Assembly: GCA_018713165.1 (NCBI GenBank)
Contig: DVFR01000034.1
Coordinates: 1 to 62,236 of the forward strand
Direction: 5' to 3'
From: Candidatus Coproplasma stercoravium
GTDB taxonomy: Bacteria; Bacillota; Clostridia; Christensenellales; Borkfalkiaceae
Length of the DNA stretch: 62,236 nucleotides
Shown here: in pieces, positions 1-62,236 of the stretch
How the letters are laid out: each line of letters starts with the position of its first letter
Position numbering within the stretch: position 1 is the stretch's first letter
The notes under the pieces: model-generated
The model's input: the letters and a program-made list of their open reading frames with translations, nothing else
What the model was told of the DNA's origin: nothing
Databases searched by the model: none
Program-made: the position numbers and the translations under genes

Positions 1-106
1 GGCGGACGCCGCGCCCTTCCCGCTTTGTACTTTAATTATAACTTCACGTATGCGAATATGTCAAAACGTTATATTGGCGCAAAATGCCTTATATTATACA
101 AATTTG

Positions 107-322
107 TCATTTAACTTCTATCGAAGTAACCGTATAGCCCGCGTCGGCGACAACCTTTTTAATCTCCTCTTCGGAGACGGCTTCGCGGCTGCGCACGACG
201 GCAAGATTCTTTTTGAGCTTGACGTCGGCGCTTACTACGCCGGATACGGCGGAGAGTGCGTTTTCAACGCGCTTTGCGCAGTGTTCGCAGCACATTCCGT
301 CGATATTTACGATAGTTTTCAT
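107..322 (-). CDS. Possible internally initiated CopZ-like copper chaperone (in frame within copA)
   Basis: Within the copA frame an ATG at 322-320 is preceded by AGGAGG (336-331) with an 8-base spacer, an excellent ribosome-binding site in the middle of a coding region. Translation from it would give a free 71-residue heavy-metal-associated protein starting MKTIVNIDGM with the GMCCEHC copper site, the size and form of CopZ chaperones. The same residues also form the C-terminal domain of the full ATPase. Whether both products are made is inference. By analogy, E. coli copA yields a chaperone through programmed frameshifting. Confidence 0.45.
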   Translation of the reverse strand: MKTIVNIDGMCCEHCAKRVENALSAVSGVVSADVKLKKNLAVVRSREAVSEEEIKKVVADAGYTVTSIEVK

Positions 323-2620
323 TAAACCTTCCTCCTCAAAAATTTGGGTATCGTTACCGTCTGACGGTTCTGCCGCGCGGGCAGGCACCGCAGAACGTTT
401 GTTGCGCCTGTTTTTAAACCTTAACAGCCTGAGAGCGTTGAATACGACGAACAGCGAGCTGAGGCACATGCACGCCGCCGCTATCATGGGGTTGAAAGTG
501 AAATCGGCCCACGCAAACACGCCCGCCGCAACGGGTATCATTATAACGTTGTAAATAAACGCCCAGAAAAGGTTCTCCTTTATGTTGCGCACGGTTGCCT
601 TTGAGAGCTCAAACATGTCGTCCAGCGTTCTCAAATCTTCGCTCACGAGCACGACGTCGGCAGAATCTATCGCGACGTCGGTGCCGCTGCCTATGGCAAT
701 ACCCACGTCTGCCTGTTTGAGCGCGGGCGAGTCGTTTATGCCGTCGCCTACCATCGCCACGCTGCCGCCGACCTGTTGCAGGTTGGTCACCGCGCGCAGT
801 TTGTCTTCGGGCATAACCTCCGACATAAAGTCGTCAATGCCGACGCTGTCGGCAATGGCCTTTGCGGTATTCTCCTCGTCGCCCGTGAGCATGGCAACGC
901 GCATCTTCCTGTCTTTCAGCAGAGCGACAGCCTCTCTGCTGCCATCTTTAAGAGTATCGGCTACGGCTATCAGCGCAAACACCCTCTTTTCGTCGGCGAG
1001 GTAGATAACCGTTTTGCCCTGTTTCGAAAGGGCGAGCGCAGAATCGCGCACCTCCCCGGAAATCTTTGAGCCGGAGACGAGTTTTTCGTTGCCGAGCAGA
1101 TATCTCACGCCGTCAACTTCGGCAACCGCACCCTTGCCTACGATATATTCGAACGACTGCGCAGGCACGCCGTCCTGAACGTAGTCCACTATGCACTTTG
1201 CGAGCGGGTGGTTGGAGTTTTTCTCGATTCCGCAGGCAATGGCGAGCGCCCTTTTTTTGTCTGCCCCGAAAGTAAGGACGTCGGTCACGCGGGGCTTACC
1301 CTCGGTGAGGGTTGCCGTTTTATCGAGCAGAACTGCGTTTACGTCGCATACCTTTTGCAGACTCTCGGCGTCTTTATATAAAATGCCGAGCGAAGCCGCC
1401 TTGCCCGTAGCCGTCATTATAGCCACGGGAGTGGCAAGCCCGAGCGCGCAGGGGCAGGATACGACGAGCACGCTTATGGCGTAAGTCACGCAGTGTTCGG
1501 GCACGAACGCGCCGTCGATGAGCAGCCATACGGCAAAAGTTATGAGCGCTATCGCCACAACTACAGGCACGAATACGCCCGCAACCTTATCGGCAAATTT
1601 CTGTATTGGCGGCTTGGAGGCGCCTGCCTCGCGCACCATCTTTACTATCTTTGAAAGGGTTGTATCCTCGCCAATCTTCTGCGCGCGCATCTTTATAACG
1701 CCGCTCTTGTTGAGTGCGGCAGACGTTACGGCGTCGCCCACTGTGACCTCGACGGGCAGGCTCTCTCCCGTTATCGCAGATTTATCTACAAAGGTGCTCC
1801 CTTCGGTTATCACGCCGTCTACGGGGATATATTCGCCCTGCTTTACGATTAGAATATCGCCGACGGCGACTTCCGAAACGGGAACTATCACCTGCTCCCC
1901 GCCGACTTCCCTGGTAACTTTATCGGGGGCGAGCTTTAATAGTTTTTCAATCTCGCTGCCCGTGCGGCGCTTTGACTTCTCTTCGAGCCATTTCCCGACG
2001 GTGACGAGCGTCAATATGGTGCCTGCCGATTCAAAATAGAGGTTCATCGCATAGTCGTGCGCGACGTTTGTGTCGGTTTCGACGAAGATGAGAACCATCA
2101 TAACAAACGAATAGATGAACGACACGCCTGCGCCGAGCGCGACGAGCGTATCCATATTCGGCACCTTTTTTACGAGAGCTTTTGCGCCGCTCGTAAAAAA
2201 TTTGTAGTTGACGCCTATTATCGCCGCCGTAAGTATGCACTGGTAGAACGCGAACCACTGCGGGTTTACCGCGGGGTCTAAAAGCCCAATCGGAAGCCCG
2301 AACATATGCCCCATCGAAATTACGAGAAGGGGAACGAGTATGCACAGCGATACGATAAACCTTATGAAGAGCTTTTTATCCTGCGCGGTCTCCTTGCCCT
2401 GAGGCTGTTCGCCCTCGTGCCACACTCCGTAGCCGAGAGATTTTACGGCGTCGAATATAGCCTCTTCCGAGACGGCGCCCTCGTCGTAGTCGACCGTCAT
2501 GCACTTGCCCATCAGGCTGACTTCGACGGAGTTCACCCCCTCCATTTTGCCGACGACGCGCTCTATGCCCGAAGAACAGGCCGAACACGTCATGCCGGTA
2601 ACAGCGTAAGTTTTTTTCAC
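107..2620 (-). CDS. copA: Copper-exporting P1B-type ATPase with fused C-terminal CopZ-like domain
   Basis: This is an integral membrane ATPase expected to export Cu(I) from the cytosol. The 837-residue protein starts at GTG, 5-6 bases after an AGAGGA ribosome site. An N-terminal heavy-metal-associated domain (residues about 4-66) carries the GMTCSAC metal site (Cys12, Cys15). The core shows TGES in the actuator, CPC in the metal-transporting helix, SNHPL in the nucleotide domain, and TGDE and GDGINDSP in the P domain. The phosphorylation motif reads DKTATLT instead of the near-universal DKTGTLT. After the last helices and a charged linker comes a second HMA domain (767-837, GMCCEHC). That layout is unusual, because CopZ is normally a separate protein. 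The gene stands alone behind its own promoter. Family assignment is very secure; copper rather than silver is inferred from CPC. Confidence 0.95.
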   Translation of the reverse strand: MKKTYAVTGMTCSACSSGIERVVGKMEGVNSVEVSLMGKCMTVDYDEGAVSEEAIFDAVKSLGYGVWHEGEQPQGKETAQDKKLFIRFIVSLCILVPLLVISMGHMFGLPIGLLDPAVNPQWFAFYQCILTAAIIGVNYKFFTSGAKALVKKVPNMDTLVALGAGVSFIYSFVMMVLIFVETDTNVAHDYAMNLYFESAGTILTLVTVGKWLEEKSKRRTGSEIEKLLKLAPDKVTREVGGEQVIVPVSEVAVGDILIVKQGEYIPVDGVITEGSTFVDKSAITGESLPVEVTVGDAVTSAALNKSGVIKMRAQKIGEDTTLSKIVKMVREAGASKPPIQKFADKVAGVFVPVVVAIALITFAVWLLIDGAFVPEHCVTYAISVLVVSCPCALGLATPVAIMTATGKAASLGILYKDAESLQKVCDVNAVLLDKTATLTEGKPRVTDVLTFGADKKRALAIACGIEKNSNHPLAKCIVDYVQDGVPAQSFEYIVGKGAVAEVDGVRYLLGNEKLVSGSKISGEVRDSALALSKQGKTVIYLADEKRVFALIAVADTLKDGSREAVALLKDRKMRVAMLTGDEENTAKAIADSVGIDDFMSEVMPEDKLRAVTNLQQVGGSVAMVGDGINDSPALKQADVGIAIGSGTDVAIDSADVVLVSEDLRTLDDMFELSKATVRNIKENLFWAFIYNVIMIPVAAGVFAWADFTFNPMIAAACMCLSSLFVVFNALRLLRFKNRRNKRSAVPARAAEPSDGNDTQIFEEEGLMKTIVNIDGMCCEHCAKRVENALSAVSGVVSADVKLKKNLAVVRSREAVSEEEIKKVVADAGYTVTSIEVK

Positions 2621-2706
2621 TTTTTCCTCTCTGCGCCGGCGCTGTTTCAGGTTTTGCCTGCCACGCGCCTGCGGTATTATAATTCCTACTTTTTTTATAT
2701 GATTTA

Positions 2707-2735
2707 ATTATAGCGTGATATAAAGGGTTTGTCAA
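2707..2735 (-). promoter_or_regulatory. Promoter of copA
   Basis: TTGACA (2735-2730) and TATAAT (2712-2707) are separated by 17 bases; predicted start near 2700, leaving a leader of about 80 bases. AT-rich arms (ATATAGG and CCTTTATAT) flank and overlap the -35 box and could be an operator. They do not match a CsoR or CopY site that I recognise. Confidence 0.75.
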
Positions 2736-2771
2736 CCTATATTTAAATATTGCCGTTTTAAAATTTAAGTT

Positions 2772-2807
2772 AAAAAGAGAGAGCCACCGCGCTTTAAGCG
2801 CGGCGGC
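2772..2807 (-). terminator. Terminator of yceD-rpmF
   Basis: The GC-rich stem GCCGCCGCGC/GCGCGGTGGC on the minus strand is followed by TCTCTCTTTTT. A second GC hairpin (2831-2859) lies between it and the rpmF stop and has a T-run on the plus strand. Confidence 0.65.
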
Positions 2808-2881
2808 ATAAAATAAAATTCAACGCCAAAGCGGGCCGCCCGAAAATCAGACAGCCCGCCGAAGGTCTTTTTTAATTAAAA

Positions 2882-3070
2882 TCAGTCTTTCTTTACCTTT
2901 TCGGCTACAACCTCAGTCTTGTCGTAGTAACCGCAGTTGCCGCAAACCCTGTGCGCCTGCATCATGGAATGGCAATGAGGGCACTCCACAAGCGTGGGAG
3001 CCGTTGCCTTGTAGTTTGCAAACCTGCTGTTTGTTCTGCTCTTTGACTGTTTTCCCTTGGGTACTGCCAT
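2882..3070 (-). CDS. rpmF: 50S ribosomal protein L32
   Basis: A 62-residue structural protein of the large ribosomal subunit. It opens with the typical MAVPKGKQSKSRT and has two CxxC pairs (CPHC and CGNC), so it is the zinc-binding form of bL32. It lies 30 bases downstream of the YceD-family gene, the common yceD-rpmF pairing in which both genes share one promoter. A hairpin terminator follows. The acidic/lysine tail after the second zinc pair is short, as usual. Confidence 0.97.
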   Translation of the reverse strand: MAVPKGKQSKSRTNSRFANYKATAPTLVECPHCHSMMQAHRVCGNCGYYDKTEVVAEKVKKD

Positions 3071-3100
3071 ATTCTACACCTCTTTTATCTTTCTTATCTT

Positions 3101-3502
3101 TTATTTAATCTCTATGCCCTTACAGCCGGGCCTGCACAGAAGAATCTGCGGCTGACTGAAAAGAACAGCATCGTTTACGGCAGTGGTAAGATTGATTTTA
3201 AAGCCGTTATACGAATAATTTTCACCGTCGTCTTCGGGCAGAAAAAGAATATCGCTTTCGTATTCCACCTGCTTTTGCGCAGGTTCGAGGCAATACGAGC
3301 ACACGCCGCTGAGCGTGTATCTCAGCTTTAAAGACACGCCGACAGAATCGTCGTCGTAAATCTCGAATTCGCCGAAAACCTTCACTTTGCCGTCTATGCG
3401 CGCCGAAGGAAGAATGACGAGTTCGGCGGGACAATCGTATTCGAACGAAAAGTCACCGCGGTACTGTTTTAAAGCAATCTGCCTTGCTACATCTATAATC
3501 AT
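3101..3502 (-). CDS. YceD/DUF177 family protein
   Basis: A small cytosolic protein of the YceD family, tied to 23S rRNA accumulation and ribosome assembly in other bacteria and encoded beside rpmF, as here. The CSYCLEP segment holds the conserved paired cysteines (metal site inferred). The frame can be extended six codons to a TTG at 3520, but that TTG overlaps the -10 box of a consensus promoter and would not be transcribed. The ATG at 3502 is therefore the start, giving 133 residues and a leader of only about 11 bases without a recognisable Shine-Dalgarno. Confidence 0.9.
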   Translation of the reverse strand: MIIDVARQIALKQYRGDFSFEYDCPAELVILPSARIDGKVKVFGEFEIYDDDSVGVSLKLRYTLSGVCSYCLEPAQKQVEYESDILFLPEDDGENYSYNGFKINLTTAVNDAVLFSQPQILLCRPGCKGIEIK

Positions 3503-3519
3503 ACCGAACCGACTATGCA

Positions 3520-3548
3520 ATTATAGTATATAGCCGCATTTTTGTCAA
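3520..3548 (-). promoter_or_regulatory. Promoter of yceD-rpmF
   Basis: A perfect consensus promoter: TTGACA (3548-3543), 17 bases, TATAAT (3525-3520). The predicted start lies near 3513, about 11 bases before the ATG at 3502. Confidence 0.85.
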
Positions 3549-3577
3549 CTTATTTTGTAAACGGCGCCAACAATTTT

Positions 3578-4774
3578 TTACAGAAGTTCCGCCGTTTCCC
3601 TTGCGATTACAAGCTCTTCGTTCGTGGGGATAACGAGTATTTTAACCCTGCTGTCCGCCGCGGAGATGTCGCGTATCGAACCGTCGTTTTTGCCCTCGTT
3701 CTTGGCCTTGTCCATTTTAACGCCGAGGAACTCGAGTCCTTCGCATACGCCCTCCCTGACTACGGGGGTGTTTTCGCCTATGCCTGCGGTGAATACTATG
3801 CAGTCAAGCCCGCCCATTGCCGCGGCATACGCGCCAACGAAGCGCTTGGTCTGATAGCTGAACATATCGAGGGCGAGCTGGCACCTTGCGTTGCCCTGTT
3901 CTGCGCCTGCGATGAGGTCGCGGAAGTCGCTCGAAACGCCCGAAATACCCGCCACACCGCACTTTTTGTTGAGGTAAGTAACGATTTCCGCGTGGGTCAT
4001 GCCCTTTTTGCGCGCGAGGAATTCAACCGCCGACGCGTCGATGTCGCCCGAACGGGTGCCCATGAGAACGCCTGCAAGCGGGGTGAAGCCCATCGACGTA
4101 TCGATGCACTTTCCGCCGTCTACCGCCGTTATCGACGAGCCGTTGCCGAGGTGGCAGGTAACGATTTTAAGCTCTTCGGGCTTCTTGCCGAGATATTTTG
4201 CGGCTTCCTGCGAAACAAATTTATGGCTGGTGCCGTGCGCGCCGTACTTTCTTACGCCGTACTTCTTATAGTCGTCGTAATCGATGCCGTAGAGGTACGC
4301 CTTTTCGGGCATGGTTGCATGGAAAGACGAGTCGAACACGAGCGCCATGGGCGTGTTCGGCATAACTTCTATGCACGCGCGGATAGCAGTCGCCGCCGAA
4401 GGATTGTGCAGAGGCGCAAGCTCGAAGGTCTTTTCTTCGAGCGTTTTTAACACCTCGGGGGTGACGAGCGTCGTCTTTTTGAAATATTCGCCGCTCGCGA
4501 CTATTCTGTGGCCTACCGCGCCTATCTCTTCCATCGACCTGATTACGCCGATTTCGCCGTCGGTAAGAGCGTCGAGAACGAGTTCGATTGCAACCTTGTG
4601 GTTGGGCATGTCCTGGTTATAAACCTTTTCCTTGCCGTTGCCCTTGGCCTTTAAAACGGAGCCGGGAATGCCTATTCTTTCGCATCCGCCTTTGGCGAGA
4701 ACGCCTTCGGTCTCCATGTCGATGAGCTGATATTTGAGCGATGAGCTGCCTGCGTTGATAACTAAAATTTTCAT
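3578..4774 (-). CDS. ackA: Acetate kinase
   Basis: A cytosolic kinase that converts acetyl phosphate and ADP to acetate and ATP, the energy-yielding last step of acetate fermentation. The 398 residues are full length. The protein begins MKILVINAGSSSLKYQL, the family's N-terminal phosphate-binding signature, and carries CHLGNGSS, DTSMGFTPLAG and the late FTAGIGENT motif. It follows pta by 26 bases, so the two are co-transcribed. A GGGAGGGG run lies some 14 bases upstream of the ATG. Confidence 0.97.
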   Translation of the reverse strand: MKILVINAGSSSLKYQLIDMETEGVLAKGGCERIGIPGSVLKAKGNGKEKVYNQDMPNHKVAIELVLDALTDGEIGVIRSMEEIGAVGHRIVASGEYFKKTTLVTPEVLKTLEEKTFELAPLHNPSAATAIRACIEVMPNTPMALVFDSSFHATMPEKAYLYGIDYDDYKKYGVRKYGAHGTSHKFVSQEAAKYLGKKPEELKIVTCHLGNGSSITAVDGGKCIDTSMGFTPLAGVLMGTRSGDIDASAVEFLARKKGMTHAEIVTYLNKKCGVAGISGVSSDFRDLIAGAEQGNARCQLALDMFSYQTKRFVGAYAAAMGGLDCIVFTAGIGENTPVVREGVCEGLEFLGVKMDKAKNEGKNDGSIRDISAADSRVKILVIPTNEELVIARETAELL

Positions 4775-4800
4775 TATCTTTGAGTCCCCTCCCTTTTTAC

Positions 4801-5805
4801 TTACTCAGCCTGAAGCGCGGTAACGGCTACCGTGGCCACGATATCGTCTACGTTGCAACCGCGGGAAAGGTCGTTGAGGGGTTTTGCAAAGCCCTGGCAA
4901 ACGGGGCCGATTGCCATATAGCCGCCGAAGCGCTGCGCAATCTTGTAGCCGATGTTGCCCGCGTTGATGTTGGGGAATATGAACACGTTTGCATGACCTG
5001 CAACCTTGGAGCCGGGAGCTTTGAGCTCGCCTACTTCGGGAGCTACAGCAGCGTCGAACTGGAATTCGCCGTCGAGCGCGAGGTCGGGAGCCATCTCCTT
5101 TGCGAGCGCCGTCGCCTCCTGCATTTTGGGAACCGATTTGAAGAACTTGTCGTCGTTACCCGAACCCTTGGTAGAGAACGAGAGCATGGCAACCCTCGGC
5201 TCTATGCCTGCGATGGCCTTTGCAGTCTTGGCGGAAGATACCGCTATATCGGCAAGCTGCTGGGCATCGGGTTCGATGTTTATGGCGCAGTCGGCAAATA
5301 CCGCAACGCCGTCGGGATTGTATTTATTTCCGCCGTCGGGAGCAATCATGATAAAGCAGCTCGAAACGGTTTTTATGCCGGGAGCCGTTTTTACGACCTG
5401 AAGTCCGGGACGGAGAGTGTTTGCCGTAGAATGGCAGGCGCCGGAAACATAGCCGTCTACGTCGCCCGCTTTGAGCATGAGCGCGCCGAACATAGTCCTG
5501 TCCTTCGCCTGCTGTGCCGCCTGCTCTTCGGTCATGCCCTTAGCTTTGCGAGCTTCGTACAAAATCTTGGCGTATTCCGCCGTTTTTTCGGAGGTGAGCG
5601 GGTCGACGAGCGTAATGCCGGTGAGGTCTACGCCGGGAGCTACTCTTTTGGCCTCTTCCTCATTGCCGATGAGCACTATTTTAGCTATTCCCTCTTTGGT
5701 AATCTGCGCCGCGGCTTCAACCACGCGCTTGTCCTCGCCCTCGCAAAGAACTATCGTCTTTTTAAGGGATGCCGCTTTCGCCTTGATTTCGTCAAGTAAT
5801 GCCAT
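4801..5805 (-). CDS. pta: Phosphate acetyltransferase
   Basis: Converts acetyl-CoA and phosphate to acetyl phosphate, which AckA next door turns into acetate and ATP. The 334 residues match the short clostridial Pta with only the catalytic PTA_PTB domain. Visible signatures include VLCEGEDKRVVEAA near the N-terminus and the C-terminal NINAGNIGYKIAQRFGG. An AAGGAG site precedes the ATG. The gene heads the pta-ackA operon and diverges from tmcAL across a 149-base region containing an inverted repeat. Confidence 0.97.
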   Translation of the reverse strand: MALLDEIKAKAASLKKTIVLCEGEDKRVVEAAAQITKEGIAKIVLIGNEEEAKRVAPGVDLTGITLVDPLTSEKTAEYAKILYEARKAKGMTEEQAAQQAKDRTMFGALMLKAGDVDGYVSGACHSTANTLRPGLQVVKTAPGIKTVSSCFIMIAPDGGNKYNPDGVAVFADCAINIEPDAQQLADIAVSSAKTAKAIAGIEPRVAMLSFSTKGSGNDDKFFKSVPKMQEATALAKEMAPDLALDGEFQFDAAVAPEVGELKAPGSKVAGHANVFIFPNINAGNIGYKIAQRFGGYMAIGPVCQGFAKPLNDLSRGCNVDDIVATVAVTALQAE

Positions 5806-5861
5806 GTTAAAATTTCTCCTTAAAACACTTTATTTATCAACTTTTTTGGTATATAATGCCT

Positions 5862-5887
5862 GTACAAGGTATTTAATACCGCTGTAC
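5862..5887. promoter_or_regulatory. Inverted repeat between pta and tmcAL
   Basis: The two arms GTACAAGGTATT and AATACCGCTGTAC face each other. They sit just downstream of the predicted pta start, where a bound protein would block transcription. I do not recognise the regulator; it is not a Rex-type TTGTGA repeat. Confidence 0.45.
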
Positions 5888-5895
5888 CGTTTATT

Positions 5896-5924
5896 ATTAT
5901 ATAATAAAATTTTACAATTGTAAA
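5896..5924 (-). promoter_or_regulatory. Promoter of pta-ackA
   Basis: TTTACA (5924-5919) and TATAAT (5901-5896) with a 17-base spacer; predicted start near 5889, inside the edge of the adjacent inverted repeat. Confidence 0.65.
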
Positions 5925-5954
5925 GATTAAAATTAACATTTTCTCTTCAAGCTT

Positions 5955-7130
5955 ATGAAAATTTGCGCCATCGTATGCGAATACAACCCCTTTCACAACG
6001 GACATAAATATCTTTTGGAGCGGGCGAGAGAGCTTTCGGGCTGCGACGCGCTCGTCTGCGTTATGAGCGCGAGCTTTACCCAGCGCGGCGAAATATGCGT
6101 TCTGCCGAAGTTTTTGCGCGCCAAACACGCGATAAAGGGCGGCGCAGACTGCGTATTGCAGCTGCCTGCGGCATTTTCGGTGGCACCCGCAGAAATTTTC
6201 GCCGCGGGCGCAGTAAGCATAATAACTAAAATACCGGACGTTACTCACCTTGCCTTCGGCTGCGAAAACGCCGACGGGGAGAGCATACAAAAAACCGCTA
6301 AAATACTCTTTGACGAGGACGGAACATTCAAAGACGCGCTCAAAAGGTCGCTCGGCGGCGGAGAAAGCTATAAAAGAGCCGTGGCGCGCGCCCTGGAAGA
6401 GAGCGGAGCACAGCCGGGCATTGCCTCCTCCCCCAACAACGTGCTCGCGCTGGAATACGCGAAGGCGCTTTTAAAGGCGGGTTCAGATATAAAAATCGTC
6501 CCGGTTGAAAGGACGGGCGCCGGCTACGCCGAAAAGGAGCTGAAGGAGAACTTTTCCTCTGCGAGCGGCATAAGGGCGAACCTAGGCAACCCGAAAATCG
6601 CCGGCAACGTGCCCGGCTACGTCTTTGCCGCGCTGAAAGGCGCAGACCTCAAAAAAGCCGAAGAAAAGCTCGGCGCGATAGAGCGCTTTGCGATAGACGC
6701 CCGCGGAACGGACGGACTTAAAAAGGTATTCGGCTGCACGGAGGGACTCGAAAACAAAATTTATTCGCTCCGCGGCGAAACCGCGGAGGAGATTATAAAA
6801 AGCTCCACGGGAAAGAGATACTCCTCCTCACGGATAAGGCGCATTCTCGCCGCAAACGCGCTTTCGCTGTATGCAGACGACGTAAAAAAATATCTGGCGC
6901 ATGGCACCTATATAAAGCCGCTCGCCTTAAGCGAGAGCATGGCGGATGAAATTTTTGCCGCGCTGGCACAATCGGAACTGCCCGTGATTGTAAAACAGAG
7001 CGATTTGAACAGTCTTTCACCGACGGCGCGGAAGTGCTTTTTATCGGACGGGCGCGCAGATTTCGTGCGGTCGCTATGCTTTGGCGAAAGCGAGTACGAC
7101 TATACGGTAAAATTTGTAAAGCGGCAATAA
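5955..7130 (+). CDS. tmcAL: tRNA(Met) cytidine acetate ligase
   Basis: The TmcAL (formerly YlbM) family forms N4-acetylcytidine at the wobble base of elongator tRNA-Met, using acetate and ATP directly. The 391-residue protein opens KICAIVCEYNPFHNGH, the nucleotidyltransferase HIGH-type motif, and ends in the family's C-terminal helical region. It is normal length. It stands alone, divergent from pta-ackA, the operon that makes acetate, a suggestive context. No clear Shine-Dalgarno precedes the ATG. A GC-rich terminator follows. Confidence 0.92.
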   Translation: MKICAIVCEYNPFHNGHKYLLERARELSGCDALVCVMSASFTQRGEICVLPKFLRAKHAIKGGADCVLQLPAAFSVAPAEIFAAGAVSIITKIPDVTHLAFGCENADGESIQKTAKILFDEDGTFKDALKRSLGGGESYKRAVARALEESGAQPGIASSPNNVLALEYAKALLKAGSDIKIVPVERTGAGYAEKELKENFSSASGIRANLGNPKIAGNVPGYVFAALKGADLKKAEEKLGAIERFAIDARGTDGLKKVFGCTEGLENKIYSLRGETAEEIIKSSTGKRYSSSRIRRILAANALSLYADDVKKYLAHGTYIKPLALSESMADEIFAALAQSELPVIVKQSDLNSLSPTARKCFLSDGRADFVRSLCFGESEYDYTVKFVKRQ

Positions 7131-7205
7131 AAAGGCAGGGAAAAGCAGAAAAAAGAACCTCCCTTCCCTCTACATTATTATATATAAAAGCGAAGCGACA
7201 AAAGA

Positions 7206-7247
7206 GCGGCGCGGCGGAAAGTTCCGCCGCGCCGCGCGCATTTTTTT
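7206..7247 (+). terminator. Terminator of tmcAL
   Basis: A perfect 14-bp stem (GCGGCGCGGCGGAA and its complement) with a 2-base loop is followed after a few bases by seven T residues. It also separates tmcAL from the converging rnpB. Confidence 0.8.
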
Positions 7248-7256
7248 AGTTTAAAA

Positions 7257-7612
7257 TCCGAGATTAATCTGTAAGCCGAGTTCTGTCGTGTACGGTCATC
7301 TATCTACGCTTGCCGTCGCCGGCAAGCTCCAGCGATATTAACGGATAAGGACGGACGGGCAGCCCGCGCGATTGAACGCAGCCCTTATCCCAATCTTGCA
7401 TCGGATGGGGTTTAATTGGCTCGCCTTGTTACCAAAGCGACGGTGAGCTCTTACCTCGCCATTCCAACCTTACAGCAAAATGCTGCGGTATATTTCTGTT
7501 CACTTTCCTTGAAGTCGCCTCCTCCTGCCGTTAGCAGGCATCCTGCCCTGCGATGCTCGGACTTTCCTCACGTTGCGTAAAGCAACCCGCGACCGTATAA
7601 TTAACTCGGATT
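7257..7612 (-). ncRNA. rnpB: RNase P RNA (type A)
   Basis: The catalytic RNA of RNase P, which removes 5' leaders from pre-tRNAs. On the minus strand it shows the signature GAGGAAAGTCCG near the 5' end, later GGTAAGAGCTCACCG, and a 3' portion with ACAGAACTCGGCTTACAG. The extreme ends pair (TCCGAGTTAAT with ATTAATCTCGGA), forming helix P1 and fixing both boundaries to within a few bases. The length of about 355 bases fits type A. Its own promoter lies just upstream. Confidence 0.93.
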
Positions 7613-7619
7613 TGAAAAT

Positions 7620-7648
7620 ATTGTAGCACACTTTAAAAATTTTTGTAA
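7620..7648 (-). promoter_or_regulatory. Promoter of rnpB
   Basis: TTACAA (7648-7643), 17 bases, TACAAT (7625-7620); predicted start near 7613, matching the mapped 5' end of the RNA. Confidence 0.65.
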
Positions 7649-7666
7649 CTAATTACGCTCACAATA

Positions 7667-7695
7667 TTGATTTTTTATAAAATTTCCTTTAAAAT
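7667..7695 (+). promoter_or_regulatory. Probable promoter of pyk
   Basis: TTGATT (7667-7672), 17 bases, TAAAAT (7690-7695). A TATAAT also lies at 7697-7702 but has no matching -35 box. Confidence 0.45.
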
Positions 7696-7741
7696 ATATA
7701 ATGGACAAAAAGGATTCAAGATTTTACAGGAGTATTTGATA

Positions 7742-9160
7742 ATGAAAAAGACTAAAATTATCTGCACGCTCGGCCCTGCAAGCGACACCGAGGAAATCAT
7801 CTCCGACCTCATCGACGCCGGAATGAACGTCGCAAGGCTCAACTTTTCGCACGGCACGCACGAAGAGCACGCGGCAAAAATTGCCAAAATTAAAAAAGTG
7901 AGGGAACAGAAAAAGGCACCCATCGCCATTATGCTCGACACCAAGGGCCCCGAATTCAGAATCGGCACCTTTAAAGACGGCAGCATCACGCTCAAAGACG
8001 GCGACCCCTTCACCTTCACCACCGAAAAGATTGAAGGCGACCAGACCAAAGTTTCGGTTTCGTTCGGCGGAATATGCGAACAGCTCAAACCTGGCGATAA
8101 AATACTTCTCAACAACGGACTCATTATTTTTGAAGTCTTAAAGGTTAAAAAGCCCGAAGTACAGTGCAAGACTGTTGTCGGAGGCGTGCTTTCGAACAAA
8201 AAGTCGATGTTCTTCCCCGACAAAGAGCTCGACATGGTGTACCTCTCCGAACAGGACAAGTCCGACATTGCCTTCGGCGTTGAACAGGGCATCGACTATA
8301 TCGCCTGCTCGTTCGTTTCCAAGGCGCAGGATATCGTCGACGTGAGGAACTGGCTCAAAGAGTGCGGCTCTCCCGAGGGCGACATTGAAATTATCGCAAA
8401 GATTGAAAGCCGTTCGGGCGTGAACAACCTCGACGAAATTCTCGCCGTATCCGACGGCATAATGGTTGCCCGCGGCGACCTCGGCGTGGAAGTTCCCTTC
8501 GAAGAGCTCCCCAGCATTCAGAAAACCATTATCCACCAGTGCCGCGTGCACGGCAAACGCAGCATTACGGCTACCGAAATGCTCGAATCCATGATTAAGA
8601 ATCCCCGCCCCACCCGTGCCGAAATTTCCGACGTTGCAAACGCAGTTTACGACGGCTCGTCGGCCATAATGCTCTCGGGCGAGACGGCTGCGGGCGAACA
8701 CCCCGTAGAGGCTGTTAAGGCGATGGCGAGGATTGCCGCCCAGGCGGAAGAAAACACGCAGTATATCAACTACATCAAACCCGAAGATTACCATATCAAA
8801 ACCCTGTCGGAGGCGCTCTCACACTCTGCGTGCACGCTCGCCGAAGATATCGGCGCAAAGCTGATAGTTGCCTGCACCCGCTCGGGCTATACGGCAAAAC
8901 TCGTGTCGCGTTTCCGTCCGATGATTGACATTATCGGCATGACGACGGACGAGAGGGCTTACAGAAAGCTTGCTTTAAGCTGGGGCGTTATCCCTGTAAT
9001 GAGCGAGGAATTCTATTCCGTCGACGTACTCTTCCACTACGGCAAGCAGGCGGCAAAGCAGACGGGGCTCGTTAAAAAGGGCGACAAGATTGTTTTAACC
9101 GGCGGCACCCCCAACGGCAAGAGCGGCAACTCCAACCTCATAAACGTTGAAACCATATAA
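7742..9160 (+). CDS. pyk: Pyruvate kinase
   Basis: Catalyses the last glycolytic step, phosphoenolpyruvate plus ADP to pyruvate and ATP. The start at 7742 is set by AGGAG (7728-7732) nine bases upstream; the frame extends further but without a ribosome site. The 472 residues begin MKKTKIICTLGPAS and contain NFSHG, MLDTKGPEFR, the active-site run IIAKIESRSGV and MVARGDLGVE, then TATEMLESM. It lacks the extra C-terminal PEP-utilising domain found in some Bacillota. It is monocistronic, with a clear terminator. Confidence 0.97.
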   Translation: MKKTKIICTLGPASDTEEIISDLIDAGMNVARLNFSHGTHEEHAAKIAKIKKVREQKKAPIAIMLDTKGPEFRIGTFKDGSITLKDGDPFTFTTEKIEGDQTKVSVSFGGICEQLKPGDKILLNNGLIIFEVLKVKKPEVQCKTVVGGVLSNKKSMFFPDKELDMVYLSEQDKSDIAFGVEQGIDYIACSFVSKAQDIVDVRNWLKECGSPEGDIEIIAKIESRSGVNNLDEILAVSDGIMVARGDLGVEVPFEELPSIQKTIIHQCRVHGKRSITATEMLESMIKNPRPTRAEISDVANAVYDGSSAIMLSGETAAGEHPVEAVKAMARIAAQAEENTQYINYIKPEDYHIKTLSEALSHSACTLAEDIGAKLIVACTRSGYTAKLVSRFRPMIDIIGMTTDERAYRKLALSWGVIPVMSEEFYSVDVLFHYGKQAAKQTGLVKKGDKIVLTGGTPNGKSGNSNLINVETI

Positions 9161-9178
9161 CAGAATTGCATTAAATAA

Positions 9179-9208
9179 CCCCTCCCGTTTTTTTCGGGAG
9201 GGGTTTTT
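9179..9208 (+). terminator. Terminator of pyk
   Basis: CCCCTCCCG and CGGGAGGGG form a 9-bp stem with a T-rich loop, followed by TTTTT. Confidence 0.9.
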
Positions 9209-9261
9209 GTTGTTGTATGCACTATCCAATTATGTCATACCCGTTTTTATCGCTCTGCTTT

Positions 9262-9436
9262 AAAAACAGGGTGGGGCCCGCACAAATGTGCAGGCCCCAT
9301 TCGAGAGAATATGAAAAAAGTTATGTGTGGTCGGTTTGGCGGCAGAACTTATTTCTGCCCGTTTCTCCGGATTGTTTCGCACTGTCTTTTCCGACATTCG
9401 TCCGAAGATTTCCGAGGGCTTTTCTGCCCTTCGATT
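9262..9436 (-). ncRNA. Candidate structured small RNA
   Basis: The 328-base gap between pyk and the next gene has no credible coding frame. On the minus strand a TATAAT (9448-9443, weak -35) is followed by hairpins GAAGGGC/GCCCTC and GGCAGAA/TTCTGCC (7 bp), and then GGGGCC/GGCCCC around a GCACA/TGTGC stem with TTTTT seven bases later. This could be a regulatory RNA or simply the untranslated tail of the upstream oxidoreductase operon. I cannot name an RNA family. Confidence 0.3.
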
Positions 9437-9488
9437 GTTTAAATTATAGCCCGATTTTGTGTTTATTATATGAAAAGCTTATATCTTT

Positions 9489-11039
9489 TTAGTGAGCATT
9501 TAAGCTGTTTTTATGCAGATTATATATAAATTCAGCCGTTTTTATGCCGTCTGCCGCAGAACTCGTTATGCCGCCCGAATATCCGCTGCCCTCGCCGCAG
9601 GGATACAGATTTTTTAAAGATACGCTCTGCCTGTCTTCGCCGCGCACAATTCTTACGGGTGAGGAAAAGCGCGACTCGACGCCCGTTAAAAGCGCGTCTT
9701 CGTCGTCAAATCCGTGCAGCCTGCGCGCCATGTCGGGCACGGCGGCACGCAGTGCCTCCGCCGCAACTTCGGAAAGCACTTCGTCGAGGGGAGCAAAATT
9801 TACGCCCGCAGCGTAAGTGGGCAAAACTTCGCCGAATCTCTGCGACTGTTTGCCCGTTAAAAAATCACCCAAACGCTGGCAGGGCGCGCGATAATCGCCG
9901 CCGCCGTAGGAAAACGCCCTTTTTTCGAGTTCCCGCTGGAAATTCATTCCGTCGAACAGTCCCGCGCCGAAATCTGCGCGCGAGAGCTGAACCATGAGCG
10001 CGGAGTTTGAATTTTTGCCGTCGCGTGCAAAGTCGCTCATGCCGTTTACCACCACTCCGCCCCTCTCGCTCGCGGCAGGAATGACCACGCCGCCAGGGCA
10101 CATGCAGAAGGTGAAAACCGAGCGCTCGTGCGCGTGGGATACGAGTTTGTAGTCGGCAGTCGGCAGCAATTTATAGTTTTTGCCGTACTGCGCAAAACTT
10201 ATCTTTTCGGCGAGGTGCTCTATCCTCACGCCCACCGCAAAATCGCGCGGCTCCATATAAATGCCGTTTTTGTGCAGCATTTCAAAGGTATCGCGCGCGG
10301 AATGTCCCACGGCGAGCACCGCCGCAGAAACGGCAAGTTCACCCTCTTCTCCGCTCGCCGCATCGCGGTATTTCACCGCTCTAAGCGCGCCGCCATCCGA
10401 GGTAAAGCCGCAGAATATTTTTCCGAAAAGGAACTTTCCGCCGCAACTTATAATATAGGCGCGGATATTTTTGAGCACGAGGCGCAGTTTGTCGCTGCCG
10501 ATGTGCGGCTTGTTGAGGTAAAGAATTTCCTGCGGGGCGCCGAAACGGGCAAAAATTTCGAGCACGTCGCGGTTGTAGCCGTCCTTGGTCTGGGTATTCA
10601 GCTTGCCGTCGGAAAAAGTGCCCGCGCCGCCCTCGCCGAACTGGACGTTGCAGTTTTCGTCGAGCGTTCTTTCGGTAAAAAATTTATTTACCGCACCCGC
10701 ACGCTCGTCCACGCTCCTGCCGCGCTCCAAAATCACGGGCGAATAGCCGCGCTCGCACAGCCGCACGGCGCAACACAGTCCTGCGGGCCCCGAACCTACC
10801 ACGCACACCGCTGGCGCGTTATTCAGTTTTTCGAGCGGCGGCTTTCCGTCGCTCTCTTTGTCGGTGGAGTACGCCACCGAATAGAGCCAGAAAATATTGT
10901 TTTTGTCGCGCGCGTCGAGCGACTTTTTTATTATTTTGAAATAGCCGAGCCTGCCGCCCGCCCTCTTTTTTACCTGTTTATAAAGCTCGTCCTCGCCCTT
11001 TCCTGCGGGAATTTTTACGTTGTCAAGCCGCTTTATCAT
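9489..11039 (-). CDS. FAD-dependent dehydrogenase (COG2509-like)
   Basis: A flavoprotein oxidoreductase whose substrate is unknown. The start at 11039 follows GGAGGAAGT; its ATG overlaps the stop of the upstream gene as ATGA, so translation is coupled. The frame runs on upstream, but only through the upstream gene. The 516-residue protein has a Rossmann dinucleotide site (VGSGPAGL at about 81-88) and, near the end, GEGSGYSGGITSSAADG, the FAD-contacting signature of this family, as well as an N-terminal extension before the Rossmann fold. Its partner upstream is also an FAD/NAD(P) oxidoreductase. No signal peptide is visible, so it is probably cytosolic. Confidence 0.85.
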   Translation of the reverse strand: MIKRLDNVKIPAGKGEDELYKQVKKRAGGRLGYFKIIKKSLDARDKNNIFWLYSVAYSTDKESDGKPPLEKLNNAPAVCVVGSGPAGLCCAVRLCERGYSPVILERGRSVDERAGAVNKFFTERTLDENCNVQFGEGGAGTFSDGKLNTQTKDGYNRDVLEIFARFGAPQEILYLNKPHIGSDKLRLVLKNIRAYIISCGGKFLFGKIFCGFTSDGGALRAVKYRDAASGEEGELAVSAAVLAVGHSARDTFEMLHKNGIYMEPRDFAVGVRIEHLAEKISFAQYGKNYKLLPTADYKLVSHAHERSVFTFCMCPGGVVIPAASERGGVVVNGMSDFARDGKNSNSALMVQLSRADFGAGLFDGMNFQRELEKRAFSYGGGDYRAPCQRLGDFLTGKQSQRFGEVLPTYAAGVNFAPLDEVLSEVAAEALRAAVPDMARRLHGFDDEDALLTGVESRFSSPVRIVRGEDRQSVSLKNLYPCGEGSGYSGGITSSAADGIKTAEFIYNLHKNSLNAH

Positions 11040-12256
11040 ACTTCCTCCGAAGGGTTTTCGCGCGCGTCTATCGCAAGCGCGACGTGCCACGCCGAGGCAA
11101 ACGCCCACGTGAGGTTGTAGCCGCCGCAGTCGCCGTCGATATCGAGCACTTCGCCCGCAAAGAAAAGATTTTTGCACAGCTTGCTTTCGAGCTCCTCCGT
11201 CACGAACCGCATATCAACGCCGCCGTGAGTCACCTGCGCATAGTCGAAACCGAGCGTGCCCGTAACTTTCAGCGTAAAATGCTTTGCCATGGCGGCAATG
11301 TCTTCGGGTTTGTCACTTGCGGCGCGCCTGATTATCGCCCTGCCTATCTGGTTGTTGAGCGTAAGCGTTAAAAGCTCGCTTGCGGCATAGCCCAGCTTCT
11401 GCTTATCCCGGACGTCCAATCTGAGCGTTTCAAAATCAATGTCGGGAACAAATTCAATTATAACTTCGCCCGTTTTGCCCGCAAATGCGGGCGATACAGA
11501 AAATACGGCGTTGCCCGAAATTCCGTATTCGGTAAATATCACGTCGCCGCGCGCGGAAGAGACGGCCTTTCCGTCGACCACAGCGGTAAGGTTGCAGTCG
11601 GCGCGTATTCCGCGGAGCGTTTTTATATACGTCGTATCCGTTTTAAGCTGGACGAGCGACGGATACAGCGGCGTGATTTTATGTCCGAACGCTTCGGCGA
11701 GGGAATACGAAGAGCCGTCCGTTCCGAACTGCTTCTGCGCCTTTCCGCCCACGCACAGCAAAACATACTTTGCCGAAATGCTCTTTCCGTCGGAGAGCGT
11801 AAGGCGGAAAAGGTCGTCTTTTTTTATGGCGGTGACCTTTACGCCCGTAAAAGTTGCCACTTTATGGTCGGCAATGTCTTTTATAAGGCAGTCGGTGAGA
11901 GCCGAAGCCTGCCGCCCCGAAGGGTAAATTCTGCCCTTTTCATCCGCCGCAAAGATACCGTGAAAGAGCGTTTCGTATACCCTTTTCCGTCGCGAAATAA
12001 TGTCGTAGGCCATATTTACCGAACCGCCGCCGAAGGGCTGCGGCCCCGCGCTGTGATAATTTTTGGGACTTATCGAGGTATTGCCCACGTTACCCTGGCC
12101 GTTGCCCGTGGCTGAGAGTTTTTTGCCGAGGCGGGGACCGCCCTCTATCACGCAAATATTGAATTTTTCGCGGCGGCTAAACATAATTCTGCTTAAAAAC
12201 GCCGCGGCGGCAAGCCCCGAGGCTCCCCCGCCCACTATCGCTGCATCGAAATACAT
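11036..12256 (-). CDS. NAD(P)/FAD-dependent oxidoreductase, BaiN/YhiN (HI0933) family
   Basis: A soluble flavoprotein of a widespread, loosely characterised family; some members reduce bile-acid intermediates (BaiN), but most have no known substrate. The 406 residues show the N-terminal FAD motif AIVGGGASGLAAA and the C-terminal signature FAGEVLDIDGDCGGYNL. It overlaps the next gene by four bases. The start lacks a Shine-Dalgarno and is reached by an AT-rich leader of about 22 bases from a consensus promoter. No bai cluster surrounds it, so a bile-acid role should not be assumed. Confidence 0.87.
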   Translation of the reverse strand: MYFDAAIVGGGASGLAAAAFLSRIMFSRREKFNICVIEGGPRLGKKLSATGNGQGNVGNTSISPKNYHSAGPQPFGGGSVNMAYDIISRRKRVYETLFHGIFAADEKGRIYPSGRQASALTDCLIKDIADHKVATFTGVKVTAIKKDDLFRLTLSDGKSISAKYVLLCVGGKAQKQFGTDGSSYSLAEAFGHKITPLYPSLVQLKTDTTYIKTLRGIRADCNLTAVVDGKAVSSARGDVIFTEYGISGNAVFSVSPAFAGKTGEVIIEFVPDIDFETLRLDVRDKQKLGYAASELLTLTLNNQIGRAIIRRAASDKPEDIAAMAKHFTLKVTGTLGFDYAQVTHGGVDMRFVTEELESKLCKNLFFAGEVLDIDGDCGGYNLTWAFASAWHVALAIDARENPSEEV

Positions 12257-12284
12257 AAATAAAAAATTTTAAGTTTTTTATTTA

Positions 12285-12313
12285 ATTGTATATTAAGGCG
12301 CAGGCTATGTCAA
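12285..12313 (-). promoter_or_regulatory. Promoter of the two-oxidoreductase operon
   Basis: TTGACA (12313-12308), 17 bases, TACAAT (12290-12285). The -35 box contains the TGA stop of the upstream ferritin-like gene. Confidence 0.7.
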
Positions 12314-12819
12314 CTTTTAAGCGAGCACAAAATGTGTTCAAACGCGGCAAGATGGAGCTTTTCGTCCTCTAAAATGCGCTCTATAATATCTTTGAGTTTC
12401 TGATTTTTCAGCATGCGAAGCATGCGTTCATAGCCCCTTATCGCCTCCCTCTCCGCGCGGACGTCGTCCTCCGCCATGCACACGAGAGAACGCGAATAAG
12501 TTACGAACTTTGCCGAATAAAAATTGAACATCGAAGGCGGGTTTGCCGTATATACGGGCGCCGCGCCGAGAGCGAGAATGACCGAACCAATAAGTTTTAA
12601 ATGGAACATCTCTGCGATGGCTATTCTCTCTATCGTGTCGGCAAATTCGCTATACCCGTTTGCCTTGAAATGATGGTAGTGATAAAGATACTGCAAAATC
12701 GCGTTCAGTTCACCCGCGGGAGTTGCATAGGCGGGTGAAATTACGCGCAACGAATAGGCGTCGGGGCAAAGCCCTTCCGCCGAGGGAAAAGGTCTGTCTG
12801 CAGTTAAAGGCGAAGGCAT
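12310..12819 (-). CDS. Ferritin-like domain protein
   Basis: A 169-residue all-helical protein resembling bacterioferritin/rubrerythrin and manganese-catalase-like (CotJC) four-helix bundles. Metal-ligand patterns are visible: a Glu in the first helix (GELNAILQYLYHYHHF), EMFH in the second, a Glu-rich third helix (AEDDVRAEREA) and EDEKLH in the fourth. This supports a di-iron or di-manganese site. The start at 12819 was chosen because AAGGAG lies eight bases upstream; the upstream in-frame ATG at 12870 has none. Role (oxidative stress, iron handling or spore coat) is undecided. Confidence 0.75.
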   Translation of the reverse strand: MPSPLTADRPFPSAEGLCPDAYSLRVISPAYATPAGELNAILQYLYHYHHFKANGYSEFADTIERIAIAEMFHLKLIGSVILALGAAPVYTANPPSMFNFYSAKFVTYSRSLVCMAEDDVRAEREAIRGYERMLRMLKNQKLKDIIERILEDEKLHLAAFEHILCSLKS

Positions 12820-12921
12820 AGAAAAAGCTCCTTGAAATTTTGACTTTATATCAAAATATTCAAAGAGCATTTACGTTTGTGATTAAAAAGCCTTCGCGCA
12901 ACAGGAGTCCGCATAAAAAAC

Positions 12922-13707
12922 TCACAGCCTTCTGAGCGCCGTTACAGCGCCGTAGTGTTTTACCGTAAACTTTTCGCCGGCGTATTTTTCGAGCATCTGC
13001 ATGTGCTCGCGCGAAAAATCCTCCAACTTTTCATTTGAAAGCGCGGCGCTCACGCCGCGGCAGGAAAGTATTCTGCCGTGCCAGCTCTCACGCGAAAACG
13101 GAACGCTCAAGGGGAAAACTTCCTGCGTTTCCAGCTTGAAAAACTTAAAATAACATTCGGGTATATCTATCGGCTCGGGTCTGTCGCCGCAGCCCGTCCA
13201 ACGGGGATTATATTTTAAAATAAGTTCTTCCGAGCGGGCGGCGATATCGTCCTCATACGGCAGCCAGCCCATATAGGCTACGGCAAAAATGCCGCCTTCG
13301 GCCATGACGTCAAAGAGTTTTGAGGCAAGTTTTTCGTGACGCAAATAGGTGAAACACTGGCACGCGGTGGCGGCGCCGAAACTGTTTTCGGGAAAGGATA
13401 TTTCCTCTGCGGGACTGCACAAAAAATCTATATCCATACCCTGTTCTTTTGCAAGACGGCGCGCCCCGTCAATCTGTTTTTCGGCGATATCCACGCCGAC
13501 GAAGCGCGCTCCCGTGCCGTACAATGCGCGGGCGATTACGCCCGTGCCCGTACCTATATCGAGAACGTTCATGCCGCTCTTTATTTTTGCGGCATTTTTC
13601 AGCCTTGCAATAAACTCGTCGGGATAAATATCCCTGTACTTTGCATATAATGCGGAGGATTTGTTCCAGTCGAACTCGCCGCCGTTATCGATATGTGAAA
13701 AACGCAT
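12922..13707 (-). CDS. Class I SAM-dependent methyltransferase
   Basis: A 261-residue cytosolic protein with the methyltransferase Rossmann fold: motif I VLDIGTGTGVIARAL at about 49-63, an acidic residue ending strand 2 (GVDIAEKQIDGA), and motif IV around the AATACQCFTYL segment (methyltransferase type 11 layout). The N-terminus (FDWNKSSALYAKYRDIYP) resembles UbiE/Coq5-like small-molecule enzymes. The substrate cannot be read from sequence or context. A GGAG ribosome site precedes the ATG. Confidence 0.8.
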   Translation of the reverse strand: MRFSHIDNGGEFDWNKSSALYAKYRDIYPDEFIARLKNAAKIKSGMNVLDIGTGTGVIARALYGTGARFVGVDIAEKQIDGARRLAKEQGMDIDFLCSPAEEISFPENSFGAATACQCFTYLRHEKLASKLFDVMAEGGIFAVAYMGWLPYEDDIAARSEELILKYNPRWTGCGDRPEPIDIPECYFKFFKLETQEVFPLSVPFSRESWHGRILSCRGVSAALSNEKLEDFSREHMQMLEKYAGEKFTVKHYGAVTALRRL

Positions 13708-13830
13708 TTTCGCTCCGCCGCGGCAGGTAAAAATTTAACTGCCGCGCCAATTTAAAATATTTTAAAATACAAATTAAAATACCGTTCGTTGCGGCATAGT
13801 GCCGCACCAATTTTAAAAATAAATATTTTT

Positions 13831-16644
13831 TTACAGTATTTTTTTAAGAAACCGGCCGGTGTAACTTTCGGGGTGTGCGGCAATTTCTTCGGGCGTGCCG
13901 CAGGCTATAAGCGAACCGCCCTTGTCGCCCCCTTCGGGGCCCAAATCGATTATCCAGTCGGAGGTTTTTATAACGTCGAGGTTGTGCTCAATCACAAGCA
14001 CGGTATTGCCGCCCTCGCGTAGCCTTGCGAGAATTTTTATGAGCTTATCCACGTCGTATGTGTGCAAACCCGTCGTGGGTTCATCGAGAATGTAGAAGGT
14101 TTTGCCCGTACTCCTCTTTGAAAGTTCGGTGGCGAGCTTTACCCTCTGCGCCTCGCCGCCCGAAAGGGTGGTTGCGCTCTGCCCGAGTTTTATATAGCCG
14201 AGCCCCACGTCGACGAGCGTGGCAAGCTTGTTATATATCGAACCTATGGGCTTGAAAAATTCCGCGGCGTCCTCCACCGTCATCTCCAGAACGTCGGAGA
14301 TTGACTTGCCCTTGTACTTTACTTCCAGCGTTTCGCGGTTATAGCGCTTGCCGCCGCACACTTCGCAGGGAACGTAAATATCGGGCAGGAAATGCATTTC
14401 TATCTGAATGATGCCGCCGCCCTCGCAATGCTCGCACCTGCCGCCCGCGATATTGAAGGAGAATCTGCCGCTCTTGTAGCCCCGCTCCTTCGCGTCGGGA
14501 GTGGCGGCAAACAAGTCGCGTATCATCGTGAATACGCCCGTATAAGTTGCAGGGTTGGAACGGGGCGTTCTGCCTATCGGCTGCTGGTCTATCGCAATGA
14601 CTTTGTCGAAATACTCAAGCCCCTCTATCGAATCAAACTTGCCCTGCGGCTGGCGCGCGCCGTTCAACGTATTTGCAAGATAAGGATAAATTATTTCGTT
14701 GACAAGGCTGGATTTTCCCGAGCCGGAAACGCCCGTGACAGCTGTTATGAGCCCTGCGGGAATGTGTACATCAATGCCCTTTAAGTTGTTCTGACGGCAA
14801 CCCTTTACCGTGAGATATCTGCCGTCGGGCTGTTTGCGGACAGCGGGCACCTCTATTTTGCGCCTGCCGGCAAGGTAGTCGCCCGTGATGGAATTCGGGC
14901 AGTTCATAATGTCCTGCGGGGTGCCGCACGCGACTACTTCGCCGCCGTGCACGCCCGCCCTCGGCCCGATGTCGACAATATAGTCTGCTTCGCGCATGGT
15001 GTCCTCGTCGTGCTCAACTACAATAAGGGTATTGCCCAAATCGCGCAACCCTTTGAGCGAAGCAAGGAGTTTTTCGTTGTCGCGCTGGTGCAGACCTATG
15101 CTCGGCTCGTCGAGGATATACAAAACACCCGTGAGTGCGCTGCCTATCTGCGTGGCAAGCCTTATGCGCTGGCTCTCGCCGCCCGAGAGCGTTGCCGCCG
15201 AACGCGAGAGAGTGAGGTAACCGAGGCCGACGTTGCGCAGAAAGCTTAAGCGGTTGTTGATTTCGCGCACGATGCTGTCGGCAATCATGTGTTCGGTGGG
15301 TGTAAAGAAGGAAAAATCGGTAAATGAGGCGAGGTCGTCGACGGATGTGTCGCACACCTGCGCTATATTTTCACCGCCGACCGTTACGGCGAGCGCCTCT
15401 TTTTTCAATCTCTTGCCGTGGCATACGGGGCAGTCGGTCACGCGCATATAGCGCTCTATGTCCCACTTTACGCTGTCGGACGAGGTCTGGTTGTAGCGGC
15501 GCTGGAGGTTGTTGACAAAGCCCTCCCACGCCGTTTTATAGCTGCCGTTGAAGCGGTAGGCGTTATATGCAAGCTCTATTTGCTCGCCGCCGTTGCCGTA
15601 CATGAGCATATCATAAACGCCCTGCGGCAGGTCTTTAACGGGCACGTCCATGGAAAAGTTGTAGTGCTTTGCAAGGGAATTAAGGTACATTTGCGTAACA
15701 GAGGAACTGTCGAGATTCCAGCCGCTCACCTTTATTGCGCCCTCGCGGAGAGTCTTGGTCTTGTCGGGGCAAATCATGTCGGGGTCGACTATCTGCTTGA
15801 AGCCGAGACCGGAGCACTCGGGACAGGCGCCCCACGGCGTGTTGAAGGAAAAGAGACGGGGTTCTATCTCCTCTATCGATATGCCGCAGTCGGGGCAGGC
15901 GTAGTTTGAGGAATAAAGTTCCTCCTTGTCGCCGCTGTCGATAATAACAAGTCCGCCGCCCAGCTTTAACGCCGCCTCCAGGCTGTCGGTAAGGCGTTTT
16001 AAAATACCTTCCTTTATCACAAGCCTGTCGAGTATTACCGAGATGGTATGGCGGATATTCTTCTCTAAATGAATCTCCTCCTGCAGGTCGTACACGGCGC
16101 CGTCAATCTTAACCCTGCCGTAGCCGCTCTTTTTAAAGGAGGCGAGCTCCTTTGCAAACTCGCCCTTTTTGCCGCGGGCTATGGGCGCCTCCACCATTAT
16201 CTTGCTGCCCTCGGGCATCGCCATAACCCTGTCGGCAATCTCGTCAACCGACTGCTTGCGTATCTCCCTGCCGCAGTTGGGGCAATGGGGAATGCCCACG
16301 CGCGCGAACAAAAGACGGAAATAGTCGTAAATTTCCGTTACCGTGCCCACAGTGGAGCGCGGGTTGTGCGAAGTCGTCTTCTGGTCTATGGAAATTGCAG
16401 GCGAAAGGCCGTCTATCGACTCGACGTCGGGTTTCTCCATCTGCCCCAGAAACTGGCGTGCGTATGACGAGAGGCTCTCTATATACCTCCTCTGCCCCTC
16501 GGCGAAAATCGTATCGAATGCGAGGGTAGATTTGCCGCTGCCCGAAAGCCCCGTGAACACCGTTAAGGTATTGCGGGGAATGTGCACGTCGATATTTTTA
16601 AGATTATTTTCCTTTGCGCCTTTAACAAAAATTTCTTCTTTCAT
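13831..16644 (-). CDS. uvrA: Excinuclease ABC subunit A
   Basis: The DNA-damage sensor of nucleotide excision repair; an ATPase dimer that loads UvrB onto lesions. The 937 residues are full length. Walker A appears twice (GLSGSGKS at the N-terminus and GVSGSGKS in the second half), with ABC signatures LSGGESQRI and LSGGEAQRV and two Walker B regions ending in ILDEP. Zinc-finger cysteines occur as CPNC, CPDC/CPEC and CEHC/CEVC. It lies 26 bases behind uvrB in what appears to be a GNAT-uvrB-uvrA operon with a LexA-like operator at its head. Confidence 0.98.
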   Translation of the reverse strand: MKEEIFVKGAKENNLKNIDVHIPRNTLTVFTGLSGSGKSTLAFDTIFAEGQRRYIESLSSYARQFLGQMEKPDVESIDGLSPAISIDQKTTSHNPRSTVGTVTEIYDYFRLLFARVGIPHCPNCGREIRKQSVDEIADRVMAMPEGSKIMVEAPIARGKKGEFAKELASFKKSGYGRVKIDGAVYDLQEEIHLEKNIRHTISVILDRLVIKEGILKRLTDSLEAALKLGGGLVIIDSGDKEELYSSNYACPDCGISIEEIEPRLFSFNTPWGACPECSGLGFKQIVDPDMICPDKTKTLREGAIKVSGWNLDSSSVTQMYLNSLAKHYNFSMDVPVKDLPQGVYDMLMYGNGGEQIELAYNAYRFNGSYKTAWEGFVNNLQRRYNQTSSDSVKWDIERYMRVTDCPVCHGKRLKKEALAVTVGGENIAQVCDTSVDDLASFTDFSFFTPTEHMIADSIVREINNRLSFLRNVGLGYLTLSRSAATLSGGESQRIRLATQIGSALTGVLYILDEPSIGLHQRDNEKLLASLKGLRDLGNTLIVVEHDEDTMREADYIVDIGPRAGVHGGEVVACGTPQDIMNCPNSITGDYLAGRRKIEVPAVRKQPDGRYLTVKGCRQNNLKGIDVHIPAGLITAVTGVSGSGKSSLVNEIIYPYLANTLNGARQPQGKFDSIEGLEYFDKVIAIDQQPIGRTPRSNPATYTGVFTMIRDLFAATPDAKERGYKSGRFSFNIAGGRCEHCEGGGIIQIEMHFLPDIYVPCEVCGGKRYNRETLEVKYKGKSISDVLEMTVEDAAEFFKPIGSIYNKLATLVDVGLGYIKLGQSATTLSGGEAQRVKLATELSKRSTGKTFYILDEPTTGLHTYDVDKLIKILARLREGGNTVLVIEHNLDVIKTSDWIIDLGPEGGDKGGSLIACGTPEEIAAHPESYTGRFLKKIL

Positions 16645-16670
16645 ATTTACCTTGAATTTATTTTAAAACG

Positions 16671-18653
16671 TTAATTTTTAGGCACGTTTTTGCCCGCCGT
16701 GCGCATGCGCTTTTTGAGCCCGTTTATCGTATCGCGAATCTCTATCGCGCGCTCGAAGTCGAGCTGGGCGGAGGCCACCGCCATGAGCGCTTTGAGCTTT
16801 TCAATTTCGGCGGGAATATCGGCGGCCTTCACGTCGTCGCCAATCTGTTTTTTGCCCGTTATGCCTATCGTGCTCTTTACTTCCTTGATTATCGTCTTTG
16901 GTACAATGCCGTGCGCCTTGTTGTATTCGTCCTGAACCTTTCTGCGGCGCTCCGTTTCGTCTATCGCCCTCTTCATGCTGCCCGTGATTGTATCGGCATA
17001 CATAATCACCCTGCCCTCGGCATTTCGCGCGGCGCGGCCTATCGTCTGCACGAGCGAGGTTTCGCTTCGCAAAAAGCCCTCTTTATCGGCGTCGAGAATG
17101 GCCACGAGCTTGACTTCGGGCAGGTCGAGCCCCTCGCGGAGCAGGTTTATGCCGCAGAGTACGTCGAACTCGCCGCTCCTGAGCCCGTTTATTATGTCGA
17201 TGCGTTCGAGCGCGTCGATATCGCTGTGCATATATTTGACTTTTAAGGAATGTTCCTTTAAATAGTCGGTAAGGCTCTCCGCCATGCGCTTTGTGAGCGT
17301 GGTGACGAGCACCCTGCCCTGAGCGGCTATAACCTTTTTAATCTCGCCCAGAAGGTCGTCAATCTGCCCTTTCGTCGGGCGCACCTCCACCTCCGGGTCT
17401 AAAAGCCCCGTGGGGCGGATAAGCTGTTCGACCGTATTGCCCGACTGTTCGAGCTCATAGGGCGCGGGCGTTGCCGAAACGCAGATAAGCTGCGGTATGC
17501 GCGCGTCGAACTCTTCGAAGGTGAGCGGGCGGTTGTCGTACGCAGACTTTAAGCGGAAACCGTAGTTTACAAGGTTTTCCTTTCTGCTCCTGTCGCCGTG
17601 GTACATGGCGCGTATCTGCGGAATCGTCATGTGACTTTCGTCTATAAACACGAGAAACTCTCCGCGGGGGAAGTAATCGAGGAGGGTGAACGAGGGCTCG
17701 CCGGGGCTGCGCCCGTCGAAATAGCGGCTGTAATTTTCCACGCCGCTGCAATAGCCGATTTCGCGTATCATCTCCATATCGAAAGTAGTGCGCTGTTCCA
17801 GCCTCTCCGCCTCCAACGGTTTGCCCGCATCGCGGAAAGCCTTCACTTCGTCGTTCATGTCGCGCTCTATCATGGAAAGCGCGTGTTCGAGCTTGTCCGA
17901 GCCGACCGCATAGTGGGTGGCGGGGAATATGCACACGTGTTTGAGTTCGGAGATTATGTTGCCCGTTACGGCGTCCTCTTCGCATATTCTGTCTATTTCG
18001 TCGCCGAAAAATTCGACGCGTATTGCCACTTCGGAGTTGCTCGCGGGGAATATCTCTACTATATCGCCGCGGACGCGGAATGTCGCGCGGTGGAAATCCA
18101 TGTCGTTGCGCTGATACTGAATTTCAACCAGACGGCGCAGGAGCGCGTCGCGCTCAATCTCCTGCCCGGGGCGGAGGGAGATTGAAAGACGGAAATACTC
18201 TTCGGGCGCACCCAGACCGTATATGCACGAGACGGAGGCAACGACGATTACGTCTTTCCTCTCGCCCAAAGCGGCGGTCGCCGAGTTTCGGAGTTTATCT
18301 ATCTCATCGTTGAGGCTCATATCCTTTTCGATATAGGTATCGGTGGAAGGAATGTAGCTCTCGGGCTGGTAATAATCGTAGTACGAAACGAAGTACTCTA
18401 CCCTGTTTTCGGGGAAGAACTCGCGAAATTCATTGCAAAGCTGCGCGGCGAGCGTTTTGTTGTGCGCAATCACGAGCGTGGGGCGGTTTACGTTTTTGAT
18501 TATGTTTGCCATCGTGAACGTTTTGCCGCTGCCCGTAACTCCGACGAGCACCTGCGTGCGTATGCCGTCCAAAACGCCCTCGGTGAGCTCGCGTATGGCC
18601 TCGGGCTGGTCGCCCGTCGGCTGAAATTTTGATTTTAAAATAAACTTATCCAT
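16671..18653 (-). CDS. uvrB: Excinuclease ABC subunit B
   Basis: The damage-verifying helicase-like subunit of nucleotide excision repair. The 660 residues include Walker A ([13 protein letters not shown]), the beta-hairpin region ([17 protein letters not shown]) that inserts between the DNA strands, the helicase motif [28 protein letters not shown], and a C-terminal UVR helical hairpin (about 620-655) for UvrC contact. It starts 31 bases after the GNAT gene and is followed by uvrA. Confidence 0.98.
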
Positions 18654-18684
18654 GCAAAGTCACCGCTTAAAATTCCGAACTCCT

Positions 18685-19212
18685 TCATCTGAGTTCTATC
18701 CAATATCTCTGTTCTACGACACCGTCATTTTCGACTTCGTTTTCGAGCACGCCGCCGTTGTTGATTATCGACTTCGCCGAACCAACGTTATCCCTGTCGC
18801 ACACCATGAGCACGCGCTGCAGTCCGAGCTTTCTGCACTCGTCGAGCGCAAGCGCTATCATCTTTGTGGCGTAGCCCTTCCTTCTCTCGCTCGGCCTTAT
18901 GCCGTCGCCTATGTGGCCGCCGTACTTTAAAAGATAGTCGTTGAGATAATGCCTTATATTTACGGCGCCCACCATTATATTCCGTTCGTCGTCAAAGCAG
19001 AAAAACGTGGAAGCGGGCACCATTCCGTCCTGCGGCTTATCGCGTTCAAGGCGGGAAATATAGCAATCGAAGTCGCGGTAGTCGTTTCTGAAAATAGCGA
19101 GCGGAGTCAGTTCGTTTTTATCGTGACCGTCGTAGTGCGCCAGCCACTCCTCCATCATATCCGCTATTTGTTCCTTAAACTCGCAACTTGCCTTAACCAA
19201 TCTCAACGCCAT
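18685..19212 (-). CDS. GNAT family N-acetyltransferase (COG3981-like)
   Basis: A 175-residue acetyltransferase of unknown substrate. The acetyl-CoA binding region is clear (GIRPSERRKGYATKMIALAL, about 107-126), followed by CDRDNVGSAKSIINNGGVLENE, typical of COG3981. The start at 19212 is set by GGAGG eight bases upstream. It is the first gene of the probable GNAT-uvrB-uvrA operon and lies behind a promoter with a LexA-like site, so it is expected to be DNA-damage-inducible. Whether it acts in repair or only shares the transcript is unknown. Confidence 0.85.
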   Translation of the reverse strand: MALRLVKASCEFKEQIADMMEEWLAHYDGHDKNELTPLAIFRNDYRDFDCYISRLERDKPQDGMVPASTFFCFDDERNIMVGAVNIRHYLNDYLLKYGGHIGDGIRPSERRKGYATKMIALALDECRKLGLQRVLMVCDRDNVGSAKSIINNGGVLENEVENDGVVEQRYWIELR

Positions 19213-19324
19213 TATTTTATCCTCCGTATAAGCCGCGGCGCAGCGCAATCTCTGCCGTTTAATTATAAACCCGAAACGCGGTTTTTACAACAAAATTACC
19301 GTTAAACGCATAACGGATAATTTT

Positions 19325-19370
19325 ATAAACATTTGTTTATATTATAACACCGCGCGCGCCTTAAAGTCAA
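19325..19370 (-). promoter_or_regulatory. Promoter and LexA-like operator of GNAT-uvrB-uvrA
   Basis: TTGACT (19370-19365), 18 bases, TATAAT (19346-19341). The operator ATAAACAAATGTTTAT (minus strand, 19340-19325) covers the predicted start near 19334. Its core AAAC-AAAT-GTTT fits the RNRY centre and GTTY arm of the Bacillus DinR/LexA box, apart from the outer G/C pair. Confidence 0.75.
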
Positions 19371-19388
19371 GCGCAGAGAACGTATGCT

Positions 19389-19425
19389 CAAAAAATTCCG
19401 CACGCTTTAAGCGTGCGGAATTCAA
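19389..19425 (-). terminator. Terminator of the two-component operon
   Basis: The 12-bp stem AATTCCGCACGC/GCGTGCGGAATT is followed by TTTT on the minus strand. Confidence 0.8.
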
Positions 19426-19454
19426 CATTGTTAAAAACTTTAAATCAAAGGCGC

Positions 19455-20969
19455 TCAGCCGTTCTTCTTCGCGTCTTTGTTTTCGTCCGCCTGCTCCGGA
19501 CCTTCTTCGGGAAGTTCTGGCGAAACTTCGGGGAAATCCACCCAGAATTCCGAGCCCTTGCCGAGCTCGGAGTCGGCGCCGAAATCGAAGGCGTGCTTTT
19601 CGAGAATGGTCTTTACTATCGCAAGTCCCAGTCCCGTGCCCTTTACGGGGCGGGCGTGGTTCTCCTTCACCCTGTAATACCTGTCCCATATGGCGGGCAA
19701 ATCTTCCTTGGAGATACCCTTGCCCGTATCGCGCACTTTGAACTTGATTCGTCCGCGCGCGGGGTCGTATTTGAGGCTTACGAATACCTTTTTGTCCTCG
19801 CCCGTGTAGTTAACGGCATTTGATATCAGGTTATATAGCACCTGCCCTATCTTTTCCTCGTCGGCACAGGTATATAAATCGGGGTCGATATCAATCATGA
19901 ACGTGTAGCCCTGCATGTCGCGGAGATACTCGAACTTCTTCATTATGCCGTATAAAAATTCGGTGAGGTTAAATACTTTTTTGTTTATCTGGTTGATGTC
20001 GGAGCTTATCTTCGACATGTTCAAAACGTCGTTTACCAGCCCCGCAAGCCTGTCGGCCTCGTCGATTATTACCTGCAGATGCTGGTTGCGCTTTTCGGGA
20101 TTGTCGCCCGAAATCTCCTTTATCATCGAGGCGTAAGCCTTAATCATGGTGAGCGGCGTGCGCAAATCGTGCGAGACGTTGGCAAGCAGTTCCTTCTGGA
20201 AGCCGTCGGTCTTTTTAATCTCCGAGCAGGCATAATTCAGCGCGTCGGAGAGCTGTGCAATCTCCTGGTACTCCGCCGAGGCAAAGTTTACGTTATAATC
20301 GCCCTTTGCCATCTTGTTTGCGGTAGCCGTGAGCGACTTTAACGGGTCGGAGACCTTCTGCGACATGGTGTACGCAATCAAAAATGCTATGAGTATGGCA
20401 AAAATGCCCACCACTATCATGTATCGCTGGACATTGCTCATAGCGTCGTTGGCTATATCGACCGAGTAGCGCACCACCACAAAGTTGTTGCCCGAAGGCG
20501 TGGCGGCGAAGTCGGTCGTGGCGGCGTATGTGTACATATTGCCTTCGGCAAATATGGTAACGCTCGTCTCGCTGTCGCTCAGGCGTTCGCCGACTATATC
20601 CTGCACGCCCGACCAATACTCGCGCTCGCTGTCGCTGAGCCTTTGCTCTATGGGAAGAACTATGTCGCCGTCCGGAGTAAGCACGGCAATATTCACATTG
20701 TTTTCGAACGACTCCCGCTCTATGAATTCATCCATTGCGAGATAGGCCACGGCCGGACTGAGATTTTTAGCGTCGTCCAGCCTGTCGCTCACCGTTACGC
20801 CGACCGTGCGTATCTTCTCCTGCATAAACGAGAGGAAAGAATTCTGCACAATCACGTAGCAGATGACGCCTATCAGCAGAATAATGAATAAGGCAAAAAA
20901 GCAGAAGTACTTCCAGAGGGTAACGTTAAGGCTTCGCAGCCTTTTGAGCCCCTTCCTTTCAGACTTCAA
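19455..20969 (-). CDS. Sensor histidine kinase
   Basis: A membrane histidine kinase of 504 residues. An N-terminal helix (about 20-42), an extracellular sensor region (about 43-180) and a second helix (about 181-203) precede a HAMP linker, the HisKA domain with the phospho-accepting His267 in NVSHDLRTPL, and a HATPase domain with N-box (LISNAVNYT), G1 (VRDTGKGI) and G2 (GTGLGLAI). The first codon is TTG at 20969 and overlaps the end of the regulator gene by 11 bases, implying coupling. The signal is unknown. It resembles VanS/PhoR-type kinases of Bacillota. Confidence 0.92.
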   Translation of the reverse strand: MKSERKGLKRLRSLNVTLWKYFCFFALFIILLIGVICYVIVQNSFLSFMQEKIRTVGVTVSDRLDDAKNLSPAVAYLAMDEFIERESFENNVNIAVLTPDGDIVLPIEQRLSDSEREYWSGVQDIVGERLSDSETSVTIFAEGNMYTYAATTDFAATPSGNNFVVVRYSVDIANDAMSNVQRYMIVVGIFAILIAFLIAYTMSQKVSDPLKSLTATANKMAKGDYNVNFASAEYQEIAQLSDALNYACSEIKKTDGFQKELLANVSHDLRTPLTMIKAYASMIKEISGDNPEKRNQHLQVIIDEADRLAGLVNDVLNMSKISSDINQINKKVFNLTEFLYGIMKKFEYLRDMQGYTFMIDIDPDLYTCADEEKIGQVLYNLISNAVNYTGEDKKVFVSLKYDPARGRIKFKVRDTGKGISKEDLPAIWDRYYRVKENHARPVKGTGLGLAIVKTILEKHAFDFGADSELGKGSEFWVDFPEVSPELPEEGPEQADENKDAKKNG

Positions 20970-21627
20970 ATTTGTAACCCAGTCCTCTTAACGTAACTAT
21001 GAATTTGCGGTATTCCTTCAGATTGCTGCGGAGCATCTTTATGTGGGTGTCTACCGTTCTGTCGTCGCCGTAAAAATCGAAGCCCCAGACGTCCATGAGG
21101 AGCTTTTCGCGCGTAAGGGCGATGCCCCTGTTCTTGACGAAGTAGAACAGAATCTCGTATTCCTTGGGAGTAAGCTCGGCCTTTTCGCCGTCTACGTAAA
21201 CGTTTCTGCCCGCCATGTCGATTGTGAGGCCTTCAAATTTGTAAACGTCGTTTTTAGGCTCGTCCTTTGCCGCCCTGCGCTTGGTTACGGCGTTTATGCG
21301 CGCCATTACCTCCTTGGGCGAGAAAGGCTTCGTAACGTAGTCGTCGACGCCTATTTCAAAGCCGAAGAGTTTATCGTATTCCTCTCCGCGCGCCGAGAGC
21401 ATTATCACGGGTATGTCTTTGGTCTTTCTTATCTCCTTTACGGCAGAAAAACCGTCGAGGCGCGGCATCATCACGTCCATAAGAATTATGTCGTAATCGT
21501 TGTCGCGGCACATTCTCACAGCCTCCATGCCGTCGGCCGCTTCGAACGCCTCGTTTCCCTCGAACTCGACGTACTCTTTGAGCACGTTCCTAATCATTTC
21601 TTCGTCGTCTACAATGAGAACTTTCAT
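20959..21627 (-). CDS. OmpR/PhoB-family response regulator
   Basis: A DNA-binding regulator of 222 residues partnered with the overlapping kinase. The receiver domain has the acidic pair Asp7-Asp8, the phosphorylated Asp51 (LMDVMMP) and Lys in VTKPFSP. The C-terminal winged helix shows LTPKEYEIL and RTVDTHIKMLRSNL. The start at 21627 follows GGCGGAAAC; an earlier in-frame codon at 21663 lies in the untranslated leader. A 17-bp perfect palindrome about 80-100 bases upstream is a candidate self-binding site. Confidence 0.94.
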   Translation of the reverse strand: MKVLIVDDEEMIRNVLKEYVEFEGNEAFEAADGMEAVRMCRDNDYDIILMDVMMPRLDGFSAVKEIRKTKDIPVIMLSARGEEYDKLFGFEIGVDDYVTKPFSPKEVMARINAVTKRRAAKDEPKNDVYKFEGLTIDMAGRNVYVDGEKAELTPKEYEILFYFVKNRGIALTREKLLMDVWGFDFYGDDRTVDTHIKMLRSNLKEYRKFIVTLRGLGYKFEV

Positions 21628-21708
21628 AACTGTTTCCGCCTTTTGGGTGTAGTATAAAAACAAACGGCGCAGCGCGCCCTTATTTTATTTTAACCTCAGC
21701 TGCCTGCT

Positions 21709-21725
21709 GTTAAAACACTTTTAAC
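21709..21725. promoter_or_regulatory. Palindrome upstream of the response regulator
   Basis: GTTAAAA-CAC-TTTTAAC is a perfect 7-3-7 inverted repeat in the AT-rich region between the divergent two-component and radical SAM operons. It may be the regulator's own operator. Confidence 0.4.
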
Positions 21726-21862
21726 ACAATTATATTTAATTTAATTTACATCACAATGAAATATAAGTGAAATTTATTTTCTTCGTTTAAAAAGCTCCCG
21801 CCGTCCCCCTCCGCAGCGCGCAAGAGATGGAAATTTTTGCCGGAAAATTTTTACATAAAAGT

Positions 21863-21925
21863 ACAAACAAACGTTTGACAAAGCTCTTTTCGGGTGCTAT
21901 AATGCATCCATAAACAAATGTTTGT
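21863..21925 (+). promoter_or_regulatory. Promoter with two LexA-like operators, radical SAM repair operon
   Basis: A perfect promoter: TTGACA (21875-21880), 17 bases, TATAAT (21898-21903). Box A (AAACAAACGTTT, 21865-21876) overlaps the -35. Box B (ATAAACAAATGTTTGT, 21910-21925) starts at the predicted transcription start and differs by one base from the uvrBA operator. The rest of the 367-base gap holds only the response-regulator leader and its palindrome. Confidence 0.75.
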
Positions 21926-21994
21926 GGGCGGTTGCGCCGCTGTTTCGGGTAATGCGGAGGCACGCCGCAACATTTGCCATGCGGGATACATGAT

Positions 21995-23260
21995 ATGTTA
22001 GACGCGACGACTTTACAGATTCTTACAGAAAGCGCCAAATACGACGTGTCCTGCTCGTCCTCGGGTTCAAATCGGGCGAACAGAAAGGGCGGGCTGGGCA
22101 ATGCTTCCGTCGGGGGAATTTGCCACTCCTTTACCCCCGACGGGAGGTGTATCTCCCTGCTTAAAATACTCATGAGCAACGAATGCCTGTACGACTGCGA
22201 ATACTGCCCCAACCGCCGTTCTTCGGGCGTGAGACGGGCGAGAATTACCCCCGACGAGATTTGCACGCTTACAATCAACTTTTACAAGCGCAACTATATC
22301 GAGGGGCTCTTCCTCTCCTCCGCCGTATTCGATACTCCAAACAGGACTATGGAACTGCTTTTGGAAACAGTCGTAAAGCTCAGAAAAGAATATAATTTCA
22401 ACGGATACATTCACTTAAAGGGCATACCGCACGCCGACGACGAACTTGCAATGCGGGCGGCGAAGTACGTCGACAGAATGAGCTATAACATAGAGCTGCC
22501 GTCGGAAAAATCGCTTAAACTTCTCGCGCCGCAAAAGACCAAAGACAGCCTTATAACCCCCATGAAAAAATTGCAGACGGCAATGGTTTACGACAGGGAA
22601 AACAAGGTTAAGCGCGGGCGCGTGCTGCCTGCGGGGCAGACCACGCAGATGATTGTGGGCGCCTCGCCCGAGAGCGACGGGCACATTCTTCGGCTGACCG
22701 AATACCTTTACAGGCACATGAATTTAAAGAGGGTTTACTACTCCTCCTATATCCCCGTGATAGAGAGCCCGCTGCTGCCCGCAACCCCCGCGGGGCTGTT
22801 GCGCGAACACAGGCTGTACCAGGCAGACTGGCTGATACGCTTTTACGGATTCGACGTTGCCGAGCTCTGCGGCGAGGGCGAAAACCTCAGCCCCGATTAC
22901 GACCCAAAATGCGCGTGGGCGCTTAAAAACATGCACCTGTTCCCCGTGGAGATAAACAGGGCGCCGCTCGAAATGCTGCTGCGCGTGCCCGGGATAGGCG
23001 CAAAGAGCGCCTACAAAATAACCGAAGCGCGAAAATTTGCCGCGCTCGACTTCGATAATCTTGCAAAAATGCGCATAGTATTAAAGAGGGCGAAGCACTT
23101 TATAACGTGCAAGGGCAAGTTTTACGGCTTTGAAGGAAACGCCGCGCGGGCGGCGCTTCTGCTCGACGAAAAGAGCCGCGTCGACGAAAACTGCAACGAA
23201 CAGCTATCGCTGTTTTCGACAACGGAAACGGCACTGAGCGCCCTCACGGGGGAGTTATGA
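21995..23260 (+). CDS. Putative DNA modification/repair radical SAM protein (TIGR03916-like)
   Basis: A radical SAM enzyme with a 4Fe-4S cluster motif CLYDCEYC (Cys-x3-Cys-x2-Cys), belonging to a family linked by context to uracil-DNA glycosylase and annotated as a DNA modification/repair protein of unknown reaction. The start at 21995 (GGGA eight bases upstream) gives 421 residues beginning MLDATTLQILTESAKYDVSC, as in relatives; a TTG seven codons earlier is possible. The C-terminus has a helix-hairpin-helix-like LRVPGIGAKSAYKI, pointing to DNA binding. It overlaps the next gene by ATGA. Two LexA-like boxes flank its promoter, consistent with an SOS role. Confidence 0.87.
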   Translation: MLDATTLQILTESAKYDVSCSSSGSNRANRKGGLGNASVGGICHSFTPDGRCISLLKILMSNECLYDCEYCPNRRSSGVRRARITPDEICTLTINFYKRNYIEGLFLSSAVFDTPNRTMELLLETVVKLRKEYNFNGYIHLKGIPHADDELAMRAAKYVDRMSYNIELPSEKSLKLLAPQKTKDSLITPMKKLQTAMVYDRENKVKRGRVLPAGQTTQMIVGASPESDGHILRLTEYLYRHMNLKRVYYSSYIPVIESPLLPATPAGLLREHRLYQADWLIRFYGFDVAELCGEGENLSPDYDPKCAWALKNMHLFPVEINRAPLEMLLRVPGIGAKSAYKITEARKFAALDFDNLAKMRIVLKRAKHFITCKGKFYGFEGNAARAALLLDEKSRVDENCNEQLSLFSTTETALSALTGEL

Positions 23261-24003
23261 AACTATTTATAACCGACGGTACGGCGGAAGGATTTTACAC
23301 CGCCGTATTTGTCGCTTACGCCGAGAAAGAGGCAGTTGTAACGTCGCAGAAAAACAGGCAGCTCAGCTTTGACACCGAGGTTATAAACGTTATACGCGAT
23401 GACGAGCGGGCGGCGCGTGTGCGAGTAAAACTCGACAAGCTCGACAGATACGCCGCGGGGGATATCGACCTGGCGCTGAGGAGCGCCGACGCGCTGAAAG
23501 AACAGACGGCGTTCGAATATATAAAGCTGATAGTAAAAAACGGGCGCGCCGTGCGCAGAATGCTGTCGGTTCCGACGGTCATTGAGATGAACGACATAAT
23601 ATCGCGCGTGACTGGCGAAGTGCATAAAATGAAGGGCTTTATCCGCTTTATGGAAACGAGAAGCGGGGCGCTGTACGCGCCCTGTTCGCCCGACAACGAC
23701 ATAACCGACCTGCTCGCGCCGCACTTTAAAGCGAGGCTTGGCGAGCAGAAATTTGCCATTCACGACGTAAACAGGAAAAAAGCGGCGCTGTGCGACGGAA
23801 ACGTGTGGTTTATGGCGGACGTCGGCAATGCTGAAATCTACCTTTCGGAATACGAAAAGGTGTTCGAGGATTTGTGGAAAAAGTACTACGCGAGCGTTAA
23901 CATAAAGGAGCGCCCGCACGAGAAGCAGATGAAGGGCTACATGCCCGTGCGCTACTGGAAGTTTCTGCCCGAAAAAAACGGGTTGCCGGACGAAAACGAC
24001 TGA
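23257..24003 (+). CDS. TIGR03915/DUF4130-type DNA repair-associated protein
   Basis: The usual partner of the preceding radical SAM protein, translated from an ATGA overlap. The 248-residue protein contains the MKGFIRFMETRSGALYAPCSPDND segment and the late KYYASVNIKERPHEKQMKGYMP, which I recognise as the family core. Many relatives carry a C-terminal uracil-DNA glycosylase domain; this one ends without it. The biochemical function is unknown; a role in DNA repair is inferred from partner and operators. Confidence 0.82.
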   Translation: MKLFITDGTAEGFYTAVFVAYAEKEAVVTSQKNRQLSFDTEVINVIRDDERAARVRVKLDKLDRYAAGDIDLALRSADALKEQTAFEYIKLIVKNGRAVRRMLSVPTVIEMNDIISRVTGEVHKMKGFIRFMETRSGALYAPCSPDNDITDLLAPHFKARLGEQKFAIHDVNRKKAALCDGNVWFMADVGNAEIYLSEYEKVFEDLWKKYYASVNIKERPHEKQMKGYMPVRYWKFLPEKNGLPDEND

Positions 24004-24026
24004 ACATTGCAAAACTGCGCAAATTA

Positions 24027-24066
24027 ATGGCGGCGCGGCGACTTTAAAAAGTCGCCGCGCCGCCAT
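24027..24066. terminator. Bidirectional terminator between convergent genes
   Basis: A 19-bp perfect stem of ATGGCGGCGCGGCGACTTT and its complement lies between the repair operon and the DUF975 gene. T-rich tracts follow on the plus strand. Confidence 0.7.
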
Positions 24067-24088
24067 TTGATTTTATATCATCCGCGCG

Positions 24089-24925
24089 TTATCCGTTATG
24101 CACATCCTCTCCGCCGCCGCTTTGAGGCTCTTCTTTCAGCCCCTCTCCCTCGGCCAGAATCCCGTCGGCTGCACTCCCTCCGTCATCAGCTGCGGAAGGG
24201 ATTGTATTCGCCTCCTCGCCGGAAGGCCCGGCGGAGCCGTCCGCATTGTAGGCGTCAGCATTGGGGTTTGCGCCGCCGTAGGCGCTGCCGTACGCAACGC
24301 TCATCGCACCCGAGTGACTCTCTTCATACAGAATATTTTTATAAAATGAGGCGACCGCCGTGTTGTAGTACGGCCCTACCCATATGAAGAGCACGCCGAG
24401 CGTGAGCGCGCACAGTATAAACCAGCCGAGAAAGCTGAGCTGCAGGCAGAAGAGCCTGAACCTGTTGCCGCGCATGAGCTCCATCGACCGGATGCGCGCT
24501 TCGTCGGCAGTTACGTTGGGGTCGTCAGCGAGTACGTAGTATGTCATCGAATAGGAATACGCCTTTAAAATTCCCGGAATTATTAAGAGCAATGACCACA
24601 GAAATATAAACAGATTGTTTATAAGAAAGGCGCAAAAAGCCGTTAAAAAGCGGGTGAAACCATAGAATATGTCGCCGACGGAGATAATTCTGCGCTCTAT
24701 TACCCACAGCGTCATTGCCGCGAGGGAGAGCGAGAAGGGTCCCGTTATTACAATTGTCGCTATGGAGCCGAATATCGAGCCGACCACGGGGAAAAAACCT
24801 GCAGCGACAGGCACGCCTGTAATAAGCATATATATGAGGTAGGCAAGCACAAGCGTACCCGTTCTGCCGTTCATCGCCGCCCTTGCCTCCTGCCTGTAGT
24901 TCGAGGCAACCATACTGTAAGCCAT
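24089..24925 (-). CDS. DUF975 family integral membrane protein
   Basis: A membrane protein of 278 residues with about five to six hydrophobic segments between residues 20 and 215 (for example LVLAYLIYMLITGVPVAAGF and FIFLWSLLLIIPGILKAYSY) and the conserved YYVLADDPNVTADEA loop characteristic of DUF975. The last 70 residues are a low-complexity Ala/Gly/Asp tail, probably disordered and cytosolic. The start at 24925 sits behind a weak GGGGGTG site; an ATG nine codons earlier lacks any. Function unknown; no operon partner. Confidence 0.8.
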   Translation of the reverse strand: MAYSMVASNYRQEARAAMNGRTGTLVLAYLIYMLITGVPVAAGFFPVVGSIFGSIATIVITGPFSLSLAAMTLWVIERRIISVGDIFYGFTRFLTAFCAFLINNLFIFLWSLLLIIPGILKAYSYSMTYYVLADDPNVTADEARIRSMELMRGNRFRLFCLQLSFLGWFILCALTLGVLFIWVGPYYNTAVASFYKNILYEESHSGAMSVAYGSAYGGANPNADAYNADGSAGPSGEEANTIPSAADDGGSAADGILAEGEGLKEEPQSGGGEDVHNG

Positions 24926-25088
24926 CTTTTCACACCCCCGCCGTTCACACATTTACAGAGCAATTTTAGCACTGCGGCATTTGAAAGTCAACGGCGGATT
25001 GAGAGTATGAGGCTTTTTTTACATTAAATTTACAACCGATATAAATTGCGGCGACAATTTTTAAGCCGCCGCAAAACATTTGTAAAAA

Positions 25089-25961
25089 TTACTTGTCTTT
25101 CTTAGTATTATGAGCCGTGGCAAGGGGCTTGTCTTTGAGCTCGGCAACTATCTTGTCGAAGAAATCGGAGAGATAGTTGTTCTCCACCTCCTCTATCTTG
25201 CCGGAATCGGCGGCAAGGGTGAGGTTCCTGTCGATAGGCACTTTGGCGACGGCGGGAATATTGTGTTCGAGCGCGATGGAATCTACCACGCTTTCGCCGA
25301 ACACGCTTATCTTTCTGCCGCAGTCGGGGCAGGTGAGGTAGCTCATATTCTCTACGATGCCCAAAATGGGTACGTTCATCATCTGCGCCATGTTGATTGC
25401 CTTGGAAACAATCATTCCGACGAGGTCCTGAGGGGTGGTTACCACGATTATGCCGTCTAAGGGAATGCTCTGGAAGAGCGTGAGCGGCACGTCGCCCGTT
25501 CCCGGGGGCATATCCACGAACATATAGTCTACGCCCTGCCATATAACGTCCGTCCAGAACTGAAGCACCGTGCCCGAAATGAGCGCGCCGCGCCATACGA
25601 CGGGGTCGTCCTCGTTTTCAAGAAGGAGGTTCATGCTCATGAGCTGCACGCCCTCTTTGCTTACGCAGGGGTAGATGCCGAATTCGTCACCCCTCGCCCT
25701 CTCGTGCACGCCGAACATTTTGGGTATAGAGGGGCCCGTGATGTCTGCGTCCATTACGGCGGTGACGTTGCCCTTGTTCTGCGAAGCCGCCGCAAGCAGT
25801 GCGCACGTCATCGATTTGCCGACGCCGCCCTTGCCGCTGACTACGGCAATCACGCGCTTGACGTCGCTCATGGCGTGGGGCTGTTTTTTGAGGCTCGCGC
25901 CCTCGCGCGAGGGGCAATCCTCGCCGCAGGAGCTGCAATCGTGCGAACAATTTTCAGCCAT
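25089..25961 (-). CDS. Mrp/NBP35-type Fe-S cluster carrier ATPase
   Basis: A cytosolic P-loop ATPase (MinD/Mrp superfamily) that holds and transfers 4Fe-4S clusters in ApbC/Nbp35 systems. The 290 residues begin with a Cys-rich segment (CSHDCSSCGEDC) like that of Nbp35, then the deviant Walker A GKGGVGKS (43-50), the switch GDVPLTL region and a C-terminal CPDC pair for the bridging cluster. It is monocistronic. A promoter is not obvious in its short AT-rich upstream region. Confidence 0.9.
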   Translation of the reverse strand: MAENCSHDCSSCGEDCPSREGASLKKQPHAMSDVKRVIAVVSGKGGVGKSMTCALLAAASQNKGNVTAVMDADITGPSIPKMFGVHERARGDEFGIYPCVSKEGVQLMSMNLLLENEDDPVVWRGALISGTVLQFWTDVIWQGVDYMFVDMPPGTGDVPLTLFQSIPLDGIIVVTTPQDLVGMIVSKAINMAQMMNVPILGIVENMSYLTCPDCGRKISVFGESVVDSIALEHNIPAVAKVPIDRNLTLAADSGKIEEVENNYLSDFFDKIVAELKDKPLATAHNTKKDK

Positions 25962-26097
25962 ATTTAAAAAATTCTCCTTTTACCGTTCAGCCGCCGCAGT
26001 CGAACCCCGCGGCGAAACTATTACCCTTTGATTTTAGGACAAGGCGCATAAAAAGTCAAGCCTTTACATATTTTGCGCAAAAAAATAAAACAAACGC

Positions 26098-26126
26098 TTG
26101 CAATAAAATAATATTTCTGCTAAAAT
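26098..26126 (+). promoter_or_regulatory. Promoter of SRP RNA
   Basis: TTGCAA (26098-26103), 17 bases, TAAAAT (26121-26126); predicted start near 26132, matching the RNA 5' end. Confidence 0.7.
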
Positions 26127-26130
26127 AAAT

Positions 26131-26404
26131 GAGCTGTGCTAGGTGGGGAGTTAGCGGTGCCCTGTACCTGCAATCCGCTACAGCAGGACTGAACATCTCT
26201 CTCGACGCAGCAGATGGAAGGCTGCGCTCTGTAAGGGGCGTTGATCGCAAGGTCTTATGCAACCGGAAGCTGCGAACCGTGTCAGGATAGGGATATAGCA
26301 GCACTAAACAGTCTGAAGGTGTGCCATAAGGTAGCTTTGCGGGAGTCACCTGCAGAGTTTAACGCTTCGGTTTGTTACGGCAAAAGAGACTGCACAGTTT
26401 TTTT
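26131..26404 (+). ncRNA. ffs: Signal recognition particle RNA, large bacterial type
   Basis: The RNA core of the signal recognition particle. The 5' Alu domain is recognised by GTGCTAGGTGGGGAGTTAGC and CCTGTACCTGCAATCCGCTA, characteristic of Bacillus and Clostridium SRP RNAs. The Ffh-binding S-domain reads GTCAGG-ATA-GGGA-TAT-AGCAGC, so the usual GGAA tetraloop is GGGA (still GNRA) closed by an A/U-rich stem. The 5' AGCTGTGC pairs with 3' GCACAGTT, closing a molecule of about 270 bases. A T-run ends it. Confidence 0.93.
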
Positions 26405-26414
26405 GGACGAAAGA

Positions 26415-26450
26415 GCCGTCCGCGCAATTTTTGCGCGGACGGCTTTTATC
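26415..26450 (+). terminator. Terminator after SRP RNA
   Basis: GCCGTCCGCGCAA and TTGCGCGGACGGC form a 13-bp stem, followed by TTTTAT. Confidence 0.8.
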
Positions 26451-26459
26451 GTGCTTATT

Positions 26460-26500
26460 TAAAACGGCGGGAGCGCTAAGACAGGCGCCCTCCACCGCTT
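26460..26500 (-). terminator. Probable terminator of the NatAB-like operon
   Basis: An imperfect GC hairpin (GGTGGAGGGCGCC against GCGCTCCCGCC) downstream of the permease stop is followed by TTTT on the minus strand. Confidence 0.45.
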
Positions 26501-26502
26501 TT

Positions 26503-27678
26503 TTATTTGTTGAACATAATTCTTTCGCTGTTGAACATCCGCGTTAAAAGGAACACGAGCGCGGCGGCATACACGAAATTCGACACGAGCGTAAATATCA
26601 GGCTGAGCGGGTTGATTGTGAGCGACATTATGTCGGTTATGAACCTTGCGCTGTTGTATATCGGAATGAGGTACAGAAAGGGCGACGTTGCGTTGCCGAC
26701 GAGCGACGACAACAGCCCCACCACTATCACGATAATATTCATCGGGCCGACATAACTGTTCGCCTCCTTTACGCTCTTTGCGAGCGCCGAAACGCAGGAG
26801 ATAAACGCGACGAGGAGCAGAACGGTCGTGAGCATTACGCCCAGCAGCATGAAATAGTGCCCCGCGTTGAACATCGAAAGGTCTATTCCGTCGAACACTC
26901 CCTGCATAAGGTTCGGCAAAGAGAGAATGAGACCCAAAAAGCTCGAAATGCCGCTCAACAGCGCGATGCAACTTAAACTTATTATCTTGCCTACGGCTAT
27001 GTGCGAGCGCTTTACGGGAGTTACGAGCATAGTCGCAAAAGTCCCCCTCTCCTTTTCTCCCGCAATGGATTCGGGCGCGACGGACATACAGCCGCTGAAA
27101 AGAAGCACAAGGAGCACCATCGGCACAATCGCGCTTAAAATGTAGTTGGTAACGGAGGTCGTCGAAAGGTCGTACTCCCCTCCCGGCGCGTTTACGTCGA
27201 ATATGTTCGTCAGCGAATCTTCAAACGTATCGAGCACCGCTAAAAAGGCCGAATATGCGGCGGACGAACCGTCTTCCGAAGAGCTGTAATAAATTTCTAC
27301 GTTGGGCGTCTGTGAAGGAGCGGCGCCGCCGACCGCGCCGGCTATTACCTCGTCGAAATCTTCGGGGAAAACGACGTATATGTCAAGTCCGCCCTCGCGC
27401 ACCTGCGTTTTGTAGTAGTCGTCATCTTCGGTCGCTTCGGTTATTTCAAAACTCTCAATCTGCGAAAATACGGGCGACAGGCTTGCGGGCATATTGCGCA
27501 CCGCGGCGGTATAATCGCCCGTACCTGCAATTCCTGAAACGAGCGAACCCATTATAGTATAGACAACGTATATAAGAAGTCCCGGCAGAATTACGGTGGT
27601 GAGCACCATGCGCCTGTCGAGGAAGAAGCGGGCGAATTCCTTTTTTATTATGGCTATTATTCCCTTGAACCTGCTCAT
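26503..27678 (-). CDS. ABC-2 type transporter permease (NatB-like)
   Basis: The membrane half of an exporter. The 391-residue protein has one N-terminal helix (about 25-48), a large extracytoplasmic loop (about 50-180) and a cluster of five C-terminal helices, the topology of NatB/ABC2_membrane_3 proteins. The segment SVAPESIAGEKERGTFATMLVTPVKR is the family's conserved cytoplasmic loop. It overlaps the ATPase gene by four bases (ATGA). NatAB exports Na+ in Bacillus; the substrate here is unproven. Confidence 0.88.
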   Translation of the reverse strand: MSRFKGIIAIIKKEFARFFLDRRMVLTTVILPGLLIYVVYTIMGSLVSGIAGTGDYTAAVRNMPASLSPVFSQIESFEITEATEDDDYYKTQVREGGLDIYVVFPEDFDEVIAGAVGGAAPSQTPNVEIYYSSSEDGSSAAYSAFLAVLDTFEDSLTNIFDVNAPGGEYDLSTTSVTNYILSAIVPMVLLVLLFSGCMSVAPESIAGEKERGTFATMLVTPVKRSHIAVGKIISLSCIALLSGISSFLGLILSLPNLMQGVFDGIDLSMFNAGHYFMLLGVMLTTVLLLVAFISCVSALAKSVKEANSYVGPMNIIVIVVGLLSSLVGNATSPFLYLIPIYNSARFITDIMSLTINPLSLIFTLVSNFVYAAALVFLLTRMFNSERIMFNK

Positions 27679-28451
27679 ACCGCACCTCCGACAGTACGCG
27701 CATAGATATCGAAAAAGACATCTTCGAGCGGCTTATCCTTAGTAATCTCCGAAACGGCGTCGAGCGCGGCGAGCCTGCCGTCGATTATTATGCCTACTCT
27801 GTCGCATATTTTTTCGACGAGGCTGAAAATGTGAGTGGACAAAATAATCGTTTTACCCTGCGCTTTGAGTTCGGCAAGGAAGTCGGTTACCGTTTTTGCG
27901 GTGAGCACGTCGAGCCCGTTTGTAGGCTCGTCGAAGATTATAAAATCGGGGTCGTTTACCACGGAAATTACGAGCGAAACCTTTTGCTTCATGCCCGTCG
28001 AGAGGTTGGCAAGCTTTACTTCGGCAAACCTGTCTATGCCGAAGCGTGAAAAGAGCTCGCGTTTTCTGCGCGCGCGGACGTCCTCGGGCACGCCGTACAG
28101 CTCGCTGAAAAAGTTAAAGAGATAGTTCGGCGTAAAAAAATCTTCGAGTTTGAGCTCGCCCGTGAGAAAACCTATGCGCGAACGCACCTCGTCCGGCTGC
28201 TTCACGACGCTGTACCCGTCGATAAACGCGTCGCCCGAATCGGGCGTGATAAGCGTTGCGAGCATGCGAAGCGTAGTCGTTTTGCCTGCGCCGTTCGGGC
28301 CGAGCAGTCCGAAAATTTCACCTTTGTACGCCGTAAACGAGAGGTTGTCCACGGCGGTGAGCACCTTTTTATCGGTGCGTTGCAGTTTCTGCTGTTTGTA
28401 CGAGAGCCTGAATTGTTTTTTGAGGTTCTGTACCGATAAAATCTCCTGCAT
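27675..28451 (-). CDS. ABC transporter ATP-binding protein (NatA-like)
   Basis: The 258-residue ATPase partner of the permease that follows. Walker A GPNGAGKT, signature LSTGMKQKV, Walker B FIIFDEPTNGLD and the switch histidine (STHIFS) are intact. The N-terminal stretch LSYKQQKLQRTDKKVLTAVDNLSF matches Na+-exporter-type ATPases. A GGAGATG site precedes the ATG. Together they form a two-gene exporter operon. Confidence 0.9.
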   Translation of the reverse strand: MQEILSVQNLKKQFRLSYKQQKLQRTDKKVLTAVDNLSFTAYKGEIFGLLGPNGAGKTTTLRMLATLITPDSGDAFIDGYSVVKQPDEVRSRIGFLTGELKLEDFFTPNYLFNFFSELYGVPEDVRARRKRELFSRFGIDRFAEVKLANLSTGMKQKVSLVISVVNDPDFIIFDEPTNGLDVLTAKTVTDFLAELKAQGKTIILSTHIFSLVEKICDRVGIIIDGRLAALDAVSEITKDKPLEDVFFDIYARTVGGAV

Positions 28452-28636
28452 AACATCTCCGTTTTATTCCGCGCTTTGCGCGGTTGGTTAGCCGGGTGTT
28501 AAAAGCTGTCAGCACACGGCTACACTATCGATTATAAAATATATTGAGTAAAAACGCAAATATTTTGCACATATTTGCGGGGTGAGCGGCGCTCACCCCG
28601 TCAATTTTATGGTAACCGCATAATATTTATACATAT

Positions 28637-28669
28637 AAAAGGCCGCCCGCTGCACGCGGACGGCTTTTT
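28637..28669 (-). terminator. Terminator of uppP
   Basis: GCCGTCCGC/GCGGGCGGC on the minus strand is followed by CTTTTAT, 20 bases after the uppP stop. A second hairpin at 28578-28600 (GGGGTGAGC/GCTCACCCC) lies before the NatA leader and has no T-tail. Confidence 0.65.
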
Positions 28670-28682
28670 AACCGCATTACGT

Positions 28683-29489
28683 TCAAAGAATGCCTGTAAA
28701 TCTGAGTGCAATGCAGGTTGCGGCAAGAATGCACAGATAAACTATGAAGGGCGTATATTTTGCCTCCGACACGCATCTGAGCATTATTTTTATCGCAAAA
28801 AGGCCGGCCGCGGCAGATGCGGCGACGCTAACCGCCACACACCAGCCGAAACCTTCGCCCACAGCGGCAAATGCCGAGTACAGCTCGCCGCTGTGCAGCC
28901 CCTTGAACAGAGTTACGGCAAAACCGCCGAGAATTACGGGAATACTTAAAAGGAAGGAAAAATCGGCAACGTTTTGCCTGTTGCCGCCCGAGAGTATACC
29001 CGCCGCGACCGTTGCGCCGCTGCGCGATATGCCCGGTATTATGGCGACAGCCTGCGCAATTCCCATGCACGCCGCACACCCGAATTTCAGCGGCGGCACC
29101 CCCTCCGTTCTCTTAGCCCGAATCTGCGCTGCGGCGAGCAGAGCGGCGGAAAGGGCGAACCCGAGCGCGAGATAGGCGCCGCCGAAAAACACCTCGTCGA
29201 CCAAATCGCCCAAAAGAAGCCCCGCGAGCGCGGCGGGAATCGTTGCGACAATAAGATATAAAAGCGTTTTAAACGGTCTTTTAAAGAGCGCGGCAATCTG
29301 CTTGCGGAACGCAACGCAAACGGCAAAAAGCGTGCCGAGGTGCAGAGTTAAATCGAAAAGCATATCCGCGCCGCCTATATTCACGTTCATCAGCCTTTGG
29401 GCAAGCACGAGATGCCCGCTCGAAGATACGGGAAGAAACTCGGTAAGCCCCTGCAAAAGTCCTAAAATAAGCGCCTGAAAAACCGTCAT
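28683..29489 (-). CDS. uppP: Undecaprenyl-diphosphatase
   Basis: An integral membrane phosphatase that recycles undecaprenyl diphosphate to the monophosphate carrier for peptidoglycan synthesis and confers bacitracin tolerance. The 268 residues carry both signatures: GLTEFLPVSSSGHL near the N-terminus and PGISRSGAT in the middle, with about eight hydrophobic helices. It is of ordinary length and stands alone. Confidence 0.96.
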   Translation of the reverse strand: MTVFQALILGLLQGLTEFLPVSSSGHLVLAQRLMNVNIGGADMLFDLTLHLGTLFAVCVAFRKQIAALFKRPFKTLLYLIVATIPAALAGLLLGDLVDEVFFGGAYLALGFALSAALLAAAQIRAKRTEGVPPLKFGCAACMGIAQAVAIIPGISRSGATVAAGILSGGNRQNVADFSFLLSIPVILGGFAVTLFKGLHSGELYSAFAAVGEGFGWCVAVSVAASAAAGLFAIKIMLRCVSEAKYTPFIVYLCILAATCIALRFTGIL

Positions 29490-29559
29490 ATAATTCCATG
29501 AAATAAGTTATATACTTCTATAAATATATGAACGCAGTCGCCCGTTTATTCGCCGTATT

Positions 29560-29800
29560 TTATGCGTTGGTTGAGGCATATGTGCCCATGAATTAAAAAA
29601 TCCGACAGTTTAGTTTTTATAACTTCGTATAAACTTCTACCCTTTCGTCACGCTTCGCGTGCCACATCCCGCTCTTCCGTTTGCGGGAAACGGCAGAGCG
29701 GCACTACGCCCGCACATTAAAGAGATGAAATCCCCCTTTAATTCCCCCTTTAAAAAGGGGGACAAAAAATGGACTGTTACTCCTTTAAAAGGGGGCGTTA
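29560..29800. repeat. Cluster of intergenic hairpins (REP/MITE-like remnant)
   Basis: This 396-base gap has no gene. It contains a CACGC/GCGTG mini-hairpin (about 29650), a 13-bp imperfect hairpin with outer arms CCGCTCT/AGAGCGG and inner arms CCGTTT/AAACGG (29669-29701), and tandem CCCCCTTTA blocks (29731-29752) facing AAAGGGGG at 29754-29761 and 29785-29795. The density of nested inverted repeats suggests a dispersed intergenic repeat. Only one copy is in the window. Confidence 0.45.
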
Positions 29801-29830
29801 TTACAGTTTTTTACTTTTATTTTATATACT

Positions 29831-29859
29831 AAAAAAGCCGCGCATAAAGCGCGGCTTTT
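29831..29859 (-). terminator. Terminator of the PrsA-like gene
   Basis: AAGCCGCGC and GCGCGGCTT form the stem, with TTTTTT on the minus strand. Confidence 0.8.
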
Positions 29860-29885
29860 GAATCAATCTGATTAAGTTATGCAGA

Positions 29886-32126
29886 TTAGGTTGTGGACGA
29901 AGACGAGGAACCTGTAGTCGTTATGCTCGTGAGGTCGCTGTATCTGTCCTCATAGAGCACGACAGAACTGTCGGTCTGGTAGAGCGACTGCAGGATTTCA
30001 CGCTGGTGTCTTGAAGAAGCATTCTCGAGGTCGGAAGATTTGAGCATCTCGTAGAAGTTGTACTCAAACGTTCCCTCCTGCGTTATCTTCGACCAGTCGA
30101 CGTCGTACACCTCGCCGTTTTCATCGGCATTGATAACGTAAGTCACGTATATGAGGTGCCAGCCATAGTCGCCCGCACATACGACGAACGTCCCCTCGCC
30201 ACCCTCGCGTATGGCGTACTGTGCAGCATATTCAAACTCTTTGATATAGCTGGTCGTGTATGCGCCTACAGTGTAGCCGACATACTCGGAGAGCACGCCC
30301 GTATCGGTTGTGTATGCGTACTGAAGTTCGTTGACTGCGCTCATCGCTTTGTAGTACGAAGAGTTTTCGTTCATGAGGTCAGACGCAACGAATGTGCCGA
30401 GGTAGACCTTGCCGCAGGCATACATAAACTTGGAATAGTCAATCTCAGAATTTTCGTCGGTTTCGTCGACCCTGAAGTTGCCGATTGAGTAATAAGCCGA
30501 ACTGTCGGTAGCGGTAAAAGTGCCGTCTGCCGCCCTGTAACCGTAGCTTACCGCATCGCTGCCGAGCACGAATTCAAGGTATCCCTCGAACTCTCCGAGC
30601 ATATCGTCGATTGTGAGCGTGTTCGGAATGAGCGTATAGCTTTCGTCATCGTTGTTTTTTATCGCTATACCGTTATAGGTATAACGGCCGTCGTATTTTG
30701 AAATAATTTCGTACCTGTCGGTATTCAGAAGATTGTTTTCAAAGAACAGAATATTACGGTCGGAATTGCCGCCGGTGTAGTAGGTAATTCCGCTGCCGGT
30801 CGCGTCGAAACTGTAATCCACTCCGCCGTTGAACCACGCAGAGCGCTGGTCGGTGGTCGTTATGTTTTTGAGGATATCGTTGCGGTACTGATAGTATTCG
30901 TCCTCAGTGATAACGTCGTTATCGCGCAGGGAGGAAAGAGCTGTAAGCTGCTGCGTCTGCTGTGCGCTGTAAGGCAGCAAAATGTTATAAACGTATCCGA
31001 ATTTATTCTGCGTGTCGCTCGTGTCGGGAGCGTAGAGAATGAAAGAGGTGTCCGACATGTTGCCCATCGCGGTTTCGAAATTTGAAAGCGAAGTGCCGTA
31101 GTCGGAGGACTGCTGGGAGAGAAGTTCTCTGTATCTCTCCGCAACATAGGCGTAGCCGTCGGCCTCGATGCTCTGCTCGAGCTCATTTTCATAGAGCGTG
31201 TAATAATTGCTGAGCATACGCTGTTTGAGCATGCTCACATAGTCGCTCTGAACGTAATTGAGGTTCCATACGTCGCTCACGTCGTCGTCATCGGTTATGA
31301 GGTAGTTTGCGTCGAGCACCTGGATAAAGGTATTGTAAGCCTGCCTGCGCGTCCACTTCGTCGTTCCCTCCACCGCGTCGTCGGCATAGATGCCGCTGTC
31401 GGGGCGAAGAAGGTACCCGTCGTAACCGGTGTAAACGCCGTATTTGAGCGTCCCGTCGTCATTTACGGGATAGAAATTTTCGACTTCCGTATCCACCCCG
31501 TCGGGCAAAGTCGCCGACGACGTGTCGTCTGAAGAATCGATATTCAGAATGCTCTCTTCATAGCTGTCGATGGCGTTGTTGAGCGAAAGCATCATAGAAT
31601 ACTGCGTGAGGCTGACATAGTTTACGTCGTCCTCCCCCGTGTATTCGTCTACCGTCGCCTGATAAGTAAGGAGAGCCTCGTACCTTGCGGCGTCGGACTC
31701 CAGCCCGTTGAACCATTCAACAGCGGCTTCCGCAGTTGAAAAAGCTGTGTAATCGGGGTCTTCTACCATCTGCTGCAGCGTTGCGAGCGTTGCATACTGA
31801 ACGAGAATGGCGTTATTTACGAGCGACTCGGCAAGCGTCGCAAACGCTTCGCCGTATGTGCTGCCGTTATTGACCAATTCCGAGCCGGAGTTGAGGAAAT
31901 AGGCGACAAGTTCGCGCTTTTTGATTGAAGTGCCTGAAGATATGGCGCCCGTATATGCCGAAAGGTCGGAACTTAAACTTTCAGACTTGCTGATATCGAC
32001 CTCGGCGATTGTCTGCTCCATATCCGCCTGCGAATTTGCGGTTACGAGCGAGCAGCCCGCGAGCGTTACGGTGCACGCGATTGCCCCCGCCGTTATTAAA
32101 GACAGAATTTTAGTTCTCTTTTTCAT
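29886..32126 (-). CDS. PrsA/SurA-like foldase-related lipoprotein
   Basis: A 746-residue secreted lipoprotein. The start at 32126 is set by CGGAG eight bases upstream; the frame runs 32 codons further without a site. A type II signal peptide (KKRTKILSLITAGAIACTV then lipobox LAGC) would anchor it outside the membrane. The C-terminal part contains GTFVVCAGDYGWHLIYVTYV, matching the end of a parvulin PPIase domain, and the location after pth-mfd is the classic place for prsA-type genes in Clostridia. It is roughly twice the usual PrsA length, and Ser/Thr/Tyr/Asp-rich, so it is a diverged member. Prolyl isomerase activity is not assured. Confidence 0.7.
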   Translation of the reverse strand: MKKRTKILSLITAGAIACTVTLAGCSLVTANSQADMEQTIAEVDISKSESLSSDLSAYTGAISSGTSIKKRELVAYFLNSGSELVNNGSTYGEAFATLAESLVNNAILVQYATLATLQQMVEDPDYTAFSTAEAAVEWFNGLESDAARYEALLTYQATVDEYTGEDDVNYVSLTQYSMMLSLNNAIDSYEESILNIDSSDDTSSATLPDGVDTEVENFYPVNDDGTLKYGVYTGYDGYLLRPDSGIYADDAVEGTTKWTRRQAYNTFIQVLDANYLITDDDDVSDVWNLNYVQSDYVSMLKQRMLSNYYTLYENELEQSIEADGYAYVAERYRELLSQQSSDYGTSLSNFETAMGNMSDTSFILYAPDTSDTQNKFGYVYNILLPYSAQQTQQLTALSSLRDNDVITEDEYYQYRNDILKNITTTDQRSAWFNGGVDYSFDATGSGITYYTGGNSDRNILFFENNLLNTDRYEIISKYDGRYTYNGIAIKNNDDESYTLIPNTLTIDDMLGEFEGYLEFVLGSDAVSYGYRAADGTFTATDSSAYYSIGNFRVDETDENSEIDYSKFMYACGKVYLGTFVASDLMNENSSYYKAMSAVNELQYAYTTDTGVLSEYVGYTVGAYTTSYIKEFEYAAQYAIREGGEGTFVVCAGDYGWHLIYVTYVINADENGEVYDVDWSKITQEGTFEYNFYEMLKSSDLENASSRHQREILQSLYQTDSSVVLYEDRYSDLTSITTTGSSSSSTT

Positions 32127-32238
32127 TAAAGTTTCTCCGCACAGTATCCTGCGTTTTGTATAAGCGCGCAAGGCGCGCACAAACACATATATCATTATAT
32201 AATAATTTAAGCGGTATAGCAAATCATTTTTCTAAATT

Positions 32239-35200
32239 TTAGGTGAAACTTGCCGCAAATTTTAAAAATTTTGTCATTTCGAGCATCGTTTTGGCAGGGT
32301 TTGCGCGGGGCTCGAAATTGATTCTGGGCGAGCCCGTCATCGAAACGTGAATTCTGCGCGCGTATTCGTCCATAGCCGCGCTCAGCCGCTTATCGCCGAG
32401 CGCTGTAAGCGACGTGAATTCGAGATATGCCTCCTTATGGCTTACGCCTATTTTCCCGACGGAGAACCTGGAGGCGTACGCCTTCATCACGGCTATGATG
32501 AGAAGGTTTAAAACTTCGTCGGGCATGTTGCCGTAGTTCTCTTCTATAGAGAGGCAAACGCGCTTGTAGTCGTCCACCGTGCGTATCTCGGCTATCTGCT
32601 TGTAGCAGTCCATTCTGCCCGCGGGCGACTCTATGTAATTTTCGGGAATGTACGCCGTCGCCTTTATGTCGAGTTCGACGGTAGCCGCGCTCTCGCCCGA
32701 GAGCTCCTCTTTGAGCATCTTTGAATAGAGTTCGTAACCGACTTTATCCATATGCCCGTGCTGTTCCGCGCCGAGCACATTGCCGGCGCCGCGTATTTCA
32801 AGGTCGCGCATGGCAATTTTGAAGCCCGAACCGAGTTCGGTGAACTGCATTATGGCTTTGAGGCGCGCCGCGGCGTCGCTCGTCATAACCTTTTCGGGTT
32901 TGTAAGTAAAATATGCCTGCGCGAGGCGGTTGCTTCTGCCCACCCTGCCCCTGAGCTGATAGAGCTGGGATATGCCGAGCCTGTCGGAATCTATCACAAT
33001 AATCGTATTTGCGTTGGGCAGGTCGATGCCGTTTTCGATTATGGTCGTGGTTACGAGTATATTCTTTTCACCCTTGTAGAAGGCCATCATGTTGCCTTCC
33101 AGAAGGTCTTTTTCCATTCTGCCGTGGGCGTAGCACACCTTGCCTTCAGGCACAATCTCTGCAATCTTCCCCGCGAACGTGGAGATGGTCTCCACCCTGT
33201 TATACAGAATAAACACCTGTCCCCCGCGCGAAAGTTCCCTCACGCACGCGTCGCGTATGAGCGTTTCGGTCTCCTCCACGACGTAAGTCTGCACGGGCAT
33301 ACGCTTTTGCGGCGGGGTGTTTATAGTGCTTATGTCCCTTATGCCCGAGAGCGACATGTGCAGCGTGCGCGGAATGGGCGTAGCCGTCATCGTCAGGCAG
33401 TCGATATCGTTTTTTATGTGCTTTATCTTCTCTTTGTGCTCCACGCCGAAGCGCTGTTCCTCGTCGAGGACGAGAAGCCCCAAATCGTAAAACTTAACGT
33501 CGTCGGAGAGCAGCCTGTGCGTGCCGATAATGAGGTCGATATCGCCGTTTGCAAGCATTTTGAGCGTTTTTTGCTGTTCTTTGGGCGTTTTGAAGCGGTT
33601 GAGCTTTTCGACGCGCACGCCGAATTCGGCAAAACGCGCGCACGCGGTATTGTAGTGCTGTTCGGAAAGAATGGTGCTGGGGCACATTATCGCAGCCTGT
33701 TTTCCGCCGAGCACGCACAGATATGCCGCGCGGAGCGCGACCTCAGTTTTGCCGTAGCCGACGTCGCCGCACAAGAGCCTGTCCATAACCTTGTCGGAAC
33801 ACATGTCCGCCTTTATTTCGGCTATCGAACTGAGCTGGTCGGGCGTTTCTTCGTACCGGAAAGCGTCCTCGAATTCCTGCATCATGACGGCGTTTTCGGG
33901 GAAACGGTAGCCCTTTTTCTTGCTCCTCTCTGCATAGAGTTCCTTCAAATCGAACGCCATGCTCTTTATCGACTGGCGGACGCGCTCCTTTATCCTTTCG
34001 AATTCGGCCCCGCCTATTTTCGAGAGCGCGGGATTGTCCTGCCCGACATACTTCGAGAGTATATCCATCTGCTCCACGGGCACGTAGAGGACGTCGCCGC
34101 CCCTGTACTCTATGGAGATGTATTCCTTTATGCCGTCGGTCGTTTCAATCTTCTGGGTGCCCGTTATTTTGCCTATGCCGTGCTTTTCGTGCACGGCGTA
34201 CTGCCCTATCTCGGGCGCGGTGAACATGTCGCCGCGACGGCGGCGTATGCGGCGGGTGACGGCGGACTTTGTATATAAATCGCCGCTGCCTAAAATTACG
34301 AGCTTGCATTCGTGCAGGACGAGTCCGTGCGCGAGCTCCTCCGAAGAGATTGCAATTCCGCGCAGGGCGGTAAGGTTGTCGGGCACGGGATTTACGGGCA
34401 GTCCTTCGTCTATAAAGGTCTGCGCAAGCTTTTCGCGGCGAGCCGCAGAGCCGGTAAACGCAAGCACGCGGTAGCCGCCTTTGAGCCAGTTGCGCGCATC
34501 GGTGAGCACGTCGGCAAAGGAATTGAGATAGGACGGCGCGGGCGTAGAGTGCAGAGTGTAGGTTTTGAGCGGCTTGAAAAAGAACGTACTGCCGAAAAAG
34601 GTCTGCAACGAAACACCGTTGTAAGCGCCGAGATATGAATAGAATTTATCCTTCGGAATGAGCTGTTCAAATGAAAAATCGAAGGCTTCGCCGCCCGCTT
34701 TGAGCTCCTTGAAGCGGTTTTCGTGCTCGGAATATATTCCCTCTATCCTGTCGTTTATGAGTTTGCACTCGTCAAAATATATCACCGTGTCGGGAGAGAG
34801 CGCGTCGAACAGCGTTTTCGTGTTTGAAAGTACGGGCATAAGGTACGCCGCGCCCGCAAACGGCGCGCCTCCCTCCGCCTTCGACAAAAGTTCGTCGGCT
34901 ATAGTCCTCGCCCTGCCGAATGCCTTTATATCGGGGAACTTTTTTAGCCCCTCGGATAGGGCGCGCCTCACGGCGGGCAGGTCTTCGGGCTCAATCGCCG
35001 TTTCGGCGGCGCAGGCAATTTTCAGCGAGGCGACCTCGGTAAGCCTTTCGCCCGACACAACGTCGTAGGGGCGTATCTTTTCGACGGTGTCGCCGAAAAA
35101 ATCAACCCTTACGGGATTTTCGCAGTTTATAGGGAAGATATCGAGGATATCTCCGCGCACGGCGAAACTGCCCTTCGCCTCTACCTCGTATTCGCGGGTG

Positions 35201-35676
35201 TAACCCATTGAAACGAGGTCGGCGGGGAGCCGCGTAAAATCGTAATCTTTGCCCGCCGACAGCAAAATGCTGCCACCCTTTTGCGGGAAAAGCTGCATTG
35301 CCGCCTCTATATCGCAGACTATCACGCGCGCACCCGAATAAATTTTATCCGCCGCAGAAAGCCTGGAAAAGAGAGCGTCGCGCGAGACCGCCTCTTTGTA
35401 TAAAAGCACGTCGTCTTTGGCGGTGAGGAGCACAGCCTCTTCGCCCGTGAGGGTGGTGAGCGCCTCCGCCGCCTTGCGCGCCGAAACGTTGTCGGCGGTG
35501 ACGTAGAGCATTTTCCCGCGGCAGAGCGAAGCCGTGAGATATTTGTGCGGTTCCGACACGCCGAAAACCGCCGTCGGCACGCCGAGGCGGAAGTCCTGCG
35601 AAAGGGCGAGGTACTCGCCCCCTAAATTTTCGTAACTGAAAAAATTTCTCTTCAAATCGGTTACCGTACGGCGCAT
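32239..35676 (-). CDS. mfd: Transcription-repair coupling factor
   Basis: A translocase that removes RNA polymerase stalled at lesions and recruits UvrA. The 1145-residue protein has an N-terminal UvrB-homology module (about 1-340), the RNA polymerase interaction domain (ERGVEYISIEY-like EYISIEYRGGDVLYVPVEQM, about 500), RecG-like helicase domains with Walker A GDVGYGKTEVA, the DEEQ box (LDEEQRFGV), LTMTATPIPRTL and QLRGRVGRS, and the C-terminal TRCF domain. It lies between pth and the PrsA-like gene. uvrA and uvrB are in the same window. Confidence 0.97.
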   Translation of the reverse strand: MRRTVTDLKRNFFSYENLGGEYLALSQDFRLGVPTAVFGVSEPHKYLTASLCRGKMLYVTADNVSARKAAEALTTLTGEEAVLLTAKDDVLLYKEAVSRDALFSRLSAADKIYSGARVIVCDIEAAMQLFPQKGGSILLSAGKDYDFTRLPADLVSMGYTREYEVEAKGSFAVRGDILDIFPINCENPVRVDFFGDTVEKIRPYDVVSGERLTEVASLKIACAAETAIEPEDLPAVRRALSEGLKKFPDIKAFGRARTIADELLSKAEGGAPFAGAAYLMPVLSNTKTLFDALSPDTVIYFDECKLINDRIEGIYSEHENRFKELKAGGEAFDFSFEQLIPKDKFYSYLGAYNGVSLQTFFGSTFFFKPLKTYTLHSTPAPSYLNSFADVLTDARNWLKGGYRVLAFTGSAARREKLAQTFIDEGLPVNPVPDNLTALRGIAISSEELAHGLVLHECKLVILGSGDLYTKSAVTRRIRRRRGDMFTAPEIGQYAVHEKHGIGKITGTQKIETTDGIKEYISIEYRGGDVLYVPVEQMDILSKYVGQDNPALSKIGGAEFERIKERVRQSIKSMAFDLKELYAERSKKKGYRFPENAVMMQEFEDAFRYEETPDQLSSIAEIKADMCSDKVMDRLLCGDVGYGKTEVALRAAYLCVLGGKQAAIMCPSTILSEQHYNTACARFAEFGVRVEKLNRFKTPKEQQKTLKMLANGDIDLIIGTHRLLSDDVKFYDLGLLVLDEEQRFGVEHKEKIKHIKNDIDCLTMTATPIPRTLHMSLSGIRDISTINTPPQKRMPVQTYVVEETETLIRDACVRELSRGGQVFILYNRVETISTFAGKIAEIVPEGKVCYAHGRMEKDLLEGNMMAFYKGEKNILVTTTIIENGIDLPNANTIIVIDSDRLGISQLYQLRGRVGRSNRLAQAYFTYKPEKVMTSDAAARLKAIMQFTELGSGFKIAMRDLEIRGAGNVLGAEQHGHMDKVGYELYSKMLKEELSGESAATVELDIKATAYIPENYIESPAGRMDCYKQIAEIRTVDDYKRVCLSIEENYGNMPDEVLNLLIIAVMKAYASRFSVGKIGVSHKEAYLEFTSLTALGDKRLSAAMDEYARRIHVSMTGSPRINFEPRANPAKTMLEMTKFLKFAASFT

Positions 35677-35701
35677 TTCCCCGCCGTAAACAATTTTTCC
35701 A

Positions 35702-36265
35702 TTACCCGTTGAATTTTGTCATCACTTCGTCGACGGGTCTGCCCTTAGCAAGCTCCACCGCCGCCTCTGCCGCCTTGCCGCACGCGGCGATAAACAACTC
35801 GTAATCTTCCTTTCTCACTTCGGAGAGAACGTAGTTGATTATAGGTATGTTCACCTCCGGGTCGCGTATGCCTATGCGTATGCGCGCAAAATCCTGCGTG
35901 CCTGTTTCGGCAATAACCGAGCGCATTCCGTTGTGCGTGCCCGCACTGCCCGAGGGGCGTATTCTTATGTGCCCCTTCGGGATATCGAAATCATCGTAAA
36001 TGACGACGAGCTGCGAGGGCGCGGCGCCGTATTTTTTGAGGAGCTGCTTTACCGCCACGCCGCTTAAATTCATATAGGTGAGCGGGCAGGCTATTATCAC
36101 CTTTTCGCCGTTTACGTACGCCTCGGCTATATACGAGGAGCACTCCTTTTTTTTGAATTTTGCGCCCAGAAGCGCCGCCGCGTCTGCCGCGGCGTTGAAA
36201 CCCATATTGTGAAAGGTTTTGGCATACTTTTCTTCGGGATTGCCAAGCCCCACTATTATATACAT
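35702..36265 (-). CDS. pth: Peptidyl-tRNA hydrolase
   Basis: Releases peptides from prematurely dropped peptidyl-tRNA. The start at 36265 gives 187 residues beginning MYIIVGLGNPEEKYAKT; the frame can be extended 11 codons, but the family begins here. Catalytic His19 is in FHNMGF, with the conserved Asn in TYMNLSG and the DDFDIPKGHIRIRPSGSAGTHNGM region present. No strong Shine-Dalgarno is visible. It lies 25 bases before mfd and is probably co-transcribed with it. Confidence 0.96.
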   Translation of the reverse strand: MYIIVGLGNPEEKYAKTFHNMGFNAAADAAALLGAKFKKKECSSYIAEAYVNGEKVIIACPLTYMNLSGVAVKQLLKKYGAAPSQLVVIYDDFDIPKGHIRIRPSGSAGTHNGMRSVIAETGTQDFARIRIGIRDPEVNIPIINYVLSEVRKEDYELFIAACGKAAEAAVELAKGRPVDEVMTKFNG

Positions 36266-36378
36266 AAAATATAAACAACCTGTCCGCCGCAAAAACACAC
36301 CCGTATAACGCTGCGCTGTTCTGGCGGAAATCCTGTTTTATTCAAAACGCCACAGCGGATACTGTGGCGCATGTTTTA

Positions 36379-37326
36379 TCAGTCGTAAATTTTCGACATG
36401 GGCTTGTCGAGATATACGTTTTCGATTGCAGATGCGAAGATGGGCGCCGTGGAGATAATTTTAAACGACGGGAGCATCTTCTCCTGCGGGATATTTATCG
36501 TATCTAGAATGGCGAGTTCCTGTATGGGCGAGGAAGCCAGCCTTTCGATTGCGGGGCCCGAGAGAACGCCGTGCGAGCAGCAGGCGTATATCTCTTTGGC
36601 GCCTGCCTCTTTGAGAGCCTTTGCGCCCTGCACTATCGTGCCGGCCGTGTCAATCATGTCGTCGACCATGAGGCAGTTTTTGCCCTCGACGTCGCCGATT
36701 ATGTTCATTACCTCCATCACGTTCGCCTTGGGACGGCGTTTATCGATTATCGCCATCTTTGCGTCCATGCGGGCGGCAACCTTTCTTGCGCGCGATACCG
36801 AACCGATATCGGGGGAAACCACGACGAAATTATCGTCTACCTTGGGTTTGAAGTAGTTATAGAGCGTGGGGCCGCCTATGAGGTTATCGAGAGGAATATC
36901 GAAGAAACCCTGAATCTGCATACAGTGAAGGTCCATTGTGAGCACCCTGTCTGCACCCGCAGATGTTATGAGGTTGGCAACGAGCTTGGCCGTGATGGGC
37001 TCGCGCGAGCGCGCCTTCCTGTCCTGGCGCGCATAGCCGAAGTAAGGGATTACGGCCGTGATTCTGCCTGCGCTTGCACGCTTTGCGGCGTCAATCATTA
37101 TGAGGAGCTCCATAAGATTGTTGTTTACGGGGCTGCTCGTCGACTGAACGAGGAATACGTCTTTACCCCTTATCGACTCTTCGTAGCGGACGTAAATTTC
37201 GCCGTCGGAAAAGTGGGTAACCTCCATGTCGCCCAAAGACGTGTTGAGCCTGGACGCGATGGCCTGAGCAAGTGGCTTGTTTGAATTGCCTGAGAAAATC
37301 TTAATCTCGTTGCCGTGATTAATCAT
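36379..37326 (-). CDS. prs: Ribose-phosphate pyrophosphokinase
   Basis: Makes PRPP from ribose 5-phosphate and ATP for purine, pyrimidine, NAD, His and Trp synthesis. The 315-residue protein shows [17 protein letters not shown], the ATP-site FGYARQDRK, the metal site [11 protein letters not shown] and the PRPP loop [10 protein letters not shown]. It has normal class I length. A consensus promoter lies about 135 bases upstream. Confidence 0.97.
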
Positions 37327-37460
37327 TGGGGATATGCCTCCGGAATGCTTTTGTATTTGAAGCGCGCCGCTTTGCCGCGGCCGCGCGTTCGTTCTTTTTA
37401 GCTATTCAGTTTTGTGCGACTGCAAAAAACCCTTACCATAATTTTTCAGGCGCAGTACAT

Positions 37461-37489
37461 ATTTTATAATTTAGCGGGAGCATTGTCAA
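37461..37489 (-). promoter_or_regulatory. Promoter of prs
   Basis: TTGACA (37489-37484), 17 bases, TAAAAT (37466-37461). Apart from this the 334-base gap between prs and tadA shows nothing I can name. Confidence 0.7.
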
Positions 37490-37660
37490 CCTTAAAAGGC
37501 AGACTTTGCAGAAATATTTTTTACAACCCTTTTACGAAAATTTTACACCTGACCGTTCTGGTGCCCGCCGCGCACGTGTAATTTTATGCCGAACTTCTCT
37601 TAAAAAGGTAAAATCCAACGCCGAAAAAATACGTTAGTTGCGGCATATGTGCGGGGCAAT

Positions 37661-38122
37661 TTACTCTTCTCCCTTTTTGGCGCGCCCGCGCATTTCGGCG
37701 AAAAAGCCCGAAAGAATCGCCGCGCACTCCTCCTCCATCACGCCGCCCTCGACCTCCGCCTTGTGGTTTAAAATGCCGGAGCCTGCTATGATATCGGTGA
37801 GGGAGCGCCCCTTCGCCTCGTATGCGCCGAAGTAAACTTTTTTTATGCGCGCGTTTAAAATTGCGCCCATGCACATCGGGCAGGGTTCGAGAGTCACGTA
37901 TATCTCGCAGTCGGGCAGGCGCCAGCTTTTAAGCTTTTTGCACGCCTTTTCAATCGCCTCTATCTCGGCGTGCGCCGTGGCAATCTGCCTGCCTGTCCGC
38001 CTGTTGTGCCCGCGCCCGACAATTTTGCCGTCGCAGACGACGACGGCGCCTATCGGCACCTCGCCCTCGTCGTACGCTTTTTTTGCGCATTTGAGCGCGC
38101 TTTTCATAAACTTAACGTCCAT
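37661..38122 (-). CDS. tadA: tRNA-specific adenosine deaminase
   Basis: Converts wobble adenosine 34 to inosine, classically in tRNA-Arg(ACG). The 153-residue protein has the zinc site His51-x-Glu53 (HAE) and PCPMC (Cys81, Cys84). It overlaps the end of the M14 peptidase gene by 11 bases. The window also carries a tRNA-Pro with anticodon AGG, an additional potential substrate. The C-terminus (MRGRAKKGEE) is basic, as in relatives. Confidence 0.95.
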   Translation of the reverse strand: MDVKFMKSALKCAKKAYDEGEVPIGAVVVCDGKIVGRGHNRRTGRQIATAHAEIEAIEKACKKLKSWRLPDCEIYVTLEPCPMCMGAILNARIKKVYFGAYEAKGRSLTDIIAGSGILNHKAEVEGGVMEEECAAILSGFFAEMRGRAKKGEE

Positions 38123-38846
38123 ATCTTTCCGTAAAAATATACAGTGCGTTATAGCACTTTTTAAGTTGTTTTATATCCGTAATCGGGTGCGAAAGCCTGT
38201 CGGAGCCGCACTCTATCGTATACGCGGGAATTTTGAGCCGCTCTATGCACCAGTCTTTATATCCGCCCGCGGAGCCCGTTATCTTTTTTACCGCATAGCC
38301 CGTAGCCGCATGCAGAATATTTGCGCCGCCCTCGTCCCCGCCGCCGAAAAATTCCCAGTAAATCTCCTCTCCCTTGGTGTGAAAGGCAAAGGTTACGTGC
38401 GGCATTATTTTTAAGGTGAAGGTCTGCAACGCCTTGCTTTCTGGCTCGGAAAAGGGAAAATCGCCGATACAGTTCTCCGCGCCGCGGGTGCGGGTATTGA
38501 GCGAGCCCGTGCCCCAATGCGCGTCGAAATTGCAGTTTAAATCGACGCCCCGCAGATTTGCCTTCCAGAGGGGAACCTTTGTCTGCGAAATTAGCGCGCC
38601 GTCGGGATTTAAAAGGGGTATTATCCAACCTCCCCAGCCTTCCGCCGCGCCTCGGGAGATATGTTCGAGTGCAAGGCGCGCCGTTATCCATTCGCGCGCG
38701 TGGACGGCGTAAACGGAAATGAACTGTCTGCCGCTCAGGCTTCCCGCGTGCATGGCAAAGAGCGCCCTGCCGCCGAGGGAATAGCCGATAACGCACTTCT
38801 TGCCGCCGTAATTTAAATAAAAGTCCTTAATTTCCTCGTATATCAT
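38112..38846 (-). CDS. M14 family zinc carboxypeptidase-like protein
   Basis: A 244-residue peptidase-fold protein without a signal peptide, so probably cytosolic. Zinc ligands are visible: His49 and Glu52 (VHAREW) and His156 (FAFHTKG). The general base is Glu212 (YTIECGSD). The substrate-binding segment, normally DLNRNF, reads VDLNCNF, so the carboxylate-binding Arg is Cys105. Relatives act on peptidoglycan peptides (gamma-D-glutamyl-diaminopimelate bonds), and a recycling role is a guess. It overlaps tadA by 11 bases. Confidence 0.82.
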   Translation of the reverse strand: MIYEEIKDFYLNYGGKKCVIGYSLGGRALFAMHAGSLSGRQFISVYAVHAREWITARLALEHISRGAAEGWGGWIIPLLNPDGALISQTKVPLWKANLRGVDLNCNFDAHWGTGSLNTRTRGAENCIGDFPFSEPESKALQTFTLKIMPHVTFAFHTKGEEIYWEFFGGGDEGGANILHAATGYAVKKITGSAGGYKDWCIERLKIPAYTIECGSDRLSHPITDIKQLKKCYNALYIFTERYGR

Positions 38847-38944
38847 AATAATAAGGTATGCGCAAAAGCACTGCCTTATTATTTGTATCGGAGCGGTGGC
38901 AATTCAAAAATATGCGCGCAAGCAAGCTTCTGAATTCCGTGAAT

Positions 38945-39382
38945 TTATTTATGGTATTCGCTGCCGCTGTTAATCATATAAGAACGGTAAATCTGTTCGC
39001 AGAGAATTACCCGCATCAGCTGGTGGGGAAATGTCATATCCGAAAACGAAAGGCGCATATCTGCCGCCGACTTTACCCTTTGCGAGAGCCCGCAGGAGGA
39101 GCCTATTATAAAGGTGACCTCCGCGCCCCTGTCGTACTGTTTTTTAAGCTCGGCGGCGAGCGCCTCGCTCGAAAGTTTTTTGCCCTCCACGCAGAGCGCT
39201 ATTATATAGCCCTTTGCCGCGCGCAGAATGGGCTCCGCCTCCTCTTCGGGATTTTTACCCTCGGAAATCTCACGCACGGAAAAGGATACGAAGCGCGAGA
39301 GCCGCTTTGCATACTCCGCCACGGCTTCGCGGTAAGAGCTCTCCTTTATTTTGCCGACGCAAACAATGTTCACCTTTTGCAT
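38945..39382 (-). CDS. rlmH: 23S rRNA pseudouridine-1915 N3-methyltransferase
   Basis: A SPOUT methyltransferase acting on assembled 70S ribosomes. The start at 39382 gives 145 residues (MQKVNIVCVGKIKESSYREA). The C-terminal knot FPHQLMRVILCEQIYRSYMI then EYHK is diagnostic. The SAM loop reads IIGSSCGL. The ATG lies one base after the TGA of the CPBP protease gene (TGATATG), so it is probably translated by coupling. A TTG three codons earlier is possible. Confidence 0.95.
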   Translation of the reverse strand: MQKVNIVCVGKIKESSYREAVAEYAKRLSRFVSFSVREISEGKNPEEEAEPILRAAKGYIIALCVEGKKLSSEALAAELKKQYDRGAEVTFIIGSSCGLSQRVKSAADMRLSFSDMTFPHQLMRVILCEQIYRSYMINSGSEYHK

Positions 39383-39383
39383 A

Positions 39384-40319
39384 TCACACAAACAGCCCCG
39401 CTATCCAGAGTATTGCAAGCACGACAATGCCGACTGCCGCCGCAAGGAAAAACTTTTTAACGCCGCCCTTTTGCCCTTTTATGAGCGGGGTTTTATCAAA
39501 TATGAGCACCGCCGCAGAGCCGAGCAGGGAGAGCGCGGAGAGCGCCGTTACGAGAATCGCCGCCCAGAGGGGAGCCCAGTCGAATATGCTGCCCGCAGTA
39601 TCGAGCCCGCACGCCTGTAAAATTATAATCACGGCGTTGTTTAAAAAATGCGCCAGAATGCAAGGGACGAGCGAACGCGAACGAATGAAGAGAAGCGCAA
39701 AGGCGCAGCCGCATATGAACTGGTAAATGGTCTGCAGCGCGCTGGCGTGGAAGAGCGCAAAGCACATTCCGCATAAAAAGACGGAGTTGAGCTCGCCCGC
39801 CTCCTCCCTTATATCAGAAAGCACGGCGCCGCGGAAGAGCGTTTCTTCAAACACTGCGGGTATAACCGCCATTACTATAAGAGCGAGCACCACCCAGCCG
39901 CCGGAGAGGTCGGGAAAGTAGTTCTGCGTACCTTCGTAGCCGCACAGCCGCAGGAGTTTTTCGAACCCGACGTTGAGCCAGCTTAAAGAAAACAGCAGTC
40001 CGAACGCGAGAGTTACTGCGACGGCGCACCATTTCAAATCCTTTTTCGGCGATTGCGTTTTAAAGGGCATCACCCTTGCAAACGGCACGTTGCGTTTTTT
40101 GAGCACTATCGGCAGACTTATGCCGACCGAAAGGGGCGCGATGAGATAACTTACGTAGATGTACGCGCTGTTTACCTCTCCGTCTTCGCCGACAGCGGAA
40201 AAGCCCGTCGCAATGCAGATTATCGAAAATATCAGATTTATGAACACATACACGACGACTGCTGCGCTGAACGCAATGCCGCCCGTTATGCTGCCGACGT
40301 TGTTTACATTTTTTTCCAT
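39384..40319 (-). CDS. CPBP family intramembrane metalloprotease
   Basis: A membrane protein of 311 residues with about eight hydrophobic segments and the Abi/CPBP catalytic motifs EETLFRG, FALFHAS and HFLNNAV, related to Rce1 prenyl-protein proteases and bacteriocin-immunity proteins. The substrate is unknown. The predicted transcription start from a consensus promoter falls on the A of its ATG, so the mRNA appears leaderless. It leads rlmH. Confidence 0.88.
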   Translation of the reverse strand: MEKNVNNVGSITGGIAFSAAVVVYVFINLIFSIICIATGFSAVGEDGEVNSAYIYVSYLIAPLSVGISLPIVLKKRNVPFARVMPFKTQSPKKDLKWCAVAVTLAFGLLFSLSWLNVGFEKLLRLCGYEGTQNYFPDLSGGWVVLALIVMAVIPAVFEETLFRGAVLSDIREEAGELNSVFLCGMCFALFHASALQTIYQFICGCAFALLFIRSRSLVPCILAHFLNNAVIIILQACGLDTAGSIFDWAPLWAAILVTALSALSLLGSAAVLIFDKTPLIKGQKGGVKKFFLAAAVGIVVLAILWIAGLFV

Positions 40320-40325
40320 AGCACG

Positions 40326-40354
40326 ATTATACCTTAAAAGCGCGTTTAAGTAAA
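40326..40354 (-). promoter_or_regulatory. Promoter of CPBP protease-rlmH (leaderless start)
   Basis: TTTACT (40354-40349), 17 bases, TATAAT (40331-40326). Seven bases downstream is 40319, the first base of the start codon. Confidence 0.65.
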
Positions 40355-40362
40355 TTATTTGT

Positions 40363-40391
40363 TTTACTTTTATTGCAAAAAGTATTAAAAT
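40363..40391 (+). promoter_or_regulatory. Promoter of the fumarase operon
   Basis: TTTACT (40363-40368), 17 bases, TAAAAT (40386-40391); predicted start near 40398. Confidence 0.6.
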
Positions 40392-40412
40392 AAACGCAAA
40401 GGAAAATTACTT

Positions 40413-41252
40413 ATGAGAAAAATTGACACTGCTGAAATTGAAAACGCCGTTTACCGCGCGGCACTGCACGCGGGAGTAAACCTCACCTCCTCATGCAGGC
40501 AAGCCTTAAAAAGCGCCTGCGCCGCCGAGGACGACGGAGCGGCAAAATTTGCGCTCGGGGAGCTTATAAAGAACAGCGAAGTCGCGCGCGAAAAGTCCAT
40601 GCCCGTCTGCCAGGACACGGGAATGGCGGTTGTAATGCTCGAAATAGGAAACGAGGTATTCCTTACGGGCAAGCCCCTTGCCGAGGCCGTGAACGACGGA
40701 GTGCGGAGGGCTTATGCCGACGGGTATTTCAGAAAGTCGGTATGCGACCCTATAACGCGCAGGAACACAGCCGACAACACCCCAGCCGCCATTCACACCG
40801 AGCTCGTCGCGGGCGACAAAGTTAAACTTACTTTTATGCCGAAGGGCTTCGGAAGCGAAAACATGTCGGCGCTGTATATGCTCAAACCCGCGCAGGGCGT
40901 CGAGGGCATCATAAACGCGATAGTTGAAACCGTTAAAAAAGCCGGCTCGCGCCCCTGCCCTCCCGTTTACGTCGGTGTTGGAATAGGCGGAACGTTCGAC
41001 GGCTGCGCATACCTTGCCAAAAAGGCGCTCACTCGCGACATAGGCACGCACAGCGACAGGGAGGATATCGCCGCGATAGAGGACGAAGCTCTCAGAAGGA
41101 TAAACGCGCTGAATATCGGGTGCCAGGGATTCCACGGCAAGACTACCGCCCTCGGCGTGAGCTGTGAATTGGCGCCCACGCACATTGCGGGACTGCCCGT
41201 GGCGGTGAACATACAGTGCCACTGCGTGCGCTGCGTAAAGGAAGAAATTTAA
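40413..41252 (+). CDS. Class I fumarate hydratase, alpha subunit
   Basis: The N-terminal, Fe-S-cluster-binding half of a two-subunit oxygen-sensitive fumarase or L-tartrate dehydratase. The 279 residues include CQDTGMAVV, the cluster-ligand region GGTFDGCAYLAKKAL and the end motif NIQCHCVRC. AAGGA lies nine bases before the ATG. The beta subunit follows after an unusual 140-base gap. The stop codon TAA lies inside the left arm of an inverted-repeat element. Fumarate versus tartrate cannot be settled by sequence alone. Confidence 0.93.
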   Translation: MRKIDTAEIENAVYRAALHAGVNLTSSCRQALKSACAAEDDGAAKFALGELIKNSEVAREKSMPVCQDTGMAVVMLEIGNEVFLTGKPLAEAVNDGVRRAYADGYFRKSVCDPITRRNTADNTPAAIHTELVAGDKVKLTFMPKGFGSENMSALYMLKPAQGVEGIINAIVETVKKAGSRPCPPVYVGVGIGGTFDGCAYLAKKALTRDIGTHSDREDIAAIEDEALRRINALNIGCQGFHGKTTALGVSCELAPTHIAGLPVAVNIQCHCVRCVKEEI

Positions 41253-41370
41253 CAAATATTCATCCCGAAATACGGCGTTGCGCTTTCGCACTCCCCGGTC
41301 ACTTACAATCTAGTAAGCTCCCGTCGGCGTTTGCGCACGCTCCTTGTCTTTCGGGCAACTCTTTGTTAAA
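41248..41370. repeat. 123-bp inverted-repeat element between fumarase subunit genes
   Basis: The left end TTTAACAAA (41248-41256) and right end TTTGTTAAA (41362-41370) are perfect inverted copies, continued inward by CCCGAAA and TTTCGGG. The interior holds CTTAC/GTAAG and two direct copies of GGCGTTGCGC-like sequence. There is no ORF. The form is that of a MITE or dispersed intergenic repeat; the left arm supplies the stop codon of the alpha subunit gene. Confidence 0.55.
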
Positions 41371-41392
41371 TACAGAAGAACAGGATAAAAAT

Positions 41393-41914
41393 ATGAAAGA
41401 ACTCACCCTCCCCCTTACAAAGGAACAGATAAAAAATTTGCACGCGGGCGGCAGCGTGCTCATTTCGGGCACGATATTAACGGCGCGCGACTGTGCGCAC
41501 AAGCGCATTACGGAATATATAAGCGAAGGCAAGCCCCTGCCCTTTGAAATCAAGGGCGCGATGATTTACTATGCAGGTCCCTGCCCCGCAAAGCCGGGAA
41601 TGGCTTCGGGCAGCTGCGGCCCCACCACCTCGGCGAGAATGGACAGCTTTGCGCCGACCCTCCTCGATTTGGGGCTTGCGGGAATGATTGGCAAGGGCGA
41701 AATGTGCGAAGAGGTCGCAAATGCACTCAAGCGCAACACCGCCGTTTATTTTGCGGCGATAGGCGGCGCGGGGGCGCTCTACGGCAGCGCCATAAAAAAG
41801 AGCGAGTGCATAGCCTTCCCCGACCTTTTATCGGAGGCCGTTTACAGGCTGGAAGTAGAAAAGATTCCCGCGGTCGTTGCAATGGACTGCCACGGCGGCA
41901 ATATATACAGATAA
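41393..41914 (+). CDS. Class I fumarate hydratase, beta subunit
   Basis: The C-terminal half of the enzyme. The start at 41393 is set by CAGGAT eight to ten bases upstream; the frame continues back through the intervening element without a ribosome site. The 173 residues contain SGTILTARDCAHKRI, MIYYAGPCPA and GPTTSARMD, typical of the swivelling domain that completes the active site. No clear terminator follows before the T-box promoter. Confidence 0.93.
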   Translation: MKELTLPLTKEQIKNLHAGGSVLISGTILTARDCAHKRITEYISEGKPLPFEIKGAMIYYAGPCPAKPGMASGSCGPTTSARMDSFAPTLLDLGLAGMIGKGEMCEEVANALKRNTAVYFAAIGGAGALYGSAIKKSECIAFPDLLSEAVYRLEVEKIPAVVAMDCHGGNIYR

Positions 41915-41962
41915 ATATACAGATAAACCGCGCCGCCGGCAAAAGTGAGGCGTTTAAAACGT

Positions 41963-41991
41963 TTGACAAATTTTTCCCGCGGCAATATAAT
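41963..41991 (+). promoter_or_regulatory. Promoter of the pheST T-box leader
   Basis: A perfect TTGACA (41963-41968), 17 bases, TATAAT (41986-41991); predicted start near 41998. Confidence 0.85.
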
Positions 41992-41997
41992 TTAGTA

Positions 41998-42287
41998 TGT
42001 AATACAAATTGCGGCTCCCATTTTTCGGGAGTTAAAGGCAACGACCGGGACAGACGCGTTCAACTATCCCCTTTCAGAGAGAAGAATCCGGAAACGGCTG
42101 AAAGGTTCTTCATCGGGAGGAATGCGGTATTCACCCGCGAGCCGGACGGACGAAATGCAAAGAGTAGCCCGCCCCGTGCGTTCCCGCGTAAAGGGACTTT
42201 AATTGAGGCGGCTTTTTGCCGCGAAATCAGGTGGTACCGCGATAAGGTAAATCTATCGCCCTGTGCTTTTTTGCACGGGGCTTTTTT
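41998..42287 (+). promoter_or_regulatory. T-box riboswitch (tRNA-Phe)
   Basis: A leader RNA that senses uncharged tRNA. The conserved T-box AGGTGGTACCGCG lies at 42229-42241. Stem I features AGAGAAG and GGAAACGGCTGAAAGG are present. TTC followed by A at 42130-42132 is the likely specifier and matches Phe, agreeing with the downstream genes. The competing terminator (GCCCTGTGC and GCACGGGGC, then TTTTTT) is at 42258-42287. Confidence 0.92.
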
Positions 42288-42317
42288 ATTTATAATTTTT
42301 TGCAGGAGAACGATTTT

Positions 42318-43346
42318 ATGGAAAACATGCGCGAAATCGATGAGATTAAGGCAAAAATCGACGAAACGGTGAAAGATATCAGGTCGAGCGCCACTCTGCG
42401 CGAGATGAAACTCAAGTTCCTCGGAAAGGCGGGCGAGATTCCCGCACTCATGAAAAAGCTGAAAGAGATACCTCCCGAAGAGCGCCCCGCCATGGGCAAA
42501 GTTATAAACGCGCTCAGGGAATGGGCTGAAAACAGGTTCAGCGAATTTGAAAGCGCCGTAAAGGCAGCCGAGCTCGGCGAGAGATACGAAAGGGAAAAGA
42601 TTGACGTAACCCTCCCCGGCAGACAGCGCAAAAAGGGCGCATACCACCCCGACACGCTCATAGTGGACGAGCTTGTTTCGGTATTTGCGGGAATGGGCTT
42701 TGAAATTTACGAGGGGCGCGAGATTGAAACCGATTACTATAACTTCACCGCGCTCAACACGCCGAAAGACCACCCCGCGCGCGACATGCAGGATACGTTC
42801 TACCTCGGCGGCGACTTCCTTCTGCGCACGCAGACTTCTGCGGGACAGGTTCACGTTATGGAGAACAAAAAGCCGCCTATAAAAATACTCTCCCCCGGCA
42901 AGGTCTACCGCCCCGACGACGACGCAACGCACTCCCCCATGTTCTCGCAGATGGAAGGGCTCGTTGTGGACAAGGGCATTACGCTGTGCGACCTTAAAGG
43001 CATGCTCGACGAGTTTGCGAGAAAGATTTTCGGCAGCGGGGTTAAAACGAGGCTCCGCCCCTCCTACTTCCCCTTCACCGAACCTTCGGTCGAAGTCGAC
43101 GTAAGTTGCTTCGAGTGCGGCGGCAAGGGCTGCAAACTGTGCAAGGGCACGGGCTGGATTGAAGTTCTCGGCGCGGGCATGGTAAACCGTGCGGTGCTCG
43201 AAAACTGCGGAATAGACCCCGACGAATACACGGGATTTGCCTTCGGCATGGGCATAGAGCGAATTGCCATGCTCAAATACGGCATAAACAATATGAAACT
43301 GCTGTTCGAGGGCGACGTGCGCTTCTCTAAACAATTCAGGGCATAA
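42318..43346 (+). CDS. pheS: Phenylalanyl-tRNA synthetase alpha subunit
   Basis: The catalytic subunit of the alpha2-beta2 synthetase. The start at 42318 follows AGGAG with nine bases spacing. The 342 residues have an N-terminal coiled-coil tRNA arm, motif 2 ([17 protein letters not shown]), the [17 protein letters not shown] insertion common in Bacillota, and motif 3 [11 protein letters not shown]. It is controlled by the T-box leader and followed 11 bases later by pheT. Confidence 0.98.
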
Positions 43347-43357
43347 GGAGAAAAAAT

Positions 43358-45769
43358 ATGAAAGCACCTTTAAGCTGGCTTAAAGATTATGTTGATATAG
43401 ACGTTACCGCGCAGGAGCTGGAAGAAAAACTTTTCTCCTGCGGATTTGAAGTTGAAGAACTCACCGAAGTGGGCAGGGATATCTCCGGCGTGTACGTCGG
43501 CGAGGTTACCGAGTGCGAACCCGTGGAGGGCACGCACCTGCACGTTTGCAAAGTGGACTGCGGCGAGCGCGGCGTATTCCAGATTTGCTGCGGCGCCGAC
43601 AACGTTAAAAAGGGAATAAAGGCGCCCGTGGCATTAGAGGGCGCGACCGTTTTCGCAACCGCCAAAGACCACGTAACCGTTGAGGGCGTGATGACCATAA
43701 AAAAAGGCAAGCTCCGCGGAATAGAGTCGTACGGAATGTTGTGCTCGGGCGTGGAACTCGGCGTAAACGGCGACATGTTTGAGGGCGCCGACTACAACGG
43801 ACTTTTAATTCTCCCCTCCTCCTGCAAAAACGGCGAGGACGTAAAACCCATTCTCGGGCTCGACGACTACATCTTCGATATATCCGTAACGGCGAACAGA
43901 CCCGACTGCCAGAGTATTTTGGGCATTGCGCGCGAGGTTGCCGCCGTGCTTAAAAAACCGCTCAAAGAACCCGCACTCGACTATAAAACGGCGGGTGCGG
44001 ACAGGCGCGTAAAAGTTACCGTCGAGGCGCCCGAACTGTGCCCGAGATACATCGCGCACTACGTTAAAGACATAAAAATTGCACCCTCCCCCATGTGGCT
44101 TAAAAGAAGGCTGGCGCTGTGCGGACTGCGCTCCATTTCAAACGTGGTCGACATAACCAACTTTGTGCTCCTCGAGATGGGGCAGCCGATGCACGCGTTC
44201 GACCTCGACACGATTGAGGGCAGCGAAATAGTCGTTCGCCGCGCTCACGACGGGGAAAAGATAGTCACGCTCGACGAAAAAGAGTTCACTTTAAACCACG
44301 AAAACCTCGTGATATGCGACGGCAACAAGCCCGCAGCGCTCGCAGGCATAATGGGCGGACTCAACACCGAAATCAAAGATACGACGAAAGAAGTACTGTT
44401 CGAGGCGGCAAAATTTGCGCGCGACAGCGTGAGAAAGACTTCGCGCTCGCTCGGACAGCACTCCGATTCCTCGGCGATATTTGAAAAGGGTACGAACGAA
44501 TATACCACGGAACGCGCAATGAAGCGTGCGCTCCACCTCATAGACGCGCTCGGCTGCGGAACTGTTACCGACGTGTGCTGCGACGTTAAAACGCCCTACT
44601 CCGACACCGAAATTAAGAAAATGGCGGTAAGCCCCGAAAAAATCAACGCGCTCCTCGGCATAGAGGTTCCCGTAAAAGACATGACGGAGATACTTGAAAG
44701 GCTGAATTTCGGCGTGGAGGAAAACGGCGGCGAACTTCTGCTCACTCTCCCCCGCTACCGCGACGACATATTCGCCTATCCCGACATTGCCGAAGAGATT
44801 ATAAGAATGTACGGCTACGACCATATTCACGGCACGTTTATGCCGACGGCAAAAATAACCAACGGCGGATATAACGACAGTCAGCGCGCGGTAAACAAAC
44901 TCAAGGCCCTGCTCGTGGCGGAGGGACTTTACGAAGTTTCGAACTACTCCTTCTATTCGGAAAAGGACGTAGACATGCTCAGAATTCCCGAAGGCGCGCC
45001 AGAGAGGAACTACATTAAAATTCTCAACCCCATAAGCGAAGAACTTTCGGTTATGCGCTCATTCCTCGCGCCGTCGATGGTGAACACCATGCTGAGGAAT
45101 TTAAAGCGCGGAAACTACGAGGGCGGCGCGTTCGAGCTTGCAAAAGTTTATATCCCGAAGAGTCTGCCGCTTTCGGACTTCCCCGAAGAGAAATTAAAGC
45201 TGTGCATAGGCATGTGGGGTGGCGCCGATTTCTTTGAACTTAAAGGAATTACCGAAAACATTGCCGACAGCATAAACACAAAGTTTGAATACGTGAACGG
45301 CAACAGCCCCTTCCTTCACCCCGGCATCAATGCCGACATTCTATGCGACGGCGAAAAGATAGGCTACATCGGCGCGGTTGACCCCGCTGTGATTGAAAGC
45401 ATCGCCGCAGAGAGAGGAATGGTTGTCGCAGAGCTCGACTATGAACTTCTCGAAAAGCACGCAAAGCCGTTTAAATACTCCCCCATTTCAAAATTCCCCG
45501 AACTCAAACGCGACCTTGCGCTTATCCTCGATTCTGCGATAAACTGCGGCGAAGTCGAAAAGGAAATTTACGGCGCCTGCAAATACGTAACCGACGTAAA
45601 ACTGTTCGACATTTACGCAGGCAACCAGATTGAGAGCGGCAAAAAGAGCATGGCGTTCACAGTTACGTTCACTCCCAAAGACGAAGCTCTCTCGGGAGAA
45701 AAAGTAGACGGGTTCGTAAAGAAAATTCTTTCAAATTTAAAATTCAGGCTCGGCGCAACTCTCAGATAA
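43358..45769 (+). CDS. pheT: Phenylalanyl-tRNA synthetase beta subunit
   Basis: The 803-residue editing and tRNA-binding subunit. In order: an N-terminal region beginning KAPLSWLKDYVD, the EMAP-type tRNA-binding domain (about 40-150), B3/B4 editing domain (about 210-385), B5 domain (about 400-470), the catalytic-like core (about 480-690) and the ferredoxin-like anticodon-binding domain at the C-terminus (KFPELKRDLALIL). Length is normal. AAGGAG precedes the ATG, and a terminator follows. Confidence 0.98.
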   Translation: MKAPLSWLKDYVDIDVTAQELEEKLFSCGFEVEELTEVGRDISGVYVGEVTECEPVEGTHLHVCKVDCGERGVFQICCGADNVKKGIKAPVALEGATVFATAKDHVTVEGVMTIKKGKLRGIESYGMLCSGVELGVNGDMFEGADYNGLLILPSSCKNGEDVKPILGLDDYIFDISVTANRPDCQSILGIAREVAAVLKKPLKEPALDYKTAGADRRVKVTVEAPELCPRYIAHYVKDIKIAPSPMWLKRRLALCGLRSISNVVDITNFVLLEMGQPMHAFDLDTIEGSEIVVRRAHDGEKIVTLDEKEFTLNHENLVICDGNKPAALAGIMGGLNTEIKDTTKEVLFEAAKFARDSVRKTSRSLGQHSDSSAIFEKGTNEYTTERAMKRALHLIDALGCGTVTDVCCDVKTPYSDTEIKKMAVSPEKINALLGIEVPVKDMTEILERLNFGVEENGGELLLTLPRYRDDIFAYPDIAEEIIRMYGYDHIHGTFMPTAKITNGGYNDSQRAVNKLKALLVAEGLYEVSNYSFYSEKDVDMLRIPEGAPERNYIKILNPISEELSVMRSFLAPSMVNTMLRNLKRGNYEGGAFELAKVYIPKSLPLSDFPEEKLKLCIGMWGGADFFELKGITENIADSINTKFEYVNGNSPFLHPGINADILCDGEKIGYIGAVDPAVIESIAAERGMVVAELDYELLEKHAKPFKYSPISKFPELKRDLALILDSAINCGEVEKEIYGACKYVTDVKLFDIYAGNQIESGKKSMAFTVTFTPKDEALSGEKVDGFVKKILSNLKFRLGATLR

Positions 45770-45823
45770 ATTTCTGCAATAATTTATCTGCCGCATAAAA
45801 ATAATTAATTTAAATATTTAATA

Positions 45824-45856
45824 AAAACGGGTCGGATATCTTCCGCCCCGTTTTTT
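45824..45856 (+). terminator. Terminator of pheST
   Basis: AAAACGGG and CCCGTTTT with an inner CGGA/TCCG stem, then TTTTTT. Confidence 0.85.
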
Positions 45857-45963
45857 ATTTTTAGTCTGCTGATTTCTTATATATTTTTAATTTTTATAAA
45901 GTACTATGTGTGATATAAATGTATTGTTTTGAGCTGTTTTTATGCAAATTTACTGCAATTTTA

Positions 45964-46581
45964 TCAATTCATATAAACTTCGGGAACTTCTCCCTCCGCC
46001 ACGCACTGCGCGAGCGGTATGCGGTAATTTACTGAAAAATTGCGGCGCGAGAACGCGCAGGAATATGAAATTTCGCAATTTAAATTACAATAAATTGTAA
46101 AAATAAATCCGTTTATTCCCGCGGGTTCCGCCGTATATTCCACCGCGCTTTCTGCAATAAATTTGGCATCAAATTTTAAATTAATTTTTGCTCCTGCTGA
46201 ATTTGTAAACCCTAAAAACGACAACACCCCTACTTCCGCCGCCGACGGCCATTCTTCGCCGAAACATTTTTCCGTGCGGGCGGCTATCCCGTATGCGGCA
46301 AAATTTACGGCAGAGGAATTTACGTATATGGTAGTTTGGTTTTTATCCCCGCGCATGAGTGAAAACAGGTTATCGAATCCTCCCTCCATTACCGCGGCAT
46401 TCACGCTGCGGGCGCAGGCACTCTTTACCTCGAGCGCAGCAGAGTACGCAGCGGCTCGCGTGAACGAAAACACTGAGAGCGCGGCAAACAATAAAATAAA
46501 CGCAGCGACGGACAGCACAATTATCTTTGCCCTCCTCCTGCGGCACGACTTACACCTCATGCTATATTTTATGCCGCGCAT
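45964..46581 (-). CDS. yunB: Sporulation protein YunB family
   Basis: A membrane-anchored protein of about 205 residues. A basic Cys/Arg-rich N-terminus (MRCKSCRRRRAK) precedes one hydrophobic helix (IIVLSVAAFILLFAALSVF), then an extracytoplasmic domain ending YRIPLAQCVAEGEVPEVYMN, the C-terminal signature of YunB, a sigma-E-dependent sporulation protein in Bacillus. The start is uncertain: ATGs at 46581 and 46560 are both possible and neither has a good ribosome site. Its presence suggests an endospore-forming ancestry or capacity. Confidence 0.78.
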   Translation of the reverse strand: MRGIKYSMRCKSCRRRRAKIIVLSVAAFILLFAALSVFSFTRAAAYSAALEVKSACARSVNAAVMEGGFDNLFSLMRGDKNQTTIYVNSSAVNFAAYGIAARTEKCFGEEWPSAAEVGVLSFLGFTNSAGAKINLKFDAKFIAESAVEYTAEPAGINGFIFTIYCNLNCEISYSCAFSRRNFSVNYRIPLAQCVAEGEVPEVYMN

Positions 46582-46655
46582 AAATTGATAAAACAAAAAA
46601 TCCGCAGGGAAAACAAAGTTCTCCCTGCGGGACACGGCACAAAACTGTTTTAAGT

Positions 46656-47213
46656 TTATTTAATCTTTTTGCCTTCGCCGAACGCCTTGCCGCAAGCCTC
46701 GCCCAGCTTTAAATATACGTTGTTGACAGGGTCGAAAGTAATCGGCGTAAATTTGGCGGGGTCGATTTTGCCGTCGGCGCCGAGTATGCTCTCCTCTGCG
46801 CTTACGTTTACAATCTCGCCTATAATAAGCCCGTCCTCATTTACTTTAACAAGCCTGCATTCGAGGGTCATGGGCAATTCGTCAATCACGGGTGCATCGA
46901 CAAATTCGCTCTTCGTGGCATGGAAGCCCGCTTTTGCAAATTTATCCTTAACGTCGTTCCCCGATACCATCCCAACATAATCGCACTCCGCCACGTGTGC
47001 CGCGTCGGCCATGCTTACCGTAAACGCCTTGCGCTTTAAGATGTTCCTGGTCGTTTTATGCGATTCGGAAAGACAGAGGGCGACCTGGTTGTAGTCGCTT
47101 ATTCCTCCCCACGCCGCGTTCATCGCGTCGGGAGTGCCGTCATCGCCGTAGGTGCCTATTATAAGCACGGGTAGAGGATACATATAGGTTTTGTGGCCGA
47201 AATTCTTTCTCAT
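46656..47213 (-). CDS. Flavin reductase family protein
   Basis: A 185-residue FMN-binding split-barrel protein (DIM6/NTAB type). Characteristic parts are PLPVLIIGTYGDDGTPDAMNAAWGG at the N-terminus, the FMN-phosphate region SESHKTTRNI and FTVSMADAAHVAECDYVG. The substrate is unknown; relatives reduce flavins or small electrophiles. AAGGAG precedes the ATG. It lies next to yunB but probably has its own promoter. Confidence 0.88.
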   Translation of the reverse strand: MRKNFGHKTYMYPLPVLIIGTYGDDGTPDAMNAAWGGISDYNQVALCLSESHKTTRNILKRKAFTVSMADAAHVAECDYVGMVSGNDVKDKFAKAGFHATKSEFVDAPVIDELPMTLECRLVKVNEDGLIIGEIVNVSAEESILGADGKIDPAKFTPITFDPVNNVYLKLGEACGKAFGEGKKIK

Positions 47214-47346
47214 ATAAAATCTCCTTAAAATATCCGCTTGCAGAGCGGATTTTATTACATTTTATTTATAAACGCACAAAAGCATTTTGCAACGCCGCAG
47301 GAAAAATTTTATATATTTCAATATTATCCGACGGCGCGCTTATAAA

Positions 47347-47375
47347 TTGACATAGATTTTTTAAAGCGGTATAAT
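47347..47375 (+). promoter_or_regulatory. Promoter of aroK (leaderless start)
   Basis: A perfect TTGACA (47347-47352), 17 bases, TATAAT (47370-47375). The predicted start at 47382-47383 coincides with the ATG at 47383, leaving no room for a Shine-Dalgarno. Confidence 0.8.
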
Positions 47376-47382
47376 CGGGTAT

Positions 47383-47895
47383 ATGGAAAACATTGTACTC
47401 ATCGGCATGCCCGCCTCGGGAAAGAGCACTGCGGGCGTTTTGCTTGCCAAAAAAACGGGATACGGATTCATCGACACAGACCTGCTTATCCAGAAGCGCG
47501 AAGGCGCCCTTTTGTGCGACATTTTAAAGGCGCGCGGCGCAGACGGATTCATAAAAGCCGAAGAGCGCGTGAACGCCGAAGTCACCGCCGACAGGTGCGT
47601 GATTGCGACGGGCGGAAGCGTAGTTTACGGCGAAGAGGCGATGAAAAACTTAAAGTCGTTAGGAACGGTCGTTTACCTTAAAGTCGGGCTTGAATCGCTT
47701 GAAAAGCGGCTCGGAGGCGAAGATATATTCGCGCGCGGCGTAGTTATGAAAAAGCGCGGCGAAACGCTTGCCGAACTGCTTGCCGAGCGCGCGCCGCTGT
47801 ATGAAAAATATGCCGACATAACAGTCGACTGCGACGGGCTGGGACTTGAAGAGACGGTGAGCGCGATAATAAACGCAGTGAAGCAAAGAAATTAA
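47383..47895 (+). CDS. aroK: Shikimate kinase
   Basis: Phosphorylates shikimate at O3 in the aromatic amino acid pathway. The 170 residues carry Walker A GMPASGKST (8-16), the shikimate-binding DTD (32-34), ATGGS in the middle and the lid region RGVVMKKR. It is not with other aro genes here. The upstream promoter predicts a leaderless mRNA. Confidence 0.93.
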   Translation: MENIVLIGMPASGKSTAGVLLAKKTGYGFIDTDLLIQKREGALLCDILKARGADGFIKAEERVNAEVTADRCVIATGGSVVYGEEAMKNLKSLGTVVYLKVGLESLEKRLGGEDIFARGVVMKKRGETLAELLAERAPLYEKYADITVDCDGLGLEETVSAIINAVKQRN

Positions 47896-47973
47896 ATGAT
47901 AGGCATAAAATTGCGGCGGCGCGCAAAATTGTGCGCCGCCGCTCTCTCCGATACAGAATTTTATGGTAAAAGG

Positions 47974-48016
47974 CAGGCGCCCGCTTTTGTTTAAAAGCGG
48001 GCGCCTGAACTTTTTT
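47974..48016. terminator. Bidirectional terminator between aroK and hup
   Basis: A 15-bp perfect stem, CAGGCGCCCGCTTTT and its complement, with TTTTTT on the plus side and CCTTTTA on the minus side. A second hairpin (GCGGCGGCGCGC) lies at about 47914-47942. Confidence 0.85.
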
Positions 48017-48290
48017 ACTTGTTGAGTTCGTCTTTAAGACCTTTGCCGGGCTTGAACGAGGGAACCTTGCATGCGGGAATGGTAATCTTTTCACCGGTAG
48101 CGGGGTTAACGCCCGTCCTCTCCTCGCGCTCTTTTGCCTCGAACGTGCCGAAGCCTACAAGCTGGAGCTTATCGCCGCTTGCGATAACTTCCTTAACGTT
48201 TGCGATGAACGCGTCGAGAAACTTCTCCGCGTCGCTCTTTTTAAGGTCGGTATCTGCGGCGAGTTTAGCCACAAATTCGCTTTTGTTCAT
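48015..48290 (-). CDS. hup: HU family DNA-binding protein
   Basis: A 91-residue nucleoid protein that bends DNA as a dimer. The sequence has MNKSEFVAKLAADTDLKKSDAEKFLDAF and the DNA-gripping arm GFGTFEAKEREERTGVNPATGEKI. Length and residues are standard for HU. It has a strong AGGAGG-type site and its own promoter. Confidence 0.97.
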   Translation of the reverse strand: MNKSEFVAKLAADTDLKKSDAEKFLDAFIANVKEVIASGDKLQLVGFGTFEAKEREERTGVNPATGEKITIPACKVPSFKPGKGLKDELNK

Positions 48291-48328
48291 ACATTTTCCT
48301 CCTATGAACTTTATTAAAAGTTATATTA

Positions 48329-48357
48329 ATTATAACATACCGTCTCCCCTATGGCAA
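48329..48357 (-). promoter_or_regulatory. Promoter of hup
   Basis: TTGCCA (48357-48352), 17 bases, TATAAT (48334-48329). The rest of the gap to 48490 holds nothing I can name. Confidence 0.75.
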
Positions 48358-48492
48358 CTATATTAACATAATTTGAGCGGCTATGTTGATAACTTTATTT
48401 TTTGTGTAAAAATTAGAATTTTATAGCTCAGACTTTGCGATTTTGCCGCCGAATACGTATTTTAAAGACTTGATTATATAAATCCGAACCAT

Positions 48493-48529
48493 AAAAATGG
48501 CGGTCGGGCGAAAAATTTTTCGCCCGACC
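48493..48529 (-). terminator. Terminator of the sugar-transport operon
   Basis: The perfect 14-bp stem GGTCGGGCGAAAAA and its complement is followed on the minus strand by CGCCATTTTTA, 62 bases after the beta-phosphoglucomutase stop. Confidence 0.8.
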
Positions 48530-48590
48530 TTAAAGGAGAGTAACATATGAGGCTTTCCGCATTTTGCTTCAAGCCCGTTTTAAAACGACC

Positions 48591-49238
48591 TTAAACATAT
48601 TTTAAAAGGTCAGAAAAACGGTTCAGGTTTACGTTTGCCTTGCCGCAATGCACGGCCGAACCTATCGCCGCGGTAAAAAAACCGCCGCTTATGCCCGCAT
48701 CGATTCCCGCCTCAGCGTCCTCTACCACGAGGCAGACGGATGGCGCAAGCCCTATAAACTCCGCTGCCTTTAAAAACACCTCGGGGTCGGGCTTGGAACG
48801 GGTGATGTTGTTGCCGTCGCTCACCGCGTCGAAATACCTGCGCGCGTCGGTGCGTTCCAGAATGAGAGGCGTATTTTTGCTTGAAGAGCCTATCGAAAGC
48901 CTGAGCCCTTTCCCCCTGAGTGCCGTCAGGGTGGAGCGCACCTCGTCGGATACGTCGGATGGCGACATTCTTTCGAGCAGTTTGCGGTACGCTTCGTTCT
49001 TTTCCGCCGCAAGTGCCTCCTTCTCTTCCTGCGAATACTTCTTTTCGCTCCTTTCGAGAATTATATCGAGGCTTGCCATGCGCGAAACGCCGCGCAGACG
49101 GGAATTTATCTGCCTGTCGAAATATACGCCTATGCTGTCGGCAAGCTCCTTCCATGCGAGATAGTGAAGCTCGTCTGTGCTGCAAATTACACCGTCGAGG
49201 TCGAAAATAACGCCCTTTATATCGTCTTTGTTAAACAT
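48591..49238 (-). CDS. pgmB: Beta-phosphoglucomutase
   Basis: A HAD-superfamily mutase converting beta-D-glucose 1-phosphate to glucose 6-phosphate. The 215 residues have the nucleophile/acid pair Asp13 and Asp15 (FDLDGVI), the cap-domain signature LRGVSRMASLDIIL, SSSKNT and SKPDPEVF. It is the last gene of the carbohydrate operon and overlaps the esterase gene by eight bases. The enzyme needs a source of beta-glucose 1-phosphate. No classical phosphorylase is in the window, so the GH3 enzyme upstream is the best local candidate. Confidence 0.92.
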   Translation of the reverse strand: MFNKDDIKGVIFDLDGVICSTDELHYLAWKELADSIGVYFDRQINSRLRGVSRMASLDIILERSEKKYSQEEKEALAAEKNEAYRKLLERMSPSDVSDEVRSTLTALRGKGLRLSIGSSSKNTPLILERTDARRYFDAVSDGNNITRSKPDPEVFLKAAEFIGLAPSVCLVVEDAEAGIDAGISGGFFTAAIGSAVHCGKANVNLNRFSDLLKYV

Positions 49239-50001
49239 TTCGCACCTTGCCTTTGTAATAGTCTGTGCGGGGCAGCCACTTGATGAACCTTTCGAGCTGC
49301 ATATCCCAGAAACGCCACTCGTGTGTGAAGCCCTCTACGCTCTCCCAGCGGTGGGCGACGCCGAGATTGGTCATAGCCTGTTCCAGCCGCACGCTGTTGT
49401 CGTAAATAAAGTCGTTTTCACCGCACGAGAGATAGAATAATGGAAGTTTCGCACCTTCCTCCGCACGGCGCTTTAAAAGAGAAAGTATATTATACTTTTC
49501 AGCGGAACCGATACACTGCGTGAGGTCTACCTTTTCAATCGCGCCGGAAAAACTTCCGCAGGCGGCATACTTTCCGGGAGCGGAGAGCGCGTGGAAAACG
49601 GCGCCGTAGCCGCCCATGGACAGCCCTGCGATATAGGTATCCTCCCTCCTTCCGGATATGGGGAAATAGCCGCAGGCGAGCTGAGGAAGCTCCTCCCTTA
49701 CAAACTCCTCCCACTTTTCGCCGACCCTGTCGGTATAGAATTTATTTTCGGCGGAGATGCACACGATGGCTATGTTGTTCTCCTCTGCGTAGAGTTCGGC
49801 GCGCGTATAGCCGAGCCAGCCCTCCTTGTTGTTGCCTATTCCGTGGAGAAGATATAAAACGGGATATTTTGCCTCGGGCGTGAGCGAATATTTATCCTTC
49901 GTTACGCCTATCGCGTCGGGATATGACGGCGACGGTATGATAAGAGTTACGTCGACCGCCCTTTCGAGGCATTTTGAAATGTAATTGCAGTTAATCTTCA
50001 T
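49231..50001 (-). CDS. Esterase D/tributyrin-esterase family alpha/beta hydrolase
   Basis: A 256-residue cytosolic hydrolase with the catalytic serine in GLSMGG (Ser128), the oxyanion region YLLHGIGNNKEGWL, an Asp in CGENDF and a C-terminal His in GFTHEW. Relatives include acetyl-xylan and feruloyl esterases and S-formylglutathione hydrolases. Its place between a GH3 enzyme and beta-phosphoglucomutase suggests removal of acyl groups from an imported sugar (inference). No signal peptide is present. It overlaps pgmB by eight bases. Confidence 0.88.
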   Translation of the reverse strand: MKINCNYISKCLERAVDVTLIIPSPSYPDAIGVTKDKYSLTPEAKYPVLYLLHGIGNNKEGWLGYTRAELYAEENNIAIVCISAENKFYTDRVGEKWEEFVREELPQLACGYFPISGRREDTYIAGLSMGGYGAVFHALSAPGKYAACGSFSGAIEKVDLTQCIGSAEKYNILSLLKRRAEEGAKLPLFYLSCGENDFIYDNSVRLEQAMTNLGVAHRWESVEGFTHEWRFWDMQLERFIKWLPRTDYYKGKVRNV

Positions 50002-50037
50002 TCAGTTTCCTCCTGCCGCCCGTATCCGCGCACGAAA

Positions 50038-51750
50038 TCATTCAACCGTGCGGCGGGCGTCCCACTTGCCGCAGAACGGGTCTACGGGCGATTTTCCCGT
50101 AAATGCGCTCCTGCCGACAAGCTTATCTACGAGCAGAGGCAGCGTGTATTCGTTTATGCCGTACGTATTTACATACGTTCTGACCATGGGCACGTCGAGC
50201 AGGTGATAGGGATTTTCGGTCGAAATAAACACGGTGGGCACGCTCGCCACATAGCGGGGAACGTTTGAACCCATGGGGTTGAGCCACTCTATGCGCACGG
50301 TCGTCTGGTTTGACTTTGTTGCAAGGTTGCAGAAATATAATATCAAATCGTAATTTTCGGCAATCTCTTTAAAAGGCGTAGTTTTCCCCTCGTTGCCGGG
50401 TTTGGGGACGAAGCGGGTGACGTCAAACCCCTCTTTTTCGAGCAGAGGTCTCACCTTTTCGAATATGCCCGAGGCGCGCGCATAACCGAGAGGGTTTTCA
50501 CCGCTCTCTATGTCGTAGACGAGCACCCTTTTATACTTTTCAGCCGTGAGCGGAAGCACGCCCTTCTGCTCCTTTACGAGCGTTATGCTCTTATCTGCGA
50601 TATCGCGGGCGTAATCCCTGAATTTTTCGCAGCCGAGCACCTTTTTTGCATTTTCAAGCGAGGGTACGTTGTTCTTTTTGTGGAGCCCGAGCGAAGCTTT
50701 TAAGGCAAGTATCCTTAAAACGGCCTCGTCGAGGCGCTCCTTTGTTATGACGCCCTCCTCCACGCCGCGCACCATAAACGAATAGTCTTCGTCGAGGTTC
50801 TTTGTGAAGAGGAACATGTCGCACCCCGCCGCAATGGCAGCGGGAACGGCCTTATCGCGCGGCATTGCCGCGTCGAAGCCCGCCATCGTCGTGGCGTCGG
50901 TTATTATAAGCCCTTCAAAGCCGAGCTTGCCGCGCAGAAGTCCGCACAAAAGCTCCTTTGAAAGGGACGCTGGCAGAATTTCGCCGTCTTTAAGCGACGG
51001 GTTGAGCGCCCTAGAGTAGGCGGGCTGCATTATATGACCAACCATAAAGGTCTTTGCGCCCTCGGATATCAGTCTTTTATATATCGCACCGTAGGTCTTA
51101 TCCCACTCTTCGCACGAAAGGTCGTTTACCGTCGTGCACAGATGCTGGTCGCGCTCGTCCCTGCCGTCGCCGGGGAAATGCTTCACCGATACGGCAAGCC
51201 CGCGGCTCTGGCACTCCTTTGTATAACGGGAAGCGCACTCCGCCACAAAAGCGGGGTCGGCGCCGTATGTGCGGGTATTGGTTATGGGATTGCGGAAATT
51301 GTAGTCGATATCGCTGACGGGGGCGAATGCGTAGTTTGCGCCCACGGCTTTGCCCTCCTCGGCGCACGCTTCGGCAAGCTTTGCAGCATATCCGGCGTCG
51401 CCCGTCGCGGCTACCGTCATCTGTGAAGCGACGAGCGTGCCTTCTGCGGCTATGCCGTTGCCGCCCGCCTCCAGATTTGCGGCTATCAGAAGGGGTATCC
51501 TGCTCTTTTTCTGCATTTCGCCGACGAGCGGAACGAGAGTTTCGGCAGGCATGCTGCGGCACATAACGCCGCCCGCCTTTACCCCGTTCACCGTTTTTTC
51601 GATGAGCGCCTCGTCCTTGCCGTAGGCAATGAGAAAGAAGAGCTGACCTATTTTATCCTCTTCAGTCATCGAGGAAAAGGTATCTTCTACCCACTTTATA
51701 TCCTGTTCTTTCAGATAAAAGGGATTGCCCCTGAATTTGTTCAAGTCCAT
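50038..51750 (-). CDS. Glycoside hydrolase family 3 enzyme (NagZ-like, Asp-His dyad)
   Basis: A 570-residue cytosolic two-domain GH3 protein. The N-terminal barrel contains VKHFPGDGRDERDQH; Asp201-x-His203 is the acid/base dyad of the NagZ-type subgroup, and Asp285 in IITDATTM is the probable nucleophile. The C-terminal alpha/beta domain is present. Family knowledge: dyad-type members act on beta-N-acetylglucosaminides or beta-glucosides, and some are phosphorylases. No signal peptide, so it acts after import. The start at 51750 lacks a Shine-Dalgarno; a GTG four codons earlier is also possible. It lies between a permease and the esterase. Confidence 0.9.
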   Translation of the reverse strand: MDLNKFRGNPFYLKEQDIKWVEDTFSSMTEEDKIGQLFFLIAYGKDEALIEKTVNGVKAGGVMCRSMPAETLVPLVGEMQKKSRIPLLIAANLEAGGNGIAAEGTLVASQMTVAATGDAGYAAKLAEACAEEGKAVGANYAFAPVSDIDYNFRNPITNTRTYGADPAFVAECASRYTKECQSRGLAVSVKHFPGDGRDERDQHLCTTVNDLSCEEWDKTYGAIYKRLISEGAKTFMVGHIMQPAYSRALNPSLKDGEILPASLSKELLCGLLRGKLGFEGLIITDATTMAGFDAAMPRDKAVPAAIAAGCDMFLFTKNLDEDYSFMVRGVEEGVITKERLDEAVLRILALKASLGLHKKNNVPSLENAKKVLGCEKFRDYARDIADKSITLVKEQKGVLPLTAEKYKRVLVYDIESGENPLGYARASGIFEKVRPLLEKEGFDVTRFVPKPGNEGKTTPFKEIAENYDLILYFCNLATKSNQTTVRIEWLNPMGSNVPRYVASVPTVFISTENPYHLLDVPMVRTYVNTYGINEYTLPLLVDKLVGRSAFTGKSPVDPFCGKWDARRTVE

Positions 51751-51822
51751 AATAACACACACTATAACTTTTTTAAAGCCGTATAAATAAGGTTTATTTA
51801 CACGGAGCAGTTTTTTACTATA

Positions 51823-52845
51823 TCAGGCAGATTTGTTATCGGCCTTTTTGGGCGAAATGCGTGCAAGCAGTTTCTTTACGGCACGCACCATGGCGGCCTG
51901 GTTTGAAGTATATACCACTATGAGAACGATTACCACGCCGGTGACAACCGTCTGCAACGAGGAATCTATGCCGGAGCATACCATGCCGTACGTCATCACC
52001 TGCATGCCGACCGCGCCAACCCATACGCCCCAGGGCATACAGGTGAAATCGGCGAGGAAAAGTCCTACGAGCACGGCGCCCATCGACGAATACATTACAG
52101 ATGTGGAACCGAGATTGGAAACAGGAGTAACGTTCGCCTGGCAGGCGTTGAAAACGGCCGCAACGCCGAGAAGCACGCCCACCACTATATAGGTGAGGAA
52201 TATGTTCTTCTTTTCTTTAACGCCCGAGTTGATTGCAAGGGGCGCGTTTCTGCCGAGCGATTTGCAATCAGCGCCGAATTTGGTGCGCTCGAGCAGAATG
52301 TACATGACGATAAGTATTACCGCAAGAATAATGTAGCACCACGGCGCCTGAGTTATGGCAATCACGCTGTCGTAACGGTTGAGCTGAACGCCGAGCCCGT
52401 CGAAGAGAATGGACGTGAACGATTCGTAAACCATAACTATGCCGAGCGAAACAATCATGTTTGGTACGCGCAGCACGATATATGCAATCGCCTCTATTGC
52501 GGCGAGAAGAGTCGCCGAAACTATGCAGCACAGAAGAATTACTACGGCGTTCTGGCTTATGGCAAGGCCGATATTGCCGCCTATTATGCCGCCGAGCACG
52601 ACTATGGTGCCCGTCGCAAAGTCCCAGCGCCCGCCCGAGAGAGGCAGAGCTATGGCAAGCGCGACTATCGTGGGCAATACGCTCTGGCGGAATATATACT
52701 CGAATCCCGAGCCGGAAGTGAACGAAGCCACGCTGCCGCCTATCGCCGAGATAATGAGGAACAAGAGCCACATGGCGACGGGAAAAATTAGTGTTTTTAA
52801 GTAATTGAGCGCCGTCTTTTTTACTTTCTGCGCGTTTATTTTCAT
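51823..52845 (-). CDS. Sugar ABC transporter permease (RbsC-like), second
   Basis: A 340-residue inner-membrane permease of the BPD_transp_2 family with roughly eight to ten hydrophobic helices and the family loop TKFGADCKSLGRNAPLAINSGV. The start at 52845 follows AAGGGG; the earlier in-frame codons have no site. It is one of two non-identical permeases in the operon, which suggests a heterodimeric channel. Together with the binding protein and ATPase it forms an importer for a sugar or related compound. Confidence 0.9.
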   Translation of the reverse strand: MKINAQKVKKTALNYLKTLIFPVAMWLLFLIISAIGGSVASFTSGSGFEYIFRQSVLPTIVALAIALPLSGGRWDFATGTIVVLGGIIGGNIGLAISQNAVVILLCCIVSATLLAAIEAIAYIVLRVPNMIVSLGIVMVYESFTSILFDGLGVQLNRYDSVIAITQAPWCYIILAVILIVMYILLERTKFGADCKSLGRNAPLAINSGVKEKKNIFLTYIVVGVLLGVAAVFNACQANVTPVSNLGSTSVMYSSMGAVLVGLFLADFTCMPWGVWVGAVGMQVMTYGMVCSGIDSSLQTVVTGVVIVLIVVYTSNQAAMVRAVKKLLARISPKKADNKSA

Positions 52846-52935
52846 TGCGATACCCCTTATCCGCCCCGCCGCGCGCACCGCGCGGCGGGGCAAAATGTTT
52901 TAAGGTGTTTTATTGGAGGTTTTGCCTCCGCCGCA

Positions 52936-54138
52936 TTACTGCGCGCGGAGAGCGGTAATTTCGCTGAGCATACGGGTGGTAAGTTCGGTGAGGTCTGCCC
53001 AGGTTGCATTCTCGTTGAACGTGAGCATGCAGTTTTTGAGTTCGTCAATCGTTATGGGGCCGTTGGCCTTGTCGCCTATAACGTAGTTTTTGTAATCGGC
53101 AACGTCGTCGGTGGAAGTAAGAATTACATAGTCCGCCGCGCCGTCGGAACCGCCGTACAGATAACCTTCGCTGGTTGCGGCAGCCCTGTCGGAGTACCAT
53201 GCGGCACCGTCGGATTCAAGTGCGTCGTAAGCGCGGGCGAACAGGCTTGCCATGCATTCAACGTGGTTGTTGTTGCCTGCCGCAAGCAGCGTGCCGTCGG
53301 CAAGGTATCCTTCCACCTGGTCGGTGTATCCGAGGGAAATCATCTTAACGTCGCTGTGTCCGTTGCTGCGGAGCGCGGGAAGAACGTAGTCCATGCCGGA
53401 GCCCATGCCCACCACTACCTCTATATCGGGATAGTCGGAGAACATCTGAACTACCGTGGCGTTGCACGCATCGGAAGTGAACATGAAGTAATAGTAATCG
53501 CCCTTATAGCCGAAGGGAATCTCCATAGCCTCCTGGTTTGCGTCGCATATCACCTTATCGTCGTTGAGGTTATCGACCATGGAATTCCAGAGAGTGTTGC
53601 CGTCGATAAATGCGAACGGAGGGAAGGAAATGCCTGCAATCTGCGTGTAGTCGGTAGCGTTGAGAACTTCGGCAAACTGATTGCCCGCAACCGAAGGGTC
53701 GCCCGAGAACTGCTTAACGCCGCCGAGGAAATATTTGCTCTGCAATGCATCGGTGGAGATGCTGGAAGTTGCGGTATCGGCAAGGAGCAGACCGTAGTAA
53801 ACGCCTGCCGATTCGCACATTTCAACGCATCTGTCGATTGCGGTGTTGTAGCCGCTGAATACGGCGTTGCAACCCTGGTTGATGCACGATTCAAGACCCT
53901 GGATATGCGAATCGTCGTCCTGCCCTACCGAGACGTATACGAAGTCTACGTCGAAGCCGCTCTCGAGATAGTCGCCGTACGACTGAATCTGCTGACCCTG
54001 CACGTCGGTGAAGTTATAGAGCAGAACGCCTATCTTGTATTTGGCGCTTTCGCCGCAGCCGGCAAGCGCGCAAATTGTTCCTATGAGCGCCGCACATGCA
54101 ACGGCGAGCGCACATATTTTGAGTAAAAATTTTTTCAT
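52936..54138 (-). CDS. Sugar ABC transporter substrate-binding lipoprotein
   Basis: A 400-residue extracellular binding protein. The signal peptide is lysine-rich then hydrophobic and ends in the lipobox LAGC, followed by the RbsB-like start YKIGVLLYNFTDVQGQQIQSYGDYLE. It belongs to the periplasmic-binding-protein type 1 fold (peripla_BP_4). It sits between the two permease genes. The ligand is not predictable from sequence. Confidence 0.92.
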   Translation of the reverse strand: MKKFLLKICALAVACAALIGTICALAGCGESAKYKIGVLLYNFTDVQGQQIQSYGDYLESGFDVDFVYVSVGQDDDSHIQGLESCINQGCNAVFSGYNTAIDRCVEMCESAGVYYGLLLADTATSSISTDALQSKYFLGGVKQFSGDPSVAGNQFAEVLNATDYTQIAGISFPPFAFIDGNTLWNSMVDNLNDDKVICDANQEAMEIPFGYKGDYYYFMFTSDACNATVVQMFSDYPDIEVVVGMGSGMDYVLPALRSNGHSDVKMISLGYTDQVEGYLADGTLLAAGNNNHVECMASLFARAYDALESDGAAWYSDRAAATSEGYLYGGSDGAADYVILTSTDDVADYKNYVIGDKANGPITIDELKNCMLTFNENATWADLTELTTRMLSEITALRAQ

Positions 54139-54159
54139 CGCTTTTCTCCTTATTTATTT

Positions 54160-55167
54160 TTATCTTGGAAGCGCCTTTACCGACGCCTGCCTTCTTAAAG
54201 TGAAACCTATCATTACAAGGAATACGACGCCCTTGACGAGAGATACATACATATCGGGTATTCCGAGCTGTGAAAGTCCGTTGGTTAAAAGAATGTAGGT
54301 TATCGACCCTACTATCGCCGCGCTCATGCGCGATTTGCTGCCGCCCGAGAGAAGCATGCCGCCGAGTATGAGCGAAATCATCACGTCCATTTCGCGGCCC
54401 GAACCGAAGTTCTGCGTTACCGAACCCGTGCGGGAGAGATAGAACATTGTAGAAAGCGCCACGCAGAAACCTGCGATTGCATAGCAGATATATTTGGTTA
54501 CGTTGACGTTTGCGCCCGACTGCGCCGCAGAGAGCGGATTATCGCCTATCGCCCTCGAATATTTGCCTATGCGCGTATATGTGAATATGAACCAGCCTGC
54601 AAGCGCGACGAGAACCATGATTAAAATCATGAACCACGTTTCCTGAAAGAGCGACATTGCCGAGCTGTTTTCCAGCCTGTAACTGCCGAGCGTGCGCGAT
54701 ACGAAGAACGTTACCAGCCCGCGCGCGGTGAACATTATAGCAAGCGAAGCTATGGTGCTTAAAATGCGCGTTTTTATCGAAAGGAATATGCTGCCGACGT
54801 AGAGAACTTCGCAAACGGCGACATTGAGGACGAATGCGAGAATTATGCCGCCGGCGGAGCCGCCGAGCGCGTTTATTATCTCTATCGACATAAGCGCGCA
54901 GATGGCGATTACGGCGCCTTCGGCGATATCGAGGTTGCCGTGCGAGAACACGAACATCATGCCTACGCACATTATCATAAGCGGCGTGAGCTGGCTTATT
55001 ATCGAGCTTATGCTGTAAGAGGAAAACAACCTGCCGCCCGTGGCCGCCGAAAAGACTATTACGACGAGGATTAAAAGCCCGTAGCGGATGAGCGTATTTT
55101 TGTTGCTCCTTGCAAAGGAAAGCGCCTTTAAGAGCTTTTCGTTTTTAATTTTTGTTTGCTTTTCCAT
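54160..55167 (-). CDS. Sugar ABC transporter permease (RbsC-like), first
   Basis: A 335-residue multi-helix permease. The EEA-like cytoplasmic loop TRIGKYSRAIGDNPLSAAQSGANV and the HGNLDIAEGAVIAICA segment place it in the ribose/xylose-type permease family. It lies between the ATPase and the binding protein, with short intergenic gaps (12 and 21 bases). Confidence 0.92.
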   Translation of the reverse strand: MEKQTKIKNEKLLKALSFARSNKNTLIRYGLLILVVIVFSAATGGRLFSSYSISSIISQLTPLMIMCVGMMFVFSHGNLDIAEGAVIAICALMSIEIINALGGSAGGIILAFVLNVAVCEVLYVGSIFLSIKTRILSTIASLAIMFTARGLVTFFVSRTLGSYRLENSSAMSLFQETWFMILIMVLVALAGWFIFTYTRIGKYSRAIGDNPLSAAQSGANVNVTKYICYAIAGFCVALSTMFYLSRTGSVTQNFGSGREMDVMISLILGGMLLSGGSKSRMSAAIVGSITYILLTNGLSQLGIPDMYVSLVKGVVFLVMIGFTLRRQASVKALPR

Positions 55168-55179
55168 CTTTGTCCGCCC

Positions 55180-56823
55180 TTAAATCATATAGTCTATAAT
55201 ATCGCTGTCGCGCAGGTCTTCGCTTCTCATAAATTCCTTGGATATGCCGCCGTCCTTCATAATCAGAATTCTGTCGCTCATGCCTATGAGCTCGGAAAGT
55301 TCTTCCGATATTATCACTATCGCGTAACCTTTGAGTTTGAGGTCGTACAGCAGTTGGTACATCGTCGTCTTGACGCCGACGTCTACGCCGCGCGTGGGCG
55401 AGTCGAACACGAGAATGTGCGAATTGTTGCCTATCCACTTTGCAAAGGAAACCTTTTGCTTGTTTCCGCCCGAAAGCTCGCGCACGTCCTGGTTTATCGA
55501 CGAACACTTTATTCTGAATTCGTCCACCTGGTCCTTCGAGAACTGTCTTTCGCTCATCGAAGGGACGACGCCGAAGATTTCAAGTTCGTTTATCGCCGAA
55601 AGGCAGAGATTGTCGCGTATGCTGCCCTGCAGAATGAGCGTTTCTTTGTCCCTGTCCTTGGATATATAGCCGATGCTCGCGTCGAGCGCGTCGCGTATCG
55701 ACTTTACCCTGTATTCGGCTATTTCGTATCTCTGTTCGGCGGGTTTTTCTTCCTCCGCCTCCGTGCCCTTTTTAAAGAGCGACTTTATTTTTCCCCTGAA
55801 CAGTCTCACCGCTCCCTTTGCGCGTTCGAGATAGAGCTTTCTCTTCTCCTTCCGCGTGAGCCTGCGGGGAGAGTATGCGGTTACCGAACCAGAAGCAATC
55901 CTCTCCATTCCGAAGAGCAGTCTGCCGAGCTCGTGTATGCCGCTGCCCGAGAGTCCGCCGATTCCCACTATTTCTCCGCGGTGGACGGTGAGGTTTATGT
56001 CCTTTAATATTCCCGCGTTTACACCCTCCGCCTTTATGGCCACTTCGTCGCTGCACGAAGGGTCGAAGTCGGCGCGGTAGTAGTTGCCCTCTATCTTTCT
56101 GCCGACCATCTTCTGCTTTATGAAATCTTCGTCGAACTCCGACTTGTTTATCGTGGCAATCAGGCTGCCGTCGCGGAGCACGGTGAGATTGTCGCATATT
56201 TCCATGAGCTCGGGGAGGTCGTGCGAGATGAACAGCACGGCTTTTCCCTCTGCGGCGAGACTGCGCATGATTTCGTGAATCTTGTCGCGTCCGTCCTGGG
56301 AGAGCGCCGTCGTAGTTTCGTCGACTATGAGCAGCTCGGGCTTGTAGTAGAGCGTTTTGGCAATCTCCACAAGCTTACGGGTTTCGAAGTTATAAGCTGC
56401 GGCGGGGCGGGTAACGTCGATATCGACGCCGATTGCTTCGAGAGCTTTCCTCGCCTCCTCTTCCATCGCGCCCTTGTTTAAAAAGCCGAACTTTGAAAAG
56501 CGTTTTTCCTCACCGAGGAAAATATTTTCGGCTACGGTGAGATAGTCTACCGTGCCCGCCTCCTGCACAATCATTCCTATTCCGTGACTGCGCGCGTCGC
56601 CGGGGTCGGCGGGACGGTACGGCTTGCCCTTTAAAATTATTTCGCCCGAAGTTATGCTGTGTATTCCGCAAATCATCGAGGAAATTGTCGATTTGCCCGA
56701 GCCGTTTTCCCCTATGAGCCCCTGAATCTCTCCGAGGCGCACGACAAAATCGACATTGTTTACCGCAACAACGTCGCCGAACTTTTTGGTGATTGACTTT
56801 GTTTCAAGAAATATCTCGCCCAT
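55180..56823 (-). CDS. Sugar ABC transporter ATP-binding protein (RbsA-like, duplicated)
   Basis: A 547-residue protein with two fused ABC ATPase domains. The first has Walker A GENGSGKST (38-46). The second starts near 270, has a degenerate Walker A (GLSGSGIHE), usual in RbsA/MglA proteins, and keeps ELSGGNKQKVSFAKWIG. Between them, near 315-365, is a Lys/Arg/Glu-rich insertion (RKEKRKLYLERAK) absent from typical members. First gene of the operon; GGGAGAG precedes the ATG. Confidence 0.93.
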   Translation of the reverse strand: MGEIFLETKSITKKFGDVVAVNNVDFVVRLGEIQGLIGENGSGKSTISSMICGIHSITSGEIILKGKPYRPADPGDARSHGIGMIVQEAGTVDYLTVAENIFLGEEKRFSKFGFLNKGAMEEEARKALEAIGVDIDVTRPAAAYNFETRKLVEIAKTLYYKPELLIVDETTTALSQDGRDKIHEIMRSLAAEGKAVLFISHDLPELMEICDNLTVLRDGSLIATINKSEFDEDFIKQKMVGRKIEGNYYRADFDPSCSDEVAIKAEGVNAGILKDINLTVHRGEIVGIGGLSGSGIHELGRLLFGMERIASGSVTAYSPRRLTRKEKRKLYLERAKGAVRLFRGKIKSLFKKGTEAEEEKPAEQRYEIAEYRVKSIRDALDASIGYISKDRDKETLILQGSIRDNLCLSAINELEIFGVVPSMSERQFSKDQVDEFRIKCSSINQDVRELSGGNKQKVSFAKWIGNNSHILVFDSPTRGVDVGVKTTMYQLLYDLKLKGYAIVIISEELSELIGMSDRILIMKDGGISKEFMRSEDLRDSDIIDYMI

Positions 56824-56852
56824 AAAATGTTCTCTCCCTTAACGTCGGATAT

Positions 56853-56881
56853 ATTTTATTATAAATATGTAATGTGCGCAA
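56853..56881 (-). promoter_or_regulatory. Probable promoter of the sugar-transport operon
   Basis: TTGCGC (56881-56876), 17 bases, TAAAAT (56858-56853); predicted start near 56846. Confidence 0.5.
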
Positions 56882-56921
56882 TACACTTCTTTATCCGATT
56901 TTTTGTTGTTTTTTAACACGA

Positions 56922-56936
56922 TTTGCGCGATGCAAA
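56922..56936. promoter_or_regulatory. Inverted repeat between the divergent carbohydrate promoters
   Basis: TTTGC-GCGAT-GCAAA lies between the operon promoter and the araC-GH39 promoter. It is a candidate operator for the fused regulator. Confidence 0.4.
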
Positions 56937-56956
56937 CTAATTTCACCGTAATTTTA

Positions 56957-56985
56957 TTGACATTATCGGCGCGATGTAGTATTTT
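56957..56985 (+). promoter_or_regulatory. Promoter of araC-GH39
   Basis: TTGACA (56957-56962), 17 bases, TATTTT (56980-56985). Confidence 0.6.
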
Positions 56986-57035
56986 ATATTTTGAAAATGA
57001 TTGATTTTTAATTTTAAACACGGAGCGCTAACCAT

Positions 57036-59546
57036 ATGGAATACAGGCATGAAATAATAGAGTTTCCCGACAGTCTGCCCCTCAAAATTTTCATTCACCG
57101 CATAGGCGACGTGGGCATGCACTGGCACCAGTCGCTCGAACTTTTGTATATCGTGAGCGGCAACGTTGAGATTACGGTCGGAAAAGACGTATTCCGCCTC
57201 TCCGACGACGACATGCTGCTCGTAAACTCGAACATGCCGCACTCTCTCTTTTCGGAGGATGCGACGATGATTGCGACGCAGATTAAGCCCGAGAGGCTTA
57301 TGAACATACCCGAAAAACTCAAATACTGCCTGTTCGACTGCGTATGTTCGGCGCAGTCCGACGAAAACCGCGAAAAATTTGCCGGAATCAAGAGCTGCCT
57401 TGCCAGCCTTTTAAAACTTAATATAGAGGGCGGCGCGCACGTATCTTTGATGAACACCTCGCTCTGCTATAAGCTCATGTACGAACTTTACGTGAACTTT
57501 GCAAAACAGGGCGGCGGCGCGCAGTCCGACCAGCGCGAAATGTTTGCCCGCATTACAGAACTGCTCGCCTATATTAACGAACATTACAGCGAAAATCTCT
57601 CGCTCGAAAAACTCGCATCGGTGTGCTACGTAACGGTGCCCTACCTCTCTAAGATGTTCAAAAACGCAATGAACATTACGCTGAGCGAATATATAAAAGG
57701 AATAAGATTGCACCACGCCGCCGTCATGCTGCTCGGCTCCCCTCACTCGATAGACGAAGTGAGCTATGAGTGCGGCTTCCCCAACGTGCATTCGTTCATC
57801 GCCGCGTTCAAGGAAAAATACGGCGCCACGCCGGGACACTGGCGGAAAGAGAACAAGCCGCGCAACACCATTTTAAAACACAACAGCTCCGGCATCGACA
57901 AAGAAAAATCCATAGGCTATTACAGCATAAATTCGCCGATACTTTACAGCCAGGTATCCGACTTCATCAAAAAATACTCAGAATCCCACTCGTTCACCGC
58001 CGACAGCGCCACCGAGACGGCGGAAACGGAGAAAATATTTATCCCGCGCGACGGGGAGATAAAACTCAGGCACACCGCGCGGATGTTTATAGGCGTCAGC
58101 CGCGCGAGGGAACTTTTATCCGAGGAGATACAGCGCGAACTTAAAGAGGCCCAGCGCGAGATAGGTTTCAGGTTCGTCAAAGTCCACTCAATACTCGACG
58201 ACGACATGATGGTCTACGACGATGCCGGCAGCGGCCCAAGCTATAACTTTGCCCTTATCGACAAGGCGTTCGACTTCCTGCTCTCGATAGGGCTCAAACC
58301 CTATATGCAGCTCTCGTTCATGCCGTCGAAGCTCGCGCGCGACAAAAACAAGACGACTTTTTATTGCGGGCTGATAACGTCTATGCCGAGCGACATGGCT
58401 ATATGGGAAGATTTGATTTACAGGCTTACAATGCACCTTGCCGACAGATACGGCAGAGAGGAAATTGAAAGCTGGCCGTTTGCGGTATGGAACGAACCCG
58501 CCACATCCGAACAGCTCTTCGGGCTGGGCGAGAACGACTATTATGCGCTGTACGAGCACTCGTACCGCGCCATTAAACGAGCCGACAACGCCATTCAAGT
58601 GGGCGGGCCCTCCCACTTTGCCGCGTACGGCAAGTCAGACGACTTTCTTTTCAGATTTATCGCATGGGCGAACACGGCCGGCTGTGCGCCCGACTTTCTG
58701 GACGTGCACTACTACGACATAGACATGCGGCAGCCATACCTCGACGAAAACGGAGTAAAGAGATATACGCCCCTCTCGCCCCGCGCGGGAACGTTCGGCG
58801 AGTTTCTTCATGCGTTGAAAGAGCGCCTGCACCGCGACGGCGCGCATATGCCGCTGTATATAACGGAATGGAATTCGACGACGTCGCACAGGGATATGCT
58901 GTCCGACACCTGCTTCAAGTCGGCATATATAGCAAAAAATCTGCTCGAAAATTACGACGAAACCGACGGCATGTGCTACTGGCTGCTCTCTGACATGCAT
59001 TACGAGAGCAGATTAAACAAAAAGACGTTCCACGGCGGGCTGGGGCTTTTTACTTATAACGGAATTAAAAAGCCGTCGTACTTTGCATACAAGTTCCTTT
59101 CGGCGCTTGGCAACAAGCTACTCTGCCGCGGCGACGGGTATTTCGCGACGAAAAGAGGCGACGAATACCGCATTATTTTATATAACTACTGCCACTACTC
59201 GCGGGCATACTCGGAGGACGTGGGCATAAACACAACCTACACCGACAGATACTCCGTATTTCCCGATAAGAAAGAGATTTCGTTCGAGCTTGAACTTGAA
59301 GAGAGCGAGGGAAAATACCGCGTAAGCCAGCAAATTCTCGGCAGGGAGAGCGGCTCGGCGTTCGACGATTTCGTAAAATCGGGAGCGTGCGAACCCATTT
59401 CGGCAGACGACGCCGAATATCTGCGCGGACATTCCATGCCTCAGACATCGGGGTGTTTCTGTTTGTCGCCCGTAAAAATAAACGTCACTTTAAAGCCGCT
59501 CGAAGTCAGACTTATAAAAATCATTCCCTCGCGTTCGGATGACTGA
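57036..59546 (+). CDS. AraC-family regulator fused to GH39 glycosidase
   Basis: An 836-residue cytosolic fusion. Residues 1-160 form an AraC-type cupin sensor (GDVGMHWHQSLELLYIVSG). Residues 170-270 are the double helix-turn-helix (LSLEKLASVCYVTVPYLSKMF and DEVSYECGFPNVHSFIAAFK, ending ATPGHWR). After a linker, 341 to about 700 is a GH39 barrel with acid/base Glu487 (WNEP) and nucleophile Glu611 (TEWN), both intact. A C-terminal beta domain follows. GH39 enzymes are beta-xylosidases or alpha-iduronidases. It diverges from the sugar-transport/GH3 operon, its likely target. The barrel may sense or process the inducer. Confidence 0.92.
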   Translation: MEYRHEIIEFPDSLPLKIFIHRIGDVGMHWHQSLELLYIVSGNVEITVGKDVFRLSDDDMLLVNSNMPHSLFSEDATMIATQIKPERLMNIPEKLKYCLFDCVCSAQSDENREKFAGIKSCLASLLKLNIEGGAHVSLMNTSLCYKLMYELYVNFAKQGGGAQSDQREMFARITELLAYINEHYSENLSLEKLASVCYVTVPYLSKMFKNAMNITLSEYIKGIRLHHAAVMLLGSPHSIDEVSYECGFPNVHSFIAAFKEKYGATPGHWRKENKPRNTILKHNSSGIDKEKSIGYYSINSPILYSQVSDFIKKYSESHSFTADSATETAETEKIFIPRDGEIKLRHTARMFIGVSRARELLSEEIQRELKEAQREIGFRFVKVHSILDDDMMVYDDAGSGPSYNFALIDKAFDFLLSIGLKPYMQLSFMPSKLARDKNKTTFYCGLITSMPSDMAIWEDLIYRLTMHLADRYGREEIESWPFAVWNEPATSEQLFGLGENDYYALYEHSYRAIKRADNAIQVGGPSHFAAYGKSDDFLFRFIAWANTAGCAPDFLDVHYYDIDMRQPYLDENGVKRYTPLSPRAGTFGEFLHALKERLHRDGAHMPLYITEWNSTTSHRDMLSDTCFKSAYIAKNLLENYDETDGMCYWLLSDMHYESRLNKKTFHGGLGLFTYNGIKKPSYFAYKFLSALGNKLLCRGDGYFATKRGDEYRIILYNYCHYSRAYSEDVGINTTYTDRYSVFPDKKEISFELELEESEGKYRVSQQILGRESGSAFDDFVKSGACEPISADDAEYLRGHSMPQTSGCFCLSPVKINVTLKPLEVRLIKIIPSRSDD

Positions 59547-59625
59547 CAATCTGATTTTAAGCCGCCATGCAAAAAAATGCTTGAAATATAAGCATTTCTG
59601 ATAACAGTTATGGCAAATCTGATAT

Positions 59626-59660
59626 AAAAAAAAGCCCGCTCAGCAAAAGCGGGCTTTTTA
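59626..59660 (+). terminator. Terminator of araC-GH39
   Basis: AAAAAGCCCGCT and AGCGGGCTTTTT form a stem with a T-tail. Confidence 0.85.
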
Positions 59661-59675
59661 CTCTTTATGCAGAAA

Positions 59676-59709
59676 TATAAAAAACGGGTAGCAAAAGCCA
59701 CCCGTTTTT
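59676..59709 (-). terminator. Terminator of tRNA-Gly
   Basis: On the minus strand ACGGGTGGC-TTTT-GCTACCCGT is followed by TTTTT. The same hairpin recurs at 60744-60774 in the opposite orientation. Confidence 0.8.
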
Positions 59710-59711
59710 AT

Positions 59712-59786
59712 TGGAGCAGGTGACGGGAGTCGGACCCGCCGAAATCAGCTTGGGAAGCTGACGCCATACCGCTAGGCGACACCTGC
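59712..59786 (-). tRNA. tRNA-Gly (CCC)
   Basis: Acceptor GCAGGTG pairs with CACCTGC, then T and an encoded CCA. The anticodon stem TCAGC/GCTGA closes the loop TTCCCAA, giving anticodon CCC. The T-arm is GCGGG-TCCGACT-CCCGT. 75 bases including CCA. Confidence 0.93.
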
Positions 59787-59965
59787 ATTAAATTCATCTC
59801 AGTTAATATATCACAAATTGTCAAAAAAGAAAAGCGTTATCGCCTACTTTTTTATCGGTTTTTAAAATTTTAGCATCCGACTCTGTATATATGCGCAGTG
59901 TGCCCGTTATATGTCGGCTGTTACATAATATTTTAAAAATTTTTTAAAAAAGTGGGCAAAATCAT

Positions 59966-59994
59966 TTGGCATTTTGTTTTATTTTAAGTATAAT
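59966..59994 (+). promoter_or_regulatory. Promoter of tRNA-Pro(AGG)
   Basis: TTGGCA (59966-59971), 17 bases, TATAAT (59989-59994). Confidence 0.7.
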
Positions 59995-60014
59995 AGTTAA
60001 GCTGTTTGCGATAT

Positions 60015-60091
60015 TGAGGTGTAGCGCAGCTTGGTAGCGCGTCTGGTTAGGGACCAGAAGGTCGTGGGTTCAAGTCCCGTCACCTCAACCA
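60015..60091 (+). tRNA. tRNA-Pro (AGG)
   Basis: Acceptor TGAGGTG/CACCTCA with encoded ACCA. D-arm GCGC/GCGC; anticodon stem TCTGG/CCAGA around TTAGGGA, so positions 34-36 are AGG with G37, as in proline tRNAs. A34 is unusual in bacteria and would need conversion to inosine, presumably by TadA, to read several Pro codons. Confidence 0.93.
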
Positions 60092-60092
60092 C

Positions 60093-60129
60093 AAAAAAAG
60101 TAAGCGATATTTGGTCGCTTACTTTTTTT
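60093..60129 (+). terminator. Terminator of tRNA-Pro(AGG)
   Basis: AAAAAGTAAGCGA and TCGCTTACTTTTT form the stem with a T-run. Confidence 0.85.
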
Positions 60130-60194
60130 GTATTCCAACCATATTCTTACTCTATTTTATCTTGCCTGTTAAATCTGCAAGTTTATTGACCGTA

Positions 60195-60316
60195 TAAAGA
60201 GAAAACCCGCAGACTTTCGTCTGCGGGCCTTCCCTTATGAACTTACACTGCTTGATATAGTATAATGCAAAACCCAACTCTTCAGTGCCTTTAAAGCAAT
60301 TCGGAAGATATCAACA
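60195..60316 (-). ncRNA. Candidate small RNA between the proline tRNA genes
   Basis: A strong minus-strand promoter at 60323-60351 and a canonical terminator (CCCGCAGAC-GAAA-GTCTGCGGG, then TTTT, 60202-60227) enclose about 120 bases without a coding frame. TTGATAT near the 5' end can pair with ATATCAA about 55 bases later, and CACTG with CAGTG. I do not recognise the family. Confidence 0.45.
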
Positions 60317-60322
60317 CATATA

Positions 60323-60351
60323 TTATAATACCGCTTTTTCCAAATATCAAT
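60323..60351 (-). promoter_or_regulatory. Promoter of the candidate small RNA
   Basis: TTGATA (60351-60346), 17 bases, TATAAT (60328-60323). Confidence 0.65.
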
Positions 60352-60443
60352 TATTTGAAGCACATTTCTTATAATTCAGTACGATAAATTTTTCCGCAAG
60401 CGTTTTCAGACGGCAAAGATTTTATTTTTTGATTTACTTTTAA

Positions 60444-60472
60444 TTGACGAGAGATTGAAAAAAGAATATAAT
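60444..60472 (+). promoter_or_regulatory. Promoter of tRNA-Pro(CGG)
   Basis: TTGACG (60444-60449), 17 bases, TATAAT (60467-60472). Confidence 0.75.
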
Positions 60473-60481
60473 AGTCGGGTA

Positions 60482-60557
60482 CGAGGCGTAGCGCAGATGG
60501 TAGCGCGCTTGGTTCGGGACCAAGAGGTCGTGGGTTCGAATCCCGTCGCCTCGACCA
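60482..60557 (+). tRNA. tRNA-Pro (CGG)
   Basis: Acceptor CGAGGCG/CGCCTCG with encoded ACCA. Anticodon stem CTTGG/CCAAG around TTCGGGA gives CGG with G37. Its last 21 bases plus nine bases of flank are repeated exactly at 60715-60744. Confidence 0.95.
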
Positions 60558-60566
60558 ATAAAAACA
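60537..60566 (+). repeat. Direct repeat, left copy (tRNA-Pro 3' end)
   Basis: Thirty bases from CGAATCCCGT through the CCA to AATAAAAACA; identical to 60715-60744. The pattern is that of an attachment-site duplication at a tRNA 3' end. Confidence 0.85.
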
Positions 60567-60595
60567 GGCGGTTTTCCGCCTGTTTTTATTTTTTT
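60565..60595 (+). terminator. Terminator of tRNA-Pro(CGG)
   Basis: CAGGCGG-TTTT-CCGCCTG followed by a long T-rich run. Confidence 0.85.
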
Positions 60596-60598
60596 GAA

Positions 60599-60730
60599 GA
60601 GGCAATACGGGATTCGAGGGGAGGCAAGCAAGCTAAGCTTGCGCTGGTCGGCGGAGTCTACCGACGACAAAACAGCGGACAGCCGCTGTTTTCCGTGCGC
60701 GTCCGCACAAGGCGCGAATCCCGTCGCCTC
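60599..60730. other. Structured ORF-less element with tRNA-derived ends
   Basis: The left end GAGGC-AAT-ACGGGATTCG (60599-60616) is an imperfect inverted copy of the right end CGAATCCCGTCGCCTC (60715-60730), which is the tRNA 3' arm. Between them are four hairpins in a row: GCAAGCT/AGCTTGC (60628-60642), GTCGG/CCGAC (60647-60665), AAAACAGCGG/CCGCTGTTTT (60669-60692) and GTGCG/CGCAC (60695-60708). There is no coding capacity. It could be a tiny mobile element or an RNA. Confidence 0.55.
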
Positions 60731-60744
60731 GACCAATAAAAACA
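60715..60744 (+). repeat. Direct repeat, right copy (tRNA-Pro 3' end)
   Basis: Exact copy of 60537-60566, offset 178 bases, including the CCA. No tRNA body precedes it, so it is not a functional tRNA gene. Confidence 0.85.
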
Positions 60745-60774
60745 AACGGGTGGCTTTTGCTACCCGTTTTTTTT
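60744..60774 (+). terminator. Terminator after the duplicated tRNA end
   Basis: AAACGGGTGGC-TTTT-GCTACCCGTTT then T-run; same hairpin as the tRNA-Gly terminator. Confidence 0.8.
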
Positions 60775-60856
60775 AAGGTTTTATGTATTGGCAGGGAACG
60801 GCTTTCAGGCCGCCCCTGCCTTTTATTTATACGGCAGAATTTTTCCGAATTAGCTT

Positions 60857-61738
60857 TCAGCTTTCGTCGGAATCCACCTCGAACAACGTTATAACCACGT
60901 AAAATTTCGCGGAGGAAAGCTTGTCGTAAGCGTCGAGTTTTATTTTCAACGTAGCGCCCGCCTGTGCCTGCATGAGCAGAAGTCCCGCGGAATTGCCGTT
61001 CTTTTCCGCCATAGTAATTTCAGATGCGGGAAGTTCGGAGCCGTCAAGTTCGAGAACCGCATTGCTGCCGCCGTAGCATCTGAGTTCGTAGTCGGTTTTG
61101 AACTGTACGAGATATAACCCGTTTTCGGCAAGTTCTATATCGGCGCCGTCGGCGGAAACAGACTTACAATCGTAGGGGAAAATCTGCGTTTCGCCGAACT
61201 GCACATAGGGTTCACCCTCTTCAAAATCGCCCTCGGCTGAGAAGATACATTTGCCGCATACAGGGCACTTGCAATCCTCACCCTTAGGGCCCGTGGCGCC
61301 TGTAGCACCTGTTGCGCCCTTGGGGCCCGTTGCACCTGTTGCGCCTGTGACACCCGCCGTACCCGTAACACCTGTTGCACCGGTTGCGCCTGTTGCACCT
61401 GTCGCGCCGGTCATTCCGGTTGCGCCTGTTGCTCCCGTCGCGCCGCGGGGAATTGCGAAATCGAAGATATGGTTGGTTTCGGTACCGCTGTCTGTTACGG
61501 CGGCAAATTCTTCGGGCTCGAGAGTCGTGGTCGAACCTGCGGCGAGAGTATCCGCAACGCCGGTGGCACCCGTAGCTCCCGTTGCTCCGTCCGCTCCGTC
61601 AGCACCGTCTGCGCCGTCGGTACCCGCAGGCCCGGTTGCGCCCGTTGCACCTGTTGCACCTGTTGCACCCGTGGGGCCTGTCACACCCGTGGCGCCGGTC
61701 ACTCCCGTAGGACCGGTGGGGCAGGTGCAATATGGGAA
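60857..61738 (-). CDS. Collagen-like repeat protein, 5' end missing
   Basis: A Gly-x-Thr triplet-repeat protein of the BclA-like surface/spore type. The readable frame begins [15 protein letters not shown] directly after an in-frame TAA and has no ATG; a GTG at 61702 is the first possible start but lacks a ribosome site. Repeats of [10 protein letters not shown] (about 7-60 and 95-150) flank a spacer ending [12 protein letters not shown]. Then come cysteines (CKCPVCGKC) and a C-terminal beta-rich domain ([21 protein letters not shown]) that probably trimerises. The true start was probably displaced by the recombinase-carrying element upstream. Confidence 0.8.
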
Positions 61739-62236
61739 TTATTTTGTAGTTTGTTCGCGGTATTCCACGAGAGTTTTGTTAGATATAAGTTTGTAGTAGA
61801 TATGAATGTGCCGCGGTTCGTCGCCGTCCGTCTTTTCTCCGACGGTGATAAACTCGATGAATTGCAGGCACATTTCGCGCGTCAGATGCTCGCATCTGCC
61901 GTAGCGTTTGAGTCGGGCTATATACTCCTCGGCATCCGCCTCTATGGTATCCGCCTCGGCAAGCCGCTTTTCAATTTCGGCAATGCGCTTTTGCGCGCTT
62001 TCCTTCTCCGCCTGATACTTCTGGCACAGATTAGCGCACACGCTTTCAGGGAGATTGCCCAGCACCTTCTCTTCAAAAGCCGATTGAATGAGCTTATCCA
62101 ACCCTGCAAGCCTGTCGTTGAGTGAGCGCAACTGCTTTTCATCTGAGAGCCTATTGCGCTCGCCGCACTTTGCACGTTCTTTAAAGAAATGCTCCTTTGC
62201 CCTTTCCTCGTCAATTTCCACCTTGCCGAGCATATC
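61739..62236 (-). CDS. Large serine recombinase, C-terminal part (partial, DUF4368-type)
   Basis: About 165 residues from the C-terminal half of a serine recombinase; the gene continues beyond the window edge, so the catalytic serine domain is not visible. A coiled-coil-rich Lys/Glu stretch (EKESAQKRIAEIEKRLAEAD) precedes the conserved MCLQFIEFITVGEKTDG and RHIHIYYKLI, typical of DUF4368 ends of Tn4451/TndX-like recombinases. Its TAA stop is immediately followed, in frame, by collagen-like codons, marking an element boundary. Confidence 0.82.
   Translation of the reverse strand, partial: DMLGKVEIDEERAKEHFFKERAKCGERNRLSDEKQLRSLNDRLAGLDKLIQSAFEEKVLGNLPESVCANLCQKYQAEKESAQKRIAEIEKRLAEADTIEADAEEYIARLKRYGRCEHLTREMCLQFIEFITVGEKTDGDEPRHIHIYYKLISNKTLVEYREQTTK

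Follow-up and report, generated by a model that had tools for sequence, protein, structure and literature searches.

A gene-less insertion behind tRNA-Pro(CGG): probable copy of a small mobile DNA family whose ends follow the target tRNA gene

Integron attC sites and gene-less cassettes form arrays of small units in which structure is conserved more than sequence, and REP/REPIN elements are short hairpin elements that are moved in trans by RAYT transposases. Phage Ms6 and other tyrosine-integrase elements insert at the T-loop, duplicate the tRNA 3' end and restore the tRNA; for Ms6 the target is the T-loop of tRNA-Ala (PMC1762012). The YPAL/RU-2 element of Yersinia is a MITE-like repeat, described as a structured sequence of 168 bp with no genes and with internal inverted repeats, which targets sites of dyad symmetry and duplicates 3–26 bp of them (PMC2229807). 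Template switching at quasipalindromes, in which one hairpin arm is copied from the other, gives matched arms (PMC8794818, PMC8604942, PMC7202029), and hairpin-arm copying in DNA would give matched Watson–Crick arms (PMC8794818, PMC8604942); these papers describe a mutation process and not a part of element spread.

The insertion described here lies behind a tRNA-Pro(CGG) gene in a window of 62,236 nucleotides, by which we mean the whole stretch of DNA analysed. Its parts and those of the target gene are as follows.

60444..60472, + strand: promoter-like site of tRNA-Pro(CGG), the sole consensus-scan match within 60380-60860
60482..60557, + strand: tRNA-Pro(CGG), the target gene, CCA encoded
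60537..60566, + strand: proximal copy of the 30-bp direct repeat, from tRNA C56 through CCA into the beginning of the terminator
60557..60590, + strand: first intrinsic terminator (that of the tRNA)
60599..60616, + strand: inverted copy of the tRNA 3' end, the part compared across copies
60617..60714, + strand: element core, class A (match to covariance model R1 at 60615-60722, 121.8 bits)
60624..60642, + strand: hairpin 1
60647..60668, + strand: hairpin 2
60669..60692, + strand: hairpin 3
60695..60714, + strand: hairpin 4 (60695-60708 in the single-sequence fold)
60715..60735, + strand: distal direct copy of the tRNA-Pro 3' end, from T-loop C56 to CCA
60744..60769, + strand: second intrinsic terminator

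The direct repeat at 60537 and 60715 is exact over 30 bp (35 bp at 94%) with a spacing of 178, and since it is the only exact 30-mer found twice in the 62-kb window, it is not due to chance. The initial annotation had described this repeat as bracketing a 178-bp insertion that contains a terminator, an inverted tRNA arm and four hairpins, and both the sequence and the predicted fold place all of these as listed. The insert folds into a terminal stem that closes the four hairpins (−66.4 kcal/mol, z −4.5), and none of 200 shuffles was as stable. Within the terminal stem, GAGGC of the inverted end pairs with 60726-60730, AAT forms a bulge and ACGGGATTCG pairs with 60715-60724; in the alignment fold, the 3' arm of hairpin 4 reaches the T-loop junction. 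Four ORFs of at least 60 aa touch the insert, three of them overlapping the tRNA gene, and all four look spurious.

Two further observations concern the surroundings. The distal terminator has 29 exact nt in common with the terminator of a tRNA-Gly(CCC) gene 1 kb off, compared with 11 for the proximal one, a pattern that also resembles switching between tRNA tails. Tail and terminator of that gene (59676-59732, − strand) show 84% likeness to the distal tRNA-Pro copy with its terminator (60715-60775). On the other side, a collagen-like gene (60857-61702, − strand) is preceded on its strand by the final part of an ORF that has a DUF4368 domain (61739-62236, − strand); this looks like an element of the large serine recombinase type that has entered the collagen-like gene.

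A search of the window's own genome with the insert revealed additional copies, next to tRNA-Leu, next to tRNA-Ala and close to the ends of contigs. A query combining tRNA and insert gave many more in 93 genomes of the genus, some of them tandem, many of the matches to this query being plain tRNA genes. The counts given here come from a covariance model, R1, built from 28 cores without their tRNA-matching outer ends (a few T-loop bases were retained) and run with strict filters on the genus, the order and a phylum sample. At an E-value of 1e-4, R1 matched 61 of the 93 species genomes of Candidatus Coproplasma, with nine places in the window's own genome. Across the order, matches were confined to 16 of 297 genomes, all of one family: eight of the genus, seven of genus g3 and one of genus g4, the last of them weak (E 4.5e-5). 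The only match in the 398-genome phylum sample was the window's own genome. Named genomes among the exact-motif records belonged to three Candidatus Coproplasma species and to uncultured Clostridia or Clostridiales bins. The core had no match in phage and plasmid collections, an exact 18-mer was not found in viral contigs, and a search of open PMC text gave no description of such a family.

Altogether, 146 distinct copies from 53 genomes were examined, 90 of class A, 19 of class B and 37 left unclassed by a simple motif. Units are about 180–210 bp in size and occur singly or in tandem. The tRNA genes that they follow represent 18 isoacceptors, and some units follow tmRNA; in different species the element stands behind different tRNAs. 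Two other repeats also came to light. One, at L009-L019, is a different dispersed repeat of the genome with the same AAACAGCGGACACCCGCTGTTT hairpin, and the stretches fetched for it held no tRNA. The other is a second gene-less type (type C) at tRNA-Pro (L056, L035, L036, L048, L171 and L311), with a core that runs GGGCTCCC...GGGAAGAGGAG; it repeats the tRNA directly from the anticodon loop on and carries the anticodon arm in inverted form as well, and in L035 and L048 the direct copy ends just before the T-loop.

The ends of the copies match the neighbouring gene. In 105 copies the tail was readable and a tRNA lay no more than 700 nt upstream (38 of the 146 had no same-strand tRNA at this distance in the available stretch, and the tail was too short in 3 more). 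The tail corresponded to the last 20 nt of the copy's own upstream tRNA with at most three mismatches in 86 of these, exactly so in 68, and did not fit it in 19. Among the 86 fitted copies, the inverted end scored a mean of 11.26 with the copy's own tRNA and 6.37 with others; the own tRNA was best or tied in 67, and another isoacceptor fitted better in 19. Compared with tRNA positions 56-65, the inverted end agreed at 9 or 10 of 10 bases in 72 of the 86 copies and at 8 or fewer in 14, against a mean of 6.69 for the other-tRNA control. The distance from tRNA to core was 50–89 nt in 66 copies and 180–640 nt in the remaining 20, several of which are later units of arrays.

Part of the unassigned tails was accounted for by tmRNA genes, which ARAGORN had missed and Rfam detected. 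Of six loci with such tails, four (L069, L070, L093 and L151) have a tmRNA ending 65–67 nt before the core; in the same order, the tmRNA 3' end differs from the tail by 1, 0, 0 and 0 mismatches, and the inverted ends agree with the tmRNA at 9, 9, 9 and 10 of 10 bases. The base next to the inverted end, which faces position 55, is C in all four copies with a tmRNA-like tail, and tmRNA has G55. Among 52 tRNA-fitted copies, where T55 is usual, 48 have A here; of the four exceptions, three have T and one has G. In two copies of G223, a genome of a sister genus, the left side fits one tRNA and the right side another (L309, at a contig end, and L312, inside a contig); these mixed sides reflect either recombination between copies or assembly chimeras.

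Nearly the same core is found at different tRNAs of one genome. The G035 cores that stand behind Leu(TAG), Arg(CCT) and Pro(CGG) are 96–97% alike, and the ends of each copy fit its own tRNA. In G223, the cores at Ser(CGA) and Pro(CGG) agree at 117 of 117 bases, and the inverted ends match their own tRNA at 13 of 13 positions and the other's at 9 of 13. The Pro copy of this pair follows a displaced tRNA-Pro 3' part, itself located after a type C unit, in a 1.6-kb stretch for which ARAGORN reported no complete tRNA.

Copies with near-identical flanks, which we consider young (G050 Gly; G013/G045/G046 Arg; G046 Pro(AGG); G084 Ser(GGA)), show the form of the insertion. Their duplication runs from the T-loop through CCA and the terminator to about 40–53 nt past CCA, and it ends at the inverted end or a few bases away. 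An empty site was found as well: the tRNA-Arg(CCT) beside the same permease gene (79% protein identity) carries the element in G035 and lacks it in G047, these two being the only ones of 27 loci fetched by that permease with the tRNA in reach. The difference may stem from gain or from loss. At another locus, G000 and G047 have a Ser(GCT) copy in common, with a compensated hairpin 3, and vertical descent therefore occurs. The initial annotation had proposed a minimal gene-less mobile element, to be recognized by the hairpin core next to other tRNAs and by an empty site, and had named a core found once and fixed in all relatives as the contrary outcome; the core recurs in its own genome and in relatives, the orthologous Arg(CCT) site is filled in one genome and empty in another, and the proposal is supported.

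On balance, the insertion is probably best explained as a copy of a small non-autonomous mobile DNA family of Candidatus Coproplasma and a sister genus. In this family a four-hairpin DNA core sits at the T-loop (position C56) of its target, a tRNA or tmRNA gene, and insertion duplicates the rest of the gene and its terminator, leaving the upstream tRNA and terminator intact and a second tRNA 3' end after the core. We are confident that the element is mobile and targeted to tRNA genes, and it is likely that the target serves as template for its ends, during insertion or shortly afterwards. More tentatively, we suggest that the target tRNA gene templates both the direct and the inverted copy of its tail through a polymerase template switch, with no dedicated transposase. 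According to this scheme, the core would be copied in by a replicative, template-switching route, in which the strand may enter and leave the donor core at the T-loop sequence common to tRNAs. The 5' inverted end would be copied from the tail of the new target's tRNA within the folded single strand, and the tRNA tail and terminator would be copied twice. For this particular route, as proposed, we estimate somewhat less than an even chance. Counting against the explanation as a whole, no transposition event was observed. The unfitted tails and inverted ends, the copies with no tRNA upstream and the two G223 copies with mixed sides, all counted above, weigh against it too. By eye, the outer side of the inverted end in class B seems to be flanked by an element-like linker (TTGTAA-like or GGNTACGAA-like), which a simple snapback at the terminator does not account for; the snapback was therefore retained as a part of the explanation and not as the whole. 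The template-switch view accounts neither for this linker nor for the choice of a point downstream of the terminator. Cores might also have been homogenised, with the ends spared, by gene conversion among elements of long standing.

To identify a partner enzyme, we searched carrier genomes for known functions. Reverse transcriptase (PF00078) is present in 30 of the 93 genus genomes and was absent in the carriers G000, G035, G036, G044-G047, G077 and G083; reverse transcription, suggested by the CCA-ended, SINE-like look of the element, was rejected as a general route because several carriers lack PF00078. The Y1 transposase was present in G000, G004, G046 and G084, absent in 17 of 25 genomes tested and not found in G035, G036, G044, G045, G077 and G083, and a Y1/RAYT partner was rejected because several carriers are without it. 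A search for far direct copies of tRNA 3' ends, which might delimit an autonomous partner, covered 20 stretches and the window, and the farthest lay at 896 nt. None of the PF00589, PF00078 and Y1 searches identified a recombinase or polymerase for the element; as the genomes are MAGs, a single absence is weak evidence.

Among the alternatives, the one that survives best, though we consider it unlikely, is that the units are integron-like or satellite cassettes, att-only passengers that a tyrosine recombinase joins to the tRNA T-loop as a folded attC-like hairpin or a small circle. The insertion point in the T-loop, which recalls Ms6, the strongly conserved palindromic structure and the tandem arrays at one tRNA in which class A and B units are mixed (G044, G035) are consistent with it. 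PF00589 genes occur in 89 of the 93 genomes, several copies in many, with 14 matches in G223, so an integrase route is conceivable in general. In addition, an ordinary integrase-bearing element lies in tRNA-Pro directly beside a class B copy (L318 5955-7424, G321); it sits in the anticodon loop and was for that reason rejected as the autonomous partner. However, G035 (a MAG, 95% complete) has a single PF00589 match, a Xer-like tyrosine recombinase, despite its near-identical cores at three tRNAs, and mobilisation in trans by a tRNA-targeting integrase, one of the two possibilities offered by the initial annotation, finds no support in this genome. The Xer-like gene is nearest XerS in NCBIfam, below cut-off, with an integron profile as a secondary, sub-cut-off match. 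What appears to be the same gene adjoins an hflX-like gene in 5 of 5 loci and has a lexA-like gene near it in at least 4 (names read from the proteins), and it looks like a housekeeping gene. Moreover, a circle with another tRNA's tail would yield a chimeric tRNA, and conservative recombination gives no target-specific inverted end. Nor was a cargo gene noticed between units in the array stretches examined, and one truncated unit, in L059, continues into an ORF.

Somewhat less probable still is a history of old elements, one lineage per tRNA, in which gene conversion keeps the cores alike in each genome and the ends were fitted long ago. Cores are indeed more alike within than between genomes (mean identity 0.725 for the same genome and different tRNAs, 0.662 for different genomes and the same tRNA), and the Ser(GCT) element of G000 and G047 was evidently inherited vertically. 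Class A cores, on the other hand, are not grouped by tRNA identity: with tandem mates excluded, the nearest neighbour of 66 cores was in another genome at another tRNA for 46, in the same genome at another tRNA for 11 and in another genome at the same tRNA for only 9. For the G223 pair, old lineages would also need a conversion tract that covered all 117 of 117 core bases and stopped precisely at the tRNA-specific ends. They sit poorly with the young, near-identical tail duplications and with the filled and empty orthologous site, and 18 isoacceptors plus tmRNA would still require separate fits.

The conservation of the stems bears on whether the element acts as DNA or RNA. Among 71 distinct cores in the alignment, 98.4% of 1770 cells were paired and double changes occurred at 25 of 25 pairs; these figures benefit from an alignment that had been fitted to the structure. 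None of 500 shuffles reached any of the five observed stem measures, and slides were far lower. G-U made up 24 of 1742 standard pairs (1.4%), compared with 169 of 2102 (8.0%) in the stems of 96 distinct tRNAs from the fetched loci. Strong covariation together with scarce G-U hints at DNA hairpins, and near-perfect Watson–Crick arms with linked flips would be the outcome expected of hairpin-arm copying in DNA. The asymmetry of G-U over A-C (24 to 10, p 0.024) mildly favours the top strand, and RNA would fit this too.

A functional structured RNA that ends in CCA, is processed like a tRNA and regulates or mimics the preceding tRNA is improbable; a tRNA-ended multibranch RNA was the other possibility offered by the initial annotation. 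The conservation of stems and unpaired bases is strong, the fold is more stable than that of shuffled sequences and the terminal stem looks like a bulged acceptor/T-stem minihelix. Taking it strictly as a minihelix for RNase P was rejected, the acceptor part of the inverted end being often mismatched by eye. The low share of G-U pairs argues against an RNA, as do the lack of an R1 match at the cut-off in 32 of the 93 genomes of the genus and the change of tRNA neighbour between species. Furthermore, the consensus scan of 60380-60860 gave no promoter-like site inside the insert, the lone site preceding the tRNA, a terminator stands ahead of the element, and the insert scored below the gathering threshold of every Rfam family. 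Finally, the scar of an ordinary IME, left when a single larger integrated element shed its genes, would explain the direct repeat of the tRNA 3' end but is very improbable, since the same intact core, with covarying stems, is found in 61 of 93 genomes.

The mobile family that we propose resembles several described systems in part. Like YPAL/RU-2, the element is gene-less and structured and duplicates its target; unlike YPAL, young copies duplicate a tRNA 3' end and its terminator, the ends fit the target, and the identified targets are tRNA or tmRNA genes. MITEs have their own terminal inverted repeats, alike in all copies, and a fixed short target duplication, whereas here the inverted end varies with the target tRNA and the duplication comprises tRNA tail and terminator to about 40–53 nt past CCA. 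The tRNA 3' end is restored and duplicated as by tyrosine-integrase elements; in contrast to these, the element has no integrase of its own, is about 180 bp long, places one core at many isoacceptors and bears an inverted copy of the target at its other end. Its structure is compatible with recombination of a folded single strand. Compared with integrons, no integrase or attI was noticed in the array stretches examined, the target is a tRNA gene and the boundary sequence follows that target. REP/REPIN elements differ in their partner, a Y1 transposase having no match in the six carriers listed above, and a retroelement or SINE would need a reverse transcriptase, which the nine carriers named for PF00078 do not offer. 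The family thus behaves like a small non-autonomous mobile repeat, yet it departs from both MITEs and retroelements and has no integrase of its own.

If the target does write the ends, the family would merit a class of its own. Such a mode of movement would account for the ability of a gene-less element to occupy many tRNA genes and leave them intact, and the family offers many natural insertions in which hairpin-arm copying in bacteria can be tested. In known small mobile repeats, a transposase reads ends that do not vary. Here the constant part is the core, and the ends change with the target; this suggests a way of moving DNA in which the junctions are written by the target.
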